From Flavisolibacter longurius (GTDB taxonomy: Bacteria; Bacteroidota; Bacteroidia; Chitinophagales; Chitinophagaceae), in the NCBI GenBank assembly GCA_014163555.1, contig JACJGO010000003.1, positions 186,001 through 250,000 on the forward strand: DNA of 64,000 nucleotides, in the 5' to 3' direction. A model generated the notes under the pieces. The model was given only the letters and a program-made list of their open reading frames with translations. It was not told the origin of the DNA and searched no databases. The position numbers and the translations under genes are program-made. Shown one piece after another: positions 1 through 64,000 of this stretch; position 1 is the first letter of the stretch; every line of letters begins with the position of its first letter.

Positions 1-83
1 AGGAAGAAGCCCTGCAGAATGCACCCCTGCATAACAACCAGTTTTTCCTGGTACCGAAAGTGATAAAAAAGGACGAAGCCTGA
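1..83 (+). CDS. C-terminal end of a protein cut by the window edge, probably an efflux periplasmic adaptor
   Basis: An open frame enters from the left edge and ends at the TGA at 81-83. Only 26 residues are visible, ending [10 protein letters not shown], so no domain can be recognised. The stop overlaps the ATG of the following ABC ATPase (TGATG), so the two are translationally coupled in one operon. In Bacteroidota, MacB/LolD-type ATPases usually follow a MacA/HlyD-type adaptor or a permease gene, hence the guess of adaptor. This rests on context only; a permease tail is equally possible. Confidence 0.5.
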
Positions 84-772
84 TGCAGCCGGTGATTCAA
101 CTGCAGGATATCCGTAAAAATTATTTCCTTGGCAATGTTGTCATTGAAGTGCTCAAAGGCATTTCGCTTACTATCCAGCGCAACGAATATGTTGCCCTGA
201 TGGGCCCTTCCGGTTCGGGCAAAAGCACATTAATGAATATTATCGGCTGCCTCGATACGCCCACAGCCGGCACCTACACCCTTAATGGTCAGGCGGTCAG
301 TGGCATGACCGATGATCAACTGGCAGATGTTCGCAACCAGGAAATTGGTTTTGTTTTCCAGCAATTTCACCTGCTTCCCCGCCTTACTGCGTTGGAAAAC
401 GTAGCCTTGCCACTTGTTTATGCCGGCGTTCCAAAAAAGAAACGCACAGAACGGGCCACCGAAGTGGTGGAAATGGTGAGCCTTACCGATCGCAGTCATC
501 ACAAGCCTTCGGAGCTAAGCGGTGGCCAAAACCAGAGGGTTGCCATTGCCCGGGCCCTGATCAACAATCCATCCCTTATTCTGGCCGACGAACCCACCGG
601 TAACCTGGACTCCAAAACATCCGGTGAGATCATGGCGATTTTCGACCAGATTCATGCGGCCGGCAATACCGTTGTGCTGGTAACCCACGAAGAGGATATT
701 GCCGCTCATGCCCGCCGGATCATCCGCCTGAAAGATGGTTTGATCGAAAGTGACCAGCTGACCGGAAAGTAG
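83..772 (+). CDS. ABC transporter ATP-binding protein, MacB/LolD type
   Basis: A 229-residue cytoplasmic ATPase that would energise a MacB- or LolCE-like permease for drug, peptide or lipoprotein export. Walker [10 protein letters not shown] lies at residues 41-49, the Q-loop region VFQQFHLLP near 91-99, signature LSGGQ at 145-149, Walker B LILADE at 165-170, D-loop NLDS following, and the switch histidine near 202. The length and the insert typical of the lipoprotein/macrolide export family fit MacB/LolD rather than a sugar or metal importer. The start overlaps the stop of the upstream gene. No permease follows, so the partner must lie upstream of the window or elsewhere. Family assignment is secure; the substrate is not known. 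Confidence 0.9.
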
Positions 773-910
773 AAAGGACCTTGCTTTACTGTATATTTAC
801 GTATAAAACCTGTGGTAAATGAACGAATCCGGAGTCGTAAAAAGGCGCATTCCCCTGCCCGTAAATCCTGCTGATCGAAATTGTGTAGAACTACTATTCT
901 CTATTCGGAA

Positions 911-940
911 GTTTTTCAGCAACTTGCATCGCTGAAAAGC
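911..940 (+). promoter_or_regulatory. inverted repeat in the leader of the response regulator gene
   Basis: GTTTTTCAGC at 911-920 and GCTGAAAAGC at 931-940 form a 10-bp stem (one G-T pair) with a 10-base loop, 27 bases before the ATG at 967. It has no T tract, so it is more likely an operator or leader structure than a terminator. The downstream gene encodes a LuxR-type regulator, which would be a candidate for self-binding; that link is inference. Confidence 0.4.
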
Positions 941-966
941 CGTACAACTACCTATAACTTTTTCTT

Positions 967-1635
967 ATGAAAAATCCAGAATCAACTGTCATTAAGGTCG
1001 CAATTGCCGACGATCATGCCCTATTCCGTGCCGGCGTGAAAACTGCTCTCTCCAGCCGCAAAGACATCCAGATGATAGCCGAAGCCGAAAACGGCATGCA
1101 GCTTCTGAACCTGCTCAAGCACATCAAGCCCGATGTCATTCTCCTTGATATTCAAATGCCTATCATGGATGGACTGACCACGCTTCCGGAGATTAAAAAG
1201 CTTTACCCCGACATGAAAGTAATTATGCTTTCCATGCACAACGATCATTCCGTAATTACACGTATGATGGAGATAGGGGCGAACTCTTACCTCACGAAAG
1301 ATTCCGATTCGGAAATGATTTACCAGGCCATCCGCACATGTTATGAACAGGAATTTTACTTCAACGATTTGACCAATAAAGCCCTGCTGAACGGTCTGCG
1401 CATGAAGCGTCCGGTGGAGCAGGAAATGCCGGAAGTGGCCCTCAACGACAAAGAGGTGACCATTTTAAAATTGATGTGTGAAGAAAAAAGCACACGTGAA
1501 ATTGCGGCGGCTGTTGACCTGAGTCCACGTACAGTGGAAGCCATCCGCGACAAGCTGAAAACCAAGACCGGCGCCAAATCGCTTGCCGGTTTAATTATGT
1601 ATGCCGTAAAAGCCGGCATTGTCGTACAAGAATAA
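967..1635 (+). CDS. NarL/FixJ-type response regulator
   Basis: A 222-residue two-component regulator: receiver domain at about residues 8-125 and LuxR-type helix-turn-helix at about 155-217. The acidic pocket is D16/D17, the phosphoacceptor D61 (VILLDIQMP), the conserved serine is near 89 and the lysine is K111, so the receiver looks functional. The DNA-binding part carries LSPRTVEAIRDKLKTKTG, the usual recognition-helix region. No histidine kinase is adjacent, so this is an orphan regulator here. It stands alone between the ABC ATPase and a strong terminator at 1661-1689. The leader carries an inverted repeat that could be its own operator. Target genes cannot be told from the sequence. Confidence 0.9.
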   Translation: MKNPESTVIKVAIADDHALFRAGVKTALSSRKDIQMIAEAENGMQLLNLLKHIKPDVILLDIQMPIMDGLTTLPEIKKLYPDMKVIMLSMHNDHSVITRMMEIGANSYLTKDSDSEMIYQAIRTCYEQEFYFNDLTNKALLNGLRMKRPVEQEMPEVALNDKEVTILKLMCEEKSTREIAAAVDLSPRTVEAIRDKLKTKTGAKSLAGLIMYAVKAGIVVQE

Positions 1636-1660
1636 TCGTCCTAAACGCAAACATTATTTA

Positions 1661-1689
1661 AAAAGCCAACGAACACCGTTGGCTTTTTT
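1661..1689 (+). terminator. intrinsic terminator after the response regulator
   Basis: Perfect 11-bp stem AAAAGCCAACG / CGTTGGCTTTT at 1661-1671 and 1677-1687, loop of 5 bases, then further T residues. It lies upstream of the true start of the next gene at 1706, which rules out the longer reading frame that begins at 1619. Confidence 0.9.
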
Positions 1690-1705
1690 CATTCAATTTT
1701 GGGCC

Positions 1706-2533
1706 ATGCAGGTTTGTTTTAATGGAGAATTCTTTCCCGCCAATGCACCGCTGCTGACCATTCAGAACCGCTCCTTCAAATGGGGCGATGGGGTATTTGA
1801 AACGGCGAAGGTTTTCCGTGGACGGTTGTTACTGGAAAGCCTACACTTTGAAAGGCTATGGGCAAGCTTGCGCTTGTTGGGAACAGAGGTCGGAAAGGGG
1901 TTTACACAGGACAGCTTGGTAGCACAGGTGCTGGAGCTTTGCCAGCGGAATGATTGTCTGGAACTGGCACGCATCCGGTTGGCTGTGTACCGCCAGGAAG
2001 ACAATACGGTTGGGTATTCCATCGAAGCGGTTCCATTGGAGGATCAAATTAATCGATGGCAGGACGAAGGACTTGAAATCGTACTCTACCCCTTTGCCCG
2101 AAAAAGCATGGATGCCTTAGCCAATTTGAAATCAGCCAATTTTCTTCCTTACGTACTGGCGCAGCGGTATGCTCTTGAAAGGGGGGTAGACGACGCCATT
2201 GTGCTGAATGCGCAAAACTTTTTATGCGATTCATCCAAAGCAAATTTATTTCTCCTTCGTGGCAACAATCTTTACACACCGGCACTTCACCAGGGATGCG
2301 TCAATGGCGTCATGCGGCGTGTGGTGCTGGAAGAATGCAAAAGGCTTGGCTACCGTACTTTCCAGGACGAAGTGGAAGAATCGCACTTGCTGTCGGCGGA
2401 CGAAGTTTTTTTGACCAATGCCATTCAAATCATTCGCTGGGTGCGGAAGTACAAAACAGCAAGCTACAGTTGCACGCAAACGCAAAAAATATTCGAAGCC
2501 ACTACAGCAACCATTTTCCGTGGTCATTGTTAA
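1706..2533 (+). CDS. aminotransferase class IV (aminodeoxychorismate lyase / branched-chain aminotransferase fold)
   Basis: A 275-residue fold-type IV PLP enzyme. The N-terminal FNGEF...RSFKWGDGVFET block and the segment LKSANFLPYVLAQ followed by GVDDAIVLN match the family; the lysine in LKSAN is the expected PLP Schiff-base residue. Members include 4-amino-4-deoxychorismate lyase (PabC), branched-chain and D-amino acid aminotransferases; the length near 270 favours a PabC-like role, but a separate branched-chain enzyme is encoded at 45815-46885, and no pabAB lies here. The frame stays open back to 1619, but that region contains a terminator, so ATG 1706 is taken. The photolyase gene starts 7 bases after the stop, suggesting co-transcription. 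Confidence 0.8.
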   Translation: MQVCFNGEFFPANAPLLTIQNRSFKWGDGVFETAKVFRGRLLLESLHFERLWASLRLLGTEVGKGFTQDSLVAQVLELCQRNDCLELARIRLAVYRQEDNTVGYSIEAVPLEDQINRWQDEGLEIVLYPFARKSMDALANLKSANFLPYVLAQRYALERGVDDAIVLNAQNFLCDSSKANLFLLRGNNLYTPALHQGCVNGVMRRVVLEECKRLGYRTFQDEVEESHLLSADEVFLTNAIQIIRWVRKYKTASYSCTQTQKIFEATTATIFRGHC

Positions 2534-2540
2534 AGGAGCA

Positions 2541-3860
2541 ATGCAGAAAGTTGTCCTTTTCTGGTTTCGCCGCGATTTGCGTTTGGAAGACAATTCGGGT
2601 CTCCATGCCGCTCTTTCATCCGGATTTCCGGTGGTGCCCATCTTTATTTTTGATACCGATATTTTACAACATCTTGAGGATAAGAATGACCGCCGGGTGA
2701 GTTTTATATATTCCGCTCTGCAACATATGCAGGAGCAACTGCTGGCTGTTGAGAGTTCGTTAGATGTGCGGTATGGAAAACCTCTCGAGGTAATGAAGGA
2801 TTTCGTTCAGGAATATGCCGTGCAGGCAGTGTACACCAATCATGATTATGAGCCTGAGGCTATTGAACGCGATAAAAAAATAAGCCAGGTGCTGCAGGCA
2901 GAAGGGGTAGAATATCACTCCTTCAAAGACCAAGTCATTTTTGAAAAAGATGACGTAATAAAAGATGATGGCACCGGCTATTTGGTGTATACGCCTTATG
3001 CCAAAAAATGGAAGCGACGGTTGCAGGAAACAGGTTTGTCGTCCTATTCTTCTCAAAAAAAGACGGTCCATTTTTACCGGCAAAAGCAACAAGCCTTTCC
3101 TTCTTTGAGTACAATTGGATTTGATTTTAATCCGGACATACCAACGCTGAAGGAGGCAAACAAAAACATTATCACGCACTATCATCAAACCCGCGATATT
3201 CCTTCGGTGAAAGGGACGACACGGATGGGTATTCACCTGCGGTTTGGTACCGTCAGTGTTCGGCAACTCGTAGCAGAAGCGGCAAAGCTGAACGAGGTTT
3301 TCTTAGGTGAACTGATTTGGCGGGAATTTTTCATGCAGGTTCTCTGGCACCATCCCCGGGTGGTAACAGAAGCGTGTAAAAAAGAATACGATACTATTCG
3401 CTGGCGCAATAACGAAGCGGAGTTTGACCGCTGGTGCCGCGGCGAAACGGGATTTCCGATTGTGGATGCCGGTATGCGGGAGTTGAATGAAACCGGATTT
3501 ATGCATAACCGTGTACGCATGATCGTGGGAAGCTTTCTGGTAAAAGACCTGCTGATCGACTGGCGCTGGGGCGAAGCCTATTTTGCCCGCAAACTGCTCG
3601 ACTATGAATTGTCATCCAACAACGGTAACTGGCAATGGGTAGCAGGTTGCGGTTGCGATGCCGCACCTTATTTCCGGGTGTTTAGTCCGGAAGCACAGGC
3701 CAAACGGTTTGATCCAAAGGGTATTTACATCCGGAAATGGGTGCCGGAAGTTGATACCAAAGCCTATCCAAAACCAATGGTGGATCATGCGGCAGCAAGG
3801 GAACGCTGCATCAAAGCGTACAAGTCTGCATTACAGGCAAAACAATCCTTGCAGCGCTGA
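2541..3860 (+). CDS. phrB: deoxyribodipyrimidine photolyase / cryptochrome family
   Basis: A 439-residue flavoprotein that uses blue light to split pyrimidine dimers. The start region VVLFWFRRDLRLEDN opens the antenna Rossmann domain (about 1-130). The FAD-binding helical domain contains GELIWREFFMQ, TGFPIVDAGMRELN, HNRVRM, LIDWRWGE and ELSSNNGNWQWVAG, the class I photolyase signature with the FAD- and DNA-contacting residues and tryptophans of the electron-transfer chain. Start ATG 2541 follows an AGGAG at 2534-2538; the longer frame lacks a binding site. It directly follows the class IV aminotransferase. A cryptochrome-only role is possible but the CPD photolyase motifs make repair the better call. 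Confidence 0.9.
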   Translation: MQKVVLFWFRRDLRLEDNSGLHAALSSGFPVVPIFIFDTDILQHLEDKNDRRVSFIYSALQHMQEQLLAVESSLDVRYGKPLEVMKDFVQEYAVQAVYTNHDYEPEAIERDKKISQVLQAEGVEYHSFKDQVIFEKDDVIKDDGTGYLVYTPYAKKWKRRLQETGLSSYSSQKKTVHFYRQKQQAFPSLSTIGFDFNPDIPTLKEANKNIITHYHQTRDIPSVKGTTRMGIHLRFGTVSVRQLVAEAAKLNEVFLGELIWREFFMQVLWHHPRVVTEACKKEYDTIRWRNNEAEFDRWCRGETGFPIVDAGMRELNETGFMHNRVRMIVGSFLVKDLLIDWRWGEAYFARKLLDYELSSNNGNWQWVAGCGCDAAPYFRVFSPEAQAKRFDPKGIYIRKWVPEVDTKAYPKPMVDHAAARERCIKAYKSALQAKQSLQR

Positions 3861-3911
3861 TGCCGCACAGAAAAGTCTAAAACAGTTAAAAACAGGCTGG
3901 CTTTTAAATCA

Positions 3912-4748
3912 TCAGGCCTGCAAAATGTATAAGCTTTCGTTGTTTGCAGCGGAAGGATTATTCTTCGTGTACACCTCGAAGAATTTATTAATCGCCGCTT
4001 TGCCTTCGTCGCCCAAATCAACCGTGTAATTGTTTACATAGAGTTGAATGTGTTTGCGCATCACGTCTTCTTCCATTGCTTGTGCATGATCGATGATATA
4101 AGAGGATAGTTGAGGATACTTAGAGAAGCTGTATTCAACACTTTTGCGGATCAATCGTTCCACTTTTTGCTGGATAGCTGCAGGCAAAGATTTTTTGATG
4201 GCAATGCAAGCCAGCGGAATCGGAGCGTTCTCCCGCTGTTCCCAGATCTCACCCAGGTCGCAAAGTTTCAGCAATCCTTTCTGTTGATACGTAAAACGGT
4301 TTTCATGAATGATGACACCCATGTCCACATCGCCGCCGGCAACCGCATCTTCAATGCAAGAAAACAACATAGGCACTTTGTTTTGCGCCAGCGGGAATGC
4401 ATAGCGCATTAAAAAATTGGCGGTGGTGGCCTCGCCGGGAATGGCAATCCGGCTGTGTTCAAAATCCTGTTCATCCACCATCTCTTTTGCCACCAGCAAA
4501 GGACCAACGCCTTTCCCAAGGGCAGCGCCGGAATGCAAACTGCTGTATTGCGCCGTTTGCGGAAAAAAAGCAGGAAAACTCAGTTTGGTGATGTCCAACC
4601 TTCCTTCCGGCGCCCAGCTATTGAGGGTTTGAATATCTTCTAAATGGGGCTCAAATTCGAGTCCTTCCGTATCAATCTTCCCGTTCACAAGGGCATCGAA
4701 AATAAATGTATCGTTCGGGCAGGGCGAAAAGCCAAGGCTTACTTTCAT
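3912..4748 (-). CDS. mqnD: 1,4-dihydroxy-6-naphthoate synthase (futalosine pathway)
   Basis: A 278-residue periplasmic-binding-protein-like enzyme that converts cyclic dehypoxanthinyl futalosine to 1,4-dihydroxy-6-naphthoate for menaquinone. The N-terminal FSPCPNDTFIFDALV is the MqnD hallmark, and the TKLSFPAFF and GEATTANFLMRYAFP segments match the two-lobe fold. Start ATG at 4748 is chosen because it overlaps the stop of the upstream mqnB (ATGA), implying translational coupling. MqnB and MqnD together, with UbiE at 19449-20195, show that this organism uses the futalosine route rather than MenFDHCEB. It ends convergent with the photolyase gene, 51 bases away. Confidence 0.93.
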   Translation of the reverse strand: MKVSLGFSPCPNDTFIFDALVNGKIDTEGLEFEPHLEDIQTLNSWAPEGRLDITKLSFPAFFPQTAQYSSLHSGAALGKGVGPLLVAKEMVDEQDFEHSRIAIPGEATTANFLMRYAFPLAQNKVPMLFSCIEDAVAGGDVDMGVIIHENRFTYQQKGLLKLCDLGEIWEQRENAPIPLACIAIKKSLPAAIQQKVERLIRKSVEYSFSKYPQLSSYIIDHAQAMEEDVMRKHIQLYVNNYTVDLGDEGKAAINKFFEVYTKNNPSAANNESLYILQA

Positions 4749-5389
4749 AATGCTTCCAGTTTCGTCAAAATTTGTTGAATGGCCTGATTCAGTTTGGTGA
4801 TGGACTCCTTCATCATCCATTTGCTTTTATCGCGTTCGCCAATAAAATTAGAAAGGGATCGTACCTGCAAAAAGGGAATTTTTTCCATCAGGCCGACAAA
4901 ATGCAGCGCCGCACCTTCCATGCTTTCTACCTGCGCCTGTAATTGGTTGCGGTAATAGTCGATGCGTTTTTCCGAGGTGGAAATTTCATTTACGGTAACA
5001 GCGTCAACTAGGGGTAATCCGGCGGTTTGCAGGAGTTCCGATGAGTTGATAAGTTTTCCATCCTCCCAGGGTTGAGTATTCGGGCCCAATAGCCTAAGGT
5101 CAAAAAGAGAAAGAAAAGAAGTTTCCTCCACACCCAGATCACCAATGGTTTCGCTTTTTACCGCCACCACCTGCGCCAGGGGTTGATCAACCAGTAATGT
5201 GCCGGCAACACCGGCCTGCAAGATGGCGTCGGGGCGTTTGGCGACGACTTCTTTCGTTAATGCATAAGTGCAGGCGGTAAGGCCTACGCCGGTGATCAAC
5301 ACCTCCACAGTATGTCCTTGTTTTAAGGAAAGTGCCTGAAGGGTAGGGGCAATCTCCATTTCCGTTGCTGCACAAAGTAAAACCTGCAT
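4745..5389 (-). CDS. mqnB: futalosine hydrolase
   Basis: A 214-residue nucleoside phosphorylase-fold enzyme that removes hypoxanthine from futalosine. The start MQVLLCAATEMEIAP, the LITGVGLTACTYALT segment, the QAGVAGTL loop and the VESMEGAALHFV motif (glutamates contacting ribose) place it in the MTA/SAH nucleosidase superfamily; pairing with mqnD makes futalosine hydrolase the natural call. ATG 5389 is chosen over a frame that extends further because the methionine begins the first beta strand. The gene diverges from the pterin gene at 5460 with a 70-base spacer. Confidence 0.9.
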   Translation of the reverse strand: MQVLLCAATEMEIAPTLQALSLKQGHTVEVLITGVGLTACTYALTKEVVAKRPDAILQAGVAGTLLVDQPLAQVVAVKSETIGDLGVEETSFLSLFDLRLLGPNTQPWEDGKLINSSELLQTAGLPLVDAVTVNEISTSEKRIDYYRNQLQAQVESMEGAALHFVGLMEKIPFLQVRSLSNFIGERDKSKWMMKESITKLNQAIQQILTKLEAL

Positions 5390-5426
5390 GGCGCAAATTT
5401 CGGATTTCTGCAGCGATTGCAACCTT

Positions 5427-5434
5427 TACCTTTG
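5427..5434 (+). promoter_or_regulatory. Bacteroidota -7 promoter element (TAnnTTTG)
   Basis: TACCTTTG matches the phylum's TAnnTTTG -7 box, 25 bases before the ATG at 5460, in the 70-base spacer between divergent mqnB and the pterin gene. A clear TTTG -33 element is not visible at the expected distance. Confidence 0.6.
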
Positions 5435-5459
5435 TTCTTTGTTGTTTAACCCGAACAAT

Positions 5460-5876
5460 ATGAAGCAGCGAGTAGCCGTGGTGCGCCGGGAGCATTTCAA
5501 CGCCGCCCATCGTCTTTACCGGAAGGATTGGACCGATGAACAAAACACATCGATGTTTGGCAAATGCAGTTTGCCAAATTTCCATGGGCATAATTACGAA
5601 CTGGAAGTGAAAGTGGTGGGAGAGATCGATGAAGAAACCGGCTATGTGATGGATATTAAAAAACTTTCGGACCTCGTGGAGGAGTCGGTGTTGCAAAGGT
5701 TCGACCATAAAAACCTGAACATCGATGTGGAGGAGTTCAGAACGTTAAATCCAACGGCCGAGAACATCGCTGTTGTTATCTACAATCTTTTGCGGCCGCA
5801 CATCAATGCGCAGCACGATCTGTTTATCCGGTTGTTCGAAACACCGCGTAATTATGTAGAATACCCGGTTGCTTGA
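5460..5876 (+). CDS. queD: 6-pyruvoyl-tetrahydropterin synthase / QueD family protein
   Basis: A 138-residue T-fold enzyme acting on 7,8-dihydroneopterin triphosphate. Zinc ligands are seen in HFNAAHRL (H17) and FHGHNY (H42, H44), with the catalytic cysteine C36. The block CSLPNFHGHNY resembles the PTPS form (CNNPNGHGHNY) more than the short QueD loop, so the product could be 6-pyruvoyl-tetrahydropterin or 6-carboxy-tetrahydropterin for queuosine. The downstream neighbour is folE, which supplies its substrate, 45 bases on. No queC/queE is present, so the pathway remains open. Start ATG 5460 sits 25 bases after a TACCTTTG promoter box. Confidence 0.85.
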   Translation: MKQRVAVVRREHFNAAHRLYRKDWTDEQNTSMFGKCSLPNFHGHNYELEVKVVGEIDEETGYVMDIKKLSDLVEESVLQRFDHKNLNIDVEEFRTLNPTAENIAVVIYNLLRPHINAQHDLFIRLFETPRNYVEYPVA

Positions 5877-5921
5877 TGAACAGAAACGATCATTAATCTA
5901 AACACAAAATCAACCTTTCTG

Positions 5922-6521
5922 ATGGCTTACCATAAGATAGAACAGTACGATGACAACATCACCAGTCAGCTTTCCGAATGCTATAAAACAATCATTGCTT
6001 CCACCGGTGAAGATGTGGACCGCGAAGGATTAGTGAAAACACCGGAACGGGCAGCCAAAGCATTTCAATTTGCTACGCAGGGTTATGGACAAGATGCTGT
6101 AGCAATTTTAAATTCAGCCCGTTTTCGTGAAGACATAAGCGAGATGGTGATTGTAAAGGACATTGAGTTGTACTCGATGTGCGAACACCACCTGCACCCG
6201 TTTTACGGTAAGGCGCATGTGGCCTACATCCCGAATGGTTATATCACCGGCTTAAGCAAAATTGCAAGAGTGGTAGATGTGTATGCCCGTCGCCTGCAGG
6301 TGCAGGAGCGATTGACAACGCAGATTTTAGCGGCAATCAAAGAAAGTTTGAATCCATTGGGTGTAGCTGTAGTTATTGAAGCCAAGCACTTGTGCATGAT
6401 GGTGCGTGGCGTACAAAAACAAAACTCCGTCACCACAACATCTTCTTATGATGGTGAGTTCCTGCACAACCATATTACACGAAACGAATTTTTGAAACTG
6501 ATCGCTTCCGACCTGGATTAA
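5922..6521 (+). CDS. folE: GTP cyclohydrolase I
   Basis: A 199-residue enzyme that opens GTP to 7,8-dihydroneopterin triphosphate, the entry to folate and pterin synthesis. Zinc ligands are C87 and H90 in MCEHHLHPF and C158 in [32 protein letters not shown] is the conserved substrate-site helix (positions 110-132). Length matches the homodecameric FolE type. It follows the PTPS/QueD gene in the same direction. Its TAA stop shares four bases (TTAA) with the stop of the convergent Uma2 gene at 6518, so the two genes overlap tail to tail and no terminator separates them. Confidence 0.96.
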
Positions 6522-7060
6522 GCAAGCAATTGCTGAACGGAAAAATTGACCGTGTAGTTCCGGGTCAGATTGAATTCATTCAAATCATTTTTTTCCTGGT
6601 AGAGATTATTCTGAAGCTGGAAGATCTCTACCTGCCTTTTTCCCAGGTCAGCAATCAGGTAATACCGAACACCATAGGCCTGGTAAAGATTAAACTTGGT
6701 GTTGCGGTCTTTTAAGATCGTTGCGGGTGACAGAATTTCCAGGATGAGGGAAGGAGGATCGGTCACGAAGTTTCCCTTAATCTCTTCGCAAACAATCATT
6801 ACATCGGGGCGAACAACTGTGTCATCACTGACTTTCCAATCGGTTTCATACAAGACATCACAATTGCAATCAATTGCATTTTGGTTGAGTGCATTGGAAA
6901 AGGTGGTTACAAATTGACTTCCGAAGCGCTGGTGATGACGGTTTGGTGCAGGGCGCATCGCATACGGAATACCGCGAATCAACTCCCAGTCGCCATCCCA
7001 TATTTCGTAATCCTTGTAAGTATAGCGAGGGTAATCTTCTATGGTCAGGTTGAAACTCAT
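6518..7060 (-). CDS. Uma2-family (PD-(D/E)XK-like) putative nuclease
   Basis: A 180-residue protein of the Uma2/DUF820 family, restriction-endonuclease-like in fold and of unknown cellular role. The ordered motifs are [12 protein letters not shown] (core Asp), [22 protein letters not shown] (core Glu and Lys) and [21 protein letters not shown], all as in the family. These proteins are multicopy in cyanobacteria and some Bacteroidota, and whether they cut DNA is unsettled. It is a single gene here, overlapping folE by four bases at its 3' end and diverging from fabD with a 54-base spacer. No toxin-antitoxin partner is adjacent. Confidence 0.8.
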
Positions 7061-7100
7061 GGCCGTTATTCAAATTTAAGGCGGTTTCTCGGTTGTAGCT

Positions 7101-7108
7101 TACTTTTG
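7101..7108 (+). promoter_or_regulatory. -7 promoter element of fabD
   Basis: TACTTTTG fits TAnnTTTG and lies only 6 bases before the ATG at 7115, so the transcript would have a leader of a few bases or none. This supports ATG 7115 as the fabD start and rules out the longer frame from 6881. Confidence 0.65.
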
Positions 7109-7114
7109 CGGCTT

Positions 7115-8005
7115 ATGAAGAATGCATTTGTATTTCCCGGTCAGGGTGCCCAATTTCCGGGAATGGGGAAAACGTATTACGATAACAGCAGTTTTGCCAA
7201 GCGTATTTTTGAACAAGCCAATGAATTACTGGGTTTCCGGATTTCGGATGTAATGTTCAACGGAACCGAAGAAGACCTGAAGCAAACCAGGATTACGCAG
7301 CCTGCTATTTTCCTCCACTCCGTCATTGCATTCCGCAGTATCGAAGCCGGTCGTCCGGATATGGTAGCCGGCCACTCCCTGGGTGAATTTACAGCCCTTG
7401 TTGCCAATGGAACCCTGAGTTTTGAAAGCGGTCTTCAACTGGTAACGCTTCGTGCACAGGCCATGCAAAAAGCCTGCGAAATGAATCCCTCTACCATGGC
7501 AGCTGTACTCGGTCTTGCCGATGAAAAAGTAGAAGAAATCTGTGCACAGGTTTCTAAAGAAAGTGGCGAAGTAGTGGTTCCTGCCAACTATAACTGCCCC
7601 GGTCAACTGGTGATCAGTGGCAGCATGAAAGGGGTAGAACTGGCCTGTGAAGCCCTGCGTGCTGCCGGTGCCAAACGTGCCCTGATACTGCCGGTGGGCG
7701 GCGCCTTTCACTCGCCGTTAATGGAACCGGCCCGGAAGGAATTACAGGAGGCCATTGAGACAACCACTTTCCATACACCCGGTTGCCCCGTTTACCAGAA
7801 CGTGGCTGCCAAAGGTGTTCTCGATCGCGATGAGATCAAACAAAACCTCATCAACCAACTCACCGGCGCCGTGAAATGGACGCAATGTGTGCAGGCCATG
7901 ATCGCCGATGGTGCTACCCGCTTTGTGGAAGCCGGTCCGGGTAAAGTATTACAAGGTCTTATTGCCAAAATTGACAAATCCGTTCAAACCGAAGGCGTAA
8001 GCTAA
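7115..8005 (+). CDS. fabD: malonyl-CoA:ACP transacylase
   Basis: A 296-residue enzyme that loads malonate on acyl carrier protein for fatty acid synthesis. FPGQGAQFPGMG opens the protein, the nucleophile is S88 in GHSLGEF, the oxyanion/active-site glutamine lies in TRITQPAIF, the arginine in LVTLRAQAMQ and the catalytic histidine in GGAFHSPLM. Length is typical. The gene is monocistronic by context, with a promoter box almost touching its start and a 21-bp hairpin built of short repeats (8024-8077) just after the stop. Other fab genes are not in the window. Confidence 0.96.
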   Translation: MKNAFVFPGQGAQFPGMGKTYYDNSSFAKRIFEQANELLGFRISDVMFNGTEEDLKQTRITQPAIFLHSVIAFRSIEAGRPDMVAGHSLGEFTALVANGTLSFESGLQLVTLRAQAMQKACEMNPSTMAAVLGLADEKVEEICAQVSKESGEVVVPANYNCPGQLVISGSMKGVELACEALRAAGAKRALILPVGGAFHSPLMEPARKELQEAIETTTFHTPGCPVYQNVAAKGVLDRDEIKQNLINQLTGAVKWTQCVQAMIADGATRFVEAGPGKVLQGLIAKIDKSVQTEGVS

Positions 8006-8009
8006 TTTC

Positions 8010-8084
8010 CAATAGACAATTTACAATAAGCAACCGGCAATGAGAAACAAGACCTGCTCATTGCCGGTTGCTTATTGCTTATTG
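8010..8084. repeat. inverted pair of degenerate heptamer arrays forming a 21-bp hairpin
   Basis: Left arm 8010-8044 is five consecutive 7-base units of the form CAANNNN (CAATAGA, CAATTTA, CAATAAG, CAACCGG, CAATGAG). Right arm 8057-8084 is four units ending in TTG (CTCATTG, CCGGTTG, CTTATTG, CTTATTG). Units three to five of the left arm pair perfectly with units one to three of the right arm: 21 bp without mismatch, 8024-8044 with 8057-8077, and a 12-base loop. It lies just after the fabD stop and may act as a terminator although no T tract follows. Confidence 0.85.
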
Positions 8085-8097
8085 GTCATCAAACGGC

Positions 8098-8145
8098 AAA
8101 GCTTTTGCATATTCTACTAAAAACGTAGCAACATGCAAAAGCTTT
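8098..8145 (+). promoter_or_regulatory. 13-bp inverted repeat enclosing the start codon of the small lipoprotein gene
   Basis: AAAGCTTTTGCAT at 8098-8110 is the exact reverse complement of ATGCAAAAGCTTT at 8133-8145, whose first three bases are the start codon. Between them CTAC and GTAG form a small inner stem. In the transcript the start codon would be paired in a long hairpin, which could limit translation. Confidence 0.55.
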
Positions 8146-8297
8146 CAACTATCTGGATTTGTGCGATAGCCTTGGTGATGACACTTTCTTCCTGCGAAAT
8201 TGTGGGTGGAATTTTTAAAGCAGGATTCTGGACGGCTATCGTTTTAATTGTACTGGTCATTATCCTGATTCTCTGGCTGATCAGGCGGATGCGCTGA
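8133..8297 (+). CDS. small lipoprotein with one membrane segment (54 residues)
   Basis: ATG 8133 opens a 54-residue frame. The N-terminus (KLSTIWICAIALVMTLSSC) is a lipoprotein signal with the lipobox LSSC at residues 16-19, followed by EIVGGIFKAGFWTAI and a second hydrophobic run (about 30-48) ending in RRMR. Similar tiny proteins are common in Bacteroidota and are sometimes mislabelled phosphatidate cytidylyltransferase; the size excludes enzyme activity of that kind. The stop is one base from the stop of the convergent gene at 8299. The start codon is buried in an inverted repeat. Function unknown. Confidence 0.75.
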   Translation: MQKLSTIWICAIALVMTLSSCEIVGGIFKAGFWTAIVLIVLVIILILWLIRRMR

Positions 8298-8298
8298 G

Positions 8299-10152
8299 TT
8301 ATTGCGCCTGCAGCAGACAAACCTTTCCGTCCATAGTGGAGGCGATCAGTCGTTTCCCATCCAGTACATTCACGGTATTGACCATGGAATTATCAATTTT
8401 ATAAGCCCAGGTAATTTTTTGCGCCGTAGGATCAATGGCGTACACCACTCCGTTTCTTGTTCCGAAAAATACAGTGCCTTCTTTTTCAATCAACATGGAT
8501 GGCGCATGTTCATACCCAAAACCAGCATGCATTTTCCAGGCAAGCTGTGGGGCCTCTTTGTTGGTGATAAAGGCCACAACGGTGTCCTGCATGGTTTTGC
8601 CATAAATAAAACGGCCGTCTTCCGACACACCCATGCTTTCTCTTACAGTGGCTTCTTTGGTGCGCCACAACGTTTCTCCGTTATTGAAATTGATAGCCGA
8701 TAAATAACGATCCGGTGCTACCACATACACCACATCGTCTTTGATCACCGGTATGCAGGCGGCAGGTGAATAATTAATTACTGGCGAGCCGTTGTTCCAC
8801 TTCCACAGAAGCGTTCCCGTGCCTTTGTTCAGGGCATAGAGATTTTTGTCCCAGGCACCAAAAACAACAGCGTCTTTGTAAATCACTGGTTTGCTCACAA
8901 CAGGCCCGGTCAGTCCGCTGAACTTCCAGAGCTCTTTTCCGGTATTCAGGTCAAGAGCCCGAAAGGAATGATCGCTGCCGCCGATGTAAACCACTGCTTC
9001 CTCAATCAGGGGTGAACCAAGGACAGCAGCACCTGTCACGGTTTTCCAAACCTGCTTGCCCATGTGGTTGATGCAATAAATCGCACCATCGGCAGAACCC
9101 ACCACAGTTTTTGTTTGATTGCCTATGCCTGCAAATGCTGGAGAGGAAAAGATGGGCCCCTGCGTGTTAAAGACCCATTTGCGCTTGCCGCTTTCCAAGG
9201 CCAGGGCTTCAATGTTTCCGTTTTGGTTACCAACAATTACCAGGTTGCCCACCACTGCTGGTGTAGAAATAACATTGGCGGCAGAATGATAGGTCCAGGC
9301 AGCGGTTACCTGCGGGTATTGCTGGTTAATGGAAAAATCAGGACGGGGAAAAGCTTTTGTTTTGTCGTATTGCTGCAGGCTAACGGCAACGCCTGTCCAT
9401 TTTTTTTCTTCCTTTGAAACAGGCTTGCGTTCGGTAAAGGTGATGGAATCCTGCCGTACATCCACCAGGTTGTACCCGCCTTCGGCTGCTTTGGCCCGCA
9501 GGTTGGAGCGGCCCATAATGGCAGGAAGTTCTTCGGCCTTTACGGGGCGGTTATTGTGCCCGTGACCGCAAAGTGCCAAAATGGTGGCTTTTTCCTTTAG
9601 CATATCGATGATCTCGTACCAGTTGTCGAGACCATTGTCGAGCGGGTAGTGATTGAGAAAAATGACCGGTTCATTTTTACCGATCTTTTTCAATCGATCC
9701 TTCATCCAGTTCACGGCATGCCGGGGCACATGCCCGTCACTCATGCGTACATAGGGCCCGGAAGCGCAACCGATAAAATGAATGCCGTTGTGCTGAAAAT
9801 AAAACTTATCGTCGCCAAAGGTCTTTGTAAAGCTCAGGCCACCGCTTTCACTCCAGCCGGTATCGTGGTTGCCGGGAATGATGTAATAAGGAATATTTAG
9901 GCTATCAAGAATTCGTTTGGCCAGGGCCAGTTCTTCGTTTGTGCCAAGTTCCGTAATGTCACCGGTAAGTACAACAAAGTCTACATCCGTCATGGCATTG
10001 ATATCCGCTACCGTACGCCGCAGGTCCTCATCGGCGCCACCGTTGGGCGAGCCAATGTGGGTGTCGGAAATAAAGGCAAAGCGGAATGGTTTCTTTTGCG
10101 CAAAAATCGAAAGCGATAAAAGCAAAAGGGTGGATAAGAGAACTTGTTTCAT
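8299..10152 (-). CDS. secreted metallophosphoesterase with C-terminal PQQ-type beta-propeller
   Basis: A 617-residue exported protein. Residues 1-18 are a signal peptide (LLSTLLLLSLSIFAQ). A calcineurin-like phosphoesterase follows (about 23-270) with all metal motifs: FISDTHIG, TGDITELG, GNHDTG, NHYPL and GHGHNN. The C-terminal half (about 300-617) has repeated WxF/GxLxWK blades such as GNIEALALESGKRKWVF and HSFRALDLNTGKELWKF, a PQQ-like WD-type propeller that probably binds substrate or cell-wall polymer. The substrate is unknown. Start ATG 10152 is chosen because the signal peptide begins there. It is convergent with the small lipoprotein gene. Confidence 0.88.
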   Translation of the reverse strand: MKQVLLSTLLLLSLSIFAQKKPFRFAFISDTHIGSPNGGADEDLRRTVADINAMTDVDFVVLTGDITELGTNEELALAKRILDSLNIPYYIIPGNHDTGWSESGGLSFTKTFGDDKFYFQHNGIHFIGCASGPYVRMSDGHVPRHAVNWMKDRLKKIGKNEPVIFLNHYPLDNGLDNWYEIIDMLKEKATILALCGHGHNNRPVKAEELPAIMGRSNLRAKAAEGGYNLVDVRQDSITFTERKPVSKEEKKWTGVAVSLQQYDKTKAFPRPDFSINQQYPQVTAAWTYHSAANVISTPAVVGNLVIVGNQNGNIEALALESGKRKWVFNTQGPIFSSPAFAGIGNQTKTVVGSADGAIYCINHMGKQVWKTVTGAAVLGSPLIEEAVVYIGGSDHSFRALDLNTGKELWKFSGLTGPVVSKPVIYKDAVVFGAWDKNLYALNKGTGTLLWKWNNGSPVINYSPAACIPVIKDDVVYVVAPDRYLSAINFNNGETLWRTKEATVRESMGVSEDGRFIYGKTMQDTVVAFITNKEAPQLAWKMHAGFGYEHAPSMLIEKEGTVFFGTRNGVVYAIDPTAQKITWAYKIDNSMVNTVNVLDGKRLIASTMDGKVCLLQAQ

Positions 10153-10298
10153 GGTGCACAAATGTAGGGATTTGAAAAGAGGAGTAATAGGTTGGAACCA
10201 TCCTGCCTTCGTCAGGATAAACGCCGGACACAAGGGCAAGGAGAGTCACTGTGTTTCTCTGTGTACTCCCTGTCTCTGTGGTTCAAAAAAACGGCTGC

Positions 10299-10350
10299 TT
10301 AGAATTCCAGCCGCACAAGAGTGCGACGCAACGGCAGTACAATAGCAGCA
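10299..10350 (+). repeat. dispersed 50-base repeat, copy 1
   Basis: From TAGAATT to AGCAC this segment aligns with 20309-20360 with only a few substitutions. The most conserved part is CAGCCGCACAAG then GTGCGACGCAACGG, containing a 5-bp stem CGCAC/GTGCG with a 4-base loop. Both copies are intergenic and in the same orientation. It looks like a non-coding repetitive extragenic element. Confidence 0.75.
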
Positions 10351-10393
10351 CTATAGCCGGTAACAAAAAGAAAATCAGCCTTACGGTCACCTG

Positions 10394-10425
10394 ACTCCAA
10401 ACACCAAACTCCAAACCCCAAACCC
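10394..10425. repeat. degenerate heptamer array (ACNCCAA)
   Basis: Four contiguous 7-base units, ACTCCAA, ACACCAA, ACTCCAA, ACCCCAA, plus a partial fifth. Intergenic, 50 bases before the pyruvate dehydrogenase E2 gene. Same period as the arrays at 8010, 35593, 46890 and 52016. Confidence 0.8.
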
Positions 10426-10474
10426 ATTTTTTCCCTGTTTTCCTTTAATTTCGGCCCTCAAACAAAAACACACA

Positions 10475-12166
10475 ATGGCCGAAGTGATTTTAATGCCCCG
10501 CCTAAGTGATACGATGACAGAAGGGGTGATAGCAGCCTGGCATAAAAAGGTTGGTGATTCCGTAAAGAAAGGCGATTTGCTTGCAGAGATCGAAACTGAT
10601 AAGGCGACGATGGAACTGGAAAGCTATAAAGAGGGTACGTTGTTGCACATCGGTGGCGATAAAGGCTCTAAGATCAATGTGGATGATCTGCTGGCCATTG
10701 TTGGTGCACCCGGTGAAGATATCTCGCAATATGTTTCGGGTGGTAGTGGCGCAGCTCAGGCACCGGCAGCACAGCCGCAGGCCCAGGAAGCGGCTCCGCA
10801 ACAACAGCCGGCCCAACAACCCCAAACCCAGGAAGCCAAACCGCAAACTTCTTCGATCGATGTTTCTAAAATGGACGAAGTGGTGCTGATGCCACGGCTG
10901 AGCGATACCATGACCGAAGGTGTGATTGCCGGCTGGCACAAAAAAGTGGGCGACGATGTGAAAAAAGGCGACCTGCTGGCCGATATTGAAACCGACAAGG
11001 CTACCATGGAACTGGAGAGCTATAAAAACGGCAAGCTTCTTTACCAGGGTGCCAAGCAAGGTGAAAAGATTGCGGTGAACGACCTGCTTTGCATTATTGG
11101 CGAAGAAGGCAAAGTGGATGTGGATGCGATAGTAGCAGCAGCCAAAGGCGGTGGTGGACAAGTGCAAAGTTCTGATTCGGGAGTTCAAAGCCAAGAGGCT
11201 CAGCCCCAAGAACCGCAGCCTCAATCTCAACCGCAGTCTCAAACTGATGGCGATGGCCGTTTAAAGGCTTCTCCGCTGGCGAAAAAGATCGCACAGGAAA
11301 AAGGCATCGACCTGCGCCAGGTGCAAGGTAGTGGCGATGGCGGTCGCATTATCAAGGCCGATATCGACAACTTCAAGCCTTCGGCACAGCCGGCCCAACA
11401 GGCAACCGCTTCAACACCGCAAACACAGTCTCAACCTCAATCTCAACCTCAATCTCAACCTCAACCTGCCGTCTCCGGACAGGAAGGGTATAGCGATAAC
11501 AATGTTTCGCAAATGCGCAAGGTGATTGCCAAGCGCCTTGGTGAAAGCAAGTTCAGTGCGCCGCATTTTTACCTGACCATGGAGATTGTGATGAACAATG
11601 CCATGCAGGCCCGTACGCAAATGAATGAGGTTAGCGATGTAAAGATTTCCTTCAATGATATGGTGGTGAAAGCCTGTGCCATGGCACTACGCAAGCATCC
11701 AGCGGTAAACAGTTCCTGGATGGGTGATTCTGTACGTACCTACCAGCACATTCATGTGGGTGTGGCCGTTGCCATTGAAGATGGATTGATCGTTCCGGTG
11801 ATTCGTTTTGCCGATCAGAAAACACTCAGCCAGATTGCCGCCGAAACAAAAGAACTGGCAGGCAAGGCAAGAAATAAAAAACTGCAGCCGAATGAATTCA
11901 GTGGAAACACCTTTACCATCTCCAACCTGGGTATGATGGACATTGATGAATTCACGGCCATCATCAATCCGCCCGACAGCGCCATCATGGCTGTCGGCCG
12001 CATTAAAGAAGAAGTGTACCGCAAAGCCGATAAGAGCTTTGATGTACGTAATGTGATGAAGGTAACCCTAAGCTGTGACCACCGCAGTGTGGATGGTGCT
12101 GTGGGCGCCGGCTTCCTGCAAACCTTCAAAAAATACCTGGAGAACCCGGTGACCATGCTGGTCTGA
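10475..12166 (+). CDS. aceF: pyruvate dehydrogenase E2, dihydrolipoamide acetyltransferase with two lipoyl domains
   Basis: A 563-residue core subunit of the pyruvate dehydrogenase complex. Two nearly identical lipoyl domains (about 1-80 and 133-212) carry the lipoylated lysines K43 and K175 in ETDKATME. A peripheral subunit-binding domain lies at about 263-300 and the acetyltransferase domain at about 340-563 with the active-site CDHRSVDG (H536). The domains are joined by linkers rich in Ala, Pro, Gln and Ser; the third is built of PQSQ repeats encoded by a perfect 12-base DNA repeat (11429-11464). The C-terminal end NPVTMLV matches PDH rather than oxoglutarate E2. No E1 or E3 gene is adjacent. 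A terminator follows at 12197. Confidence 0.94.
   Translation: MAEVILMPRLSDTMTEGVIAAWHKKVGDSVKKGDLLAEIETDKATMELESYKEGTLLHIGGDKGSKINVDDLLAIVGAPGEDISQYVSGGSGAAQAPAAQPQAQEAAPQQQPAQQPQTQEAKPQTSSIDVSKMDEVVLMPRLSDTMTEGVIAGWHKKVGDDVKKGDLLADIETDKATMELESYKNGKLLYQGAKQGEKIAVNDLLCIIGEEGKVDVDAIVAAAKGGGGQVQSSDSGVQSQEAQPQEPQPQSQPQSQTDGDGRLKASPLAKKIAQEKGIDLRQVQGSGDGGRIIKADIDNFKPSAQPAQQATASTPQTQSQPQSQPQSQPQPAVSGQEGYSDNNVSQMRKVIAKRLGESKFSAPHFYLTMEIVMNNAMQARTQMNEVSDVKISFNDMVVKACAMALRKHPAVNSSWMGDSVRTYQHIHVGVAVAIEDGLIVPVIRFADQKTLSQIAAETKELAGKARNKKLQPNEFSGNTFTISNLGMMDIDEFTAIINPPDSAIMAVGRIKEEVYRKADKSFDVRNVMKVTLSCDHRSVDGAVGAGFLQTFKKYLENPVTMLV
11429..11464 (+). repeat. three perfect 12-base tandem repeats inside the E2 linker
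   Basis: The unit TCTCAACCTCAA occurs three times back to back (11429, 11441, 11453), each coding for SQPQ. Unit number could change by slippage without breaking the frame, altering only linker length. Confidence 0.9.
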
Positions 12167-12196
12167 GCCGGTGTTTTTGAGGATGAATAAATGAAC

Positions 12197-12232
12197 AAAA
12201 TAGCCGCTGAAATTTTCAGCGGCTATTTTGTT
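12197..12232. terminator. bidirectional intrinsic terminator between E2 and M1 peptidase genes
   Basis: AAAATAGCCGCTGA and TCAGCGGCTATTTT form a 14-bp stem (12197-12210 with 12216-12229), flanked by A and T tracts on both sides, so it can serve both convergent genes. The peptidase stop is immediately next to it at 12233. Confidence 0.9.
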
Positions 12233-13804
12233 TTATTGAAGCTTATACAAAAGTTTCACATCGGGATCAAGCGCAAAAGAAACAGAGCTCCCTTTCACCG
12301 GAACGGTAAAAACATGGTTGGTATCTTTGATGGCAAACTGCTTACGCTGGATTTCGCCATCCGCCATAACCAGGTCAGCTTCCAGTGTTATCTGGTACGG
12401 CTTTCCTTTTTGTTCAACATACAAATAGAATTCATCATTCTGCATTTTTGTGCTGATCTGTAAAACAGGTATGCCTGGCCGGTAGAGCCATTGTTCAAAA
12501 AAAGAGGTGAGTTCTTTGCCGGAAATTTTTTCGGCGATGGCCTGCAGATCGCCTGTCTCGGCATTACTACCCCTGTATTGCTGGTAATAGGTTTGAACAA
12601 TTTGCTGAAAATTTTTGTCGCCAACTTCGTTTCGCAACATGTGCAACACCCAGGCACCTTTGTTATAACTGTTGGGATTTAACAAGGACATCAGGTTTTT
12701 GGTGGAATCAACAACCGGCTGCACCGAACTCAGGGCAAAGCTGACCACTTCATCACGGGCTTTTTCCCAGCGTTCGCGGGCCTTTTCTTTTCCGTATTTT
12801 TTTTCGAAATAATAATTGGTAAAAAAAGTGGCAAAGCCTTCGCTGAGCCAGAGATGCGCAAAACTTTTTTCCGAAACGGCATCACCAAACCATTGGTGAG
12901 CTATTTCGTGTGCCAGCAGGTCTTCTTCGCTTCGTTTGCCTGTTACCGAGCTTTCTGCATAAAAAATGGCGGAAGCATTTTCCATACCCCCGAATATGGT
13001 GGTGGATTGTACATTGGCCAGTTTCTTATAAGGAAAAGGGCCAATGTAGTCGGCAAGAAATTGGAGGATCTCCGGCGCCTGGCCGTAGTCATAAAAACCT
13101 TTGGTGCTGTCCTTGGGGTAAACCCAGGCACTGATGGGAACACCACTAGGCTTTTGCAGATATTCCTTCACCGCAAAACGTGCCACACCGATCACCATCA
13201 CTTTGGTTGCTTGTGGCACATTTTCTTTCCAATGGGTTAATCTGACATCTGCGTTCACTTCTTTTTCTTCCACCCGCAGTCCGTTCGACACTACTTTATA
13301 GTGTTTCGGTGCGGTTACCAAAAATGCAAAGGAAGCCTTGTCATCAGGACGATCATTGCACGGAATCCAGTGGTGGGCACGGTTTGGCCAGTTGTCGGCA
13401 AAAAAGGTGCGTTCACCAAACTTGTTTTTAGCGATGATCAATCCATCGGCGGGAATGCCTTTGTAGTGTACTAATAGCGAAGTTGTGTCTCCTTTGCGGG
13501 CCGCAGGCAGGTGCACAAAAAACTTGTCTTTTTCCTGTTTTACATCCAGGCGATCCGCATCAGCCAATCCCTGGTCCGCAGCCCAAATAATTTTCATGCC
13601 TTTGCCATTGATTTGCCTCCCTGCCAAGTCGAATGAAATTTCCTTTTTATCGGAGCGATGAACAAATTGAATTGCTGTGTAACCAGTCACTGTATCGTGT
13701 TTATCCTGTAGCTCCAGTTCAAAGCGATAATGTAAAACATCAATGTCCTGCGCCAAGGCAATTGTTTGCAGCAACAAGAAGAGGAGCGTTAGTCTCAGAG
13801 TCAT
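12233..13804 (-). CDS. secreted M1-family zinc aminopeptidase
   Basis: A 523-residue peptidase with a signal peptide (residues 1-18, ending IALAQ). The exopeptidase motif FGGMENAS is at 271-278 (GAMEN variant), the zinc site is HEIAHQWFGD with H299, E300, H303, and the third ligand is E322 in LSEGFATFF, 19 residues on. It is shorter than aminopeptidase N (about 870) and ends after the catalytic and a small C-terminal region, like the compact M1 enzymes common in Bacteroidota. It should trim peptides in the periplasm or outside. It is monocistronic, with a shared terminator at its 3' end. Confidence 0.92.
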   Translation of the reverse strand: MTLRLTLLFLLLQTIALAQDIDVLHYRFELELQDKHDTVTGYTAIQFVHRSDKKEISFDLAGRQINGKGMKIIWAADQGLADADRLDVKQEKDKFFVHLPAARKGDTTSLLVHYKGIPADGLIIAKNKFGERTFFADNWPNRAHHWIPCNDRPDDKASFAFLVTAPKHYKVVSNGLRVEEKEVNADVRLTHWKENVPQATKVMVIGVARFAVKEYLQKPSGVPISAWVYPKDSTKGFYDYGQAPEILQFLADYIGPFPYKKLANVQSTTIFGGMENASAIFYAESSVTGKRSEEDLLAHEIAHQWFGDAVSEKSFAHLWLSEGFATFFTNYYFEKKYGKEKARERWEKARDEVVSFALSSVQPVVDSTKNLMSLLNPNSYNKGAWVLHMLRNEVGDKNFQQIVQTYYQQYRGSNAETGDLQAIAEKISGKELTSFFEQWLYRPGIPVLQISTKMQNDEFYLYVEQKGKPYQITLEADLVMADGEIQRKQFAIKDTNHVFTVPVKGSSVSFALDPDVKLLYKLQ

Positions 13805-13880
13805 AGTAAATCAGTTTTCATGGCTACTTACCGGTTGCAATCATGATATCAATTCGAGTAATTCGTGCAAAAAGTAGTGT

Positions 13881-15197
13881 TTAGAGTTTTTCCAGCATTT
13901 CCACCACTTTTTCCCTTCGCAAAATCACATATCCGATCCGGTCGTTGCTGACGCCATCTTTTAGCTGGTAACTAAAAGACAGTTGATCTTCGGTAACGGT
14001 TGTCTCGAAATACTTAAAAGAAATATTGGGATAGGATTTCAGTTCTTCGCCAATTTCATATAAGTGCGTAGAAAGAATAAAAAGGGAGTTTTTTATTTTG
14101 ATCAGGCCTTTGATCACTGTCAGAGAACATTTCATCGCATCCTGCACATTGGTGCCTTTAAACAATTCATCAATCAGCACCAGCCATTTTTTACCGTCGT
14201 TGATTTTGTAGATAGTGTTTTTGATACGCTGCACTTCGTTGAAAAAATAGCTTTCGCCCCTTGCAATGTTGTCAATAACATTAATGTTTGTCAGCAGCCC
14301 GTCGAATAAGGTGAGCTGCATGCTTTTGGCCGGTACACCCATGCCCATGTGGGCCAGGAAAACGGCTGAACCTACCGCTTTGATAAGTGTACTTTTACCG
14401 GCCATATTCGCGCCGGTGAGAAAAATAAAGTTTTCGCGGGGCTGCATCGTCATGTCGTACGGAACCGGTTTTTGCAACAGTACGTGGTAGAGCCCTTCGG
14501 CTTTTAAGAACGGCTCTTCCTGTTCAATAAATTCAGGAAAGTGCAGATCATATGTTTTCACGGCCATCGCCATCGAATACCAGGCTTCCAGGCGACTGTA
14601 AATGTCAATCAGTTCATGCAGCTCGCTTTTGTAGTGCACCCGCATGTGGTAACCATAATACAGGTTTTGCTGTATGGAAAATTTTTCGTCTTCTCCTGTT
14701 TTACTTAATTGCAGCAAGGGCCCTTCCTGCAACAACTTCAACATTCTGTCGATGTAAAACGAAAGGCTGCCGGGTAGCTCTGCACCTTTAAAAAGAAGAA
14801 TGATCTTGCGCAGGCCCCGCATAAAATCCGCAAAATGTTTTACGGAGTATTTTGTCATCGAATAATCTGCACTGTGCAGCAGTTTATATGTGACACTGTT
14901 TACCGGATTCGGATTTTGCGGAATCGGATCGAGGTTATAGTCGAGGAACTTGGCCAACATAATGATGGTGCCGTTGGTGATCTCCAACGGCCAGTCGTCA
15001 ATATGGTTCAGCAGGGTTTTAAGAATCTGCTGTGTGCCGAGAATGCGTTTCAGGTCGTGATGGGGCTCGGTAAAAAAGCGGCGCAGCCATTCTTTTCCGC
15101 CTACGGTTTTGGTAAAATTGAGTTTGTGGAAAATGGAGGCTTCTTCTTCCGTATGAAAAATGGAAATATCGTTGAACGTGATTTTGTCTATCTGCAT
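13881..15197 (-). CDS. short MutS-related ATPase lacking mismatch-binding domains
   Basis: A 438-residue protein with only the lever/clamp region (about 1-240) and the ABC-type ATPase of MutS (about 245-438). Walker A is GANMAGKST, the Walker B/D-loop region is WLVLIDELFKGTNVQDA, and STHLYEIGEEL holds the switch histidine. Canonical MutS is about 850 residues with an N-terminal FxE mismatch-reading domain, absent here, and there is no Smr nuclease domain as in MutS2. Such stand-alone homologues occur widely in Bacteroidota; their role is not established, and mismatch repair should not be assumed. It lies 34 bases upstream of pyrC on the same strand order, so it may be downstream in that operon's read-through. 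Confidence 0.82.
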   Translation of the reverse strand: MQIDKITFNDISIFHTEEEASIFHKLNFTKTVGGKEWLRRFFTEPHHDLKRILGTQQILKTLLNHIDDWPLEITNGTIIMLAKFLDYNLDPIPQNPNPVNSVTYKLLHSADYSMTKYSVKHFADFMRGLRKIILLFKGAELPGSLSFYIDRMLKLLQEGPLLQLSKTGEDEKFSIQQNLYYGYHMRVHYKSELHELIDIYSRLEAWYSMAMAVKTYDLHFPEFIEQEEPFLKAEGLYHVLLQKPVPYDMTMQPRENFIFLTGANMAGKSTLIKAVGSAVFLAHMGMGVPAKSMQLTLFDGLLTNINVIDNIARGESYFFNEVQRIKNTIYKINDGKKWLVLIDELFKGTNVQDAMKCSLTVIKGLIKIKNSLFILSTHLYEIGEELKSYPNISFKYFETTVTEDQLSFSYQLKDGVSNDRIGYVILRREKVVEMLEKL

Positions 15198-15231
15198 AAC
15201 CGCTGATTACCGGGTTTTAGGTTTGCCGTTG

Positions 15232-16575
15232 CTATCGGTCAAATGCCAGCCGCTTTCCTAATTGAGATTCAACAACCCTTCCGTTTTCATAAACAAGAGC
15301 GCCATTGACAAATGTATGGGTGATGGCAGCCGGTAAGCTTGTGCCTTCCAGCGGACTCCAGCCGCATTTGTAAAAAATATTTTCTGTAGCCACGGTTGTG
15401 GTCTGGTTAAGATCCACAAGGACAAGGTCAGCATAATACCCTTCGCGGATATAACCTCTGTCCCTGATCTGGAAACAATCGGCCACGGCATGGCTCATTT
15501 TCTGAACAATTTTTTCCAACGTAATTTTTCCCTGCTGATGATACTGCAGCATCAGCAACAGCGAATGTTGCACGAGTGGAAGGCCGGCGTGTGCTTTTTC
15601 GTAGGGCGGCTCTTTCTCGTTCAACAGGTGCGGGGCATGATCGGTGGCAATCACATCCAGCCGGTCGTCGAGTAAAGCCGCCCAAAGTGCTTCGCGGTTG
15701 TGCGGCGCTTTGATAGCCGGGTTGCATTTAATACGGTAGCCCAGGTTTGCATAATCATCACTGGTAAAATGAAGGTGATGCACACAGACTTCTGCGGTAA
15801 TGCGCTTTTCCTTCAACGGCAGCATATTGGTTAATAACTGCAACTCCCGTTCGGTAGAAATGTGCAGGATATGCAACCTTGTGTTGTGCTTTTTTGCCAG
15901 TTGCACGGCCTTGAAAGAAGATTCAAAACAGGCTTCCTCATCGCGGATAAGCGGATGATCGGCTGGTTCCAGCGCCTCTTTTCCTGCTTTGATGCGCTGG
16001 TAATTTTCTTTGATGATGTCTTCTTCTTCGCAGTGCGTAGCGATCAACACTTCGCTTTCACGGAAGATTTTATCGATCGTGAGATAATTATCTACCAGCA
16101 AATTCCCGGTAGAAGAACCCATGAAGATTTTAATGCCGCAGATGTCTTTTCTTTTTTCATTTGTACGAAGTACCTCATCGGCATTTTCGTTGGAAGTTCC
16201 CATGAAGAAGGAATAGTTGGCCAGCGATGTTGCCGCTGCAATGCTGTATTTTTCTTCCAGCAGGTCCTGCGTTAAGGCAGCAGGAACGGTGTTGGGCATC
16301 TCCATAAACGAAGTAACGCCACCGGCAACGGCGGCTCTCGACTCCGTAAAAATGTTTGCCTTGTGCGTAAGCCCCGGCTCACGAAAGTGTACCTGGTCGT
16401 CAATAGCACCGGGTAAAAGGTATTTTCCTTCACCATTTATCTCGGTTATATTACCGGCGCCTGCATCTATTTGTGGCGCAATTTTTTCAATGCGTTCGTT
16501 GCTGATGAGGATATCTGCCGTGGTAATACAGCCTTCGTTGACGATCTGTATGTTCTTTATCAAATATTTTTGCAT
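15232..16575 (-). CDS. pyrC: dihydroorotase
   Basis: A 447-residue amidohydrolase of pyrimidine synthesis that closes carbamoyl-aspartate to dihydroorotate. IDDQVHFREPGLT (Q61, H63, R65), GIKIFMGSSTG (K149, candidate carbamylated lysine), ATHCEEE, LHILHIST and IATDHAPH supply the binuclear metal site. The first His of the usual HxH pair is Gln here, a feature I recall for Bacteroidota dihydroorotases. Start ATG 16575 begins the small N-terminal beta domain; the open frame upstream to 17223 overlaps the divergent barrel gene and is discarded. Only 27 bases separate the two divergent starts. Confidence 0.92.
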   Translation of the reverse strand: MQKYLIKNIQIVNEGCITTADILISNERIEKIAPQIDAGAGNITEINGEGKYLLPGAIDDQVHFREPGLTHKANIFTESRAAVAGGVTSFMEMPNTVPAALTQDLLEEKYSIAAATSLANYSFFMGTSNENADEVLRTNEKRKDICGIKIFMGSSTGNLLVDNYLTIDKIFRESEVLIATHCEEEDIIKENYQRIKAGKEALEPADHPLIRDEEACFESSFKAVQLAKKHNTRLHILHISTERELQLLTNMLPLKEKRITAEVCVHHLHFTSDDYANLGYRIKCNPAIKAPHNREALWAALLDDRLDVIATDHAPHLLNEKEPPYEKAHAGLPLVQHSLLLMLQYHQQGKITLEKIVQKMSHAVADCFQIRDRGYIREGYYADLVLVDLNQTTTVATENIFYKCGWSPLEGTSLPAAITHTFVNGALVYENGRVVESQLGKRLAFDR

Positions 16576-16602
16576 CTTTCGAAATAAATTAAACCAGCCT
16601 GC

Positions 16603-18336
16603 ATGCAATATAAACAAACCCTCGTTGTGCTCCTGATGCTGTGTCTTCCTGTGCTCCTTTTTTCGCAAACCACCACCTATCTGCCGCAGGGTGCTCGGGA
16701 AACGATCTTGCTGGAAAGGCTTGAGATCAAAGCCGGGAAAGATTCGGTTCTCAACTTTTCCAAAACAAAACCGTTTAGTCGCCGGAAGTTTATCCAGGTG
16801 ATTGAACAGTATTACAGGGCCGCGTCGCCGGTGAGCGGTCCGCCCGAGCTGTCCCGTACACTGGACACGGTGATCTTTGACCGGCAGCAGTTTCCCGTGC
16901 GGATGACCGATGTTGATCTGTACAATGCGCAACTGGCCCTGCAAAAGAATAACGAATTCAGCTCCATCCAGTTTCAGAGCAAGAAGCCTTTCTTGAAACG
17001 CTTCTATCAAACGCCGGCCAATTTTTATGAAGTGAACACGGAAGATTTTTTTCTTTCGGTTAACCCGGTTTTTCAATACGTGGTGGGAAAGGAGCGGAAC
17101 AGCAGCGAACATATTTTCCAGAATTCCCGCGGTGTTTCTTTGCGGGGTATGATCGCCAATAAAATTGGCTTTACAGCTTACGCCACTGACAACCAGGAAC
17201 GGGATCCGGCATACGTACAGCAATGGGTAACTGAGCGGCAGGCGGTGCCCGGTGCAGGTTATTACAAAAACTTTAAAGGCACAGGCTATGATTACCTTGA
17301 TGCCAGGGGTACGATCACCTTTAATGCAGCCAAATACATTGACATTTCGTTTGGCTACGACAAGAATTTTATCGGCAACGGTTACCGAAGCTTGTACTTA
17401 TCGGACTTTTCCAACAACGCTCTTTTCCTTCGCCTGAATACCCGCATCTGGAAACTGAACTACCAGAACCTGTTTATGGAATTGGTAAATGCGCATGGCC
17501 GCGGTGGTGATGTGTTGCTGGGTAAAAAATATGCAACCATCCATCACCTGGATATCGGTGTTACCAAATGGCTGAATATCGGTCTGTTTGAGGCTATTGT
17601 TTTTGGCCGCGAAAACCGCTTTGAATTTGGTTACCTCAACCCGGTAATTTTTTACCGTGCTATTGAACAGCAAAACGGAAGTGCCGACAATGCAATGACC
17701 GGTGTAGATTTCAAAGCCAACGTGGCAAAGAAGTTCCAGTTCTATGGCCAGTTGCTGCTGGATGAATTAAAAATATCGGAGTTGAGCAAATCCTGGTGGG
17801 CCAATAAATTCGGGCTGCAACTGGGTGGTAAATATATTGATGCTTTTGGCGTACAAAATCTAGACCTGCAGGCGGAGTATAACCGTGTCCGTCCGTTTAC
17901 GTATTCGCATTACGATTCGGTGGCCAACTTTACCCACGACAACCAACCACTGGCGCATCCCCTGGGTGCTTCCTTCAATGAAGTTTTTGGTCAGCTTCGC
18001 TACCAGTTTGCGCCACGCTGGATGTTCCAGGCGATGGCCGTAGCGTATAAACAAGGCCGTGATACCAGTGCCGAAAACTTTGGTTCAAACATTTTTTTAC
18101 CCAACCGCATCGGATTGCGCCGGGCGGAATATGGCTATTCCATCGGGCTGCCGGTATCCACCAATGTCAGTTATGCGTCTTTGCTGCTGTCATATGAGTG
18201 GAAGCCCAATCTTTTCCTGGAAGCGAATGCTGTTTTCAGAAAGCAGGGAGCTTATGCAGCCAACCCCGAAAAAAACACGGCGGTTTTCTATGCCGGCATT
18301 CGCTGGAATATGCATCGGCGGGAGTTTCCGTTCTAA
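16603..18336 (+). CDS. outer-membrane beta-barrel protein, Wzi/RemB-like
   Basis: A 577-residue protein with a signal peptide (about 1-22, ending LLFSQ). The rest is rich in alternating aromatic/polar strands, e.g. YIDISFGYDKNFIGNGYRSLYLSDFSNN and FLRLNTRIWKLNYQNLFMELV segments, and ends in a C-terminal phenylalanine (MHRREFPF), as for outer membrane barrels. Organisation and the GNGYRS loop resemble capsule-assembly Wzi-type barrels and the gliding protein RemB of Flavobacterium; I cannot choose between them without alignment. It diverges from pyrC with overlapping promoter space. Function is unproven. Confidence 0.65.
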   Translation: MQYKQTLVVLLMLCLPVLLFSQTTTYLPQGARETILLERLEIKAGKDSVLNFSKTKPFSRRKFIQVIEQYYRAASPVSGPPELSRTLDTVIFDRQQFPVRMTDVDLYNAQLALQKNNEFSSIQFQSKKPFLKRFYQTPANFYEVNTEDFFLSVNPVFQYVVGKERNSSEHIFQNSRGVSLRGMIANKIGFTAYATDNQERDPAYVQQWVTERQAVPGAGYYKNFKGTGYDYLDARGTITFNAAKYIDISFGYDKNFIGNGYRSLYLSDFSNNALFLRLNTRIWKLNYQNLFMELVNAHGRGGDVLLGKKYATIHHLDIGVTKWLNIGLFEAIVFGRENRFEFGYLNPVIFYRAIEQQNGSADNAMTGVDFKANVAKKFQFYGQLLLDELKISELSKSWWANKFGLQLGGKYIDAFGVQNLDLQAEYNRVRPFTYSHYDSVANFTHDNQPLAHPLGASFNEVFGQLRYQFAPRWMFQAMAVAYKQGRDTSAENFGSNIFLPNRIGLRRAEYGYSIGLPVSTNVSYASLLLSYEWKPNLFLEANAVFRKQGAYAANPEKNTAVFYAGIRWNMHRREFPF

Positions 18337-18353
18337 ATAGTTGGTAAGACAGG

Positions 18354-18713
18354 ATGAAGTATTATCGATTGCAAATAAAGACTGGGTCAAAAGAGGTTTT
18401 TCAACAGATAACAGATGTGTTAGCAATAAGCCCGTTAATTCCTGTGTCTGATTCAAGGATAAATTATGGAGATTGGATCTACGAGGTAGAAGATAATGCC
18501 ACAGGTCCCTACTATGATTTTATAGACCGATTTATTTCTATTCTGGAGCCAAACTTTTCCTTGCTTGCCAAAATCGGTATTGCCACAGAAGACATCACCT
18601 TTTGGTGTTTATATGCATACGATCAACAATGCAATTTGGAATTCCATCCAAAAGAATTGAAACGTCTTGGGGACTTTGGAATTAGTTTGTGTATCAGCTG
18701 CTGGGAAAAATGA
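18354..18713 (+). CDS. DUF4279 domain protein
   Basis: A 119-residue soluble protein. The pattern of ITDVLAISP, GDWIYEVED, ISILEPNFSLLAKI and YDQQCNLEFHPKELKRLGDFGISLCISCWE matches the DUF4279 family, small proteins often found near polymorphic toxin/immunity genes or alone. No toxin is adjacent here. It follows the barrel gene by 17 bases in the same direction. Base composition is slightly more AT-rich than its neighbours. Biological role unknown. Confidence 0.7.
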   Translation: MKYYRLQIKTGSKEVFQQITDVLAISPLIPVSDSRINYGDWIYEVEDNATGPYYDFIDRFISILEPNFSLLAKIGIATEDITFWCLYAYDQQCNLEFHPKELKRLGDFGISLCISCWEK

Positions 18714-18750
18714 AAACTTCAGCGAAACCACTAGCCCTTCAGTTGTTTCC

Positions 18751-19482
18751 TTATCCTTCTAAGTGTAGTGTGAAGACGATCATCCGTGAATTCACACGAT
18801 CCAGTACATCGGAATAATTCAGCTTGGGATTACGGAAGTGCATGTTGCGCAAACCGTTGCTGAATTTAATTTCCGGTGAAAGAATAAAACTGGGGTAATA
18901 AAATTTAAAGCCGATGCCTCCTTCCACGCCGTAGTCGTAACGTTTAATCCGGATCATATTTTCTGCGTTCCGCGATTGGGCATTGGAAGCGAGGTCCAGT
19001 TCCAGTTTTCCACCCCCCATCATGTACACACGGAAGTTTCCGATGCGGTCGGAAAGAAAGCGCAATTGCAGCGGCGCATTGACAATCACCGATTCCACTT
19101 TTTTTTGCACGACGAGTGCATTGTCAAATTTATCGGGGTATTTGAGATTGTACTGAAAAGTACGATCAAGGAAAATCAGTTGGGGGTTGGCCCGCAGCTC
19201 AAAACGATGGTTCAGGCGCACCGTGGCAGAAAGCCCCAGGTTGAAACCGGTGGACTGCAGCGGTTCTACAGCTAAGATGGTATCCTGTAAAAGAAAGTTC
19301 GGATGCCGTTCGGAATGAAAACCGGAACGGTTAAAACCCAGGGAGATGCCGAAATAATACGGCTTCTGATCGTGCTCCTCCAGATTAAGGTTACGTTGTG
19401 CCTGCGCATCCGTGGACACAAAAATGGCCAGGCCAATGACGAATGTTTTTAACCACCTTTTCTTGCACTGTAAATACAACAT
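18751..19482 (-). CDS. porT: type IX secretion / gliding protein PorT (SprT)
   Basis: A 243-residue outer-membrane beta-barrel protein needed for type IX secretion in Bacteroidota. A signal peptide spans about 1-28 (ending DAQAQ). Barrel strands such as FELRANPQLIFLDRTFQY and NAPLQLRFLSDRIGNFRVYMMGGGKLELD, and the end NSRMIVFTLHLEG, match PorT. Linkage downstream of ubiE is the arrangement I know from other Bacteroidota and supports the call. It overlaps ubiE by 34 bases. Its presence implies that the organism secretes proteins with C-terminal T9SS signals, although none of the enzymes in this window shows an obvious one. Confidence 0.88.
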   Translation of the reverse strand: MLYLQCKKRWLKTFVIGLAIFVSTDAQAQRNLNLEEHDQKPYYFGISLGFNRSGFHSERHPNFLLQDTILAVEPLQSTGFNLGLSATVRLNHRFELRANPQLIFLDRTFQYNLKYPDKFDNALVVQKKVESVIVNAPLQLRFLSDRIGNFRVYMMGGGKLELDLASNAQSRNAENMIRIKRYDYGVEGGIGFKFYYPSFILSPEIKFSNGLRNMHFRNPKLNYSDVLDRVNSRMIVFTLHLEG

Positions 19483-20195
19483 ATTCCTAAGGTTAGAGGT
19501 TTGAAATAGGTATTGGAAAATCCGGTTTTATTCAAAATGCCAACAAAGTGCTGGCGGTCCGGGAAGGCTTTGGCCGATTCATTCAGGTATTGATAGGCTT
19601 TTTTGTTTTTGGTAAACCACTTGGCAAACTGTGGCGCAATTATACTCATGTACAGATTGTATAACTGCCTGACCACCGGAAACTGTGGCTTGCTAAACTC
19701 CAGCACCACCAATTGTGCACCTGGCTTCATCACCCGTAAGATCTCCCGGAGGCCTTCTTCCAGGTGCTCAAAATTGCGCACCCCAAAAGCCACCATCACG
19801 CCATCAAACGTATCCGAAGGGAAGTTTATTGTTTCGCCATCACCGCCATGTAGTTCAATAATCGATTCCAGGTTTTTCGCCGCGATCTTTTTCCGGCCGA
19901 AGCTGAGCATGCCTTCCGAAATGTCGATGCCGACGATCTTTTTCGGTCGCAGGATTTTGGCGGCTTTGATAGCCATGTCGCCGGTGCCGGTAGCTACATC
20001 CAGGATAGTTTGGGGATTATCCTTTTTAAACAGACTAATTGCTTTGCGGCGCCAGATGGTATCGATCCCTGCACTTAAAAAGCGGTTCATAAAGTCGTAC
20101 CGTGGAGCGATGTTGTCGAACATGGTACTGACCTGTGCCTTTTTGGGACCTTCTTCCGAAAATGGCTTTATGTTGTCGTGCGGAAAATTGCTCAT
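19449..20195 (-). CDS. ubiE: demethylmenaquinone methyltransferase
   Basis: A 248-residue SAM-dependent methyltransferase for the last step of menaquinone synthesis. MFDNIAPRYDFMNRFLSAG is the UbiE/MenG signature near residue 25, SAM motif I is DVATGTGDMAI, and FGVRNFEHLEEGLREILRVMKPG and LEFSKPQ are the remaining family blocks. With mqnB and mqnD at 3.9-5.4 kb it places menaquinone as the quinone. ATG 20195 is chosen; the longer frame to 20264 is coded by an inverted repeat at 20213-20243 and is not credible. porT overlaps its end by 34 bases. Confidence 0.95.
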   Translation of the reverse strand: MSNFPHDNIKPFSEEGPKKAQVSTMFDNIAPRYDFMNRFLSAGIDTIWRRKAISLFKKDNPQTILDVATGTGDMAIKAAKILRPKKIVGIDISEGMLSFGRKKIAAKNLESIIELHGGDGETINFPSDTFDGVMVAFGVRNFEHLEEGLREILRVMKPGAQLVVLEFSKPQFPVVRQLYNLYMSIIAPQFAKWFTKNKKAYQYLNESAKAFPDRQHFVGILNKTGFSNTYFKPLTLGICCIYSARKGG

Positions 20196-20212
20196 GGGCG
20201 GCAAAGATAGTA

Positions 20213-20500
20213 CTCCCCCTGTCCCCCAGAAGGGGAGACTTAGATCGATTAGACTTTTACACATTTCATCTTATCTTATAGCAGAATGGTTTTGCCTCCT
20301 TGTTGAATAGAATTACCAGCCGCACAAGTGTGCGACGCAACGGAAGTTTAATAGTAGTACTGCTGCTTAGTACATAAGAATAGAAAATGCCTGTCTTTGG
20401 CAACAGCCATTTTTCACAGTAGAAAATTATAGCTAAAGGAATGACGGAGAAATAAACAGTCTGACAAACCTAAGTCTCCCCTTTAAGGGGACAGGGGGAG
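20213..20500. repeat. non-coding element bounded by 31-base inverted repeats
   Basis: The left arm, 20213-20243 (CTCCCCCTGTCCCC ... AGGGGAGACTTAG), and the right arm, 20470-20500 in reverse complement, agree at 27 of 31 bases; the four differences are together in the middle. Between them lie about 226 bases with no open frame, including copy 2 of a 50-base dispersed repeat (20309-20360). The right arm overlaps the last codons of lolD. It resembles a miniature inverted-repeat element or a pair of independent repetitive hairpins. Confidence 0.7.
20309..20360 (+). repeat. dispersed 50-base repeat, copy 2
   Basis: Aligns with 10299-10350, same orientation, keeping the CGCAC/GTGCG stem and the GACGCAACGG tail. 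Here it sits inside the inverted-repeat-bounded element between ubiE and lolD. Confidence 0.75.
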
Positions 20501-21145
20501 AATCTTCCCATCCTGCATATGCAGCACCCGATCACTCAATTGGGCCAGATCTTCGTTGTGGGTAACAATCAGAAAGGTTTGTTGAAACTGTTGGCGCAGG
20601 TCGAAAAATAGCTGGTGCAACTCTTTGGCATTGGCCGTATCGAGGTTACCGGTGGGTTCATCGGCAAACACGATCTCCGGACTGTTTATCAGCGCCCGGG
20701 CCACGGCTACCCGTTGCTGCTCGCCACCTGAAAGCTGGTTGGGTTTATTCTCTATGCGATGGGATAGGCCCAAAATTTTTAAAAGCTCAACCGACCTGTC
20801 GCGAACGGCATCCTTGTTTTTGGTAGAAAGCCAACCGGGAATACATACATTTTCCAATGCTGAAAACTCCGGTAACAGGTGGTGAAACTGGAACACAAAT
20901 CCAATGTGCTTGTTGCGGAAGGAGGACAGTTGATTGCCCTGCAGGCGGGTAATGGCCTGCTGGTGTAAGAACACCTCACCTTTATCGGGCTTATCAAGGG
21001 TGCCAAGAATATGAAGGAAGGTAGATTTTCCGGACCCTGAAGGACCAACAATGCTCACGACTTCCCCTTTGTTGATGGTTATATCCACACCTTTTAAAAC
21101 TTGAACCGTTCCGTATTGCTTATGTATATTGGACGCTGTCAGCAT
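20483..21145 (-). CDS. lolD: lipoprotein-releasing ABC ATPase LolD
   Basis: A 220-residue ATPase that would drive release of lipoproteins from the inner membrane with a LolC/E permease. Walker [10 protein letters not shown] at 34-42, [18 protein letters not shown] (the LolD motif) at 84-100, signature LSGGEQQ at 138-144, Walker B IVFADEP at 158-164. Start ATG 21145 is preferred to the upstream one at 21163 by length. The last residues ILPLSP and the stop are coded by a repeated inverted arm (20470-20500), so the natural C-terminus has been replaced or extended by the repeat. No permease gene adjoins. Confidence 0.92.
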
Positions 21146-21207
21146 AATGAATAAAGTGGTCAAATATCTGCAAAAAAAGAAGGCTATCTCCCGCTCGTCG
21201 AACTCTA

Positions 21208-21238
21208 TTTGGAAAATTGGCGAATACTGCTACTTTTG
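21208..21238 (+). promoter_or_regulatory. full Bacteroidota promoter (TTTG-N19-TAnnTTTG)
   Basis: TTTG at 21208-21211 and TACTTTTG at 21231-21238 are spaced by 19 bases, an exact match to the -33/-7 consensus. Transcription would start near 21245, leaving a leader of roughly 75 bases before the DUF2795 gene. Confidence 0.8.
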
Positions 21239-21320
21239 CGGGAAATTTAAAAGGTAGAGTGGGCCGAAATTGGCATAAAAATTACATTTTACCTTTTCGT
21301 AACCAATAAATTGAAGCGAA

Positions 21321-21542
21321 ATGTTTTGGACATTGGAATTAGCATCCTACCTTGAAGAAGCTCCCTGGCCGGCGACAAAAGATGAGCTGATCGACTATTC
21401 TATCCGTTCGGGTGCTCCCATTGAAGTGATCGAAAACCTTCAGGAGCTGGAAGACGAAGGGGAAGTGTACGAAAGCATCGAAGATATCTGGCCCGACTAC
21501 CCGTCGCAGGAGGACTTTATGTTCAACGAGGATGAGTACTAA
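21321..21542 (+). CDS. small DUF2795 family protein
   Basis: A 73-residue acidic protein beginning FWTLELASYLEEAPWPATK, with DELIDYSIRSGAPIEVIENLQELEDEGEVYESIEDIWPDYP, which matches the DUF2795 family of Bacteroidota. It is soluble and strongly conserved in my memory of the phylum, but its function is unknown. It has its own strong promoter (21208-21238) and a strong terminator (21559-21597), so it is a single-gene unit and probably highly expressed. Confidence 0.85.
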   Translation: MFWTLELASYLEEAPWPATKDELIDYSIRSGAPIEVIENLQELEDEGEVYESIEDIWPDYPSQEDFMFNEDEY

Positions 21543-21558
21543 GCAAAGCTCTTTATAC

Positions 21559-21597
21559 AAAAGAAAACAGGCTGTCATCGACAGCCTGTTTTCTTTT
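21559..21597. terminator. intrinsic terminator, bidirectional
   Basis: A perfect 17-bp stem (left 21559-21575, right 21581-21597; core AAACAGGCTGT) with a 5-base loop, and A/T tracts on both sides. It ends the DUF2795 gene and can also end the convergent dsbD gene, whose stop is at 21610. Confidence 0.93.
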
Positions 21598-21609
21598 AAG
21601 GTCTCTGTT

Positions 21610-23613
21610 CTATGAGTTTCGTTTTTTGTATTCGGCTACCACGTTGTCCAGGTGCTGAATAAACTTTTGTACATCTGGATCATAACCATAGCCGTTTGGC
21701 GCCAGCTTTTGCTCGCTTCCGTCCAGAAAAATATAAAACGGCTGGGCCAATACTCCATAGCGGCTTACCTGCAGGTGCGAAAACTTTTCACCAACAGTAT
21801 TCACAAATTCTCCCAGTGCTGCGGATTCAAATTGTTCTTTTTCCGGCAGGGATATATTCTGCACATCAGTGTAGAGCGAAGCGATCACAAAATCTTCTTT
21901 CAGCCGCTTCATCACTTCGGGGTGGCTCCACACCTGCGCTTCCATCTTACGGCAGTTGATGCAGTTGATGCCGGTAAAGTCAAGCATCAGCGGTTTGTTC
22001 ACTTGTTTGGCAGCGGCCAGGGCTTCGTCATAATCAAAGTACGTAACAAGACCGAATTTTTTTACCACTTCCGGTTCATAGGGTCCCAGTTCTTTTACGT
22101 ATTTCACCGGGGTTAAACCATTGGCGGTGGTATTGTGCGATGTTGCCGGAGACCCGCCACTGCCACCCGTGAAATCCTGTGTTCCATACGGTGGCAGAAA
22201 AGCACTCATGCCTTTCAGTGGTGCACCCCACAAACCCGGTACCAGATACACCATAAAAGCAAAAGAAGCCATGGCAAAGAACAATCGTGGTATGCTGACA
22301 AAGGGCTGGCCAAAATCGTTCTTCGGCAATTCATCATCGTGATGAAACTTAAGCTTGCCCAACAGGTAAACACCCAGCAGGGCAAACAGCACAATCCAGA
22401 TGGCAAGGAAAATTTCACGGTCCAGCAGGCGCCAGCCTTGTGCCAGGTCGGCATTGGAAAGGAACTTCAGCGCCAGGGCCAGTTCCAAAAAGCCAAGCGT
22501 CACCTTTACGCTGTTGAGCCATCCACCGGCTTTGCCCAGGCTGTTGATCCATTGCGGAAATAAAGCGAATAAGGTAAAGGGTAAGGCCAGTGCAACCGAA
22601 AATCCAAACATGCCAACCAGCGGACCAAAATAGCTTCCCTTGGAAGCGAGTACGATTAAATTTCCAATGATAGGACCCGTACACGAGAATGAAACCAACG
22701 CCAGCGTCAGTGCCATAAAGAAGATACCAGTAAAACTGCTGGTGCCGGCTTTTGAATCGGCAGCAGTTTGCCAGGATGATGGCAATTGAATATCAAACGC
22801 ACCCAAAAATGAGATACCAAAAATGAGAAATACCAAAAAGAAGATCAGGTTAGCGATCCAGTTGGTTGCTAATTTATTTAATGCCGTAGGGCCAAAAACA
22901 AGCGTTATTAAAAAGCCCAGTAAGGTAAAGATGATGATGATGGAAAGCGAATAATAAATAGCGTTGCGAATGCCCTGTTCACGGGTTTTGCTACGCTTTG
23001 TAAAAAAGCCAACCGTTACCGGTATCATCGAAAATACACAGGGTGTGATGAGTGCCAGCAACCCACCCAAAAACGAAACAAAAAAGATGTAGCTCAGCGA
23101 CCGGCTTTCCAGGTCATCATTGCTTTGCATGGCGGTTGTGCCTGCCGTGGCAGCCGGCCTGCCCACTTTTACACTGAACGGTTCTTCGTAGTAATTGTTG
23201 GACGAATCGGTTTTGACAAAATAGGCAATGGTGCCTTTTACAAACGTGCTGTCGGCGTTTTGCAATTGCAGTTTTTGTTGCCACTCCACCGAATCGGTAA
23301 ACACTGTAAGAACCGCATTGTCAAAATCAGCCGCCGTGCTCTGTCGCGGTGTGCCTTTTTCCACCAGCGAATCTTTGAGAAGAAAAGCAGCGGTTGTATC
23401 AAAATTGATCTGTGTATTTAACGGTACATCGTCCGAAATTTTTTTAATGGAGATGATCTCGCTTCCCTGCGGAACAGTTGCTTTTATTTTCAGCACCACA
23501 TCGTTGCCCGATGCTTCCTGTGTAAAAGAAAACTGCACAGGATGTTGGGCCTGTGCAGTTGTATAAAAAAAGAATACAATGAGAAGAGTAAGAACGCGGT
23601 TCAGGTAGCGCAT
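21610..23613 (-). CDS. dsbD: thiol:disulfide interchange protein DsbD
   Basis: A 667-residue membrane reductase that carries electrons from cytoplasmic thioredoxin to periplasmic proteins. Order: signal peptide (1-22), N-terminal DsbD-like domain (about 25-150), eight-helix CcdA/DsbD transmembrane domain (about 170-460) with its cysteines in ITPCVFSMIPV and SFSCTGPIIG, then a thioredoxin domain with FTGINCINCRKME (C551, C554). The N-terminal domain here shows no obvious cysteine pair; that function is carried by the separate protein encoded just upstream at 23619-24074, 5 bases away, so the two form a unit. Confidence 0.93.
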   Translation of the reverse strand: MRYLNRVLTLLIVFFFYTTAQAQHPVQFSFTQEASGNDVVLKIKATVPQGSEIISIKKISDDVPLNTQINFDTTAAFLLKDSLVEKGTPRQSTAADFDNAVLTVFTDSVEWQQKLQLQNADSTFVKGTIAYFVKTDSSNNYYEEPFSVKVGRPAATAGTTAMQSNDDLESRSLSYIFFVSFLGGLLALITPCVFSMIPVTVGFFTKRSKTREQGIRNAIYYSLSIIIIFTLLGFLITLVFGPTALNKLATNWIANLIFFLVFLIFGISFLGAFDIQLPSSWQTAADSKAGTSSFTGIFFMALTLALVSFSCTGPIIGNLIVLASKGSYFGPLVGMFGFSVALALPFTLFALFPQWINSLGKAGGWLNSVKVTLGFLELALALKFLSNADLAQGWRLLDREIFLAIWIVLFALLGVYLLGKLKFHHDDELPKNDFGQPFVSIPRLFFAMASFAFMVYLVPGLWGAPLKGMSAFLPPYGTQDFTGGSGGSPATSHNTTANGLTPVKYVKELGPYEPEVVKKFGLVTYFDYDEALAAAKQVNKPLMLDFTGINCINCRKMEAQVWSHPEVMKRLKEDFVIASLYTDVQNISLPEKEQFESAALGEFVNTVGEKFSHLQVSRYGVLAQPFYIFLDGSEQKLAPNGYGYDPDVQKFIQHLDNVVAEYKKRNS

Positions 23614-23618
23614 CGAAT

Positions 23619-24074
23619 TTATTTTAAAGCAACATTAAACGTAACGGTTTTAGGAGGCAGGCATTTTTTGTCATCACAGGTTTGAAAGGTAACGTTGCCG
23701 CTCAGGTTAGAAGCCGCTTTTCCTTTTAGTTTTACCCGTTGCGTAAACACAACCTGTTTGCTGTACTGGTTGGCCGACACACCCAAATCGTTATCTACAA
23801 ACTTTTCCAGTTTCCCAGCTTCCTTTACGTTGCCATCAAGTTGTACCAGCGGATTCTTTGAAAACTCGAATATGGTAGGAATGGCAATAGCATCCTTGGG
23901 CTGTGTTTGTGCATACAGGTGCCAGCCATTCTGGATGGTTGCTGTCATTTTCACTTCATATACATTAGCGTTGACCTTTTTGCTGGCAAAGCTCCAGCTA
24001 ACCGGGTTGGCAACCTGTGCCTGCACGGTGGCAACGGTAAAAAGAAGGGCAAGGGAAAAGAAAAGTTGTTTCAT
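23619..24074 (-). CDS. periplasmic DsbD N-terminal domain-like protein
   Basis: A 151-residue exported protein: signal peptide (1-19, ending VQAQ) and a single immunoglobulin-like domain of the DsbD-alpha type. It has the paired cysteines in VTFQTCDDKKCLPPKT, the redox motif of the DsbD N-terminal domain, and NGWHLYAQTQP, also typical. It likely accepts electrons from the DsbD thioredoxin domain encoded 5 bases downstream. ATG 24074 is chosen since GGAG precedes it; an in-frame ATG at 24083 lacks a binding site. Confidence 0.85.
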   Translation of the reverse strand: MKQLFFSLALLFTVATVQAQVANPVSWSFASKKVNANVYEVKMTATIQNGWHLYAQTQPKDAIAIPTIFEFSKNPLVQLDGNVKEAGKLEKFVDNDLGVSANQYSKQVVFTQRVKLKGKAASNLSGNVTFQTCDDKKCLPPKTVTFNVALK

Positions 24075-24137
24075 ATGCTCCATGTTTGCAGCACAAATTT
24101 CAGGTTAAAATAATTTCCTTTCTGTTAATAAAGAAGG

Positions 24138-24818
24138 CTAGGGCAGTTCCGGCTCCGCAACAAAAGAGAACAATTTGTTAAAGAGCTTGCGGCCATCGGT
24201 ATTACCCAACGCAGCGGAGCAGGCTCTTTCCGGGTGTGGCATCATACCAAACACCGTTCTTTCCTTGTTGCAAATGCCGGCGATGTTGCGCACCGAGCCG
24301 TTGTGATTGGCTTCGTCGGTGATGTTACCTTGTTCATCACTATAATATAAGATTACCTGGTTGTTCTTTTCCAGGTCGTCCAGCGTGGCCTCGTCGGCAT
24401 GGTAACGGCCTTCACCATGAGCAATGGGAATTTTGAACACATCGCCATCCGCATCTTTTACAAATACATTTTTGCAAATGAACTTTTGTTCTTGGTTGCG
24501 GAGCAAAGCACCGGGCAAAAGGTGTGCTTCGCAAAGAATCTGAAATCCATTACAGATGCCCAGCACTTTGCCGCCACGCTGCGCAAACTCGATCACACTT
24601 TTCATGATAGGAGAGAAGCGGGCAATGGCACCGGTGCGCAAGTAGTCGCCGTACGAAAAACCGCCGGGCAATACAATGCAGTCATCGGTAGTGAACTGGG
24701 AAAGATCATCGCTTTTGTGCCAGAGCATTATGCACTCCTGTTTCAGATCATGCACAAGCGCATCATAGATGTCTCTGTCGCAATTGGAACCGGGGAAAAC
24801 TACTACGCCAAATTTCAT
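24138..24818 (-). CDS. purQ: phosphoribosylformylglycinamidine synthase, glutaminase subunit
   Basis: A 226-residue class I glutamine amidotransferase that feeds ammonia to PurL in purine synthesis. Catalytic triad: C89 in [11 protein letters not shown]195 and E197 in MMPHPER. The start [15 protein letters not shown] is the PurQ signature. ATG 24818 is used; the frame open upstream to 24908 has no support. PurS and PurL are not next to it, so purQ is separated from its partners. It diverges from dnaA across a 319-base AT-rich spacer. Confidence 0.94.
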
Positions 24819-25137
24819 GGGAGCAAAGATAGCCTGAAATGAATCGTGACGGTGTGCAAAGGAATGCCAAAAAGAGGCATGCTTTTTTTGATATGACCGC
24901 ACCTGCAAAAGGTATCAACTTAAGTTAAAAAAAACAGTAAAAATTGCAAGGCTTTCGGTGAAAATTTTATTTCAGTCGACGACAAACGGGAAGTAGATTT
25001 TTTCAGAATTAAAAATTTTTTTTTGGATTTTCTTTTTCTGATATTCGTCCTCCTGTCTCAAACAAATTTTTTTATACACACCTTGTGAAAAAACTTTTAG
25101 AGCATTCTTAATCACATTTTAAACTGCTACGGAACAG
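24819..25137. other. AT-rich spacer upstream of dnaA, possible replication origin or dnaA control region
   Basis: 319 bases without a gene between purQ and dnaA. It is strongly AT-rich with long A and T runs (around 24925-24960 and 25005-25035), suited to unwinding. It contains one exact DnaA box (25072-25080) and a weaker one (TTAATCACA, 25108-25116). A cluster of boxes typical of an origin is not seen. Confidence 0.5.
25072..25080 (+). promoter_or_regulatory. DnaA box TTATACACA
   Basis: Exact match to TTATNCACA, 58 bases before the dnaA start, in an AT-rich spacer. It could be an origin element or the site of dnaA autoregulation. Confidence 0.65.
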
Positions 25138-26571
25138 ATGGAGAAGACCACAGCTTCAGTTTGGAACAATTGCCTTGCTATCATCAAAGATATCGTGGAG
25201 TGGCAGCATTTCAAGACATGGTTTGAACCAATTAAACCCATCGCCTTAAAAGAGAATGTGCTTATCATTCAGGTGCCGAGCCAGTTTTTTTACGAGTACC
25301 TCGAAGAGCACTATGTGAACCTGCTGGCAAAAACACTGAAGCGGGAACTGGGCAAGGATGCCCGGCTGGAATACCGCATCATGGTGGATGGCGGAAACAA
25401 TTTCAACAAGCCGGTCACCGTTGACATGGCAGGCCATTCCTACAAAACCTTTGTGAACAACGAAATGGATTTTCCATTGGTCATTAATACGCCTATTAAA
25501 AATCCGTTTGTGATTCCGGGATTGAAGAAGATGCACATTGATCCGCAACTCAATCCTAATTATACATTCGAAAGTTATATTGAAGGCGACTGTAACCGCG
25601 TGGCCCGTCGTGCCGGTAAAACGGTTGCGGAAAAGCCGGGGGCTAACTCCTTTAATCCCCTCGTTGTCTATGGCGGTGTGGGTTTGGGAAAAACACACCT
25701 GGCGCAGGCCATCGGTAATGATGTCAAACGGCAGCATCCTTCCAAAGTGGTGTTGTATGTAAGCTCCGAAAAGTTCATCAACCAGTTTGTTGACCATAGC
25801 CGTAACAATGCCATCAACGACTTTATTCATTTTTACCAGTTGATTGATGTACTGATCATCGATGATGTACAGTTTTTCAGCCGCGCCGAAAAATCGCAGG
25901 ATGCCTTGTTTGCTATTTTTAATCACCTGCACCAGTCGGGCAAGCAACTGATCCTGACATCCGATAAGGCGCCCAAAGATTTGGAAGGTGTGCAGGAACG
26001 TTTGCTAAGCCGCTTCCGCTGGGGGCTCAGCGCCGACATTTCCATGCCGGATTATGAAACCCGCATTGAGATCCTGGAACAGAAGATGAAGAACGATGGC
26101 CTGGAAATGCCGAAGGAAGTGGTGAAGTACATTGCTTATAATATCAATAACAATATTCGTGAACTGGAAGGGGCCCTGATATCGTTGTTGGCACAATCTT
26201 CGCTAAACCGGAAGGAAATTGATCTAGACCTGGCGAAAAAAGTGTTACGGAATTTTGTAAAAACAGCCTCCAAGGAAATCACCATTGAAACCATTCAGAA
26301 AATGGTTTGCGAATACTATGAAGTCGCCTACGACAAATTGTTGCAGAAGACCCGTAAGCGGGAGATCGTGCAGGCGCGCCAGATTACAATGTACCTGGCA
26401 AAAGCCTTTACCAAAAATTCATTAAAGACCATCGGTGAACATTTTGGCGGCCGCGATCATACCACGGTCATTCACTCCTGTCAAACGGTAAAAGACCTGA
26501 TGGACACTGATCCATCGTTCCGTGACAGCGTGATGGAACTGCAGCAAAAGGTGCAACTGGCAGCGATGTAA
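25138..26571 (+). CDS. dnaA: chromosomal replication initiator DnaA
   Basis: A 477-residue initiator. Domain I (about 1-85) opens with VWNNCLAIIKDIVEWQHFKTWFEPI; domain II is short; domain III is the AAA+ ATPase with Walker A GGVGLGKT (179-186), Walker B VLIIDDVQF and the arginine-finger region LLSRFRWGL; domain IV has the DNA-binding signature TIGEHFGGRDHTTVIHSC. Length is typical. The ATG at 25138 starts the conserved domain I. It is transcribed alone: purQ diverges upstream and a 15-bp terminator follows. No dnaN is adjacent. Confidence 0.97.
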   Translation: MEKTTASVWNNCLAIIKDIVEWQHFKTWFEPIKPIALKENVLIIQVPSQFFYEYLEEHYVNLLAKTLKRELGKDARLEYRIMVDGGNNFNKPVTVDMAGHSYKTFVNNEMDFPLVINTPIKNPFVIPGLKKMHIDPQLNPNYTFESYIEGDCNRVARRAGKTVAEKPGANSFNPLVVYGGVGLGKTHLAQAIGNDVKRQHPSKVVLYVSSEKFINQFVDHSRNNAINDFIHFYQLIDVLIIDDVQFFSRAEKSQDALFAIFNHLHQSGKQLILTSDKAPKDLEGVQERLLSRFRWGLSADISMPDYETRIEILEQKMKNDGLEMPKEVVKYIAYNINNNIRELEGALISLLAQSSLNRKEIDLDLAKKVLRNFVKTASKEITIETIQKMVCEYYEVAYDKLLQKTRKREIVQARQITMYLAKAFTKNSLKTIGEHFGGRDHTTVIHSCQTVKDLMDTDPSFRDSVMELQQKVQLAAM

Positions 26572-26590
26572 CCCATCTTAGATATCAGGC

Positions 26591-26640
26591 AATCCCATTT
26601 TACAGAAAAACGCAAAAAACTGTAAAATGGGATTTCTTTT
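26591..26640 (+). terminator. intrinsic terminator of dnaA
   Basis: AATCCCATTTTACAG (26591-26605) pairs perfectly with 26620-26634 (15 bp, 14-base A-rich loop), followed by TCTTTTTTT. Confidence 0.9.
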
Positions 26641-26673
26641 TTTGGGATTTTCAAACCCATCTCCCTATTTTTG
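26641..26673 (+). promoter_or_regulatory. promoter of the tRNA-Ser gene
   Basis: TTTG at 26641-26644 and TATTTTTG at 26666-26673, spacer 21, match the -33/-7 consensus of the phylum. The tRNA starts 36 bases further on. Confidence 0.65.
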
Positions 26674-26709
26674 CCACCCCTGCGAAAGCAGGAAAAGCCA
26701 TTCAGGTTA

Positions 26710-26803
26710 GGTGAGGTGGATGAGTGGCTGAAATCAACGGTTTGCTAAACCGTCGTAGGGCCTTAAAGCTCTACCGAGGGTTCGAATCCCTCCCTCACCG
26801 CCA
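26710..26803 (+). tRNA. tRNA-Ser (anticodon GCU)
   Basis: The acceptor stem GGTGAGG (26710-26716) pairs with CCTCACC (26793-26799), then discriminator G and an encoded CCA (26801-26803). The anticodon stem-loop ACGGT-TTGCTAA-ACCGT gives GCT at positions 34-36, reading AGC/AGU. A long variable arm (about GTAGGGCC to GCTCTAC) marks it as class II, as for serine. The T arm GAGGGTTCGAATCCCTC is canonical. It has its own promoter and a terminator that begins at the CCA. Confidence 0.97.
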
Positions 26804-26840
26804 AAAAGCCTGTGCATCGCTGATGTACAGGCTTTTTCTT
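26803..26840 (+). terminator. intrinsic terminator of tRNA-Ser
   Basis: AAAAAGCCTGTGCATC and GATGTACAGGCTTTTT form a 16-bp stem with one G-T pair and a 3-base loop, then CTTTT. The first A is the last base of the tRNA CCA. Confidence 0.9.
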
Positions 26841-27216
26841 TTCATTTTAGCCAAGGAAATATTCCCGGATTTTTTTTTAGTGTAGACTGTGCGATCCGTT
26901 GCACGAAGCGAGAACTAACATTGATGGGTGATGATTTTGAACGGATGATTTTGAAATTCGAGTCGGCAGTTAATGTCAGACGTATGCAGTATTCCTATAC
27001 ATTTCTTCTGCCAACAAACACAGAGCAGGTGAGTACTACCGGAATCATGTTTTACATTTGGTAGGCACAGCAATGGTTCAGCGACCGGGGAAAGTTTTCG
27101 GAAGAGTATTCTATCCTATTCTATCGTTAATGAGTAGACGAAAATTATTGTCTTGTAAAAATGCTAAGCAGTTGTCGTGCCCTGCAAATTCTTAAAATGA
27201 TTAAAACTCACGAGTA
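26841..27216. other. intergenic region, no convincing gene (376 bases)
   Basis: Lies between tRNA-Ser and kduI. The only frame is 46 codons long (26924-27064, starting MGDDFERMILKFESA), with no binding site and no recognisable similarity; it may be chance or a remnant. I looked for a duplicated 3' end of the tRNA marking an integrated element and did not find one. Confidence 0.5.
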
Positions 27217-28047
27217 ATGGAAGTACGTTTTGAAAGCAGCCGGAAAGAAACCGCCGGAATGACAACAGCGGAATTGCGCAGTAATTTTTTAGTAGAACAA
27301 CTTATGGTGGATGACCAGGTAAAACTTGTGTACAGTCACTACGACCGTGTGATCATTGGCGGGGCAAAACCTGTAAACAGCCAATTATCCCTAGAAGCTC
27401 ATGCCGAGTTGCGGGCTGATTATTTCCTGGAACGTAGAGAGCTTGGTGTTATCAATGTGGGTGGTGAAGGTGTTGTAGAAGTGGATGGCGAAAATTTTAT
27501 ACTGGCCAAACTGGATTGTGTATATGCGGGTAAAGGCGTAAAATCAGTGCGCTTCAGCAGTAAGAACAGCGCAGATCCGGCGGTGTTTTATCTCTTGTCT
27601 GCACCGGCACATGCCAGCTATCCCACACGAAAACTAAGCAAGGAAGAAGCGCAGCCTTCTACCCTGGGCGATCAGAAAACCGCCAACCGTCGTAGCATCT
27701 ATAAATACATTCATGGCGAAGGCATTCAGAGTGCACAATTAGTGATGGGGTTAACTGTACTGGATGAGGGCAGTGTTTGGAACACGATGCCGGCCCATAC
27801 GCACAGCCGCCGCATGGAAGCTTATTTTTATTTTGATGTGCCGCAGGAGCAAAGGGTATTTCATTTTATGGGTGAGCCGCAGGAAACGCGGCATCTCCTG
27901 GTAGCCAATCATGAAGCTATCATTTCGCCACCATGGTCTATTCACTCCGGTTGTGGTACGTCAAACTATGGATTTATCTGGGGTATGGCCGGCGAGAATT
28001 ACACCTACACCGATATGGACCCGGCGCCACTGGCCGAACTGCGTTGA
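27217..28047 (+). CDS. kduI: 5-dehydro-4-deoxy-D-glucuronate isomerase
   Basis: A 276-residue cupin-type isomerase of pectin/uronate catabolism (4-deoxy-L-threo-5-hexosulose uronate to 3-deoxy-D-glycero-2,5-hexodiulosonate). Zinc-binding residues are in MPAHTHSRRMEAYFYFDV; FHFMGEPQETRHLLVANHEAIISPPWSIHSG and the C-terminal GENYTYTDMD are KduI signatures. Length is typical (278). No kduD, pectate lyase or SusCD pair is adjacent, so the gene stands alone. A terminator follows at 28087. Confidence 0.95.
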   Translation: MEVRFESSRKETAGMTTAELRSNFLVEQLMVDDQVKLVYSHYDRVIIGGAKPVNSQLSLEAHAELRADYFLERRELGVINVGGEGVVEVDGENFILAKLDCVYAGKGVKSVRFSSKNSADPAVFYLLSAPAHASYPTRKLSKEEAQPSTLGDQKTANRRSIYKYIHGEGIQSAQLVMGLTVLDEGSVWNTMPAHTHSRRMEAYFYFDVPQEQRVFHFMGEPQETRHLLVANHEAIISPPWSIHSGCGTSNYGFIWGMAGENYTYTDMDPAPLAELR

Positions 28048-28086
28048 GTGATCAAGGAGGAACAAGAATCATAAGAAATATGTAAG

Positions 28087-28120
28087 AAGTGCAGCCAACA
28101 AACGCTGCACTTTTTCTTTT
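28087..28120 (+). terminator. intrinsic terminator of kduI
   Basis: AAGTGCAGC (28087-28095) pairs with GCTGCACTT (28104-28112), 9 bp, 8-base loop, followed by TTTCTTTTTT. Confidence 0.9.
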
Positions 28121-28194
28121 TTACCCCTGCCAGTAACAGAAATAAATGCCATAGGAACGCCGAAACCCAGATCAGAAGCCGGTTATAGCGGGTG

Positions 28195-28210
28195 TGGTAT
28201 GATTTTTCCT
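28195..28210 (+). promoter_or_regulatory. sigma-54-like -24/-12 element
   Basis: TGGTATGATTTTTCCT: GG, eight bases, then TT, with TGG-A-TG in the -24 half. It lies 49 bases before the ATG at 28245. One of nine sites sharing the GG-N8-TT layout; this is a weaker member (TTCC rather than TTGC). Confidence 0.35.
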
Positions 28211-28230
28211 GCAACTATTTGTGCGCCTCA

Positions 28231-28246
28231 ATGAACGCTCGTTCAT
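28231..28246 (+). promoter_or_regulatory. TetR-type operator-like palindrome
   Basis: ATGAACG-CT-CGTTCAT, a perfect 7-2-7 palindrome that overlaps the start codon at 28245. The TGAACG-N2-CGTTCA pattern is a frequent TetR-family operator. No TetR gene is in the window. Confidence 0.45.
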
Positions 28247-28571
28247 GAAAAAAACCGGTGTCAATCAGGAACTGTTACACGTGTTGGTTAGTCTCTACAA
28301 TCAGTCTATCCAAACCTATTATTATTTCCCGGAGGTGATTTTTTGCGGCCGCCAGCGTATCGATCGGGAATGTTTTGAGGCATTGGTGGCTGCCGATTTT
28401 ATTACGGTTTACAAAGCGGATTCTTTTGGCCAATACTATCGCTTGAATAAAAAAGGAGAACAGTTTTTACTCAGGTTTTCGTTTCGTCGCCGGCACAGGC
28501 AAACGGACACTGTACTGGCAACAGGCCAGCGAACCTTCCCATTCAAGGAAATTTGTTCACCCCCTTGTTAA
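28245..28571 (+). CDS. hypothetical protein, 108 residues
   Basis: ATG 28245 follows an in-frame GTG at 28221 and is preferred as a normal start. The product is basic and soluble: NQELLHVLVSLYNQSIQTYYYFPEVIFCGRQRIDRECFEALVAADF looks like a winged-helix-like fold, followed by YYRLNKKGEQFLLRFSFRRRHR, reminiscent of a small DNA-binding protein, but I cannot assign a family. A palindrome covers its start and a -24/-12-like site lies upstream. The C-terminal part (TGQRTFPFKEICSPPC) is low in structure. It begins the accessory stretch. Confidence 0.6.
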   Translation: MKKTGVNQELLHVLVSLYNQSIQTYYYFPEVIFCGRQRIDRECFEALVAADFITVYKADSFGQYYRLNKKGEQFLLRFSFRRRHRQTDTVLATGQRTFPFKEICSPPC

Positions 28572-28617
28572 ATGCCCCCTTCTAAAATGGATTAAATAAA
28601 GGCAAGCCCCCGGGCAC

Positions 28618-28633
28618 TGGCATAACTTTTTTA
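28618..28633 (+). promoter_or_regulatory. sigma-54-like -24/-12 element
   Basis: TGGCATAACTTTTTTA: perfect TGGCA half and TT at the -12 spacing, but TTTT replaces TTGC. 39 bases before the small membrane protein start at 28658. Confidence 0.45.
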
Positions 28634-28657
28634 GCGGTTAAGGAAAATAAATTGATT

Positions 28658-28774
28658 ATGCCGAATTGGTTAAGAGCCCTGATAGCCGGGTATGGCGCAA
28701 GCAAATTGGGTGGCGGATGTTTAGGAACAATTATCGTTTTTGTATTGATCTACTGGTTGCTGGGCAGCTGTTAA
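28658..28774 (+). CDS. small membrane protein, 38 residues
   Basis: ATG 28658 with AAGGA about 15 bases upstream. The product is PNWLRALIAGYGASKLGGG followed by a single transmembrane segment CLGTIIVFVLIYWLLGSC. The glycine-rich turn before the helix and the short length recall conserved mini membrane proteins of Chitinophagaceae. It has a -24/-12-like site 39 bases upstream and a terminator downstream (28799). Function unknown. Confidence 0.7.
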   Translation: MPNWLRALIAGYGASKLGGGCLGTIIVFVLIYWLLGSC

Positions 28775-28798
28775 CAGTAGTGTGTCTGTAAAGGAGCA

Positions 28799-28825
28799 AA
28801 TCAGGCATCGCTGCCTGGTTTTTCT
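28799..28825 (+). terminator. intrinsic terminator of the 38-residue gene
   Basis: AATCAGGCA (28799-28807) pairs with TGCCTGGTT (28812-28820), one G-T pair, 4-base loop, then TTTCTTTT. Confidence 0.8.
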
Positions 28826-28844
28826 TTTGCTGATGCTATTATGA

Positions 28845-29324
28845 CTAAGCTTCCTGTACCGGCATTTGCGAAGGATCGAAGGCGCCTTTGCGCAGGCTAA
28901 TGCCATACTCCAGGAAAGCTTTCAGGCAGGCCAGGAAATTTGCCCAGCCTTCGGTATTGCTTTTCAGCCAGCGGATGCCATCATCTGTGGCTGCTTTTTC
29001 TCCTTCCGTGATGGTGACAAAGGTTACCGTTTCCGAAACAGGTTGTAAGGTAATGGTTACAGTTGTTTCTGACCCATCTGTATCGTTCCAGGTAAATATG
29101 ATCTCTTTGTCATCCATCACCTTTATGACCTGCACTGGAAAAGAGCCTTCCATTTCAGGAAAGGACCAATGCACGGTTTTTCCTTCTTCCATCCGGTTAC
29201 TGCCATGCGAAATAAAATAATTGGACATCTGTACCGGGTCAACGATGGCTTCAAACACAACACGTACCTGTTTGGCTACACGTAGCGCCGTTTTAATTTG
29301 CAAGGGTGAAAGTGATTGGCTCAT
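28845..29324 (-). CDS. SRPBCC (AHSA1-like) domain protein
   Basis: A 159-residue START/SRPBCC-fold protein. VFEAIVDPVQMSNYFI, GKTVHWSFPE, VQVIKVMDDKEIIFTWND, TTVTITLQPVSETVTFVTITEGEK and GWANFLACLKAFLEYG are the consecutive elements of the AHSA1/activator-like family, which have a hydrophobic ligand pocket. Ligand and role are unknown; some are co-encoded with ArsR regulators, but none is here. Gene is isolated, convergent with the small membrane protein gene. Confidence 0.85.
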   Translation of the reverse strand: MSQSLSPLQIKTALRVAKQVRVVFEAIVDPVQMSNYFISHGSNRMEEGKTVHWSFPEMEGSFPVQVIKVMDDKEIIFTWNDTDGSETTVTITLQPVSETVTFVTITEGEKAATDDGIRWLKSNTEGWANFLACLKAFLEYGISLRKGAFDPSQMPVQEA

Positions 29325-29424
29325 GCAATTGGGTTTGGTCTAAAGATAAATGTTTCCGAATTCCATAAAAGAGAGAACTGAAACCGTTGCGCAACTTAGT
29401 GAAAAGAAAATGCTAACCGCGATT

Positions 29425-29432
29425 TAGCTTTG
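29425..29432 (+). promoter_or_regulatory. -7 promoter element of the MBL-fold gene
   Basis: TAGCTTTG matches TAnnTTTG and ends 3 bases before ATG 29436. It overlaps the upstream in-frame TTG at 29430, which therefore cannot be the start; the message would be nearly leaderless. Confidence 0.6.
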
Positions 29433-29435
29433 AAG

Positions 29436-30431
29436 ATGCAGCAATCCGATCATTTTAACGGAAGGATCTATTTAAATCCCGTGGCTACCGAAACGATGGT
29501 GAAAGGCGCTTTCTGGCGTTTGTTGCAGAAGTTTTTGCAAAAGCATCCCAACCGCGAACCTGCAAAAGCCCTGGGCCCATTTTCCGTCGACAAAACAACT
29601 TTGCAAGAAAGGCCGGATTCGCTGCTTCGTGTTACCTGGCTTGGACATTCATCGCTTTTGCTGGATGTGGATGGAAAACGTTTCCTTACCGATCCGTTGT
29701 GGTATCAACGGGCCTCTCCTTTTTCCAAACTGGGGCCCAAGCGCTTTTTTCCCAATCCGTTGCCGATTGATGACCTGCCACCTATTGATGCGATCCTGCT
29801 TTCCCATGATCATTACGATCACCTGGACAAGGGCAGTATTTTAAAACTGGCGGAAAAGAATATTCCCATCATCACCATGCTGGGTGTTGGTCAAAGGCTG
29901 CTTAAATGGGGTGTCAACAAAAGTCTTGTGACAGAACTCGACTGGTGGCAAGAACTGCAACTGGGAGCACACACCATTACAGCCGCCCCGGCCCGCCATT
30001 TTTCCGGCCGTTGGCTGGGCGACCGGTTTACTACGCTATGGGGTTCCTTTGCAATCCGTGGTCCCCAACACAATATTTATTTCGGAGCCGATTCGGGTTA
30101 TTATGAGGGTTTTGCTACCATTGGAAATAAACTGGGACCTTTTGACCTGGCAATGCTGGAGATTGGTGCCTATAATGAAGAATGGGAAACAATCCACATG
30201 GGGCCGGAAAATGCAGTGCAGGCTACGTTGGATCTAAAAGCAACCTGCCTGCTACCGATTCACTGGGGTACATTCAACCTGGCCTTTCATTCTTGGACAG
30301 AACCGGTGGAAAGATTGCTTCAGGCTGCTGAAAAAGGAGGCGTACCACTGGTACTGCCCAAACCCGGGGAAACGGTTACTGTCAACGGCGAAGCCGTAAA
30401 CAGTGCCTGGTGGCAGGCGTATTCGAAATAA
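29436..30431 (+). CDS. metallo-beta-lactamase-fold hydrolase, NAPE-PLD-like
   Basis: A 331-residue soluble zinc hydrolase. TWLGHSSLLLDVDGKRFLTDPLW opens the fold; SHDHYDHLD is the HxHxDH metal motif, APARHFSGR the next histidine, FGADSGYY the bridging aspartate and LPIHWGTFNLAFH the last histidine. The arrangement, including GPKRFFPNPLPIDDLPPIDAILLSHDH, is that of the N-acylphosphatidylethanolamine phospholipase D-like branch, so a lipid substrate is plausible. No signal peptide. It is a single gene with a promoter box almost touching its ATG. Confidence 0.88.
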   Translation: MQQSDHFNGRIYLNPVATETMVKGAFWRLLQKFLQKHPNREPAKALGPFSVDKTTLQERPDSLLRVTWLGHSSLLLDVDGKRFLTDPLWYQRASPFSKLGPKRFFPNPLPIDDLPPIDAILLSHDHYDHLDKGSILKLAEKNIPIITMLGVGQRLLKWGVNKSLVTELDWWQELQLGAHTITAAPARHFSGRWLGDRFTTLWGSFAIRGPQHNIYFGADSGYYEGFATIGNKLGPFDLAMLEIGAYNEEWETIHMGPENAVQATLDLKATCLLPIHWGTFNLAFHSWTEPVERLLQAAEKGGVPLVLPKPGETVTVNGEAVNSAWWQAYSK

Positions 30432-30516
30432 TTCCAGTTTCTGAATTTTCTGCATTTTTCTTTTTCTGTGTAATTAGATAAGCGATTTTCCCCTGATTTC
30501 TAAACAGCACTGTTTT

Positions 30517-30532
30517 AGGAACGCCGCTTGCT
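30517..30532 (+). promoter_or_regulatory. sigma-54-like promoter, best match in the window
   Basis: AGGAACGCCGCTTGCT agrees with TGGCACGNNNNTTGCW except for two positions in the -24 half, and has the exact GG-N10-GC spacing. 33 bases before the histone H1-like gene. Confidence 0.55.
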
Positions 30533-30550
30533 GCACTGATAAGAAAAGCA

Positions 30551-30925
30551 ATGGCAACAGCAACAAAGAAAAATGCAACCGCTAAAAAAGGAGCAACGAA
30601 AAAAGCTTCGGCGAAGAAAAGCACTGCACGCAAAACTGCGGCAAAGAAAGGCGCCACAAAAAAGACGGTGGCTAAAAAAAGCACAACCCGCCGATCGGCA
30701 GCGAAAAAATCCACAGCAAAAAAGACGTCGGCTAAAAAAACAGCTTCTAAAAAAGCTGCAACAAAAAAAGGAAGCAGCCAGAAGAACAAACTGGGTGTAA
30801 AAAATTCGCTTGTCAACAACATCAATGCGCATAAAAAACGCGGCGATTCAAAAAGCAAAAAGAAATCGACGGTCAGCAAAAAATCTTATAAAAAGATGGA
30901 ACAGAATTGGGGCAACAAGAAATAG
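30551..30925 (+). CDS. histone H1-like Lys/Ala-rich DNA-binding protein
   Basis: A 124-residue, very basic protein. Residues 5-80 are repeats of AKK, TKK, SAKK and TARKT type, like the C-terminal tail of histone H1 and the bacterial AlgP/Hc1 proteins, which bind and compact DNA. The C-terminal part (GVKNSLVNNINAHKKRGDSKSKKKSTVSKKSYKKMEQNW) is a conserved-looking tail. Codon use varies between repeats, so it is not a recent DNA expansion. It is preceded by the best sigma-54-like site in the window and followed by small hydrophilic genes, suggesting a role in stationary phase or stress. Confidence 0.8.
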   Translation: MATATKKNATAKKGATKKASAKKSTARKTAAKKGATKKTVAKKSTTRRSAAKKSTAKKTSAKKTASKKAATKKGSSQKNKLGVKNSLVNNINAHKKRGDSKSKKKSTVSKKSYKKMEQNWGNKK

Positions 30926-30949
30926 TTTCTTTATTTAAAAACAAAGCAT

Positions 30950-31162
30950 ATGGACAACAGACAGAAAGAACAGCAACCGGCTCAGCAGCAAAATGACGCA
31001 GGCCAAAACCCAACCTTAAAAGAGGCCGGTACTTCGGTTCCGGATTATGGAAACGTAATGGGTGGTGCTTCGGATGAAACGGTACGGCAGGGAGGCGAGG
31101 AATCACGCCATGAAAACGAACGCCGTTCCGGTGGTGACAATGACACGTTGGGTAATCCCTAA
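30950..31162 (+). CDS. small hydrophilic protein, 70 residues
   Basis: A protein with no hydrophobic core: DNRQKEQQPAQQQNDAGQ at the start, then GGASDETVRQGGEESRHENERRSGGDNDTLGNP. Rich in Q, N, G, E, R and D; predicted disordered, in the manner of hydrophilins. It follows the histone-like gene by 24 bases and ends at a strong bidirectional terminator, so the two probably form a transcription unit. No family recognised. Confidence 0.65.
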   Translation: MDNRQKEQQPAQQQNDAGQNPTLKEAGTSVPDYGNVMGGASDETVRQGGEESRHENERRSGGDNDTLGNP

Positions 31163-31167
31163 ATAAC

Positions 31168-31213
31168 AAAAGGACCAAAGCCGGAACCCTGTGTTCCCAG
31201 CTTTGGTCCTTTT
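31168..31213. terminator. bidirectional intrinsic terminator
   Basis: AAAAGGACCAAAGC (31168-31181) pairs perfectly with 31200-31213; an inner GGAAC/GTTCC stem continues it. A and T tracts flank it, serving the 70-residue gene and the convergent gene at 31232. Confidence 0.93.
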
Positions 31214-31231
31214 CCATTTTCTTCTTTTTAT

Positions 31232-31513
31232 TTATTCAGTAGGATTGTTCATAATCTGTTGGGCAATCTGTTTTTTCAGGTTCTTTTCATTGATGTCTCC
31301 CGGTGAGGTAATATCGTACAGAGGCACGACCGTAGCCGTGTGGTTGTGTAAAATGGTGAAATGTTCACCCACAATTTTCTGCAATTCCGGATCATCAATA
31401 AATACGGAATAAACATTAAAAAACGGCACAGCCGTCATGCTTGTATCAATGGTTTCCACTTTGTAATGCACTACGTATCCTTTGCCATCGAACGGAACTT
31501 TAATCTTCTTCAT
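31232..31513 (-). CDS. hypothetical protein, 93 residues
   Basis: A soluble protein: KKIKVPFDGKGYVVHYKVETIDTSMTAVPFFNVYSVFIDDPELQKIVGEHFTILHN and a charged end EKNLKKQIAQQIMNN. It has mixed alpha/beta character and no family I recognise. ATG 31513 is preferred because GGGAG precedes it; an in-frame ATG at 31537 would add eight residues. It diverges from the secreted protein gene at 31647. Confidence 0.6.
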   Translation of the reverse strand: MKKIKVPFDGKGYVVHYKVETIDTSMTAVPFFNVYSVFIDDPELQKIVGEHFTILHNHTATVVPLYDITSPGDINEKNLKKQIAQQIMNNPTE

Positions 31514-31603
31514 GGATTGTTTCTTTCTCCCAAACATGAAAATTTTATACCGCTGTTTTTGACGGTAAAATATCTTTTGATAAAATGCAATTCATCGTTA
31601 TAG

Positions 31604-31619
31604 TGGCAGCACATTTGTA
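31604..31619 (+). promoter_or_regulatory. sigma-54-like -24/-12 element
   Basis: TGGCAGCACATTTGTA: perfect TGGCA, exact spacing, TTGT in place of TTGC. 42 bases before ATG 31647. Confidence 0.5.
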
Positions 31620-31646
31620 GCTATTAAATACAATAAAAATGTGTGT

Positions 31647-32201
31647 ATGAAAAGGATTGTGTTCGCCATCTTGGTTGTGATGATGGGGGCTGTAGCGGCA
31701 GAGGCTCAAACGACAAAAAAGGCTAAGAAATCTGCGCAGCAAAAAACAACAACGAAAAAAGAAAATTCACCCCAACCGGGGAATACAGATACGGTTACAT
31801 TTCGGTCTTCTGGTACGTACCAGGCTTATGGCGCCGGCCGGTTTACCATTGCCGACCCGGTAGTAAATATCTTCCGGCAACGAGCAAACGATGCGCCTGT
31901 GTCGTTTAATGGAAAAGACATTGTTGGCATGCCCGGAAGTACATATGGTATCGCCAACGGACGCATCCTGTTGCGCAATACTACGGCAACAACGCCGGGA
32001 ACAAACTATGGCAGCGGCGCTGTGGGAACAGGGACCACACTATTGGGTGTGGGCACAAGTGAAAACGCCATTTCCGTAAATGGGAAAAGTCCATATGCCG
32101 GTCCCTGGCTTTGGGGTGGAAAGCTTCCTAGCCAAAACCTGGCGCCTTTTCTTCCGGATTCTTCGAGGATACGTCGACAACCAAGAATCGCGTCATTTTG
32201 A
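31647..32201 (+). CDS. secreted hypothetical protein, 184 residues
   Basis: ATG 31647 begins a signal peptide (KRIVFAILVVMMGAVAAEAQ), followed by a Lys-rich segment TTKKAKKSAQQKTTTKK and a globular or glycine/threonine-rich domain (FRSSGTYQAYGAGRFTIADPVVNIFRQRAND, ANGRILLRNTTATTPGTNYGSG). No family recognised; likely periplasmic or surface. The frame has a GTG two codons upstream, rejected. A -24/-12-like site lies 42 bases before the start. Confidence 0.65.
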   Translation: MKRIVFAILVVMMGAVAAEAQTTKKAKKSAQQKTTTKKENSPQPGNTDTVTFRSSGTYQAYGAGRFTIADPVVNIFRQRANDAPVSFNGKDIVGMPGSTYGIANGRILLRNTTATTPGTNYGSGAVGTGTTLLGVGTSENAISVNGKSPYAGPWLWGGKLPSQNLAPFLPDSSRIRRQPRIASF

Positions 32202-32235
32202 ATGTTAATTACTATTTTATACAAATACCTGAAAA

Positions 32236-32424
32236 ATGAAAAAAGATCAAAAAAACAGGTCCGGAAGCCGGAGCAATGATAACAATCGTTCTGAAAATAC
32301 AGGGAATCGCAAGCAGGTAAGTCAGCCCGGTGCGCCAAACAAAAGCAACCGGCAGACAAAAGGCGACGATGAACGCGGACCTGTTAATGAAAGGGATACC
32401 AAACGCGGTCCAAACAGCGTCTAG
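32236..32424 (+). CDS. small hydrophilic protein, 62 residues
   Basis: KKDQKNRSGSRSNDNNRSENTGNRKQ at the start and TKGDDERGPVNERDTKRGPNSV at the end; almost no hydrophobic residues, so disordered and hydrophilin-like. It follows the secreted protein gene by 34 bases in the same direction and may share its transcript; no -24/-12 site of its own was found. Reality as a gene is supported by position and by similarity in style to the genes at 30950, 34808 and 35350, not by a known family. Confidence 0.5.
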   Translation: MKKDQKNRSGSRSNDNNRSENTGNRKQVSQPGAPNKSNRQTKGDDERGPVNERDTKRGPNSV

Positions 32425-32550
32425 GCAAGCGGGAAATCCTATTTGTAAATAGTGAGTTCGATAACGGTGCATATTGCATTGTACTCGTGTTGGCTATCGA
32501 TACGTCTGTTTGATACAGTGAGGAAACGGCATTAGGAACAATTCGTCCTG

Positions 32551-33486
32551 TCATTCCCGTCCTTCTTCTACCGAAGACAGTTTATAGTGCGTGGCATAAT
32601 GCTTTGGGCGGATCGGTATGCGCCAATGTTCTGACCATACCACGGTAAAGGCAACGCCGAAATACATGATCAGCGAAGAATAGAAAACAAAAAGCAACAA
32701 CAGTACAATGCTGGCCGAAGCACCATAAAGTGTGTTCAGATCGCTATTAACCAATAGGAGCCGGAGTACAAATTTGCCAATATTAAACAGAACACCCGTT
32801 ACCAGGGCGCCGGCAAAAGCAACCCGCCAGGGAGCCTTTGCATCCGGCAAAAGACGAAAGATGATTGCAAACCAGCAGGTGACAAATACAATGGAAAAAA
32901 AATAATTCAGGGCGCCGGCAAAGTAACTGGCAAAAGATGGCAAAACAGAAGTTATCGTAGAGTCCAGATACGCTTTTAAACCTTCGGCCAGAATACTTAA
33001 TACAAGTAAAATACCGGTGCCGGCTATGATCAGCAGCGACCGCAACCGGAGTTTAAGTTTTTGCACAAAGCCTCTTCCGGGTATAATGCGAATACCATAA
33101 AGCTGGTTTACCGAACCTTTGACAACCATGAGTAAGGTGGTGGAAACCAACAACAGAAACAAAATGCCAAACACGGTAATAAGCTTGTTTTTTGCCAGGT
33201 CGCGAAAAGCCTGCAGGATATCGATTACCTGCTGCATGGTGGTATAGCCAAGAATATCACCCAATGTCTGGTAAAGATCTTTTCTTGCCTGCGCCTTATC
33301 CAGGAAAAGACCCAGTATCTGCGATAATATTATAAGGATAAAGGGAAAGGCAAATGTGGCGAAAAAAGCTGTTGCCCCGGCCATCCGCAACGGATCGTTT
33401 TGCGAAAGCCGCTTGTATCCCTGTTTCAAAAGTGACAGGAACATGGGAAAAGAGAAACGGGCTCTTTGTTTCGCCGTTCTTACCAT
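32551..33486 (-). CDS. YihY/BrkB family integral membrane protein
   Basis: A 311-residue protein with about six membrane segments (for example FFATFAFPFILIILSQILGLF, LITVFGILFLLLVSTTLLMV, LLIIAGTGILLVLSILAEG, FSIVFVTCWFAIIFRLLP, FAGALVTGVLFNIGKFVLR and ASIVLLLLFVFYSSLIMYFG). The family was once called ribonuclease BN; that activity is no longer attributed to it. The role is unknown. A -24/-12-like site (33500-33515) lies 28 bases before the ATG. The HNH gene diverges from it. Confidence 0.88.
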   Translation of the reverse strand: MVRTAKQRARFSFPMFLSLLKQGYKRLSQNDPLRMAGATAFFATFAFPFILIILSQILGLFLDKAQARKDLYQTLGDILGYTTMQQVIDILQAFRDLAKNKLITVFGILFLLLVSTTLLMVVKGSVNQLYGIRIIPGRGFVQKLKLRLRSLLIIAGTGILLVLSILAEGLKAYLDSTITSVLPSFASYFAGALNYFFSIVFVTCWFAIIFRLLPDAKAPWRVAFAGALVTGVLFNIGKFVLRLLLVNSDLNTLYGASASIVLLLLFVFYSSLIMYFGVAFTVVWSEHWRIPIRPKHYATHYKLSSVEEGRE

Positions 33487-33499
33487 CTATTTTAAAGAG

Positions 33500-33515
33500 T
33501 GAAAAAGTCTTGCCA
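33500..33515 (-). promoter_or_regulatory. sigma-54-like -24/-12 element
   Basis: On the minus strand TGGCAAGACTTTTTCA: perfect TGGCA, exact GG-N8-TT spacing, TTTC at -12. 28 bases before the YihY start, so the leader would be very short. Confidence 0.45.
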
Positions 33516-33588
33516 TAAAACTTATTAGGAGAACAATATAGCTGTTCCGCATAATGGGAAGCAGTATTTTTTTTGAACATGGCTAAGT

Positions 33589-33876
33589 GTGCAGCAAGAA
33601 GAAGCCATTTGTCCTTTATGCGAAAGAAAACTGGCACCGCCTTACAACCGCCATCACCTGTTGCCACTTAGTAAAGGTGGTCGAGGCACCACTACCATCC
33701 TGCTGCACAAAATCTGCCACGATAAGATTCATGCTGTTTTTACCGAAATGGAGTTAAAGCGGCACTACCACACAATTGAGCGGTTAAAAGAAAATGAAGA
33801 GATCAGCGATTTTATCAACTGGGTCAGGAAAAAAGAACCGGAGTATTATGATAAATCCAACCGCAAAAAACGTTGA
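33589..33876 (+). CDS. HNH nuclease-like protein, 95 residues
   Basis: A small zinc-finger nuclease-fold protein: CPLCERKL (first Cys pair), RHHLLPLSKGGRGTTTILLHKICHDKIHAVF (HH...N/H with second Cys-His pair). The order CxxC-HH-H-CxxxxH is that of HNH endonucleases, some of which are stand-alone and of unknown role. The start is GTG at 33589 since an in-frame stop lies 15 bases upstream and no ATG is available. Its stop is adjacent to the stop of the convergent lipoprotein gene, without a gap. Confidence 0.75.
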   Translation: MQQEEAICPLCERKLAPPYNRHHLLPLSKGGRGTTTILLHKICHDKIHAVFTEMELKRHYHTIERLKENEEISDFINWVRKKEPEYYDKSNRKKR

Positions 33877-34743
33877 TCATTGAAAGGCTTTCCGAAACTC
33901 ATCTACTTTCTTTTGATCACCGGCTTCCACAACTCCCATCCATGTTTTCACAGTGGTAGCGGCCTTGGTGGATGGGTATTTCGCCAGGAAGTAAGCATAG
34001 CCTTTTTTATAATTTTCAGTGAGGGTAAGAGTGTTGTATTCCAACGAAGGAGAATTATCCGAACCCATAACAAAGGCCCGGGTATAGAAGCGATTTAGTT
34101 CTGTGGTTTTTGATTTGAATCCTTGCGGAAGCTGCTGCCCCATTAATTGCTCACTTATGGCTAACCTGTCCGCCAGTTCTTCAATTTCGATAGCCAGTCC
34201 CGCATCAAGGAACGTTGGGGTTGTATCTTCTTTTGCAACCAGGTCTAGGTAAGTATCAACTGCGGCCGTTGTGCGGTTTTTGATGCCCGGAAGAATAACC
34301 TCGTACAACGGTACCAGATACAGTCCGCCCTCGCCATCACGTACTGTTTTTAGCTGGTTGGCATACAGGATAGAGAGGGCCGTTTTTTGCTGTTCGGTCA
34401 AATTGCTGTTGGCAGAATCGGGTAAAGAATTTTGAGCATTTGTTTGCTTCAAAAGACTGTCATTTTTTGCCGATATCACGGCATCTATAAATTGCATGAG
34501 GGCAGAGGCTGCACTATCTGCCGCGATGCTGTCGATCGGAAGCATTGTGCTGAATAACTGTAAACTTTTTTCAATAACACTTGGTGCCATGGTATCCTGC
34601 TTCTTCAGGGTGTCAACAAAGTCTGCGGTGGTATACTCTTTTTCCGGAGCCGGTAGTTTTGGTGGCGTAGCAGGTTGTGTGCCGGTTTCGCAAGCATTCA
34701 GGATCAGTGAGAAAAGAGCAACCAATATCGTTAGCTGTTTCAT
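33877..34743 (-). CDS. lipoprotein of unknown function, 288 residues
   Basis: Residues 1-18 form a lipoprotein signal with lipobox LNAC (C18). The mature part begins with a Pro/Thr-rich tether and is otherwise helical (VIEKSLQLFSTMLPIDSIAADSAASALMQFIDAVISAK, LTEQQKTALSILYANQLKTVRD). No family recognised. It is the only gene on its strand here, convergent with the HNH gene and divergent from the hydrophilic gene at 34808. Confidence 0.7.
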   Translation of the reverse strand: MKQLTILVALFSLILNACETGTQPATPPKLPAPEKEYTTADFVDTLKKQDTMAPSVIEKSLQLFSTMLPIDSIAADSAASALMQFIDAVISAKNDSLLKQTNAQNSLPDSANSNLTEQQKTALSILYANQLKTVRDGEGGLYLVPLYEVILPGIKNRTTAAVDTYLDLVAKEDTTPTFLDAGLAIEIEELADRLAISEQLMGQQLPQGFKSKTTELNRFYTRAFVMGSDNSPSLEYNTLTLTENYKKGYAYFLAKYPSTKAATTVKTWMGVVEAGDQKKVDEFRKAFQ

Positions 34744-34766
34744 GGTAAGGTTTGGTAAGTAAAGAT

Positions 34767-34782
34767 TGGCATTATTCTTTCG
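34767..34782 (+). promoter_or_regulatory. sigma-54-like -24/-12 element
   Basis: TGGCATTATTCTTTCG: perfect TGGCAT, GG-N8-TT spacing, TTTC at -12. 40 bases before ATG 34808. Confidence 0.5.
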
Positions 34783-34807
34783 CCCAATCTAAAAAAATTG
34801 GTCCACT

Positions 34808-35008
34808 ATGGCAGAGGATAAAAAACATCAGGCAGGAGGTAAAGAACAAGTTCCCGAGAATGACCCCATGCATGGCCGAACGCACAACAGCCAAAACCCT
34901 GAAATAGAGGAGCAAGGCAACAAGCGGGACATAAGCGAAGTTGACCAGCAGGAAGGAAATATGAACCATGGCGAAAGTGGCGACAGACTTACACCTTCAA
35001 AACAATAA
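34808..35008 (+). CDS. small hydrophilic protein, 66 residues
   Basis: AEDKKHQAGGKEQVPENDPMHG then IEEQGNKRDISEVDQQEGNMNHGESGDRLTPSKQ: acidic, no hydrophobic core, likely disordered. Similar in style to the products at 30950, 32236 and 35350. It has its own -24/-12-like site. No family recognised. Confidence 0.6.
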   Translation: MAEDKKHQAGGKEQVPENDPMHGRTHNSQNPEIEEQGNKRDISEVDQQEGNMNHGESGDRLTPSKQ

Positions 35009-35107
35009 TTGAAGCAACTTGTAGCAGACGTAACAAAAACGGGACGGCTATTGCGTAAGAGTTTACCCGCTGAGGTTATGTTGGTTGATTCGCAACATGG
35101 CTTCTAC

Positions 35108-35123
35108 TGGCATAAAATTTTTG
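35108..35123 (+). promoter_or_regulatory. sigma-54-like -24/-12 element
   Basis: TGGCATAAAATTTTTG: perfect TGGCAT, GG-N8-TT spacing, TTTT at -12. Only 26 bases before ATG 35135, so the message would be nearly leaderless if used. Confidence 0.35.
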
Positions 35124-35134
35124 CATTGTATAAC

Positions 35135-35305
35135 ATGGAAAAGGACAAAAAAATTCTGGAGGAGCAGCCTGCTCCGCTAAAAAACAGCGACCAGGCTTTT
35201 GTACAGGTAGGCAGAGATGGCCATCCTGTTTTCCCGCAAACGGGAGAGGAAAAGAAGGATGAAACAACCAGACCTGAACGTGATACTAAGCTGGACAAGC
35301 GGTAG
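35135..35305 (+). CDS. small hydrophilic protein, 56 residues
   Basis: EKDKKILEEQPAPLKNSDQAFVQVGRDGHPVFPQTG then EEKKDETTRPERDTKLDKR. ATG 35135 is preferred; the frame remains open to a TTG at 35009, which directly follows the stop of the previous gene, so a longer 98-residue form cannot be excluded. Charged and mostly disordered. No family recognised. Confidence 0.5.
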   Translation: MEKDKKILEEQPAPLKNSDQAFVQVGRDGHPVFPQTGEEKKDETTRPERDTKLDKR

Positions 35306-35349
35306 TGGCAACAGCTAGCTAAAATATCTATCAGCAAAAATTTTTTGGT

Positions 35350-35592
35350 ATGGAAGAGCGCAAATGGGAACCGGACAGAAACGTAGGTAACCCTGATAAA
35401 GCCTACAGGGATGAATTGGCGAACAAGGGAAGTACATTTACGGATACACCTTCGGAAACCGATGCACGGGACAAGGCAAAAGTGGAAAAAGCACTGAGTG
35501 GTGAATCGCAGAAAATGGATTCCGTGCATCCCGATGAACTATTGGATTACGATGATGAAGCCATCCGCAGGGAAACGCTGGAGAACAAATAA
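35350..35592 (+). CDS. small hydrophilic protein, 80 residues
   Basis: EERKWEPDRNVGNPDKAYRDELANKGSTFTDTPSETDARDKAKVEKALSG... ending DYDDEAIRRETLENK. Highly charged with likely helices, stress-protein-like. A TGGCA with a one-base shorter spacer to TAGCT occurs at 35306-35320, 43 bases before the ATG; it may be a further variant of the shared upstream element. A hairpin of heptamer arrays follows. Confidence 0.6.
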   Translation: MEERKWEPDRNVGNPDKAYRDELANKGSTFTDTPSETDARDKAKVEKALSGESQKMDSVHPDELLDYDDEAIRRETLENK

Positions 35593-35745
35593 CGTGAAAG
35601 GTGAGATAGCAAACGTGAAACTGTAGTTTCACACGATAGTTTGTGTATTTCCAGCGAAAGCTTATTTCTCACTTCAACTTGTCAACAAGTGAACCTGTAA
35701 ACTCGTGAACGGTTACCTTTCACGTTTGCCGTCTCACCTTTCACC
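35593..35745. repeat. inverted-arm heptamer arrays with an octamer array in the loop
   Basis: Left arm 35593-35620: CGTGAAA, GGTGAGA, TAGCAAA, CGTGAAA. Right arm 35718-35745: TTTCACG, TTTGCCG, TCTCACC, TTTCACC. The arms pair at 25 of 28 positions. In the loop, 35675-35710 holds four and a half units of 8 bases of the form NAACNNGT (CAACTTGT, CAACAAGT, GAACCTGT, AAACTCGT). The element lies between the 3' ends of two convergent genes. Confidence 0.85.
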
Positions 35746-35749
35746 GCTA

Positions 35750-36007
35750 TTACTTCAGTTGCCCTTTTAAAAATCCTTCTATTGCATTGCAGGGAACCAT
35801 AAACGGTTTATCGGTAATGCTGATGTTGAGAATATTGCCGCTAACGGTGTAATTGCCTACGATCTTATTGCCGAAAACCGAAACGGTAAAATCGCCGTTA
35901 TTGGTATCGCCGTTAAAATTTCCTCCCTGGCTTTGTACCGTACTCTTTGCTTTTGCCAGAACTTCCTCCGGGCTTCCTGTAAATGGAATCGAAAAATCAC
36001 ATGCCAT
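35750..36007 (-). CDS. hypothetical protein, 85 residues
   Basis: A small soluble protein: ACDFSIPFTGSPEEVLAKAKSTVQSQGGNFNGDTNNGDFTVSVFGNKIVGNYTVSGNILNISITDKPFMVPCNAIEGFLKGQL. The pattern of one helix followed by beta strands and a final helix suggests a compact alpha/beta fold, but I know no name for it. It lies 19 bases downstream of the degenerate receiver gene on the same strand, so probably one operon. Confidence 0.65.
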   Translation of the reverse strand: MACDFSIPFTGSPEEVLAKAKSTVQSQGGNFNGDTNNGDFTVSVFGNKIVGNYTVSGNILNISITDKPFMVPCNAIEGFLKGQLK

Positions 36008-36026
36008 GACTATATTTTTTACAAGG

Positions 36027-36413
36027 TTACGGATTTGATTTATGCAACGACATCTGTTTGTTTATCAGGTTGGCAACATTGTCGATCTCTTTTACTGGTT
36101 TGGTCACTACATCATCTGCCCTGCAATCACCAATGGTTGCTCGGTGGCTAGAATTGCCTGGTATCAGTAGGAGCACTGGAATGTTTAAATCCGTCATCAG
36201 GTGTTTGCAGACATCATATTCATTAAATCCCGTCATCTCCGGATTGGCAAGAACCGCTACCGGCCGCAGGCTTTTTGCACTCTTCACTAATTCAGTGGCA
36301 TCTGTTAGAATAACCACTTCAAAATCTCGGTTGCGCAGGCCGCCTTCCAGTGTAAAGGAATGATCAGCATCGTTATCGCAGACCAGTACCACTTTTTGAA
36401 CTCTCTTATCCAT
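36027..36413 (-). CDS. degenerate receiver-domain protein (phosphoacceptor Asp replaced by Asn)
   Basis: A 128-residue stand-alone receiver fold: VVLVCDNDADHSF (acidic residues near D13/D15), VAVLANPEMTGF where N57 occupies the position of the phosphorylated aspartate, and VVTKPVKEI with K105. The residue that is usually Ser/Thr is Pro (LLLIPGNS). It therefore cannot be phosphorylated in the ordinary way and may act as a constitutive or ligand-driven pseudo-receiver. ATG 36413 chosen over a GTG upstream. A palindrome (36450-36461) and a -24/-12-like site (36435-36450) lie before it. Confidence 0.75.
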   Translation of the reverse strand: MDKRVQKVVLVCDNDADHSFTLEGGLRNRDFEVVILTDATELVKSAKSLRPVAVLANPEMTGFNEYDVCKHLMTDLNIPVLLLIPGNSSHRATIGDCRADDVVTKPVKEIDNVANLINKQMSLHKSNP

Positions 36414-36434
36414 ATCTGTCGTTTTCAAAAGGTT

Positions 36435-36450
36435 CACAAGGATAGTGCCG
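36435..36450 (-). promoter_or_regulatory. sigma-54-like -24/-12 element
   Basis: On the minus strand CGGCACTATCCTTGTG: GGCAC, exact spacing and TTGT. 36 bases before the receiver start at 36413. It abuts the palindrome GCACTGTAGTGC at 36450-36461. Confidence 0.5.
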
Positions 36451-36461
36451 CACTGTAGTGC
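36450..36461. promoter_or_regulatory. 12-base palindrome, possible operator
   Basis: GCACT-GT-AGTGC, directly upstream of the -24 element of the degenerate receiver gene. A second inverted repeat (CAATTCT at 36461-36467 and AGAATTG at 36484-36490, with an inner GTTTT/AAAAC) follows. An activator or repressor site is plausible. Confidence 0.35.
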
Positions 36462-36627
36462 AATTCTGTTTTAGCAAAACAAAAGAATTGTCGGTTGGCA
36501 ACTATTAAGTTTTTAGGGATGGCAGGGCAGAATAAAACACGCTAAACTATCTTAAGCCTAACGGAAATGCATACGTATAAATAACCGGTTGGTTTATGCC
36601 GGTAAAATCGGTACGTGAGTATTTTTC

Positions 36628-37686
36628 TTATTTCGTCAGGATACGCTGGAAACGATGTACATCTGCTTCGGGTGTGATCGGGAAATTATGCACCATGTGT
36701 TGTACCAACTGGTGTGCAAAAAAGGGCGCCAGCGAAACGCCTTTCGTACCCATACCATTTAAAATGCCAACGGAAGTATCCTGCGGGTGAAAACCTACAA
36801 AGGGACGCCGCTCCAGCGTGGAAGGCCGCACACCGGCTTTGTGTTCCAGTATTTCAAATGGTTTTTTTAACCAGTGATTCAGCAAGTCGGTAGTGCTCTT
36901 GAAAAATGCAGCGGAGGGTTGATCATTTTCAAACTCCCACTGGTAGTTAGAACCCAGCCAAAACAAGGGTGCTTCGGGCAGTGGTACCAGCAACATGCCT
37001 TTTTTAAAAATATGTTCGCGGTTTAATCCTTCACAGGCAATGATCAATGCTTCGCCTTTGCTGCCCGAAAATGGCAGGAGCGAAAACCAAGGATTAGCGG
37101 CGCTGGCCATGCCATCGCAAAACACAATCTTTTTTGCTGACATCGGACCATAATGCACGCCATCGTCGCCAACCTTCAGGTTTTCTAAAACAAACGTTTC
37201 ATCCAGCAATCGATTCTTCGCAAGGAGTTCATTCCGCCAGGCCGGTAAAAGGCTTTGCATATCTACGGTGAATGAAGGTTTTATCTCTCCACATCCAAAA
37301 TCATAGTTGAAATGCGAATTGAACGTATTCTGTTCGGGGTAGGAGTGCAGATAAGTATCATTCTCGCTGATGCGATCAACAAAGGTATTTCGCATCTGCG
37401 CCGTGGGGAAAAAATCAATGACACTGTACGGATAAATCAGCGGTGTTTCCAGGTAATCGCCCAATTCTTTATAGGCTGGCAAAGCAAATGAAAGTAGTTC
37501 CTCGGCCATCCAGGTGGTATGGTAGCGCCGGCCGGTAACCGGATTGATAATGCCCGCTGCCACACGGGAAGCTGCCGATGGACCCGTCTCGTCAATCACA
37601 CAAAACGATTTTCCTTCCTTTTGCAGATACCATGAAAGCATGGTGCCGCAGATTCCCTGTCCAATGATAAGTACGTCCACCTCCAT
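36628..37686 (-). CDS. FAD-dependent oxidoreductase, D-amino acid oxidase family
   Basis: A 352-residue flavoprotein. The ADP-binding motif VDVLIIGQGICGTMLSWYL is at the N-terminus, followed by FCVIDE, SRVAAGIINPVTGRRYHTTW, and the C-terminal GVRPSTLERRPFVGFHPQDTSVGILNGMGTKGVSLAPFFAHQL, which are the FAD and substrate contacts of the DAO (glycine/D-amino-acid oxidase, MnmC-C, ThiO) superfamily. Substrate unknown. ATG 37686 is chosen because the dinucleotide fold starts there. It diverges from ispD with an 85-base spacer. Confidence 0.85.
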   Translation of the reverse strand: MEVDVLIIGQGICGTMLSWYLQKEGKSFCVIDETGPSAASRVAAGIINPVTGRRYHTTWMAEELLSFALPAYKELGDYLETPLIYPYSVIDFFPTAQMRNTFVDRISENDTYLHSYPEQNTFNSHFNYDFGCGEIKPSFTVDMQSLLPAWRNELLAKNRLLDETFVLENLKVGDDGVHYGPMSAKKIVFCDGMASAANPWFSLLPFSGSKGEALIIACEGLNREHIFKKGMLLVPLPEAPLFWLGSNYQWEFENDQPSAAFFKSTTDLLNHWLKKPFEILEHKAGVRPSTLERRPFVGFHPQDTSVGILNGMGTKGVSLAPFFAHQLVQHMVHNFPITPEADVHRFQRILTK

Positions 37687-37771
37687 GCTGCGAAGGTAAA
37701 CGGGGAAAGACTGGAAATTGAGCGGCATGATTCAGAAAGAAAGGAGTAATTTGCCCGTCCATTTTGACACT

Positions 37772-38476
37772 ATGGAAAAATATGCAATCATCGTAGCCGG
37801 AGGCGTTGGAAAGCGGATGGGCAGTGGAGTGCCCAAGCAGTTTTTGATGTTGAAAAACAAGCCTGTTTTGTACTATACCATCAAAACTTTTTTGGAGGCG
37901 TATGATGATCTGAATATTATTCTTGTATTGCCCGAAGAATACACCGACCTGGGAAGGGAAATCATTGATGCTTATTTTGATTACCGGCGTATTCAGATTA
38001 CCTCGGGTGGCGAAACCCGTTTTCATTCCGTGCAAAATGGCCTGCGCCTATTGCAGGGAGAAGGCATTGTTTTCGTTCACGATGCCGTTCGTTGCTTGGT
38101 GACCACTGAATTGATTCACCGTTGCTATGACCAGGCGTTAAAGATAGGAAGCGCCGTGCCGGTGGTTCGTGCAAAAGACAGTGTTCGACTCCTCAATGAA
38201 GAGCAAAACGACAACGAAATTCTGGATCGCACCAAAGTGGTACTGGTGCAAACACCGCAAACCTTTCACAGCCGCATTCTGCGACCTGCCTTTGAAATTG
38301 ACTATAAGGAACGTTTTACCGATGAAGCCACAGTGGTAGAAGCGTTTGGACTAAAAATATCACTGGTAGAAGGGGAGGAGGATAATCTCAAGATCACCCG
38401 GCCAGTGGATTTGCTGATTGCCGAAAAAATTCTTGAGTCCCAGCAGGGAAAGACCATCGGTGTTCTTAACAATTAA
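37772..38476 (+). CDS. ispD: 2-C-methyl-D-erythritol 4-phosphate cytidylyltransferase
   Basis: A 234-residue enzyme of the MEP isoprenoid pathway. IIVAGGVGKRMGSGVPKQFL (residues 6-25) is the CTP-binding loop, VFVHDAVRCLV the metal-binding Asp region, and VQTPQTFHSRIL plus FTDEATVVEAFG the remaining IspD motifs; TRPVDLLIAEKIL ends the fold. Length is typical. ATG 37772 is used; the frame open to 37718 lacks a site. No ispF follows. Confidence 0.93.
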   Translation: MEKYAIIVAGGVGKRMGSGVPKQFLMLKNKPVLYYTIKTFLEAYDDLNIILVLPEEYTDLGREIIDAYFDYRRIQITSGGETRFHSVQNGLRLLQGEGIVFVHDAVRCLVTTELIHRCYDQALKIGSAVPVVRAKDSVRLLNEEQNDNEILDRTKVVLVQTPQTFHSRILRPAFEIDYKERFTDEATVVEAFGLKISLVEGEEDNLKITRPVDLLIAEKILESQQGKTIGVLNN

Positions 38477-38614
38477 TTTCCGCAAAGAAAATTAAACCCG
38501 CTTCCTGCCTGTATTTGCGCGGTAACAAAGGCTTTTGCCGGCCTGTAACCTTAACACTGCCGGCTTAGCAGCAACGCAACTTTTACAGATATTTGTCTCG
38601 TCTATACTGAATAC

Positions 38615-39292
38615 ATGAAGATGAAAACAAGTTTACGCTTTACGGTTGCCCTTTTTCTTTTGGCTGCACTGGCCCTGCCTGCGACTGCGCAAAAAAAGCT
38701 GACGGAGGGTACGATTCTATACAATATCACCGTAAATAACGGTACAGATAAACCGCAAAACGCCGAGTTTCTGGACGGTGCCACCAATGCCGTGTATATC
38801 AAAGGTGGTAAGGTTCGTACGGAGATGGTAAGCTCGCTGGGGACACAATCGACCATCATTAATCTGGTAAACGGGAAAAAAGATGTAACGATCCTGAAGG
38901 AGTACGGTGCGCAGAAGTTTATGATCAACTTAACCGCTACGGATTGGGTGGACCTGAACAAAAAGTATGAAAATGTAACATTTGCGTACGACCCCCAGGA
39001 AACAAAGAATATTCAGGGATACACGGCGAAAAAGGCGGTTGGTACCCTGCAGGATGGTACCAACTTTACGGTTTGGTACACACCGGATGTTATCGTGGAT
39101 AACAAAGACTTTCAATATGCCAACCGCAACCTGCCCGGCCTGGCATTGGAGTACGAAACCAATGTCGGTAACCTGAAAGTGATTTATACGGTAGCAAAAC
39201 TTAGCTTCACGCCTGTGCCACAGGCAAAATTTGATCTGCCTAAAACCGGCTTCCGCGTGATGACCTACCAGGAAAGCAAGGGCGGAAAATAA
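38615..39292 (+). CDS. secreted protein, DUF4412/GLPGLI-like
   Basis: A 225-residue exported protein: signal peptide (about 1-25, ending PATAQ), then a beta-rich domain. TEGTILYNITVNNG, KVRTEMVSS, KDVTILKEYGAQKFMINL, GYTAKKAVGTLQDGTNFTVWYTPDVIV and NRNLPGLALEYET follow the plan of GLPGLI/DUF4412 periplasmic proteins of Bacteroidota, whose function is unknown. The family assignment is from pattern only. The gene is followed by a weak hairpin and a convergent small membrane gene. Confidence 0.65.
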   Translation: MKMKTSLRFTVALFLLAALALPATAQKKLTEGTILYNITVNNGTDKPQNAEFLDGATNAVYIKGGKVRTEMVSSLGTQSTIINLVNGKKDVTILKEYGAQKFMINLTATDWVDLNKKYENVTFAYDPQETKNIQGYTAKKAVGTLQDGTNFTVWYTPDVIVDNKDFQYANRNLPGLALEYETNVGNLKVIYTVAKLSFTPVPQAKFDLPKTGFRVMTYQESKGGK

Positions 39293-39359
39293 TACCTGTA
39301 AAGAAAACCGGTGAATTGTCCGGCAATCCGGTTATTAAATCGAATCGGCTTGTGGTAGA

Positions 39360-39707
39360 TTATCGTTGCGAAGGAGCAAACCGTATTTTGCCCAGAAGCG
39401 GCATTTTTTTCAACGGTACGATGTAGGTAGTGTTCCCTTTTTGATAGGTCACAACCGGGTTCAGCATAATGAATTCTTTTTTTTCAGGCTTGCTGAACAG
39501 GTTGTTGCTCTTGTAGTTATAATTGCTGCGAAGGGAAAAATCCTTTGCGTTGTAAGGAAGCAGAACGGGCTCGTTGTTATGATTCTTTCTGCCTTGTTTA
39601 CCACCGTCAATAAGGGAGGCAAAAGCAGCTACGGAGGCTGTTACCAGCACCAGTGTTGCAATTTTCTTCCGTAGGATGCATTTTGTTATGATAGACGGTC
39701 GGCTCAT
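39360..39707 (-). CDS. small membrane-anchored hypothetical protein, 115 residues
   Basis: ATG 39707 gives SRPSIITKCILRKKIATLVLVTASVAAFASLIDGG: a cytoplasmic basic segment followed by one membrane helix or an uncleaved signal, then a soluble tail with LLPYNAKDFSLRSNYNYKSNNL and TYQKGNTTYIVPLKKMPLLGKI. No family recognised. It diverges from the TPR gene. Confidence 0.6.
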   Translation of the reverse strand: MSRPSIITKCILRKKIATLVLVTASVAAFASLIDGGKQGRKNHNNEPVLLPYNAKDFSLRSNYNYKSNNLFSKPEKKEFIMLNPVVTYQKGNTTYIVPLKKMPLLGKIRFAPSQR

Positions 39708-39783
39708 TGATGGCACGAAGGTAATTAATTTTATTAACAATCTTTCAACTTTAGCCCATTTTCTTTACAATTACATTAACGGT

Positions 39784-39799
39784 TGGCATTGCATTTTGT
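39784..39799 (+). promoter_or_regulatory. sigma-54-like -24/-12 element
   Basis: TGGCATTGCATTTTGT: perfect TGGCAT with GG-N8-TT. It lies 73 bases before the TPR gene start, further than the others, so it is less certain. Confidence 0.3.
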
Positions 39800-39857
39800 T
39801 GTTAAAAAGAAAGGATTTTCGGCAGATTCACGTAAATTGTTACAGGAGATTTAGACT

Positions 39858-41273
39858 ATGAAATCAGACCCGCATGAAGATAAAGACAGTCTATACGAAC
39901 TTTTAAAGATCTACAATAACCTGCGCAACGGAACCGGTGGATTTATAGATGAAGAAAAGTTTGAGAGGGTAATTGACTATTACGACGAAAAGGAAGAGCT
40001 TAGTAAGGCTTTAGAGGCTGCAGAAACCGCCCTGGACTATTTTCCCTTTTCAGCTTCTCTTCTGATTAAAAAAGCTGACCTCCTTCTGGCTACCCGTAAA
40101 TACAACCAGGCACTGGAAACGCTGGAAAAAGCCGAATTGTTTGATTCCCGCGACATCAACCTCTATATTCTGAAAACAGATGTTTACCTGGCCTTGGATA
40201 AGCAGGAAAAGGCCGTGGAGTTGCTGGAAGATGCCATTCAAAATTTTGAAGGAGAGGAAAAAATTGAACTTCTGTTTGAACTGGCCGATGTGTATGATGA
40301 TTACGAAGAGTTCGACAAAGTGTTCGATTGCCTGAAGGTGATCCTGGAAGAAGACCCCACAAACGAGGAAGCGCTATATAAAATCTGCTTCTGGACCGAT
40401 TTTACCGGCCGTAATGAAGAAAGCATTCGCCTGCACCGGCAGATCATTGACGAGCAGCCTTACAGCGAACTGGCCTGGTTCAACCTGGCAGCCGCATACC
40501 AGGGACTGAAACTTTACGAAAAGGCGATTGACGCCTACCAGTACGCCATCGCTATCGACGATAAATTTGATTACGCCTACCGCAACCTGGGCGATGCCTA
40601 TATCCGGCTTCGCAAATATAAAGATGCCATCGAGGCTTTGGAAAAAGTACTGGAGCTATCCAAACCAGAGGAAGTAATTTACGAGGCCATTGGCCATTGC
40701 TATGACCGGTTGAAGAACTTTGCGCAGGCCCGCTTTCACTACCGCAAGGCATCGCACCTGAATGCCGAAGACAGCAAGCTGTATTATAAGATTGCCTGTA
40801 CCTATTATAATGAAGGGCAATTTGGAAGTGCCGTGCGGCAATTGGAATCGGCGCTGAAGATCCACCGGCTGCAACATGAATACAACCTGCTGATGGGTGA
40901 ATGTAAAATGCAAATGGATCAGACCAAAGATGCCATTCACTACCTTTCTACCGCTATCCGGGTTCGGCCCAAAAATATTTCCGGCTGGGAATCCCTGATT
41001 CGCTGCCTGTACAACGCTGGCTTTTACCAGGAAGCAAGGCAGCAAACCTTGGCTGCCATCAAGCATACGCAGGCCAAACCCGTATTTATTTATTACCTGA
41101 GTGCTGTGCTGTTTGCCATGAATAAACCCAAGGAAGCATTGCTTTTCCTGGAAAAAGGCTTGCTGGCATCGCCCAAAGGTGTAAAAAAGTTCGTTCAGCT
41201 CAACCCTTCCATCTTGCAAAAGCCGCAAGTGGTGGACATGATTGGCCGCTATAAACGAAATCGGCCGCAGTAA
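39858..41273 (+). CDS. tetratricopeptide repeat protein, 471 residues
   Basis: A soluble protein made of about ten TPR units, e.g. ASLLIKKADLLLATRKYNQALETLEKAE, YAYRNLGDAYIRLRKYKDAIEALEKVLEL and KPVFIYYLSAVLFAMNKPKEALLFLEKGL, with the W/L/G/Y/A/F/A/P periodicity. No signal peptide or membrane segment, so it is a cytoplasmic scaffold or regulator. Such proteins are common in Bacteroidota and often lie beside biosynthetic genes. It precedes the phosphosulfolactate synthase-like gene by 46 bases. Confidence 0.88.
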   Translation: MKSDPHEDKDSLYELLKIYNNLRNGTGGFIDEEKFERVIDYYDEKEELSKALEAAETALDYFPFSASLLIKKADLLLATRKYNQALETLEKAELFDSRDINLYILKTDVYLALDKQEKAVELLEDAIQNFEGEEKIELLFELADVYDDYEEFDKVFDCLKVILEEDPTNEEALYKICFWTDFTGRNEESIRLHRQIIDEQPYSELAWFNLAAAYQGLKLYEKAIDAYQYAIAIDDKFDYAYRNLGDAYIRLRKYKDAIEALEKVLELSKPEEVIYEAIGHCYDRLKNFAQARFHYRKASHLNAEDSKLYYKIACTYYNEGQFGSAVRQLESALKIHRLQHEYNLLMGECKMQMDQTKDAIHYLSTAIRVRPKNISGWESLIRCLYNAGFYQEARQQTLAAIKHTQAKPVFIYYLSAVLFAMNKPKEALLFLEKGLLASPKGVKKFVQLNPSILQKPQVVDMIGRYKRNRPQ

Positions 41274-41287
41274 ACCGATTACTTCCC

Positions 41288-41295
41288 TATTTTTG
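41288..41295 (+). promoter_or_regulatory. -7 promoter element
   Basis: TATTTTTG fits TAnnTTTG, 24 bases before ATG 41320. Confidence 0.55.
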
Positions 41296-41319
41296 CCGGC
41301 AATTTTAATTGACTGTTGA

Positions 41320-42093
41320 ATGAATTTTAATCTGTCGCAAATCCCCGATCGCTTACAAAAGCCACGCAAAGCAGGTCTCACCATGGTTATGGACAAAGGC
41401 CTGAGCGTAGAAGAGGCCAAAAACTTTTTAAGCGTTTCGCACCCGCATGTTGACATCATTAAATTGGGCTTTGGCACTTCATTCGTGACACCCAATCTCC
41501 GTGAAAAACTCGAAGTTTACCGCTCTTACGACCTGCCGATCTACTTTGGCGGAACCCTTTTCGAAGCGTTTCTGATTCGTAACCAGTTTGAAGATTATAT
41601 CACCGTATGTAAAGAATTTGGTGTGAGTTATATGGAAGTCAGCGATGGTTCCATTGATATTCCGCACGCCGAAAAATGCGGTTATATCGAAAAACTGACA
41701 CAGTATGGTATTGTGCTGAGCGAAGTCGGTAGCAAAGACGCTGCTCATATTATTCCTCCGTATAAATGGATTGAACTGATGCGGGCCGAACTCAGCGCCG
41801 GCGCCAGTTATGTTATTGCGGAAGCCCGTGAAGCCGGTAACGTTGGTATCTACCGCGGCAGCGGCGAGGTGCGGGAAGGTCTTGTGCAGGAAATCCTGAC
41901 GCAAATCCCCGCAGAAAAAATCATCTGGGAAGCCCCGCAAAAAGCACAGCAGCTCTACTTTATCGAACTGATTGGCTGCAACGTAAACCTCGGTAACATT
42001 GCACCTACAGAAGTGATTCCGCTGGAAGCCATGCGGATTGGTTTGCGTGGCGATACCTTCCACCTTTTCCTGAACAAAGAAGCTGTAAAATGA
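41320..42093 (+). CDS. comA: phosphosulfolactate synthase-like (ComA family)
   Basis: A 257-residue TIM-barrel enzyme that in methanogens joins sulfite to phosphoenolpyruvate. GLTMVMDKGLSVEEAKNFL, VDIIKLGFGTSF, YFGGTLFEAFLIRNQ, VSYMEVSDGSIDIP, VLSEVGSKDAAHIIPPYKWIELM, VIAEAREAGNVGIY and IIWEAPQKAQQLYFIELIG are the ComA motifs. Bacteria with this gene do not make coenzyme M; in Bacteroidota the product may feed sulfonolipid synthesis, but that link is inference. It overlaps aroE (ATGA). Confidence 0.85.
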   Translation: MNFNLSQIPDRLQKPRKAGLTMVMDKGLSVEEAKNFLSVSHPHVDIIKLGFGTSFVTPNLREKLEVYRSYDLPIYFGGTLFEAFLIRNQFEDYITVCKEFGVSYMEVSDGSIDIPHAEKCGYIEKLTQYGIVLSEVGSKDAAHIIPPYKWIELMRAELSAGASYVIAEAREAGNVGIYRGSGEVREGLVQEILTQIPAEKIIWEAPQKAQQLYFIELIGCNVNLGNIAPTEVIPLEAMRIGLRGDTFHLFLNKEAVK

Positions 42094-42821
42094 GGCGTTA
42101 TGGCCTGGTAGGTCGCACGTTAAAACATTCGTTTTCGCAAACGTATTTCACCGGGAAATTCAAATCGTCCGGCATTGAAGATGCTGTGTACGAAAACTTT
42201 GAGCTTCCCACCATTGATGCATTTTCTACCTTACTGACTGCACATCCCGATTTAAAAGGGCTCAACGTGACCATTCCTTACAAGGAAGACGTCCTGCCTT
42301 TTCTCAGCAGCATGAACGAAGTGGTAAAGAAGATCGGCGCCTGCAATTGCATTAAGATTGCCGATGGAAACTTGGCCGGCTTCAATACCGATGTGGTGGG
42401 TTTTCGCCAATCGCTGGAACCGAAACTAGAATCGCATCATCATAAAGCTCTGGTGCTGGGTACGGGTGGTGCTGCCAAAGCCATCTGGTATGTTTTGGAT
42501 GAATTGGGAATCGACTACAAAAAAGTAAGCCGCAACAAAACAGGTGCTGATCTTACATATGAAGAAGTAACGCCACAGGTTTTGAATGAACACTTGCTGG
42601 TCATCAATACCACACCATTGGGTATGTATCCCAATACCAATGCTGCTCCGGCGCTGCCGTATGAAGCTATCAGCGCCAGCCATTTTTTGTTTGATATTGT
42701 GTACAATCCTGAAAAAACGGTTTTCCTGGAAAAAGGCGAAGGCCAGGGCGCACAAATCTCCAACGGTTACGAAATGCTGATTGGCCAGGCAGAAGAAAGC
42801 TGGCGCATCTGGAATAGTTAG
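42090..42821 (+). CDS. aroE: shikimate dehydrogenase
   Basis: A 243-residue NADP-dependent enzyme of aromatic amino acid synthesis. YGLVGRTLKHSFSQTYF binds shikimate, K65 in NVTIPYKEDV is the catalytic lysine, NTDVVGF carries the partner aspartate, VLGTGGAAKAIWYVL is the NADP loop, and LLVINTTPLGM and NGYEMLIGQ complete the family. Slightly short, as in Bacteroidota. Start overlaps the comA-like stop by four bases. Confidence 0.94.
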   Translation: MRRYGLVGRTLKHSFSQTYFTGKFKSSGIEDAVYENFELPTIDAFSTLLTAHPDLKGLNVTIPYKEDVLPFLSSMNEVVKKIGACNCIKIADGNLAGFNTDVVGFRQSLEPKLESHHHKALVLGTGGAAKAIWYVLDELGIDYKKVSRNKTGADLTYEEVTPQVLNEHLLVINTTPLGMYPNTNAAPALPYEAISASHFLFDIVYNPEKTVFLEKGEGQGAQISNGYEMLIGQAEESWRIWNS

Positions 42822-42828
42822 GAGAGAA

Positions 42829-42860
42829 GATATTGGGATATTCTGATAGTAAGATATTAA
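42829..42860. repeat. octamer array (GATATTNN)
   Basis: Four contiguous 8-base units: GATATTGG, GATATTCT, GATAGTAA, GATATTAA, 7 bases after the aroE stop and just before a terminator stem. Confidence 0.8.
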
Positions 42861-42892
42861 AAGAGGCATTCATTATGAACACCTCTTTCCTT
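42859..42892 (+). terminator. terminator after aroE
   Basis: AAAAGAGG and CCTCTTT flank a 15-base loop with a weak inner ATTCAT/ATGAAC pairing, followed by CCTTTTAT. Moderately strong; also faces the convergent thioesterase gene. Confidence 0.6.
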
Positions 42893-42917
42893 TTATACGT
42901 ATAATTGTCTATCGATA

Positions 42918-43343
42918 TTATCCGACCAAGTTCCGGAAAACTTCATCCGGTACGGCCGCAACTTTTCTCTTTTTGTAATCAAAACAAACCATCCCTGTTT
43001 TGGCAACCGCCACAACAGTTTCTGTTTCACCTTTCACCAGTTTGTAATAAAGGTCAAAACCAATTTTTGAAAAATCACCGGCAGCCACAAAAGCGGTCAG
43101 CACATCACCATAAAACGCTTCGGCCTTAAACTCGATCGCCACATCGGCCATGATTAACCCAACACCGGTAAGGTCCAATTCAGAATAGCCGGCTGCCTTT
43201 AGAAACTGCATTCTTGCCTCGTGCAAAAGACCCAACACAGCATCATTGCCCAGGTGATTACCATAATTAATATCGGTAATGCGAACCGGAAGATGTGTGA
43301 AAAATTGGAAATTTTCCGGAAGGGAAAGTTTGATTCTTGCCAT
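42918..43343 (-). CDS. hotdog-fold acyl-CoA thioesterase
   Basis: A 141-residue 4-hydroxybenzoyl-CoA thioesterase/YbgC-type protein. VRITDINYGNHLGNDAVLGLLHEARMQFLKAAGY has the Asp/Asn-His signature of the active site helix, and VAIEFKAEAFYGDVLTAFVAAGDFSKIGFDLYYKLV the strands. ATG 43343 used; an in-frame TTG two codons upstream is rejected. Substrate unknown. Convergent with aroE, and directly downstream of the anti-sigma-like gene by 17 bases. Confidence 0.88.
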   Translation of the reverse strand: MARIKLSLPENFQFFTHLPVRITDINYGNHLGNDAVLGLLHEARMQFLKAAGYSELDLTGVGLIMADVAIEFKAEAFYGDVLTAFVAAGDFSKIGFDLYYKLVKGETETVVAVAKTGMVCFDYKKRKVAAVPDEVFRNLVG

Positions 43344-43360
43344 GGCCAAGGTTACAGCTT

Positions 43361-44089
43361 TTACTGCAATTGCTGCAACATTTCAAGGATGCCGGTAAAG
43401 TCGGTTGTCATGGCTTTAGCCGCCATTTTTTGCCGCAATTCCTTTAAGCGTTGTTTGCATTGCCGGTCGCTGTCCTGGCAATTTATATAGGTTTCCATTT
43501 TACGGGAAACCCGCATTACTTTCCCATTGCCATCACTATACGTAACATAGTTACTTTGTAACGCATTTATTGGTACGGTGGAAAAACTGCGTTTGCCGGT
43601 GAGGGATGTAGGTCGTTGCGTTTGCGACCCTGCCAGGCTATTTTGATTATTGTCGTCTGTAGCTGATTCGTTGGTATTGAACTGTTGCCCCGAATTGTTT
43701 TCATTTCCGGTAGGGTCTGTACCGGCTGTAACCGGAATATTGGCTGACGGCACTGCTGTTGTGCCTTCAGTTTCCAAGGCACCGGCTTCGGTGCGTTCGG
43801 TGGTGAGGGTAACCGTAACCAGGATAATAGCAATGATGCTGGCGGCAGCAATGTAGCGAATTGGTTTACTCAGGCGCCGGTGCAGCGGAACAATCTTGGC
43901 TTCTTTTTCTACAGTCAATGCCTGCTGTTCTATTTTTTGCCAGTTGGAAGCCGGAGGTGTTTCTTCGTAAGCATACAGTCGTGGTGCAAACGATTCCTCA
44001 GCATCGAGAGCACTGGCAATCTTGTCCCAGGCCTCTGCGGGAGGATCGGGACTGAATTGCTGCAGTTTGTTCTGAAGATCGTTGTTCAT
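43361..44089 (-). CDS. membrane-anchored anti-sigma-factor-like protein
   Basis: A 242-residue protein with a cytoplasmic part (about 1-78; NNDLQNKLQQFSPDPPAEAWDKIASALD, repeated SNWQKIEQQ), one membrane helix (YIAAASIIAIILVTVTL, about 79-95) and a periplasmic low-complexity and C-terminal helical region with KMETYINCQDSDRQCKQRL. It is translated 2 bases after the ECF sigma gene, the position of a cognate anti-sigma factor. It lacks a clear zinc anti-sigma motif, so the role rests on context and topology. Confidence 0.65.
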   Translation of the reverse strand: MNNDLQNKLQQFSPDPPAEAWDKIASALDAEESFAPRLYAYEETPPASNWQKIEQQALTVEKEAKIVPLHRRLSKPIRYIAAASIIAIILVTVTLTTERTEAGALETEGTTAVPSANIPVTAGTDPTGNENNSGQQFNTNESATDDNNQNSLAGSQTQRPTSLTGKRSFSTVPINALQSNYVTYSDGNGKVMRVSRKMETYINCQDSDRQCKQRLKELRQKMAAKAMTTDFTGILEMLQQLQ

Positions 44090-44091
44090 GA

Positions 44092-44661
44092 CTATGGCAT
44101 TTGTTTTCGTTTATCAATGTAGGTCTTCACCATTTCCTGCAATATTTGTTTTGCCCGGGATAGCTGCGACTTACTCGTGCCTTCACTGATGCCAAGCATT
44201 TCTGCAATTTGCTTGTGTGTGTAGCCTTCTACCACATACATGTTAAAGACCGTTCGGTAGCCGGGTGAAAGTTGTTGCACCAGGTTGATGATATCTTTTT
44301 CAGCCAGGCTGTCCAGCACAGAGAGATATTTTCCTTCTACCGTATTTTCCTCATGTTCAGTGATTGGTTGCAGGTAGGTCTTTTTGCGGTAGTATTCAAT
44401 GGCCGTGTTAACGAAAATGCGTCGTACCCATCCTTCAAACGAACCTTCTCCCCGGTACGATGCTATTTTGCGAAAGACTTTAATAAAACCTTCCTGCAAA
44501 ATATCTTCCGCTTCCTCGGCATTGCCGGCATACCGCAAGCATACCCCATACATCTTTGGTGCAAACCGGTTGTACAACTCCCGTTGCATCTTCCGGTCAC
44601 CCCTGATGCATCCTGAAACTAAGTCGGTTTCACTGATTGATTGGTTGCTTCCGGTATTCAA
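44092..44661 (-). CDS. ECF RNA polymerase sigma factor (TTG start)
   Basis: A 189-residue sigma-70 family ECF factor. Region 2 is LYNRFAPKMYGVCLRYAGNAEEAEDILQEGFIKVF...SFEGWVRRIFVNTAIEYYRK, region 4 is LSPGYRTVFNMYVVEGYTHKQIAEMLGISEGTSKSQLSRAKQ. There is no ATG before region 2. The TTG at 44661 is the best start: it overlaps the rdgB stop as TTGA and AAAGGAAA lies just before it. The alternative frame to 44856 runs inside rdgB and is not credible. The operon is rdgB, sigma, anti-sigma. Confidence 0.88.
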   Translation of the reverse strand: MNTGSNQSISETDLVSGCIRGDRKMQRELYNRFAPKMYGVCLRYAGNAEEAEDILQEGFIKVFRKIASYRGEGSFEGWVRRIFVNTAIEYYRKKTYLQPITEHEENTVEGKYLSVLDSLAEKDIINLVQQLSPGYRTVFNMYVVEGYTHKQIAEMLGISEGTSKSQLSRAKQILQEMVKTYIDKRKQMP

Positions 44662-45254
44662 ATTTCCTTTTTTGTTTTGTTCAGATTGTTCAAAAATAAA
44701 ACCAATTGGGCAACAGCCTTGCTGCGGTGACTGTACCTGTTTTTTTCTTCCAGGCTCATCTCCGCAAATGTTTTGTCGGCACCATCCGGCACAAACACCG
44801 GATCGTAGCCAAAGCCTTCCGTACCTTTTTGTGTTGCAAGAATTCTGCCTTGGCATGCACCTTCAAAAAAATGTTCCGCACCATCAAGGATAAGGCAGAT
44901 GACCGTTCTGAACTGTGCCCTTCTGTCTTCCTTACCTTGCAGGTTATGCAATAATTTTTCTATGTTTTGAGCAAACGATTTGTCTTCACCGGCATAGCGG
45001 GCACTGCGTACACCGGGTTCCCCGTTCAGGGCAAAAACTTCCAGACCCGTGTCTTCGCTAAAACAATTTGTGCCTCTTAGTTGATAGATAGTAACCGCTT
45101 TTTCCCTGGCATTTTCCTGCAGGGTTGGGTGTGGTTCCGGAATGTCGATATCAATCCCTGCCTCCTTTAGTGTAAGCACTTCGAATTGGGGTGGAAGTAC
45201 AGCGTTGATTTCGTCGGCTTTGTGTTGATTGTTGGTAGCAAAAATCAGGTTCAT
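44658..45254 (-). CDS. rdgB: non-canonical purine NTP pyrophosphatase (dITP/XTP)
   Basis: A 198-residue house-cleaning enzyme of the Ham1 family. LIFATNNQHKADEIN, TLQENAREKA, FSEDTGLEVFALNGEPGVRSARYAGE, GFGYDPVFVPDGADKTFAEMSLEEKNRYSHRSKA are the consecutive substrate and metal-binding motifs. Its stop overlaps the TTG of the sigma gene. It follows the hypothetical gene at 45264 by 9 bases. Confidence 0.95.
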   Translation of the reverse strand: MNLIFATNNQHKADEINAVLPPQFEVLTLKEAGIDIDIPEPHPTLQENAREKAVTIYQLRGTNCFSEDTGLEVFALNGEPGVRSARYAGEDKSFAQNIEKLLHNLQGKEDRRAQFRTVICLILDGAEHFFEGACQGRILATQKGTEGFGYDPVFVPDGADKTFAEMSLEEKNRYSHRSKAVAQLVLFLNNLNKTKKEI

Positions 45255-45263
45255 GTAAATAGC

Positions 45264-45752
45264 TTAAATACCAAATAGTTGTTTCAGGGCAACCCATAGC
45301 TGGCCTTTTGCTTCTTTCGACGGTTCAATGGCGCTTAAATCAGGCGCTACAACAAAGGAGCGGTCCTGTAATTTTTGAACCGAATACGGTGGTGTTTGCT
45401 CCGGCAAGCCAAACATAGCGGTGCTCACATTAAAAAGAATCACAAACCGGGCGGCCGTTTGTTCCATCATCGCACCTGCGTCCGGCTCGGATTTATTTGC
45501 GTTCACAATGGCAACGTCCATCAGGCTGAGTTGACAGGCCGTCAGCACTTTGGTTAAGAAAGATAATTCGGCATCCGGCAGGTAGGGAACATCTTCTTTG
45601 TTGACAATAATCAGAATGTTTTTGCCATTCTTGCCCAGAAAAGAAACAGGTGCCGGATTTACAGGCACGGGGGTTGCAGTACCACCAACCAAGGAATGTT
45701 GATAGAGATCAGCAACCAGTTGAGAGGGTAAAGAAATGTTATTTAAACTCAT
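45264..45752 (-). CDS. hypothetical protein, 162 residues, faint likeness to DNA polymerase III psi (HolD)
   Basis: A soluble alpha/beta protein. KNILIIVNKEDVPYLPDAELSFLTKVLTACQLSLMDVAIVN, RFVILFNVSTAMFGLPEQTPPYSVQKLQDRSFVVAPDLSAI and a C-terminal KGQLWVALKQLFGI follow the layout of HolD/uracil-glycosylase-like small folds, but I cannot confirm any homology. ATG 45752 chosen as it starts the compact domain. It heads an operon with rdgB and the sigma factor, and diverges from ilvE. Confidence 0.6.
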   Translation of the reverse strand: MSLNNISLPSQLVADLYQHSLVGGTATPVPVNPAPVSFLGKNGKNILIIVNKEDVPYLPDAELSFLTKVLTACQLSLMDVAIVNANKSEPDAGAMMEQTAARFVILFNVSTAMFGLPEQTPPYSVQKLQDRSFVVAPDLSAIEPSKEAKGQLWVALKQLFGI

Positions 45753-45814
45753 CAAACATGATTTAAGTCGCCTACTATCCACGACCTTTTTGTTTATTTG
45801 CACCGCTAAAATAA

Positions 45815-46885
45815 ATGATTATGCTTGCTACAATGGACATTACTATTAACAAGGTGGAACAAAGTAAACTGAAAGACATCAGTCTTGAGAATCTGCCCTT
45901 TGGAAAGTATTTCTCCGACCACATGCTGGAAGCGGATTATGAGGGTGGCGAATGGAAAAATGTTGAGATCAAACCCTTTCAGCCCCTGTTGCTGAGCCCT
46001 GCGGTGGCAGCCCTGCATTACGGACAGGCTATTTTCGAAGGCATCAAAGCGTATAAAAACGATGATGGCGAAGCGTTCATCTTCCGTCCGCAGGACAACT
46101 TCGAACGTTTTAATATTTCGGCTGAACGCATGGCGATGCCAAAAGTGCCGGAAGAAATTTTTATGGAGGGCATGAAGCAGTTGGTAGCCCTCGACAATGC
46201 GTGGATCCCGAAGATGGCTGACCACTCGCTCTACATCCGTCCGTTTATGTTTGCCAGCGATGAGGTGATTGGTGTTAAGCCGTCTGAGTCTTACAAATTT
46301 ATTATCCTCTTGAGCCCAACCGGTCCTTACTACAATGCCCCGCAGCGTATTTATGTGGAAGAACAATATGTACGGGCCGTGCCGGGTGGCGTGGGTTATG
46401 CCAAAGCGGCCGGTAATTATGGTGCTGCCATGTATGCCACCGCACAGGCAAAAAAGAAAGGCTATGACCAAGTGTTGTGGACCGATGCGTTTGAACATAA
46501 ATATGTGCAGGAGATCGGTACCATGAATGTGATCTTTATCATTGGTGATAAAGCCGTAACGCCAGACCTAGGACTGGGAACCATCCTGGCAGGTGTGACA
46601 CGAAACAGTACGCTCACCCTGCTGCGTGAAGCCGGTTTTACGGTGGAAGAGCGGCGGTTAAGTATCGATGAAATCATCGATGCGTACAAAGCCGGTCACC
46701 TGTTTGAAGTCTTCGGAACAGGAACGGCTGCTACCATTACATTAATTAAAGAACTGCGTTACAAAGATTTTGTAATGACGTTTGATACGGACAAATGGCG
46801 CACGGCACCTACCATCAAAAAATGGCTAAACGACATCCGCGAGGGAAGAAGAGAAGACAAGTATGGCTGGATGGTGAAAGTGTGA
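45815..46885 (+). CDS. ilvE: branched-chain amino acid aminotransferase
   Basis: A 356-residue PLP enzyme of fold type IV, BCAT2-like. PAVAALHYGQAIFEGIKAYK, PQDNFERFNISAERMAMP, LYIRPFMFASDEVIGVKPS, VGYAKAAGNYGAAM (PLP lysine region), QVLWTDAFEHKYVQEIGTMNVIF and GTGTAATITLI are the family motifs. Starts are possible at 45815, 45821 and 45833; 45815 is taken as the first ATG. It ends at a terminator after a heptamer array. Confidence 0.93.
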   Translation: MIMLATMDITINKVEQSKLKDISLENLPFGKYFSDHMLEADYEGGEWKNVEIKPFQPLLLSPAVAALHYGQAIFEGIKAYKNDDGEAFIFRPQDNFERFNISAERMAMPKVPEEIFMEGMKQLVALDNAWIPKMADHSLYIRPFMFASDEVIGVKPSESYKFIILLSPTGPYYNAPQRIYVEEQYVRAVPGGVGYAKAAGNYGAAMYATAQAKKKGYDQVLWTDAFEHKYVQEIGTMNVIFIIGDKAVTPDLGLGTILAGVTRNSTLTLLREAGFTVEERRLSIDEIIDAYKAGHLFEVFGTGTAATITLIKELRYKDFVMTFDTDKWRTAPTIKKWLNDIREGRREDKYGWMVKV

Positions 46886-46889
46886 GGGA

Positions 46890-46917
46890 CGTCAAACGGG
46901 AGACGTGAAACGATGAA
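46890..46917. repeat. degenerate heptamer array
   Basis: CGTCAAA, CGGGAGA, CGTGAAA, CGATGAA in a row, 5 bases after the ilvE stop and just before its terminator. Unit sequence is close to that of the left arm at 35593. Confidence 0.75.
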
Positions 46918-46918
46918 A

Positions 46919-46952
46919 GCAAAAGCCTGCGGTGAAGATCGCAGGCTTTTGC
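46919..46952 (+). terminator. intrinsic terminator of ilvE
   Basis: GCAAAAGCCTGCG (46919-46931) pairs perfectly with CGCAGGCTTTTGC (46940-46952), 8-base loop, then TTTTGC. Confidence 0.9.
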
Positions 46953-47064
46953 TTTTGCATCTGCAATGGAGCACATCAAAGCAGATCATAAAAAAAGTTC
47001 TGTAACAGAAGGTTGCTGCAGCCAATCAGGAATCGTGGCAAAGCAAGGGTCTGTGCATGGCGCT

Positions 47065-47097
47065 CCCTCTCCCTTCAGGAGAGGGCCGGGGGTGAGG
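47065..47097. repeat. repetitive hairpin of the CCCTCTCC...GGGGGTGAGG type
   Basis: CCCTCTCC (47065-47072) pairs with GGAGAGGG (47078-47085), 5-base loop, followed by CCGGGGGTGAGG. I recognise this as an extragenic repeat found in many unrelated bacterial genomes. It lies between ilvE and the bactofilin cluster. Confidence 0.7.
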
Positions 47098-47140
47098 TTT
47101 GAGGTGTTTTTCTCTATCTTTAGCCGGTTAAAGAATTTGT

Positions 47141-47533
47141 ATGGCGAAAATGGATGCGGGGACCACGCTGAAGCGATTGCGCAACCGCTACCGGCTGGTG
47201 GTAATGAACGACGATACCTATGAAGAGGTGGTCACTTTCAAGCTTTCCCGCTTTAGTGTGTACGTGATGTTGTCGAGTATTTTTGTTTTATTGGTAGGAT
47301 TAACGGTGGCACTGATTGTATTTACGCCGGTGAAGTATTATATTCCCGGTTACGGAAGTGCACGGATGGGCAGGGAGTACCGGCAATTAAAATATGTAAC
47401 GGATTCGCTGGACAAACAACTGTCCCTGCAAACGCAGTATATTAACTCATTAAAAAAGGTGTTTAGCGGCGATACAGAAATCAAGCTCGATACCACACAG
47501 ATATCCATTCCAAAAGAAGAAATCAACGATTAA
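47141..47533 (+). CDS. membrane protein resembling the N-terminal part of M23 peptidases
   Basis: A 130-residue protein: cytoplasmic RLRNRYRLVVMNDDTYEEVVTFKLSR, membrane helix VYVMLSSIFVLLVGLTVALIVF (about 42-63), then TPVKYYIPGYGSARMGREYRQLKYVTDSLDKQLSLQTQYINSLKKVF coiled region. This is the anchor found before the peptidase domain in Bacteroidota M23 (LytM) proteins, here without the peptidase. The bactofilin gene follows 15 bases later; bactofilin and M23 peptidase genes are often linked, so it may tether the bactofilin filament. Confidence 0.7.
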   Translation: MAKMDAGTTLKRLRNRYRLVVMNDDTYEEVVTFKLSRFSVYVMLSSIFVLLVGLTVALIVFTPVKYYIPGYGSARMGREYRQLKYVTDSLDKQLSLQTQYINSLKKVFSGDTEIKLDTTQISIPKEEIND

Positions 47534-47548
47534 AACCAAACCTCTCCT

Positions 47549-47962
47549 ATGTTTAACAAAGACAAAAACACACAAACAGAAAAAACAGCTTCTGCCAGCG
47601 CCACGCTTATCAGTGCCGGTACTACCGTACAGGGCGATTTAAAAAGCCAGAGTGATCTTCGCATCGACGGTACCATTCATGGTAATGTCAGTTGCGGAGC
47701 AAAAGTCGTCATCGGACCATCCGGTTTTGTGGAAGGCAATATTGAAGGGGCGCATGCCGACATTTCGGGTCGCCTGGTAGGTAATGTTGTTGCCAAAGAA
47801 ATGGTGCAGCTTCGTACCAAGTGTCAGGTGCATGGCAATGTTACGGCTGCCAGCCTGCAGATTGAAGCCGGCGCCATCTTTAACGGGCAAAGCCAAATGG
47901 GCAATGTAGGCAGCGTGGTGGTAATGAAGGAAGGGGAACAACTGCATGCCAAGGCAAAATAA
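47549..47962 (+). CDS. bactofilin (polymer-forming cytoskeletal protein)
   Basis: A 137-residue beta-helix protein that assembles into filaments at the membrane. TLISAGTTVQGDLKSQSDLRIDGTIHGNVSCGAKVVIGPSGFVEGNIEGAHADISGRLVGNVVAKEMVQL shows the six-residue beta-helix periodicity of the DUF583 domain. The N-terminal tail is polar, the C-terminal GEQLHAKAK short. It lies between the M23-anchor-like gene and atpZ, with atpZ overlapping its end by 17 bases. Confidence 0.92.
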   Translation: MFNKDKNTQTEKTASASATLISAGTTVQGDLKSQSDLRIDGTIHGNVSCGAKVVIGPSGFVEGNIEGAHADISGRLVGNVVAKEMVQLRTKCQVHGNVTAASLQIEAGAIFNGQSQMGNVGSVVVMKEGEQLHAKAK

Positions 47963-48158
47963 TTCTTCCAATGATTTGTTACGCTATGCCGGGCTGGGAG
48001 CGCAGATCCTGGTTTCCATCGGCATTGCCGTTTTTGTGGGACTGAAAGCCGACAGGTGGCTGAATATTTCTTTTCCGCTGCTGGTGTGGCTCTTGCCCCT
48101 ATTGGTAGTAAGTGCGATGATTTATAAACTGATCAAAGAAACAGGAACGAAAAAATGA
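47946..48158 (+). CDS. AtpZ/AtpI-family membrane protein
   Basis: A 70-residue protein with two membrane helices (LGAQILVSIGIAVFVGLKADRWL and FPLLVWLLPLLVVSAMIYKLI) joined by a short loop, as in AtpZ, a subunit linked to F-type ATP synthase assembly and Mg/Ca transport. It overlaps the bactofilin stop and the next gene start (ATGA). In related genomes atpB usually follows; here a second membrane protein and a SprT-like gene follow instead. Confidence 0.82.
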   Translation: MPRQNNSSNDLLRYAGLGAQILVSIGIAVFVGLKADRWLNISFPLLVWLLPLLVVSAMIYKLIKETGTKK

Positions 48159-48559
48159 TTTTACGAAACAGGTTCAGGGATTTTGTACCGATTGTTCTAT
48201 TATTTGTAATTGTAAATGCCGTGGCCATTGCCATGCCCACACGTTTGGGTGATTTGAACATCAGCCAGGACCTGTTGCTGGGCGGAAATATTTTCCTGTT
48301 CGTGGTTACATTTTTTTCGTTCCTGATAGCCCGCAAAGGCTTGCAAAATGAAAATCCCAATGCCTTTGTCCGCTCCGTTTATGGAAGCATTATGTTCAAA
48401 TTGTTCCTTTGTCTGATAGCGGCCTTTATCTATATTGCCATCCAAAAGAAGGAACTGAACAAACCGGCCTTTTTTACCTGTATGGGCTTGTACCTGGTGT
48501 ACACCTTCCTGGAAGTTTCGATCTTAACCCGCATGTTACGCCGCAAGCCGAATGAGTAA
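48155..48559 (+). CDS. integral membrane protein of the ATP synthase-linked region, 134 residues
   Basis: A protein with four membrane helices (FVPIVLLFVIVNAVAIAM, LGGNIFLFVVTFFSFLIAR, SIMFKLFLCLIAAFIYIAI, PAFFTCMGLYLVYTFLEVSIL). It occupies the place between atpZ and atpB in Bacteroidota and resembles an AtpI-like protein in size and topology, but I cannot confirm homology. It overlaps atpZ by four bases and the SprT-like gene by eight. Confidence 0.7.
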   Translation: MILRNRFRDFVPIVLLFVIVNAVAIAMPTRLGDLNISQDLLLGGNIFLFVVTFFSFLIARKGLQNENPNAFVRSVYGSIMFKLFLCLIAAFIYIAIQKKELNKPAFFTCMGLYLVYTFLEVSILTRMLRRKPNE

Positions 48560-49175
48560 GAAAGAAACGCACATTTCTGCTCTCCAGCAATACCTGCCGC
48601 CCAATACGTACGAACCAGTGCTGCACTACCTGCAGTTTTACAAAGTGCATCTAACGGTGGCGCGGGAACGTAAATCCATCCTTGGCGATTACCGTCACCG
48701 GCATGGCGCACAAACACATCGCATTAGTGTAAACGGCAATCTTAATACCTATGCGTTTTTAATTACACTTCTGCACGAACTGGCTCACCTGCTCACCTTT
48801 GAAAAATGGGGTAACCGCGTGGCTGCCCATGGCAAAGAATGGAAGACAATATTTGGACAATTGCTGGCCCAGTTTATCCAGCAAGATGTTTTCCCTTCGG
48901 ACATTAAAACCGTGCTTTTACAATCGCTGCACAACCCCGCTGCTTCAAGTTGTGCCGATGAAGCCTTGCTCCGCACCCTGCGCCGGTACGACGAAAAACT
49001 GGGCGGTGGTGTATTTGTAGAAGAACTGCCTGCCGGCACATTATTTCAGACACACGACGGCAGGGTGTTTCAAAAAGGCGAAAAAATGCGAAAACGTTTT
49101 CGTTGCCTGGAAGTGGCTACAGGCCGCATGTACCTGTTTAGTCCTGTGTATGAAGTGCATCCGGCATCGGAATGA
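48552..49175 (+). CDS. SprT-like zinc metalloprotease domain protein
   Basis: A 207-residue soluble protein. HELAHLLTFEKWGNRVAAHGKEWK is the SprT/Spartan signature, HExxH with a third His in AHGKEW. LNTYAFLITLLHELAH sits in the usual place. Spartan family members act in DNA-protein crosslink repair in eukaryotes; bacterial ones are poorly known. Its start overlaps the stop of the membrane gene, so it is in the bactofilin/atpZ operon. Confidence 0.85.
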   Translation: MSKKETHISALQQYLPPNTYEPVLHYLQFYKVHLTVARERKSILGDYRHRHGAQTHRISVNGNLNTYAFLITLLHELAHLLTFEKWGNRVAAHGKEWKTIFGQLLAQFIQQDVFPSDIKTVLLQSLHNPAASSCADEALLRTLRRYDEKLGGGVFVEELPAGTLFQTHDGRVFQKGEKMRKRFRCLEVATGRMYLFSPVYEVHPASE

Positions 49176-49262
49176 TAGCTTGGTTTTCAAACTGATTGTG
49201 TGCCGGCAGGAGGGGTGCTTGCTGTAAATTGCCTATCTTAAGCCCTCAACTTTTGCCGAGAT

Positions 49263-50609
49263 ATGAAGAACAACATTCTCCTTCTTTTTTTATTGCTTAT
49301 TGTACAAACCCTATCTGCCCAACAATGGACCAATTTATTTAATGGGAAAAACCTTTCCGGCTGGAAACAGTTAAACGGAAAAGCCAAATACACCATCGAA
49401 AACGGCGAGATTGTGGGCACAACCGTATTTGGTGAACCCAACACCTTTCTGGCCACTGAAAAAGATTATGGTGATTTTGTGCTGGAGTTTGATTTTAAAG
49501 TAGACAGCACCATGAATTCCGGCGTGCAGTTTCGCAGCCTGAGTACACCAGAATTCAAGAACGGTCGGGTACATGGTTACCAGTACGAGATTGATCCTTC
49601 TAAACGCGGCTGGACTGGCGGTATTTATGATGAAGCCCGCCGCGACTGGCTATACACAATGGACCTGAATCCTGCTACCAAGCCGGCGTATAAAAAAGGC
49701 CAGTGGAACAAAGCACGGATCGAATGCATCGGAAACAACATCCGCACATGGATTAACGGGCAACCGGCTGCTTACGTGGTGGATGATGTAACCCCCAAAG
49801 GTTTTATTGCTTTGCAGGTACATTCCATCGGCGATAAAAAAGACGAAGGCCGGCAGATCCGCTGGCGCAACCTGCGGATTCAAACCGCTAACTTAAAACC
49901 ATCACCCCTTAATAATATATTCGTCGTCAACCTGATTCCGAACACGGTTTCCGAAGCAGAAAAGGCCTATGGTGTTTCCCTGTTGTGGGATACAAAAACA
50001 ACCAACGGTTGGCGGGGTGCGCATAAAGACAAGTTCCCTGAAAAAGGTTGGGCCATCCAGGATGGTACGCTCAATGTGGCCAAATCTACAGGCGGCGAAT
50101 CAACCAATGGTGGAGACATTGTCACGGAAAAAGAATTCGGTGCCTTTATTTTTCAGTTTGATTTTAAACTCAGTGAAGGCGCCAACAGCGGTGTTAAATA
50201 TTTTGTCACGGAAAAAGAGGCGTCCAGCGGGTCGGCCATTGGCCTTGAATACCAAATTCTCGATGATGCGAAACATCCCGACGCGAAACTGGGCGTGGTG
50301 AACAACCGCACCCTGGCCTCGCTGTACGACCTGATTCCTTCCCTGCGGGAGCCAAGAGCAAGGCGGCCAATAGGGGAGTGGAACCGCGGCATGGTCATCG
50401 TTTACCCTGACAACCGCGTGGAGCACTGGCTCAATGGCTGGAAGGTGTTGGAATACCAGCGTGGCGCTCCGTATTACCATGCACTGGTTGCCCGCAGCAA
50501 GTATGCGCAGTGGAAAGATTTCGGCTTGGCGCCAAAAGGTCGCATTCTTTTGCAGGACCATGGGGATGCGGTATCGTTCCGGAGTCTTAAGATTCAGGAG
50601 TTAAAGTAG
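49263..50609 (+). CDS. secreted protein with two DUF1080 (3-keto-disaccharide hydrolase-like) domains
   Basis: A 448-residue exported protein. Signal peptide 1-19 (ending LSAQ). Two related domains of about 200 residues: [29 protein letters not shown]...[23 protein letters not shown] and [25 protein letters not shown]...[26 protein letters not shown]1080 is a concanavalin-like fold; members include 3-keto-glucoside hydrolases. The repeat implies an internal duplication. Neighbouring oxidoreductase genes fit a 3-keto-sugar pathway. Confidence 0.88.
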
Positions 50610-50656
50610 TGCAACGCTAAACAATCAAATCATCTTTTCATTTAAATAGAAACGCT

Positions 50657-52012
50657 ATGTCATCGCGTCGACAATTCATAAAAAATTCTTCCAAAGCTGC
50701 CGCCGGCATTTACCTGGGTGCCTTGGGTTTTAGTGCAAAAAGTTACGGTCGTATTCTGGGGGCCAACGATAGGGTAGGCGTCGGTGTTATCGGCTATTCC
50801 GACCGCTTCCGGCAATCCTTGTTTCCTTCTTTTATGAACCACTCCAAGGAGCTGAACTTTGACATTATTGCTGTTTCCGATATCTGGAAACTACGCCGCG
50901 AAGAAGGGCAGGCTTTCCTCAAGCAAAAGCTGGCACATGATGTAACGCCATACATCAACAACGAAGAACTCTACCGCAACAAAGATGTGGATGCTGTCTT
51001 TATCAGCACGGCCGATTTTCAGCACGCCCTGCATACGGTAGAAGCCGTAAAAGCGGGTCGGGATGCCTATACCGAAAAGCCTTTTGCTGAAACCATGGAC
51101 GATGCCATTGCCGCCCTGAAAGCCGTAAAGGAAATGGGAAAGATCGTGCAGATTGGTTCGCAGCGCAGAAGCGGTACAAACTACACGGCGGCGGCTGATT
51201 TTATTCAAAGCGGAAAATTTGGCCCGATCACGATGGTGGAGCTTACCTGGAACGTAAACCAGCCGGGCCGCTGGCGCAGGCCGGACCTTGTGGCAAAAAT
51301 CCGGGAGCAGGATACCGACTGGAAGCGCTATTTAATGAACCGGCCATTTGAAAAATGGGATCCACGCAAATACCTGGAGTACCGTCTTTTCTGGCCCTAT
51401 TCATCGGGTATGCCAGGGCAGTGGATGAGTCACCAGATCGATACGGTGCATTGGTTCTCAGGCCTCGCACATCCGCGCAGCGTGGTGGCCAATGGCGGCA
51501 TTTATATGTGGAAAGATGGAAGAAGAAACTGGGACACCACAACGGCTGTTTTTGATTATGGACCAGCCAACGATCAGTCCACGGGTTTCCAGGTAACGTT
51601 TTCTTCCCGTATGCACAATGGGGATGAGCGGCCGGCTGAACTCTATTATTCCAACGGAGGCGAATTAAACCTGATCACCAACAAGGTATCACCAACAGGT
51701 GGACTACGCAAAGGCCATGCTGATGCCATGGGCATGCAACCCAACCTTTTGCCAGAGATGGACCTGGTAAAAGAACAGGTACGGGTTGTGGCTTCGGCCA
51801 ATACCGGCGGCGATCCGCTGACCAGTGCGCATGTTCGCAATTGGATGGAGTGTGTCCGTAGCCGTAAGCAACCCAATGCGCCGGCAGAAGCGGGCTATAA
51901 TCACTCCATAGCCTGCATTATGACGAATGCCGCCGTTCGCACAGGAGGCAAGGCCACGTTCAATGCAAAAACACAGCAGGTGATGGTGGATGGAAAAGTT
52001 TTTAAATATTAA
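50657..52012 (+). CDS. Tat-exported Gfo/Idh/MocA family oxidoreductase
   Basis: A 451-residue NAD(P)-dependent sugar oxidoreductase. The N-terminal SSRRQFIKNSSKAAAGIYLGALGFSAKSYG is a twin-arginine signal (RRQFIK). VGVGVIGYSDRFR is the dinucleotide loop, DAVFISTADFQHALHTVEAVKAGRDAYTEKPFAETMDDAI the EKP motif. It would act in the periplasm with a bound cofactor, as in 3-keto-glycoside formation. It follows the double DUF1080 gene by 47 bases. Confidence 0.9.
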   Translation: MSSRRQFIKNSSKAAAGIYLGALGFSAKSYGRILGANDRVGVGVIGYSDRFRQSLFPSFMNHSKELNFDIIAVSDIWKLRREEGQAFLKQKLAHDVTPYINNEELYRNKDVDAVFISTADFQHALHTVEAVKAGRDAYTEKPFAETMDDAIAALKAVKEMGKIVQIGSQRRSGTNYTAAADFIQSGKFGPITMVELTWNVNQPGRWRRPDLVAKIREQDTDWKRYLMNRPFEKWDPRKYLEYRLFWPYSSGMPGQWMSHQIDTVHWFSGLAHPRSVVANGGIYMWKDGRRNWDTTTAVFDYGPANDQSTGFQVTFSSRMHNGDERPAELYYSNGGELNLITNKVSPTGGLRKGHADAMGMQPNLLPEMDLVKEQVRVVASANTGGDPLTSAHVRNWMECVRSRKQPNAPAEAGYNHSIACIMTNAAVRTGGKATFNAKTQQVMVDGKVFKY

Positions 52013-52015
52013 TTC

Positions 52016-52046
52016 GTTTGTAGTTTGTGGTTAGTGGTTTGTAGTT
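52016..52046. repeat. degenerate heptamer array
   Basis: GTTTGTA, GTTTGTG, GTTAGTG, GTTTGTA and a partial unit, starting 3 bases after the stop of the oxidoreductase gene and within the spacer to the DUF6807 gene. Confidence 0.8.
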
Positions 52047-52080
52047 AAATGCATTGCAGTTACAAATAAATGCGGGTTTT

Positions 52081-53121
52081 ATGTTACGTGGTATTTTAAC
52101 GGGAGTGGTGGGCATCTTTTTATTTAGTGCACAGGCACAGGATAAGAAGGGATTCCAATTTTTAGAGCGACCAGCTAATAAGCAGGTGGATGTGGTGTAC
52201 AACAACCAGTTGTTGACGGCGTATTGCTTTTACGATTCAAGCCGGAAACCTGTGCTCTTTCCTGTGAATACAGTGGAGGGCATAACCGTTACCCGTAGTT
52301 ATCCCTTTCGGATGGTGGCCGGCGAACGAACCGATCATCCTCACCACACCGGCATTTGGTTTAATTATGAGTCGGTGAACGGTCTTGACTTTTGGAACAA
52401 CTCTACAGCCATTCCTGTTGAAAAACGCCACCTGTACGGAACCATTCGGCACAAGGAAATCGTACGTAAAAAGGCTGATGAAAACAGAGCTGAAATGGTA
52501 ACCGCCAGCACCTGGGAACGGCCTGATGGCAAGGTGCTGCTGAATGAAAACACAACATTTCAGTTTCGTGTTGAGGACAATACCTTTTTTATCGACCGCA
52601 TCACAACGTTAAAAGCAACCGACACGGTTGTTCATTTCAAAGACATCAAAGATGGCCTGGTGGCCATACGGGTGGCCCGGGAACTGGAAATGCCTTCGAA
52701 AGATGCAACCCGCTTTGTTGACAACAAGGGCAATGTGACCACCGTGGCGGCAACCGATAACAACGGTGTGACGGGCATGTACCACGCCAGCAATGGGCAG
52801 ACGGGTGATGCTGTGTGGAGCAGCAAAGGACCCTGGGTGATGCTCAGCGGGAAAAAAGAAGGGAAAGAAATTACCATAGCAATCATCGACCACCCTTCCA
52901 ACATGGGCTATCCCACCTATTGGCATGCCCGAGGATACGGTCTTTTTGCAGCCAATCCTCTGGGCCGAAAAATCTTTAGCAATGGAAAGGAAGAATTGAA
53001 TTTTTCCTTGCAGCCAGGTGCTTCGGTTCGTTTCCGGTACCGTTTTGTGATTCAGTCGGGCCAGGCACTTACTACGGATAACATGAACCGGCAGGCGGCT
53101 GCCTTTGCCCGGGAAAAATAA
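52081..53121 (+). CDS. secreted DUF6807 (PmoA-like) protein
   Basis: A 346-residue exported protein: signal peptide (LRGILTGVVGIFLFSAQAQ), then a beta-rich domain with RPVLFPVNTVEGITVTRSYPFR-like segments (positions about 55-80), GERTDHPHHTGIWFNYESVNGLDFWN and HPSNMGYPTYWHARGYGLFAANPLGRKIF, the hallmark of the family once called PmoA. The role is unknown; these genes are usually next to Gfo/Idh/MocA oxidoreductases and DUF1080 proteins, as here. ATG 52081 chosen; an in-frame TTG at 52054 is rejected. Confidence 0.88.
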   Translation: MLRGILTGVVGIFLFSAQAQDKKGFQFLERPANKQVDVVYNNQLLTAYCFYDSSRKPVLFPVNTVEGITVTRSYPFRMVAGERTDHPHHTGIWFNYESVNGLDFWNNSTAIPVEKRHLYGTIRHKEIVRKKADENRAEMVTASTWERPDGKVLLNENTTFQFRVEDNTFFIDRITTLKATDTVVHFKDIKDGLVAIRVARELEMPSKDATRFVDNKGNVTTVAATDNNGVTGMYHASNGQTGDAVWSSKGPWVMLSGKKEGKEITIAIIDHPSNMGYPTYWHARGYGLFAANPLGRKIFSNGKEELNFSLQPGASVRFRYRFVIQSGQALTTDNMNRQAAAFAREK

Positions 53122-53209
53122 ACCGCAATCCTGCTCAGCTTTATCGTTTACCCAAGATCGGCAGAGATGGTTTTTTTGTTTGATGATTGCAATTCTTTGC
53201 AGGCAAGTG

Positions 53210-53242
53210 TTTGAACAGATTCGGCGCTTCTTCCTACCTTTA
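53210..53242 (+). promoter_or_regulatory. promoter of the histidine kinase gene
   Basis: TTTG at 53210-53213 and TACCTTTA at 53235-53242, spacer 21, one mismatch to TAnnTTTG in the last base. 33 bases before ATG 53275. Confidence 0.5.
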
Positions 53243-53274
53243 TCCAAATAAAGTTTTCACCAGCTACCCTAACC

Positions 53275-55167
53275 ATGTTGACAAATTCTCAGTTACTGAT
53301 CCAATCCATCGGTGACGCCATTCTTTTATTAGACCAGGATGGCTATATCCAGTATATCAATCCCGCTACAACTACCCTTACCGGTTATCAGCTTTCCGAC
53401 CTAAAAGACCATCATCTTTATAAACTATACAATCCTGGCGATGAAAACATGAAGGCCTCTTATGAAATTGAGATGGCAAAAAAGAAGGGAAAATTTTTAA
53501 CCGAAGGATGGAAGCAGCGCAAAGACGGTAGCCAGTTTTGGGCCGAATTAACCATTTACCCGATAAAAGAAAAATCAGAAACGGTTGGTTTCAGTTGTTT
53601 GCTGCGGAATGTTTCCGAAAGAAAAAAGACGGAGCTGGAACTCCGCCAAAGCGAAGAGCGTTTTCGGCTGATGGTGGAAAGCGTACGGGATTATGCCATT
53701 TTTATGCTGAGCCCTACCGGTCATATTATGAGCTGGAACGAAGGCGCCAAGCGGCTCAAAGGTTATCATATCAGTGAGATCATAGGCAAACACTTTTCTA
53801 TTTTTTATACGGCTGAAGACCTGGAAACAGAGAAGCCAAAACGGGAACTGGAGATTGCCATTGCAACGGGTAAATATGAAGAAGAAGGCTGGCGCATTCG
53901 CAAGAATGGTTCGCTGTTCTGGGCCAATATTGTCATCACGGCTTTGTTCAATGATCAAAACCAATTGATCGGTTTTTCCAAAGTTACCCGCGACCTGACC
54001 GACCGAAAACAATACGACGAAAACCTGCGGCAGAGTGAAGAGCGTTACCGTGCCCTGGTGGAGCAACTGACGGATTACGGAATTTTTATGCTGGATGAAA
54101 AAGGCCGGATTGTTAGCTGGAACGAAGGTGCCAAACGCATTATGGGCTATACCGTAAATGAGATTATTGGGAAATATGTTTCTATTTTTTTCCCTGAAGA
54201 AGATATTATCAATGGCAAGCCTGGGCTCGAATTAAAAGTAGCAAAAGAAAAAGGCAAGTATGAGGAAGAGGGTTGGCGATTGCGCAAAGACGGCAGCAGG
54301 TTTTGGGCCAATGTGATTGTTACGGCCGTGTACAACAACAGTGGTGCCCATATTGGTTTCTCCAAAGTAACCCGCGATTTAACTGAACGCAAAGAAGCTG
54401 AAAAAGCCCTCAAACAAAGTTATGAACGCTATCGCCAACTGGCCAATGAACTGCGGGAAGCCAACACCGGTTTGCAATACGCCAACCAGGAACTGGAGCA
54501 GTTTACCTCCATTGTTTCGCACGACCTGCAGGAGCCGATTCGTACCATTAAAAGCTTTTTGCAGCTAATCGATATCAAACTCTCGCAAGGGCAGTACAAT
54601 GACCTGACGGCCTACATTCAAAAATCGATAGGTGCGGCCAACCGCATGCGTGAGCTGATTCATAACCTGCTGCATTATTCGCAACTGGCAAAGAACGAAG
54701 TGGTGCTGGAAAAGATCTCGGTGAGGGATGTTGTGAATGAAGTTCTTCAAAATCTAAAGTCTGCTGTGGAAAGAAGCGGTGCCCGCATTGCCGTTGAAAG
54801 CGAGGTAGATGAATTTGAAGGCGACCGGGTGCAGATCGTACAACTGATTCAGAATCTATTGAGCAACGCGTTAAAGTTTACCCATGACACGAATCCGCAG
54901 GTTACGATCCGCTGCCAGTGGGAAGATGGGCACGTTAAGTTTTCGATAGCAGACAACGGCATTGGAATTGCAGCGTCTGATATGGCTAAAGTTTTCGAGA
55001 TTTTTCGCCGGTTGCATACAGAAAAGGTTTATCCGGGTACCGGCATTGGGTTGGCCATTTGTAAAAAAATTGTAGACCGCCACGGAGGACGGATCTGGCC
55101 GGAATCGGAAATCGGTAAAGGCACCACATTTCATTTTACACTGAACGAAGAAGCAGGAGTACCATAA
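53275..55167 (+). CDS. soluble PAS-PAS-PAS histidine kinase
   Basis: A 630-residue cytoplasmic sensor. Three PAS/PAC units occupy about 5-125, 125-255 and 255-385; units two and three share most residues (SWNEGAKR, EIIGK, GKYEEEGWRIRKNGS/GWRLRKDGS, IGFSKVTRDLT), a recent duplication. A linker coiled coil leads to the HisKA helix with H416 (SIVSHDLQEPIRTI) and the ATPase with N box QLIQNLLSNALKF, DNGIGIA and GTGIGLAIC. No membrane segment, so the signal is intracellular. The single-domain receiver at 55170 is its likely partner, 2 bases downstream. Confidence 0.94.
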   Translation: MLTNSQLLIQSIGDAILLLDQDGYIQYINPATTTLTGYQLSDLKDHHLYKLYNPGDENMKASYEIEMAKKKGKFLTEGWKQRKDGSQFWAELTIYPIKEKSETVGFSCLLRNVSERKKTELELRQSEERFRLMVESVRDYAIFMLSPTGHIMSWNEGAKRLKGYHISEIIGKHFSIFYTAEDLETEKPKRELEIAIATGKYEEEGWRIRKNGSLFWANIVITALFNDQNQLIGFSKVTRDLTDRKQYDENLRQSEERYRALVEQLTDYGIFMLDEKGRIVSWNEGAKRIMGYTVNEIIGKYVSIFFPEEDIINGKPGLELKVAKEKGKYEEEGWRLRKDGSRFWANVIVTAVYNNSGAHIGFSKVTRDLTERKEAEKALKQSYERYRQLANELREANTGLQYANQELEQFTSIVSHDLQEPIRTIKSFLQLIDIKLSQGQYNDLTAYIQKSIGAANRMRELIHNLLHYSQLAKNEVVLEKISVRDVVNEVLQNLKSAVERSGARIAVESEVDEFEGDRVQIVQLIQNLLSNALKFTHDTNPQVTIRCQWEDGHVKFSIADNGIGIAASDMAKVFEIFRRLHTEKVYPGTGIGLAICKKIVDRHGGRIWPESEIGKGTTFHFTLNEEAGVP

Positions 55168-55169
55168 GC

Positions 55170-55580
55170 ATGAACGTGTATAAAATCATCATCATAGAAA
55201 ACGACGAGGACGAGCAGTTCTTCATGCGGGAAAGTTTTGAAAAAAGTGGTTTGTTCCAGATTTTGGCGATGACCAGAAATGGCAATGAACTTTTCGACTG
55301 GCTGACCAAACACCCTATTGTGATACCTGAACTGTTCCTTTCTGACCTGAACATGCCCGGCAAAAACGGGTACGATATCATTGAAGAAGTGAAAGCCCAC
55401 CCGGTGTATTCCGGTATTCCTGTTGTGATTACATCAACCTCTTCCACACCTGCCATCATTAATAAATGCCTCGACAAAGGCGCTGCTGATTACCTGGTGA
55501 AACCCGATACGTTTATTGAATATGATTCTTACGTAAAAGCGCTTTATCAACGCATCGAAGAAAAACAATTGGTGAAATAA
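55170..55580 (+). CDS. single-domain response regulator (Rcp1-like receiver)
   Basis: A 136-residue receiver without an output domain. IIIIENDEDEQFFMRESF holds the acidic pair, D59 in LFLSDLNMPGKNGYD is the phosphoacceptor, VVITSTSS the switch Ser/Thr and YLVKPDTF the lysine. Its start is 2 bases after the kinase stop, so the pair forms one system; output would be by protein contact. Confidence 0.93.
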   Translation: MNVYKIIIIENDEDEQFFMRESFEKSGLFQILAMTRNGNELFDWLTKHPIVIPELFLSDLNMPGKNGYDIIEEVKAHPVYSGIPVVITSTSSTPAIINKCLDKGAADYLVKPDTFIEYDSYVKALYQRIEEKQLVK

Positions 55581-55702
55581 TAATCCATCCATCTCCAAAG
55601 TTGTTTGCCTAGCCGGAAAGGCTTTCACACAAACGTATTTTTGAGGCAGGAAGAAAAAACTTACCACTGATCATTCATCTTTCACGATAGGTATCTACTT
55701 GT

Positions 55703-55730
55703 TTTGTTAAAGAATCGAAAGTTAGCTTTG
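55703..55730 (+). promoter_or_regulatory. promoter of the MFS transporter gene
   Basis: TTTG at 55703-55706 and TAGCTTTG at 55723-55730, spacer 16 (slightly short). The -7 box ends 5 bases before ATG 55736, ruling out the GTG at 55730. Confidence 0.55.
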
Positions 55731-55735
55731 TGGCC

Positions 55736-56893
55736 ATGCACCAGGAAGTACGAATGCAGCGCAGAAAGGAAAGACGGGTCCTGGTCGTATTTTTCTTTTT
55801 ATCCGGTCTGGTCACGGCAAGCTGGGCCTCTCGCATACCCGAAATTCAAACGGACCTGGGGTTAAACAACCGCGAATTGGGCAATGTTCTTTTTGCCATT
55901 CCGGTTGGTTTGGTGGTTGGGCTTCTGCTGGCCGGAAGACTGGTTTCCCGTTACGGTACCGGCCGGGTGATGACGGTAGGCAGCCTGCTGCTGGCAGTCA
56001 TGTTAACCCTGATCGCTCTTTCTGGTGCAGCCTGGCAACTGGTGCTTTCACTTTTCTTCTTAGGGTTTTTCCGAACAGTCTTTAATCTTTCCATCAACAC
56101 CGGTGCGGTTGAATTGCAAAAGCAATATGAGCAACCCATTGTATCAGGATTTCATGGTGTGTGGAGTGTTGCCTGCCTGGCCGCAGCAGGCCTGGGTACG
56201 CTGATGATCATTTACAAAGTAGTGCCGCTCTGGCATTTTTTAGCTGTTACCGGTGTGGCAGTTTTGCTTACAATTTTTCAGAGCCCGAAGAAAACGCCGG
56301 CGCCACCGGCAGATGAACGCAGGCCCCTGTTTGTAAAACCTGATCGCTACCTGTTAACGCTTGGATTGCTGGCGCTTTGTGCCATGCTTTGCGAAAGCGC
56401 CGTTTTCGACTGGAGTGTCAACTACTTTGAAAAAGAGGTCAAGGCAGACAAGGCTTATATAACGGTAGGGTACACCTGTTTTATTGCTGCCATGGCATTG
56501 GGCCGGTTGTTTGGCGACAGGCTGATTGCAAAATTTGGAATTTATGCTATGTTGTCGGCAAGCGGCCTTTTGCTGGCAACCGGTTTTCTGCTGGTGGCAA
56601 CACTTCCTTTCGTCATTACGGCCGCAACGGGTTTTTTGCTGATTGGTGCCGGCGATGCCATGCTGGTGCCGATGATTTATATGCTGGCTGCACAATCGAC
56701 AAAAATGACATCGCATTATGCGCTGCAGGCCGTAACCATGACAGGCTATACCGGGTTTTTGATAGGTCCTCTTTTTGTCGGGAACGTTTCGCAGCACTGG
56801 GGTATGTCCACTGCTTTTCTTTTGTTAAGTGGAAGCAGTTTGCTGATTTTGCTGTTAACCCGGCGGGTAAAAAGGCTCGCCGTTACAGCATGA
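55736..56893 (+). CDS. major facilitator superfamily transporter
   Basis: A 385-residue permease with twelve predicted helices in two halves separated by a loop at about 190-205 (PKKTPAPPADERRP). The N-terminus SWASRIPEIQTDLGLNNRELGNVLFAIPVG and the motif-A-like GRLVSRYGTGRVMTVG after helix 2 are typical of the FucP/YbjJ-like group. Substrate unknown. The gene is monocistronic, convergent with the xylan operon across a terminator at 56898. Confidence 0.88.
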   Translation: MHQEVRMQRRKERRVLVVFFFLSGLVTASWASRIPEIQTDLGLNNRELGNVLFAIPVGLVVGLLLAGRLVSRYGTGRVMTVGSLLLAVMLTLIALSGAAWQLVLSLFFLGFFRTVFNLSINTGAVELQKQYEQPIVSGFHGVWSVACLAAAGLGTLMIIYKVVPLWHFLAVTGVAVLLTIFQSPKKTPAPPADERRPLFVKPDRYLLTLGLLALCAMLCESAVFDWSVNYFEKEVKADKAYITVGYTCFIAAMALGRLFGDRLIAKFGIYAMLSASGLLLATGFLLVATLPFVITAATGFLLIGAGDAMLVPMIYMLAAQSTKMTSHYALQAVTMTGYTGFLIGPLFVGNVSQHWGMSTAFLLLSGSSLLILLLTRRVKRLAVTA

Positions 56894-56897
56894 AAAA

Positions 56898-56918
56898 GTC
56901 CGCTGGAAAACAGCGGAC
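56898..56918 (-). terminator. terminator of the xylan operon
   Basis: GTCCGCTG / CAGCGGAC, perfect 8-bp stem with a 5-base loop, followed on the minus strand by a run of five T. It stands 39 bases past the stop of the esterase/deacetylase gene. Confidence 0.8.
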
Positions 56919-56956
56919 GTATCAATTGCTAACAATGCAGAATTGTAAACTACGTT

Positions 56957-59635
56957 TTATCGCGTTCGTTGGTTTTGAATGTAGGTAACCACATCTGCTG
57001 TGGTGGTGGTCCACACGTCGGCCGCATTTTGCCGGAGGAATTGCAGTAACTGGTGGTGTGCATCCAAGGATACATCCAGCCCGTGTTCACCACCCACACC
57101 ATGAAATAAAAACACCAGCAACCGGTTTTCACGCATGGCCTCTTTTACCAGTGAAATAAGCTGATCACCCGTTTGGCCGCTTATCATATAGCTGGGCAAA
57201 TTATACAGGTCAACCTTTTCAAGACTTGGCATTTCGGAACGAACCGCCCTGGCAGCAATAAAGGCATCTTTTGCATAATCAATATAGGTGGTATCGCCAA
57301 TTTTTGTGTCGCTACAGGGAAAAGCAAACGTGCGGAGAGATTTCCCATCGATGGCGTTAAGCATAATGTTCATGGTTTTCATCTCGTTCGTGATCCGTTG
57401 TACAGTGTAGCGGCGCAGGTCCTGCTCCGGCTTTACAAACTCCCTTCCCGGCCGTCCACCTTCACAGGGATGATACACGGTATGATTTGCCAGTTCATGG
57501 CCATTGGCAGCAGCCCGTTTCCAGTGCGGTACTTGTGCCTGCAGACCGCCAAAATAATCGGAAATGTAAAACGTACCTTTCAGGCCAACGGAATCCAGTG
57601 CCGGAACGGCGTTGGACAAGTGCACGTTCAAGCCGTCATCATAAGTAAGTACAACGGCTGCCCGTTTCCCGTTCCAGGGCAGGCTGGCATTGGCTGACGA
57701 GCCACCATCCGGAATACCGATCTCTTTTTCAAACGGCGATGCCGGCAAGCCTTCGCGGTTATATAGGTTGCAATCAAGCGGGTTGTCGGCCCAGGCATAG
57801 CGCACATACCGGGGTGCGGCAATGGCATCGTGCCATACTATCACCCTGTCGCCTTCCAGCTTTGTATTGGCCCATACAAATTTTTTATCGGCGCCGGCAA
57901 TAGCAAACCAATTGGGTGCTTCACCGTTGTTGGTTACAAGGCCGCTGCCGGTGTTGTTAAAGAACAGGGTTACCCGGTTGCCTTCGGTACGGGCGGTTTG
58001 CAGCAACGGACCGGAATACACTAAATCTTTTTCATTGTACGCAATTCTTCTTGCTGCCAGGGCCAGCCGGATACCTACGTCTTTTTTGTTACCGGGATGA
58101 ATGTCGTTCCATTCACCCAGGTCAATGGCCACGGCCATGCCTGTATGCGGAATGGACAATGTTTTGCGCTGGGCTTCCCGCAGAACGGCCCAGTTACTTT
58201 CGGCGGGCAGATAGGTCACATCCTGGAAGTTGGGCAACTGTACATAAAGAAAGGGAAGATTGTCATTGGCCCACTTAGCACGCCAGTCATAAATCAGTGC
58301 CGGCAGAAGCTGGTCGTATTGCTGCGCATTGCCAATGTTGCTTTCACCCTGGTACCAAAGCACGCCTTTGATATTGTAGTTGGTAACCGGAGCTACCATG
58401 GCATTGTAAAGAGCCGTGGGTTGGTTTTGGATGTTGATGCTGTTAACAGCAATATTGGTCGGCGGAAACACTTCGCCCACTTTGTATTGCCAGTAACCTT
58501 TCAGGTCGATAGTGTCGTTGCCGGCTGCCAGGTAATAGGGCTTGGCTGGAACAAAACCGCCTTTGCCGCCAAAATTGGTTACACGAATGGTAATGATATT
58601 CTTGCCGGCTTTTAATGTGCCGGCGGGCACGGTATAACGCCTTTGCGGGTATTGGTAGCCGGTAGTGCCTACCTGGGTACCGTTTACGTACAATACATCA
58701 GCATCTACAATTCTGCCCATAGAAAGTCTGGCGGGAAGACCGGCCATGGCTGCAGGAATATCGATCTCCCTGCGGTACCAAACCACACCGTTCAGGTCGC
58801 GAATGCCCTGGTCTTCCCAGTAACCCGGTATGTTGATGGTGTGCCATCCCGATGGCTTGTAAGCGGGGTCAAACCATTTTACGCTTTCCGTCAGGCCTTT
58901 GTCCCGCGATGGCGGCCGCACTACATTCGCCGCCGCCCGGTTGGTGCTGTTGACGTAAGCCGTGTCCTTGTTGCGTTGAATGGTGCTGACCAATTCGGAG
59001 AAATCTTTCAGTCCTTCTTCGCTTGTCCATGCTTCAATGGGCGTGCCGCCTACGCTGGCGTTGATCAGGCCAATGGGCACACCGTATTTTTCATAAATGT
59101 TACGGGCAAAAAAGTAGGCAACTGCTGAAAACTGCAAAACATCCTGCGGGTTGGCCCATTTCCAGTGGCCGGCTGGCAGGTCGTCTTTGGGTCCCTGCAA
59201 CTCAGTTGTGGTAGGTATCCAGAAATGCCGGATCTGGGGGTAATTCGCTTGACGGATGTCTTCCGCAAAGCGATCGCTGTGAAGCGAAAGCTGGTGCACC
59301 ATGTTCGACTGTCCCGAGCAAAACCATACATCTCCCACCAGGATCTCGTTCAGGGTAATGGTGTTGCTACCGGTGATCTGCATGGTATAAGGCCCACCTG
59401 CTTTGGTGGGATTCATTTGTACCTGCCATTTGCCGTCGGTTCCTGTGGTAGCCTTATAATTGCGGTTATTAAATCGGATGGTCAATTTTTCACCGGGAGC
59501 AGCCCAGCCCCAGATATTGATCCTGGCATCGCGTTGCAACACCATGCTGTCGCGGACAAGCGAAGGAAGCCTCACCTGTGCCGATGCAAATAGGGAGCAA
59601 AGGAGCAAACCTGCAGCAAAAATTTTTTTCATCAT
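56957..59635 (-). CDS. bifunctional carbohydrate esterase: sialate-O-acetylesterase-like plus CE4-like polysaccharide deacetylase
   Basis: An 892-residue exported protein. Signal peptide 1-19. Residues about 20-640 are a SASA/CE6-type SGNH esterase with nucleophile S110 in CSGQSNM, interrupted by a galactose-binding-like jelly roll (HTINIPGYWEDQGIRDLNGVVWYRREIDIPA, near 270-390) and ending with the IHPGNKKDVGIRLA block (catalytic D-x-x-H). From about 655 a polysaccharide deacetylase follows: VVLTYDDG with D666/D667 and GHELANHT with H713 and H718. In this operon it probably removes acetyl groups from xylan; the deacetylase half may do the same. The start at 59635 or 59632 is equally possible. 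The GH43 gene ends directly before it. Confidence 0.87.
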   Translation of the reverse strand: MMKKIFAAGLLLCSLFASAQVRLPSLVRDSMVLQRDARINIWGWAAPGEKLTIRFNNRNYKATTGTDGKWQVQMNPTKAGGPYTMQITGSNTITLNEILVGDVWFCSGQSNMVHQLSLHSDRFAEDIRQANYPQIRHFWIPTTTELQGPKDDLPAGHWKWANPQDVLQFSAVAYFFARNIYEKYGVPIGLINASVGGTPIEAWTSEEGLKDFSELVSTIQRNKDTAYVNSTNRAAANVVRPPSRDKGLTESVKWFDPAYKPSGWHTINIPGYWEDQGIRDLNGVVWYRREIDIPAAMAGLPARLSMGRIVDADVLYVNGTQVGTTGYQYPQRRYTVPAGTLKAGKNIITIRVTNFGGKGGFVPAKPYYLAAGNDTIDLKGYWQYKVGEVFPPTNIAVNSINIQNQPTALYNAMVAPVTNYNIKGVLWYQGESNIGNAQQYDQLLPALIYDWRAKWANDNLPFLYVQLPNFQDVTYLPAESNWAVLREAQRKTLSIPHTGMAVAIDLGEWNDIHPGNKKDVGIRLALAARRIAYNEKDLVYSGPLLQTARTEGNRVTLFFNNTGSGLVTNNGEAPNWFAIAGADKKFVWANTKLEGDRVIVWHDAIAAPRYVRYAWADNPLDCNLYNREGLPASPFEKEIGIPDGGSSANASLPWNGKRAAVVLTYDDGLNVHLSNAVPALDSVGLKGTFYISDYFGGLQAQVPHWKRAAANGHELANHTVYHPCEGGRPGREFVKPEQDLRRYTVQRITNEMKTMNIMLNAIDGKSLRTFAFPCSDTKIGDTTYIDYAKDAFIAARAVRSEMPSLEKVDLYNLPSYMISGQTGDQLISLVKEAMRENRLLVFLFHGVGGEHGLDVSLDAHHQLLQFLRQNAADVWTTTTADVVTYIQNQRTR

Positions 59636-60670
59636 TTACCGGTATGGGTTGATCGTTTGTATGGTTCCTTCGTTGTTGTGTACAAGCTCCGTTACTTTCA
59701 CCGAACGCAGGTGAGTAACACCATTCGACAGACTGGAGTCGTGGTAATACAGGTACCACTTCCCTTCGAATTCTACTATGGAATGATGACTGGTCCAGCC
59801 CACCACGGGATTCAGAATGACGCCTTTGTAGGTGAAGGGGCCATAAGGAGTATCTCCAATGGCATAACAGATCAAATGCGTATCACCGGTGGAATAGGTG
59901 AAGTAATACTTGCCGTTGTGTTTGTGTATCCAGGAGGCTTCAAAAAACCGTCGGTTGTTGTCGCCCTGCAAAAGCGGGTTGCCCTCTTCATCCAGGATCA
60001 CTACGTCTTTTGGTTCTTCGGCAAAGGAGAGAAGGTCATCGCTTAACCGGGCCACTTTTGCGCAAAGTGCGGGTTCGTCATCGCCCGGTAAAAAGGCAAC
60101 AGGACTGTCAGGCTGTTCCGCATTAAAGCTGCCGGTTCGCCAGCGTTGTAATTGTCCACCCCAGATGCCGCCAAAATACATGTAGTAGCTGCCGTCATCG
60201 TCTTTGAATACGGCAGGGTCAATGGAAAAGCTGCCTTTGATCGCTACCGGTTGCGGCGTAAACGGACCCGTGGGTGATGAACTGGTGGCCACACCAATCC
60301 GGAAAATACCGTCGTGATCTTTGGCCGGGAAAAACATGTAATAGGTGCCCCCTTTTTCGGCCGCATCCGGTGCCCACATCTGGCGTTCCGCCCAAAGAAT
60401 ATCCCGAACGTGCAGGGCCAATCCGTGATCGGTTACTTCGCCTGCAGGTGTATCCATGGAAAGCACATGGTAATCTTCCATCGCAAAATGGCTTCCCAGA
60501 TCGTCAAACGCATCGCCGGCATCAATGTCGTGCGAAGGATAGATGTAGATCCTTCCGTTGAATACATGAGCCGACGGATCGGCCGTATAAATGTGCGAAA
60601 CGAGCGGTTTAGAAATGGCTCTGTTATTTAAATCGTCAAAGTCGATATGGTCAATGCTGTCTTCTGGCAT
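59636..60670 (-). CDS. glycoside hydrolase family 43 (beta-xylosidase/arabinofuranosidase)
   Basis: A 344-residue five-bladed propeller enzyme. The catalytic residues fit D31 (YTADPSAHVFNGRIYIYPSHD), D151 (SIDPAVFKDDDGSYYMYFGG) and E244 (RFFEASWIHKHNGKYYF). No signal peptide, so it acts in the cytoplasm on imported oligosaccharides, in agreement with the symporter gene upstream. Its stop abuts the start of the esterase gene. Arabinofuranosidase or xylosidase cannot be separated from sequence alone. Confidence 0.92.
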   Translation of the reverse strand: MPEDSIDHIDFDDLNNRAISKPLVSHIYTADPSAHVFNGRIYIYPSHDIDAGDAFDDLGSHFAMEDYHVLSMDTPAGEVTDHGLALHVRDILWAERQMWAPDAAEKGGTYYMFFPAKDHDGIFRIGVATSSSPTGPFTPQPVAIKGSFSIDPAVFKDDDGSYYMYFGGIWGGQLQRWRTGSFNAEQPDSPVAFLPGDDEPALCAKVARLSDDLLSFAEEPKDVVILDEEGNPLLQGDNNRRFFEASWIHKHNGKYYFTYSTGDTHLICYAIGDTPYGPFTYKGVILNPVVGWTSHHSIVEFEGKWYLYYHDSSLSNGVTHLRSVKVTELVHNNEGTIQTINPYR

Positions 60671-60710
60671 AATGTTGTGTTCAGTGATGAAGAATAGGTA
60701 TTGATTGTCT

Positions 60711-62192
60711 TTAAGTAGTCCGGCGTAATTTCAGGTCACTTTCAATCTGCATTTCCATTTTTTTATTGATCTCATAAAAGAAAAGCAGGCCTACGGCAAC
60801 AAGAAACGGAATGGCAGGGAAAATGCTGATCAGCATTTTGGTTCCATGAATTGCGCTTTCTGTCTGTACAACGGTGCTATTGGCTACGTAATCATATTCG
60901 CCTAGGATCCAGGATACCAGCGAACTGCCGATGCTCAGGCCTGCTTTCAGGCCCACCATCATGGCCGAAAAAATAATGGCCGTTGCCCTGCGGTTGTTTT
61001 TCCATTCGCTGAAATCAGCAACATCCGCAATCATGGTCCATAAAATGGGTGTGCTGATGCCGTAGAAAAAACCGTGCAACACCTGCGCCCCGAAAATCAG
61101 GCCAATGGATTTTGGCGGGAAAAAGTAAAAGAAAATAATAAACAGGGTGGAGATAAACAGCGAAGCCATAAACGTGTTTCGCTTTCCGTATTTGTTGGCA
61201 AACCATTGCGAGAGCATAATGCCCACCAGGCCCACCAAAATGCCTCCACCGTTAAACACACCCAAACCCAGGGAGGTATCGTTCTCAAACGTGGGAAGGA
61301 AAGATTTGAAGGGCTCTAAAAAAGCTCCCAGTTCGGCCTTGTCAACATAATTCTCAAAATAATAAACATACGAGCCGCCTTTCATGGCCAGCGTGATAAA
61401 GACAAGCGTTGTTACCGCCAGCATAATCACCCAAGGCTTGTTTTTAAACAGATCAGAGAGGTCTTCTTTCAGACTTGATTTTTGTTCCGGCTTTGGAATA
61501 ACCCGTTCCCTTGTGGTTAAAAAGCAAATGATCAGCATAACCGTTCCGATAATGGCCAAAACGGTCATTACTTTGGAGATGCCAATGGCCTTGGCTTCGA
61601 TGCTGGTGCCACCGCCTGCTTTGATGATAAAGTTGTACATGAATACCTGCACAAAAAACTGGGCAAACATCACCGCCACAAACCGATAGGCGCCGATGCT
61701 GTTGCGCTGCTTCATGTCGCCGGTAATTACCCCGCTCAGGGCCGAGTAAGGCAGGTTATTGGCTGCATACAGCAGTAACAACAGTGCATAAGTCACAATG
61801 GCATAGATCACTTTCCCCTGGTAAGAAAAATCAGGCGTGCGGAAGGCCAGCAGGGAAACAATGCCTAGGGGCACGGCTGTCCACAGGATCCAGGGCCTGA
61901 ACTTGCCCCAGCGGGTTCTTGTTCTGTCGGCGATGGCACCCATGATGGGATTAAACGCAAAGGCGGCCACCAATCCTACGATCAGTGTTAACAGCGATGC
62001 GTGTTCAGGCTTCAGACCGTAAATATTCAGGTAATAGTAAGCAATCCATGTCACCAGGGTTTGAAAAACCAGGTTAGCGGCCAGGTCGCCAAGGCTATAA
62101 CCTACCTTTTCCGTGACGGACAATTTTTGCGAAGCCCCCGCCGACGGTCTTGAGGGCATGGATGGTGATATTTCCTGTGTGCTTGTTTGCAT
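60711..62192 (-). CDS. GPH-family sugar:cation symporter (xyloside transporter-like)
   Basis: A 493-residue permease of the glycoside-pentoside-hexuronide:cation family with about twelve helices. KVGYSLGDLAANLVFQTLVTWIAYYYL opens the fold; NPIMGAIADRTRTRWGKFRPWILW is the conserved loop between helices 2 and 3; RNSIGAYRFVAVMFAQ and WTMIADVADFSEWKNNRRATAIIFSAMMVGLKAGLSIG are GPH motifs. Position between GH10 and GH43 makes xylo-oligosaccharides the likely substrate. ATG 62192 chosen; the longer frame adds a Gln/Lys-rich tail. Confidence 0.92.
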   Translation of the reverse strand: MQTSTQEISPSMPSRPSAGASQKLSVTEKVGYSLGDLAANLVFQTLVTWIAYYYLNIYGLKPEHASLLTLIVGLVAAFAFNPIMGAIADRTRTRWGKFRPWILWTAVPLGIVSLLAFRTPDFSYQGKVIYAIVTYALLLLLYAANNLPYSALSGVITGDMKQRNSIGAYRFVAVMFAQFFVQVFMYNFIIKAGGGTSIEAKAIGISKVMTVLAIIGTVMLIICFLTTRERVIPKPEQKSSLKEDLSDLFKNKPWVIMLAVTTLVFITLAMKGGSYVYYFENYVDKAELGAFLEPFKSFLPTFENDTSLGLGVFNGGGILVGLVGIMLSQWFANKYGKRNTFMASLFISTLFIIFFYFFPPKSIGLIFGAQVLHGFFYGISTPILWTMIADVADFSEWKNNRRATAIIFSAMMVGLKAGLSIGSSLVSWILGEYDYVANSTVVQTESAIHGTKMLISIFPAIPFLVAVGLLFFYEINKKMEMQIESDLKLRRTT

Positions 62193-62220
62193 ATGTATTC
62201 GTTTGCTTTTTTGGTGGCGA

Positions 62221-63363
62221 TCAGAATCCTGCTTTGGCTGGGGCTGTTTTTGTTTCAATCACTTTGTAAAATGCCGGCTTGGGCTGCGATTGCCTGTCGA
62301 ACAGCAGGGGATGATTGGTACGGCCACGAATGGGCCAATCATTCAGCCAGGACTGACCGTCATGCACACCCCAAAATGTTACGCGGCTGATATTGTCTTT
62401 GTATTTCAAAAAAAGCCGGAACAGGGCCGCATAGTTGTTGGAAAGCTTTTGCTGCATCGAATCGGGCAAAGATGTTGTGTAAGGATTCATGGCTGCCTGG
62501 TAGGCCGCACTTTGGTTCACATCGGCACCTGCCACTTCGCGGGGATGCTGCAGCACACCCAGGTCCAGTTCTGTGAAAGCTATTTCCAGACCAAGGGCTG
62601 CATATTCTTTGATCGATTGCTCGATATCTGCCAGCGGCACGTTGTAAGCACGCCAGTGACCCTGAATGCCAACGCCATCGATACGAACACCGGCCTCCTG
62701 GATCTTTTTGATCAGGCGAATGGCACCGGCCCGCTTCTTTGGTTCTTCAATGTTATAATCGTTGTAATACAGCTTTGCATTCGGCGTGGCTTTTTGTGCC
62801 AGGCGAAACGCTTCCACCACGTAATCTTCACCCAACTTTTCCAGGAAAATAGATTTACGCATCGTACCATCTTCTTCCAGGGCTTCGTTCACCACATCCC
62901 AGGTATGTACTTTACCATCGTAACGGCTGGCCACGGTGTTGATATGTTCCGTAAAAAACTGGCGCACTGAGTCTGCATTTTTCATGCGGCGAACAAATGG
63001 TGGCAACTGGCTATGCCAGATCAGGGTATGCCCGTTTACCTGCAGGTTATGCTTCTGAGCATACGCTACCATCTTGTCTGCCGTGTCAAAATTGTATCGG
63101 CTCCATTCCGGATGAATCACTTCTGCCTTCATGATGTTTTCCGGGGTTACGGCATTAAAGTGCCGCGGCACCAGCGCTTTTGCGCCAGCGTCTTTTTCTA
63201 CTATCTGTTCGGCATTGAGAGCCGCACCAATCAGGAAGTCGTCTTTGAATGTTTCTTTCAGCGAAGGAACGTTAGCAGTGGTTGTGTTTTGTGTACCGGC
63301 ACAACCGGCTAATAAAAGTCCGGCGAAAGCAATACAATAAAAGGGAGATGAAATTTTTATCAT
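62221..63363 (-). CDS. GH10 endo-1,4-beta-xylanase, lipoprotein
   Basis: A 380-residue enzyme. The signal has lipobox LLAGC with C21, so it is lipid-anchored in the periplasm or on the surface. The TIM barrel shows IGAALNAEQ, NAVTPENIMKAEVIHPEW, GHTLIWHSQLPPFV, acid/base E160 in WDVVNEAL and nucleophile E265 in FTELDLG, followed by VTFWGVHDGQSWL. Length and motifs are those of GH10. The GH115 gene lies upstream in the same operon, 7 bases away. Confidence 0.95.
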   Translation of the reverse strand: MIKISSPFYCIAFAGLLLAGCAGTQNTTTANVPSLKETFKDDFLIGAALNAEQIVEKDAGAKALVPRHFNAVTPENIMKAEVIHPEWSRYNFDTADKMVAYAQKHNLQVNGHTLIWHSQLPPFVRRMKNADSVRQFFTEHINTVASRYDGKVHTWDVVNEALEEDGTMRKSIFLEKLGEDYVVEAFRLAQKATPNAKLYYNDYNIEEPKKRAGAIRLIKKIQEAGVRIDGVGIQGHWRAYNVPLADIEQSIKEYAALGLEIAFTELDLGVLQHPREVAGADVNQSAAYQAAMNPYTTSLPDSMQQKLSNNYAALFRLFLKYKDNISRVTFWGVHDGQSWLNDWPIRGRTNHPLLFDRQSQPKPAFYKVIETKTAPAKAGF

Positions 63364-63370
63364 ACAATGT

Positions 63371-64000
63371 TTATTTTTTTCTGTTTACAATAGTTTCCTG
63401 CGGGCCGAGATAACTGGGCTTTAAGCCGCCAAGGTCAACCACAATTTTTTGCAGCACTACCCCTGGTGAAAGGGCCCAGACCTTCAGCGTATGCTTACCG
63501 GGTTTGGCAAGGGGCTGTTCTGCTTTTTTGATGATAATGTTATTTGCCACCCAGGTATTCCAGATTCCGCTGATACTGTTCTTGTCTTCTTTGTTGAGTG
63601 AAACAATCTGCGGTTGTCCATCATCGATAGAAACGGCGGCCTGAAGACCTTCTTCTTCGTTGTGGAAATTAAGTGTTGGAGAGAAGTAAAGATTGATCGT
63701 TGCGGTACCGGCAGAGGCGGTATAAAAATCATATTCAACCCGAGGTGCTGCCGGTAGTGTGGCACGGGCCGTAGCGGGAAAGGTTGTAATGCCCGACCCG
63801 GTTTTGCCTATGTCAGGGATCACCTTCCATTTGATGCCGCTGGTTGGGACGCTTCTCGTCCAGTGTTCTGCTTCGATGGAAACCAAGCTGTCTTTTTCAA
63901 AAAAGACATTTCCCGTTACCAATTTTGGCACCAGGTTCAAAGCGGGTGGTGTGGGTTTGCCTGGGGCAGTAGTGGTATCGTAAGCCATACCATCGTTTAG
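63371..64000 (-). CDS. C-terminal part of a GH115 alpha-glucuronidase, cut by the window edge
   Basis: The frame is open to the right edge; reading in continues as LNDGMAYDTTTAPGKP, so the ATG at 63988 is internal. The visible 210 residues match the GH115 C-terminal beta-sandwich: VSIEAEHWTRS, WKVIPDIGKTGSGITTFP, INLYFSPTLNF, ISGIWNTWVANNI, GKHTLKVWALSPGVVLQKIVVDLGGLKPSYLGPQET. GH115 enzymes remove (4-O-methyl-)glucuronic acid from xylan, consistent with the genes downstream. The catalytic domain is outside the window. Confidence 0.85.
   Translation of the reverse strand, partial: LNDGMAYDTTTAPGKPTPPALNLVPKLVTGNVFFEKDSLVSIEAEHWTRSVPTSGIKWKVIPDIGKTGSGITTFPATARATLPAAPRVEYDFYTASAGTATINLYFSPTLNFHNEEEGLQAAVSIDDGQPQIVSLNKEDKNSISGIWNTWVANNIIIKKAEQPLAKPGKHTLKVWALSPGVVLQKIVVDLGGLKPSYLGPQETIVNRKK

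Follow-up and report, generated by a model that had tools for sequence, protein, structure and literature searches.

Genes at 28.2-36.5 kb of the window (the whole 64,000-nt stretch of Flavisolibacter longurius DNA that was analysed) are preceded by elements of the -24/-12 kind, and these elements form two sub-classes, a T-type and a canonical TTG-type. They are probably promoters for sigma-54, mostly of the T-type and served by the second of two sigma-54 factors, RpoN2, together with an activator, a palindromic site and a stress signal. A sequence-only reading had interpreted the region as one sigma-54-like regulon, and this interpretation is partly supported. The shared element is well supported: it is enriched, relatives keep it at similar distances, and the genome has rpoN and activator genes. 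A single regulon is not proven, because two sub-classes occur side by side in the island and no activator site could be recognised there.

The underlying observation was confirmed: GG-N8-TT is present at all nine full-length sites listed by that reading (eight in the region and one at 39784), and the variant at 35306 has the shorter spacer described for it. For the minus-strand sites listed at 33500 and 36435 the low end had been given, and their T-GG ends lie at 33515 and 36450. Enrichment was assessed for the 17 genes at 28.2-36.5 kb, with starts set by hand; the control was 325 called genes from 19 stretches of 20 kb taken at random elsewhere in the genome. At 26-50 nt upstream, GG-N8-TT was found before 10 of the 17 region genes and 54 of the 325 elsewhere (p = 1.8e-4), a frequency at which the pattern by itself is cheap and says little for any single gene. 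TGGCA, or a one-mismatch variant with GG kept, preceded 7/17 and 15/325 (p = 2e-5), so that this type of element is commoner in the region than before random genes, and exact TGGCA in the same context and distance preceded 5/17 and 3/325 (p = 8e-6); all three p values are flattered, since the region had been chosen for its sites.

The consensus of the canonical sigma-54 (RpoN) -24/-12 promoter is TGGCAC-N5-TTGC. In the window (Table 1), the T-type comprises the elements at 28195, 28618, 33515 (minus), 35108 and 31552 (minus) and the weaker ones at 34767 and 39784, whereas 30517, 31604 and possibly 36450 (minus) are of the canonical TTG-type. The -12 half, for which TTTC, TTTT and TTGT had been noted, is TTT at most sites; this is a sub-class in its own right and not a degraded TTGC. 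The site at 30517, put forward as the best, has a canonical-type look and a T-type matrix score of -3.2. The earlier reading missed 31552 (minus) and listed the short-spacer variant at 35306, which is unsupported.

Table 1. Elements and target genes in the window, with T-type matrix scores
Feature	Sequence	Position	Strand	Score	Context
T-type -24/-12 element	TGGTATGATTTTTCCT	28195..28210	+	10.6	26 nt upstream of 116-aa gene 28221
T-type element	TGGCATAACTTTTTTA	28618..28633	+	15.9	40 nt upstream of 38-aa membrane protein gene 28658
Canonical-type element	AGGAACGCCGCTTGCT	30517..30532	+	-3.2	upstream of H1-like gene 30551
T-type element	CGGTATAAAATTTTCA	31537..31552	-	11.6	39 nt upstream of gene 31232-31513
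Canonical-type element	TGGCAGCACATTTGTA	31604..31619	+	5.2	43 nt upstream of gene 31647
T-type element	TGGCAAGACTTTTTCA	33500..33515	-	12.8	29 nt upstream of YihY/BrkB gene
T-type-like element	TGGCATTATTCTTTCG	34767..34782	+	5.9	41 nt upstream of 66-aa hydrophilic protein gene; kept in 2/2 orthologs
Weak T-type element	TGGACCAATTTTTTTA	34790..34805	-	10.4	62 nt upstream of gene 33877-34743
T-type element	TGGCATAAAATTTTTG	35108..35123	+	14.1	27 nt upstream of 56-aa gene 35135; kept in 1/3 orthologs
Possible canonical-type element	CGGCACTATCCTTGTG	36435..36450	-	-5.2	upstream of receiver gene 36413; pattern alone
T-type-like element	TGGCATTGCATTTTGT	39784..39799	+	7.6	74 nt upstream of TPR gene 39858
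Histone H1-like (HC2-like) protein, target gene		30551..30925	+		PF07382, E 1.1e-7, under Pfam cut-off
YihY/BrkB-family membrane protein, target gene		32551..33486	-		PF03631, E 6.7e-34
Degenerate receiver-domain protein, possible target		36027..36413	-		PF00072, E 1.6e-6, slightly under cut-off

Site conservation was scored in the orthologs found within fetched stretches of relatives. The element at 28618 is kept in 3/3 orthologs (scores 13.2, 19.7 and 21.1 at -39/-40), as are those at 31552 (minus; 12.6, 10.9 and 15.7 at -37 to -41) and 31604 (TGGCAGTGCCTTTGCA, TGGCAGTTCATTTGCG and TGGCAGTGCATTTGTG). Two of the three orthologs of the 31604 site have GC at -13/-12, a dinucleotide not found in the T-type, whose matrix favours T at -13. 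By eye, an element similar to that at 28195 precedes all four orthologs, two of them at a score of at least 9, and the GG and TTG of 30517 recur with equal spacing before both H1-like genes found (in relatives G008 and G006). The element at 39784 is present in 2/2 orthologs (scores 9.3 and 8.8), which come from close relatives with the entire upstream region similar. The element at 33515 (minus) reached a score of at least 9 in 4 of 12 same-genus orthologs, lying at -27 to -30 in G014, G006 and G003 and at -66 in G015, and was not found in the other 8 at that cut-off. The element at 34790..34805 (minus) is present in the G014 ortholog and absent in that of G008, and for 36450 (minus) the fetched stretches held no ortholog for comparison. 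The short-spacer site at 35306 was kept in 0/3 orthologs and was rejected. An RNA-element search of 24-42 kb gave a tRNA at 26710 as the sole match reaching Rfam thresholds.

The T-type matrix was trained on 18 RpoN2 loci, all from other genera, with a hard threshold, which was adopted after a run without one overfitted (175 sites in 286 regions). Its consensus is GG-Y-A-Y-R-R-T-T-T-T-T-T, with T or A at -13 where the canonical promoter has G; among 85 selected T-type sites this position is T in 75, A in 10 and G in none, the zero being partly built in because the matrix selects for T there. The T-run spans -18 to -13, and -12 is not C-specific (C in 22 of the 85). GG at -25/-24 within TGGCA is found both in the matrix and in the footprints, the first base being T in 53 of the 85 sites and the third variable base C in 48 and T in 33. 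The spacing between the half-sites is fixed: within 120 nt upstream of genes at 20 RpoN2 loci, TGGCA-N5-TTT occurs 28 times and the N6 form 24 times, with shoulders from the T-run at N3 (11), N4 (15) and N7 (8), 0 to 2 occurrences each for N8-N14, and 5 for N15. Most information in 86 RpoN2-locus sites lies at positions 0-13, with weak signal only at 17 and 27-31 beyond them. In a scan that admitted distances of 19 nt or more, all 86 lie at least 27 nt before a called start; 2 of the 53 training sites sit 17 and 18 nt upstream of a called start that is perhaps wrong. Purines reach 81% near the predicted +1 of T-type sites, and in an alignment of YtxH upstream regions from 10 genomes, picked by matrix score, the element forms the most prominent block of conservation.

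In the training loci, 53 of 286 upstream regions scored at least 11, against 1 in the reversed control; the opposite strand of these regions gave 17 matches at that score, some of which may be divergent promoters. At a score of at least 10, sites preceded genes in 37/168 upstream regions of held-out same-genus RpoN2 loci (reversed 1). The region in which the elements were found gave 6/17 (reversed 1) against 12/325 elsewhere (reversed 2) at score 10 (p = 7.6e-5), and 3/17 (reversed 1) against 4/325 at score 12 (p = 0.003). Frequencies were 11/284 in random stretches of the same genome (reversed 2), 23/958 at 76 other Bacteroidota rpoN loci (reversed 9), 8/174 in YihY regions of other relatives (reversed 4), 3/55 in the window with uncorrected starts (reversed 1) and only 4/49 at four named RpoN2-type loci (reversed 1). 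Genome-wide, TGGYAYRNWTTTTW has 17 matches, 13 of them intergenic and 11 at 27-72 nt upstream of a start, against 21 for the reversed pattern, and whole-genome counts of TGGCAYNNNWTTTTW gave no visible separation of genomes with RpoN2 from those lacking it. Pattern counts thus fail to discriminate genome-wide, and the signal appears only with gene context. One such context is DUF892: T-type elements precede the gene at 15 of 29 loci in genomes with RpoN2 and at 5 of 30 in genomes lacking it (p = 0.005), or at 13 of 27 once two loci from training stretches are removed (p = 0.011); the second half of a split match (L187) had been dropped beforehand.

The genome contains two full sigma-54 genes, each with AID, CBD and DBD domains, and four full enhancer-binding activators, which answers the earlier question of whether such genes are present. 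RpoN2 has the domains PF00309, PF04963 and PF04552 (AID, core-binding and DNA-binding), retains the RpoN box ARRTVAKYRE and aligns to solved sigma-54; two positions of the -12-reading helix show fixed differences from RpoN1 (SRVANSK versus SRITxNK). The rpoN2 locus also encodes a sigma-54 activator and a histidine kinase, along with DUF892, TopoIB, DUF2383, YihY and YtxH genes of the stress type. The activator is present at 17/19 RpoN2 loci in relatives and at 4/4 named loci, and a receiver-only protein is found in 11/19 relatives' loci (17/19 before 6 cross-matches to the activator's receiver were removed). With regard to T-type autoregulation, most loci have no site scoring at least 9 before rpoN2, the activator or the kinase.

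The palindrome TGTAGAA-N4-TTCTACA is enriched at RpoN2 loci, its exact form occurring in 13/20 genomes with RpoN2 and 9/59 without. Because it was first spotted in these same loci, it was also counted outside them, with 9/20 against 9/59 genomes (p = 0.009). It is perhaps the site of the activator. A genome in which RpoN2 was not found has an activator 63% identical next to this palindrome. The same-genus RpoN2 loci hold only 8 palindromes in 200 kb, in this genome and G003 the palindrome falls within called coding DNA, and none occurs in the window at up to 2 mismatches. Two dyads were set aside, TGTA-N8-TACA (5/38 versus 6/199) and GTGTA-N8-TACAC, neither being clearly enriched.

RpoN1, or both factors alike, could instead read the elements as ordinary sigma-54 promoters, with TTT a looser family consensus and RpoN2 a bystander. 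DUF892 genes in genomes lacking RpoN2 often have TGGCAY 39-71 nt upstream with varied T-rich -12 halves, and the 5 of 30 such loci that score as T-type would be expected on this account. The canonical class is evidently in use, since among 25 hand-chosen canonical-type sites of G000 (5 exact and 20 one-mismatch, from 100 listed places) 11 fall between genes and 9 precede a start by 34-104 nt. We nevertheless consider a bystander RpoN2 rather unlikely, as T-type elements are commoner at DUF892 genes where RpoN2 is present and are dense around rpoN2 but not around the 76 other rpoN genes.

It is improbable that the elements merely resemble -24/-12 and serve another factor, for instance as half of an ECF or sigma-70-family promoter or as the operator of a repressor. 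This possibility, raised in the sequence-only reading too, would account for the missing GC at -13/-12 and the absence of G at -13 in the T-type; however, no strong second element lies downstream (TAnnTTTG in 1/86 sites), and the 27-nt minimum to called starts suits -24 and is short for -35. Least probable are chance matches in AT-rich intergenic DNA, picked by eye. The frequency of GG-N8-TT before control genes, the unsupported 35306, the lack of an ortholog for 36450 (minus) and the choice of the region by its reader would all fit chance, against which stand the enrichment in the region by patterns and by matrix score, the recovery of several sites by a matrix from other genera, and the retention of most elements at similar distance in orthologs.

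In the model that we favour, sigma-54 RNA polymerase would use the elements as -24/-12 promoters, and the sub-class GGYAYRRTTTTTT, the majority, would be served by RpoN2, which in this lineage usually appears beside its own receiver-AAA-Fis activator and a receiver-PAS-histidine kinase, and often a receiver-only protein. Signals of stress or starvation would lead to phosphorylation of the activator, which would bind the palindrome upstream of some targets, and RpoN2 polymerase would then open T-type promoters of genes for small membrane, hydrophilic and DNA-protecting proteins. The analysis shows the elements with their placement and conservation, how dense they are around rpoN2, and a gene neighbourhood that is conserved; we infer the reading of T-type elements by RpoN2, the role of the palindrome and the stress trigger, and it is gene content that suggests a general stress regulon. 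RpoN1, the ordinary sigma-54, may act on genes 30551 and 31647 of the island, whose -12 half is the canonical TTG(C). More tentatively, and short of what we would call probable, a branch of the Bacteroidota may have placed its general stress response under a dedicated RpoN2, with a recognition helix altered to read a T-run in place of GC at -12 and a regulon thereby separated from that of RpoN1, the activator and palindrome being older than RpoN2, as their pairing in the genome without a found RpoN2 suggests.

Like canonical RpoN promoters, the elements have GG at -25/-24, TGGCAY, TT at -15/-14, the same spacing and a similar distance to start codons, in a genome with rpoN and activators; unlike them, the T-type has T or A at -13 and the T-run. 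RpoS, SigB and EcfG are general stress sigma factors whose targets include DUF892 (YciF-like), YtxH, H1-like and small hydrophilic proteins. The same kinds of target are found here, but with a sigma-54-class factor and an activator instead of the sigma-70 family. To our knowledge, RpoS, SigB and EcfG are not known from Bacteroidota. If true, sigma-54 control of stress-type genes would fill this gap, an uncommon role for a factor regarded as a specialist, and a -12 recognition code would become directly testable in two paralogs that differ at fixed positions of the -12-reading helix and have promoter sub-classes to match. The shared promoter type also offers hints to the function of small unknown proteins.

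Predicted sigma-54 regulons across phyla place chaperone genes under sigma-54 in Bacteroidota, and about 5% of organisms have several copies of rpoN (PMC12316311); in the portions of that paper available to us there is no account of a second sigma-54 in Bacteroidota that has its own -12 type or stress cluster. According to the accessible parts of another report, Rhodobacter sphaeroides RpoN1 and RpoN2 split promoter sets that differ only at -11, and the paralogous sigma-54 factors of Bradyrhizobium japonicum have two consensuses that differ only at -12 (PMC3162934). The present system resembles both, as far as those parts describe them, in that rpoN is present more than once and the promoters diverge in their -12 half. 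It differs from them in belonging to another phylum, in a promoter difference that spans -13 and the T-run, and in a second sigma factor that goes with stress-type genes rather than flagellar or nitrogen genes.

All nine full GG-N8-TT sites proposed by the sequence-only reading, which had placed most small-protein genes of the 28.2–36.5 kb region in one putative sigma-54-like regulon, are present in the sequence. The element was found upstream of 10 of the 17 region genes at the least strict level, compared to 54 of 325 called genes elsewhere, and the enrichment held at middle (7/17 versus 15/325) and strictest stringency (5/17 versus 3/325). The comparison genes were called in 19 stretches of 20 kb each, drawn at random from the same genome (5.66 Mb, 58 contigs); start codons of the region genes were placed manually, since the simple gene caller skipped the gene at 28658 and mis-started that at 35135. 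The shared element is real and correctly labeled sigma-54-like. It does not form a uniform class, and most likely represents a regulon of elements with a T-run in the -12 half (T-type), mixed with a few canonical sites ending in TTG(C).

The genome encodes two sigma-54 proteins, together with four strong activator genes and five weak AAA matches, in answer to the question whether rpoN and enhancer-binding genes exist. RpoN2 (488 amino acids, contig 10) contains all three sigma-54 domains. Its gene lies close to those for an activator, a receiver–PAS–histidine kinase, and a receiver-only protein, as well as DUF892, TopoIB, DUF2383, YihY, holin-like, YtxH, and small hydrophilic proteins. RpoN2 was detected in 20 of 79 family genomes sampled, with an identity gap from 45% to 39%. 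Of the 16 further genus members tested, 14 have it, and the two that lack it are less than 80% complete. Among the matches listed, the closest named relatives are all from Bacteroidota: a Chitinophagaceae MAG (53%), Ohtaekwangia (52%), and two Dyadobacter (47%). In relatives, the activator accompanies 17 of 19 RpoN2 loci versus 7 of 76 other rpoN loci, and the kinase 18 of 19 versus 11 of 76; the receiver-only protein occurs at 11 of 19 RpoN2 loci, cross-matches to the activator excluded.

In the 120 nt preceding start codons at 20 RpoN2 loci, TGGCA-N5-TTT occurs 28 times; across the spacers compared, N3 to N7 (N5 included) gave 8 to 28, N8 to N14 0 to 2 each, and N15 5. A listing of every upstream TGGCA, made before any matrix, contained the same T-run in many sites. 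The matrix was seeded with TGGCA alone, followed by a hard threshold, on 18 RpoN2 loci of other genera, and yielded the consensus T-GG-C/T-A-Y-R-R-T-T-T-T-T-T. On held-out sequence, sites were recovered in 37 of 168 regions of eight genus loci (1 with the reversed pattern) and in 5 of 21 regions of the genome's own RpoN2 locus; four named RpoN2-type loci gave 4/49 (reversed, 1). Background was 11/284 in random DNA of the genome (reversed, 2) and 23/958 around 76 other rpoN genes (reversed, 9). When upstream regions picked by the matrix were aligned, the element stood out as the main block of conservation for the YtxH, DUF2383, 96-aa protein, and hydrophilic protein genes. Nearly all information in 86 sites lies at positions 0–13, with weak signal at 17 and 27–31; at position 27, close to where +1 is predicted, the purine share climbs to 81%. 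The closest called start is 27 nt away, in a scan permitting 19 or more; two training sites lie 17 and 18 nt before theirs. None of 85 T-type sites has G at -13, where the matrix itself favors T, and the canonical GC is consequently absent.

Window sites graded by the T-type matrix
Position	Strand	Class	Matrix score
28618		T-type	15.9
35108		T-type	14.1
33515	-	T-type	12.8
28195		T-type	10.6
39784		weak	7.6
34767		weak	5.9
31604		weak	5.2

When both gene sets are scored in the same way, a T-type score of at least 10 is reached by 6 of the region's 17 genes (reversed, 1) versus 12 of 325 elsewhere (reversed, 2; p = 7.6e-5); the six include minus-strand sites at 31552 and 34805, absent from the sequence-only list. 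Many window sites are kept in orthologs from four other genomes (G014, G008, G006, and G003). Fetched orthologs of genes without a listed site mostly lack a strong one, the clear exceptions being the orthologs of 31232 (minus), a target overlooked in the sequence-only reading, and the ortholog of 33877 (minus) in G014. The sites at 30517, 36450 (minus), and 35306, the last proposed as a short-spacer variant, fail the T-type matrix. The site at 30517, previously ranked best, looks canonical, with GG/TTG kept upstream of H1-like genes, and 31604 reads TTTGC in two relatives; this canonical appearance accounts for the failing and low scores of the two. The intergenic space 31513–31647 holds divergent, conserved elements, T-type 31552 (minus) and canonical-type 31604 (plus). 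A strong T-type match (score 16.0), AGGCATGCTTTTTTTG, lies at 24875–24890 (plus), 263 nt upstream of dnaA; no intervening gene was called on the plus strand.

Whole-genome pattern counts were uninformative. Under a strict T-type pattern, 11 of 17 genome-wide matches lie 27–72 nt upstream of a start, several before genes that by eye encode lipoprotein-like or small hydrophilic proteins. Among the 30 DUF892 loci listed per group, a T-type site was present at 15 of 29 in genomes with RpoN2 versus 5 of 30 in genomes without (p = 0.005); two positives sit in training stretches, and without such loci the former becomes 13/27 (p = 0.011). In genomes lacking RpoN2, TGGCAY is still present at a promoter-like distance from several DUF892 genes, paired with different -12 halves, suggesting that sigma-54 control of these genes may predate RpoN2. 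Comparison of 16 RpoN1 and 19 RpoN2 sequences revealed 11 clade-specific columns, two within the helix that corresponds, by alignment, to the one reading the -12 half in solved sigma-54. At one locus (L010), T-type-like matches at 6932 and 6952 (minus; scores 10.5 and 9.0) lie 53 and 73 nt upstream of rpoN1 itself.

A candidate activator palindrome, TGTAGAA-N4-TTCTACA, was first spotted in the RpoN2 loci in which it was later counted: with at most one mismatch, RpoN2 loci from other genera (350 kb) contain 10 copies and genus loci (200 kb) a single one. At this stringency it was absent from random DNA of the genome (380 kb), from the remaining rpoN loci (1419 kb), and from the 64-kb window (here even at two mismatches). 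An outward-pointing T-type site lies 20–220 nt from 15 of 30 palindromes (at most two mismatches, 32 RpoN2-type loci) and near 1437 of 5400 random intergenic positions (18 of these loci). Genome-wide, TGTRGAA-N4-TTCYACA occurs in 13 of 20 genomes with RpoN2 versus 9 of 59 without (p = 5e-5; reversed, 6 of 79 genomes); when only copies outside fetched RpoN2 loci are counted, the figures are 9 of 20 and 9 of 59 (p = 0.009). In one genome lacking RpoN2 (G096), the palindrome adjoins an activator 63% identical to that studied here. The present genome has a single copy of TGTRGAA-N4-TTCYACA (C2:7232–7249), which falls inside a called coding sequence and precedes a further called gene by 131 nt; in genus member G003, a copy lies 150 nt upstream of a gene that resembles it by eye. 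In G061, where no RpoN2 was found, a copy lies 159 nt upstream of a gene for a 61-aa protein, CsbD-like by eye, with the canonical-type TGGCATTATTCTTGTA between.

Taken together, these data are most likely explained by a stress regulon of RpoN2 and its activator with a non-canonical -12 half, plus a few canonical sites in this island. T-type sites would be read specifically by RpoN2, and the regulon would presumably be stress-induced. In the parts of the literature searched, we recognized no description of a Bacteroidota stress system built on a second sigma-54; paralog-specific -11 or -12 promoter halves do have precedents, according to PMC3162934.
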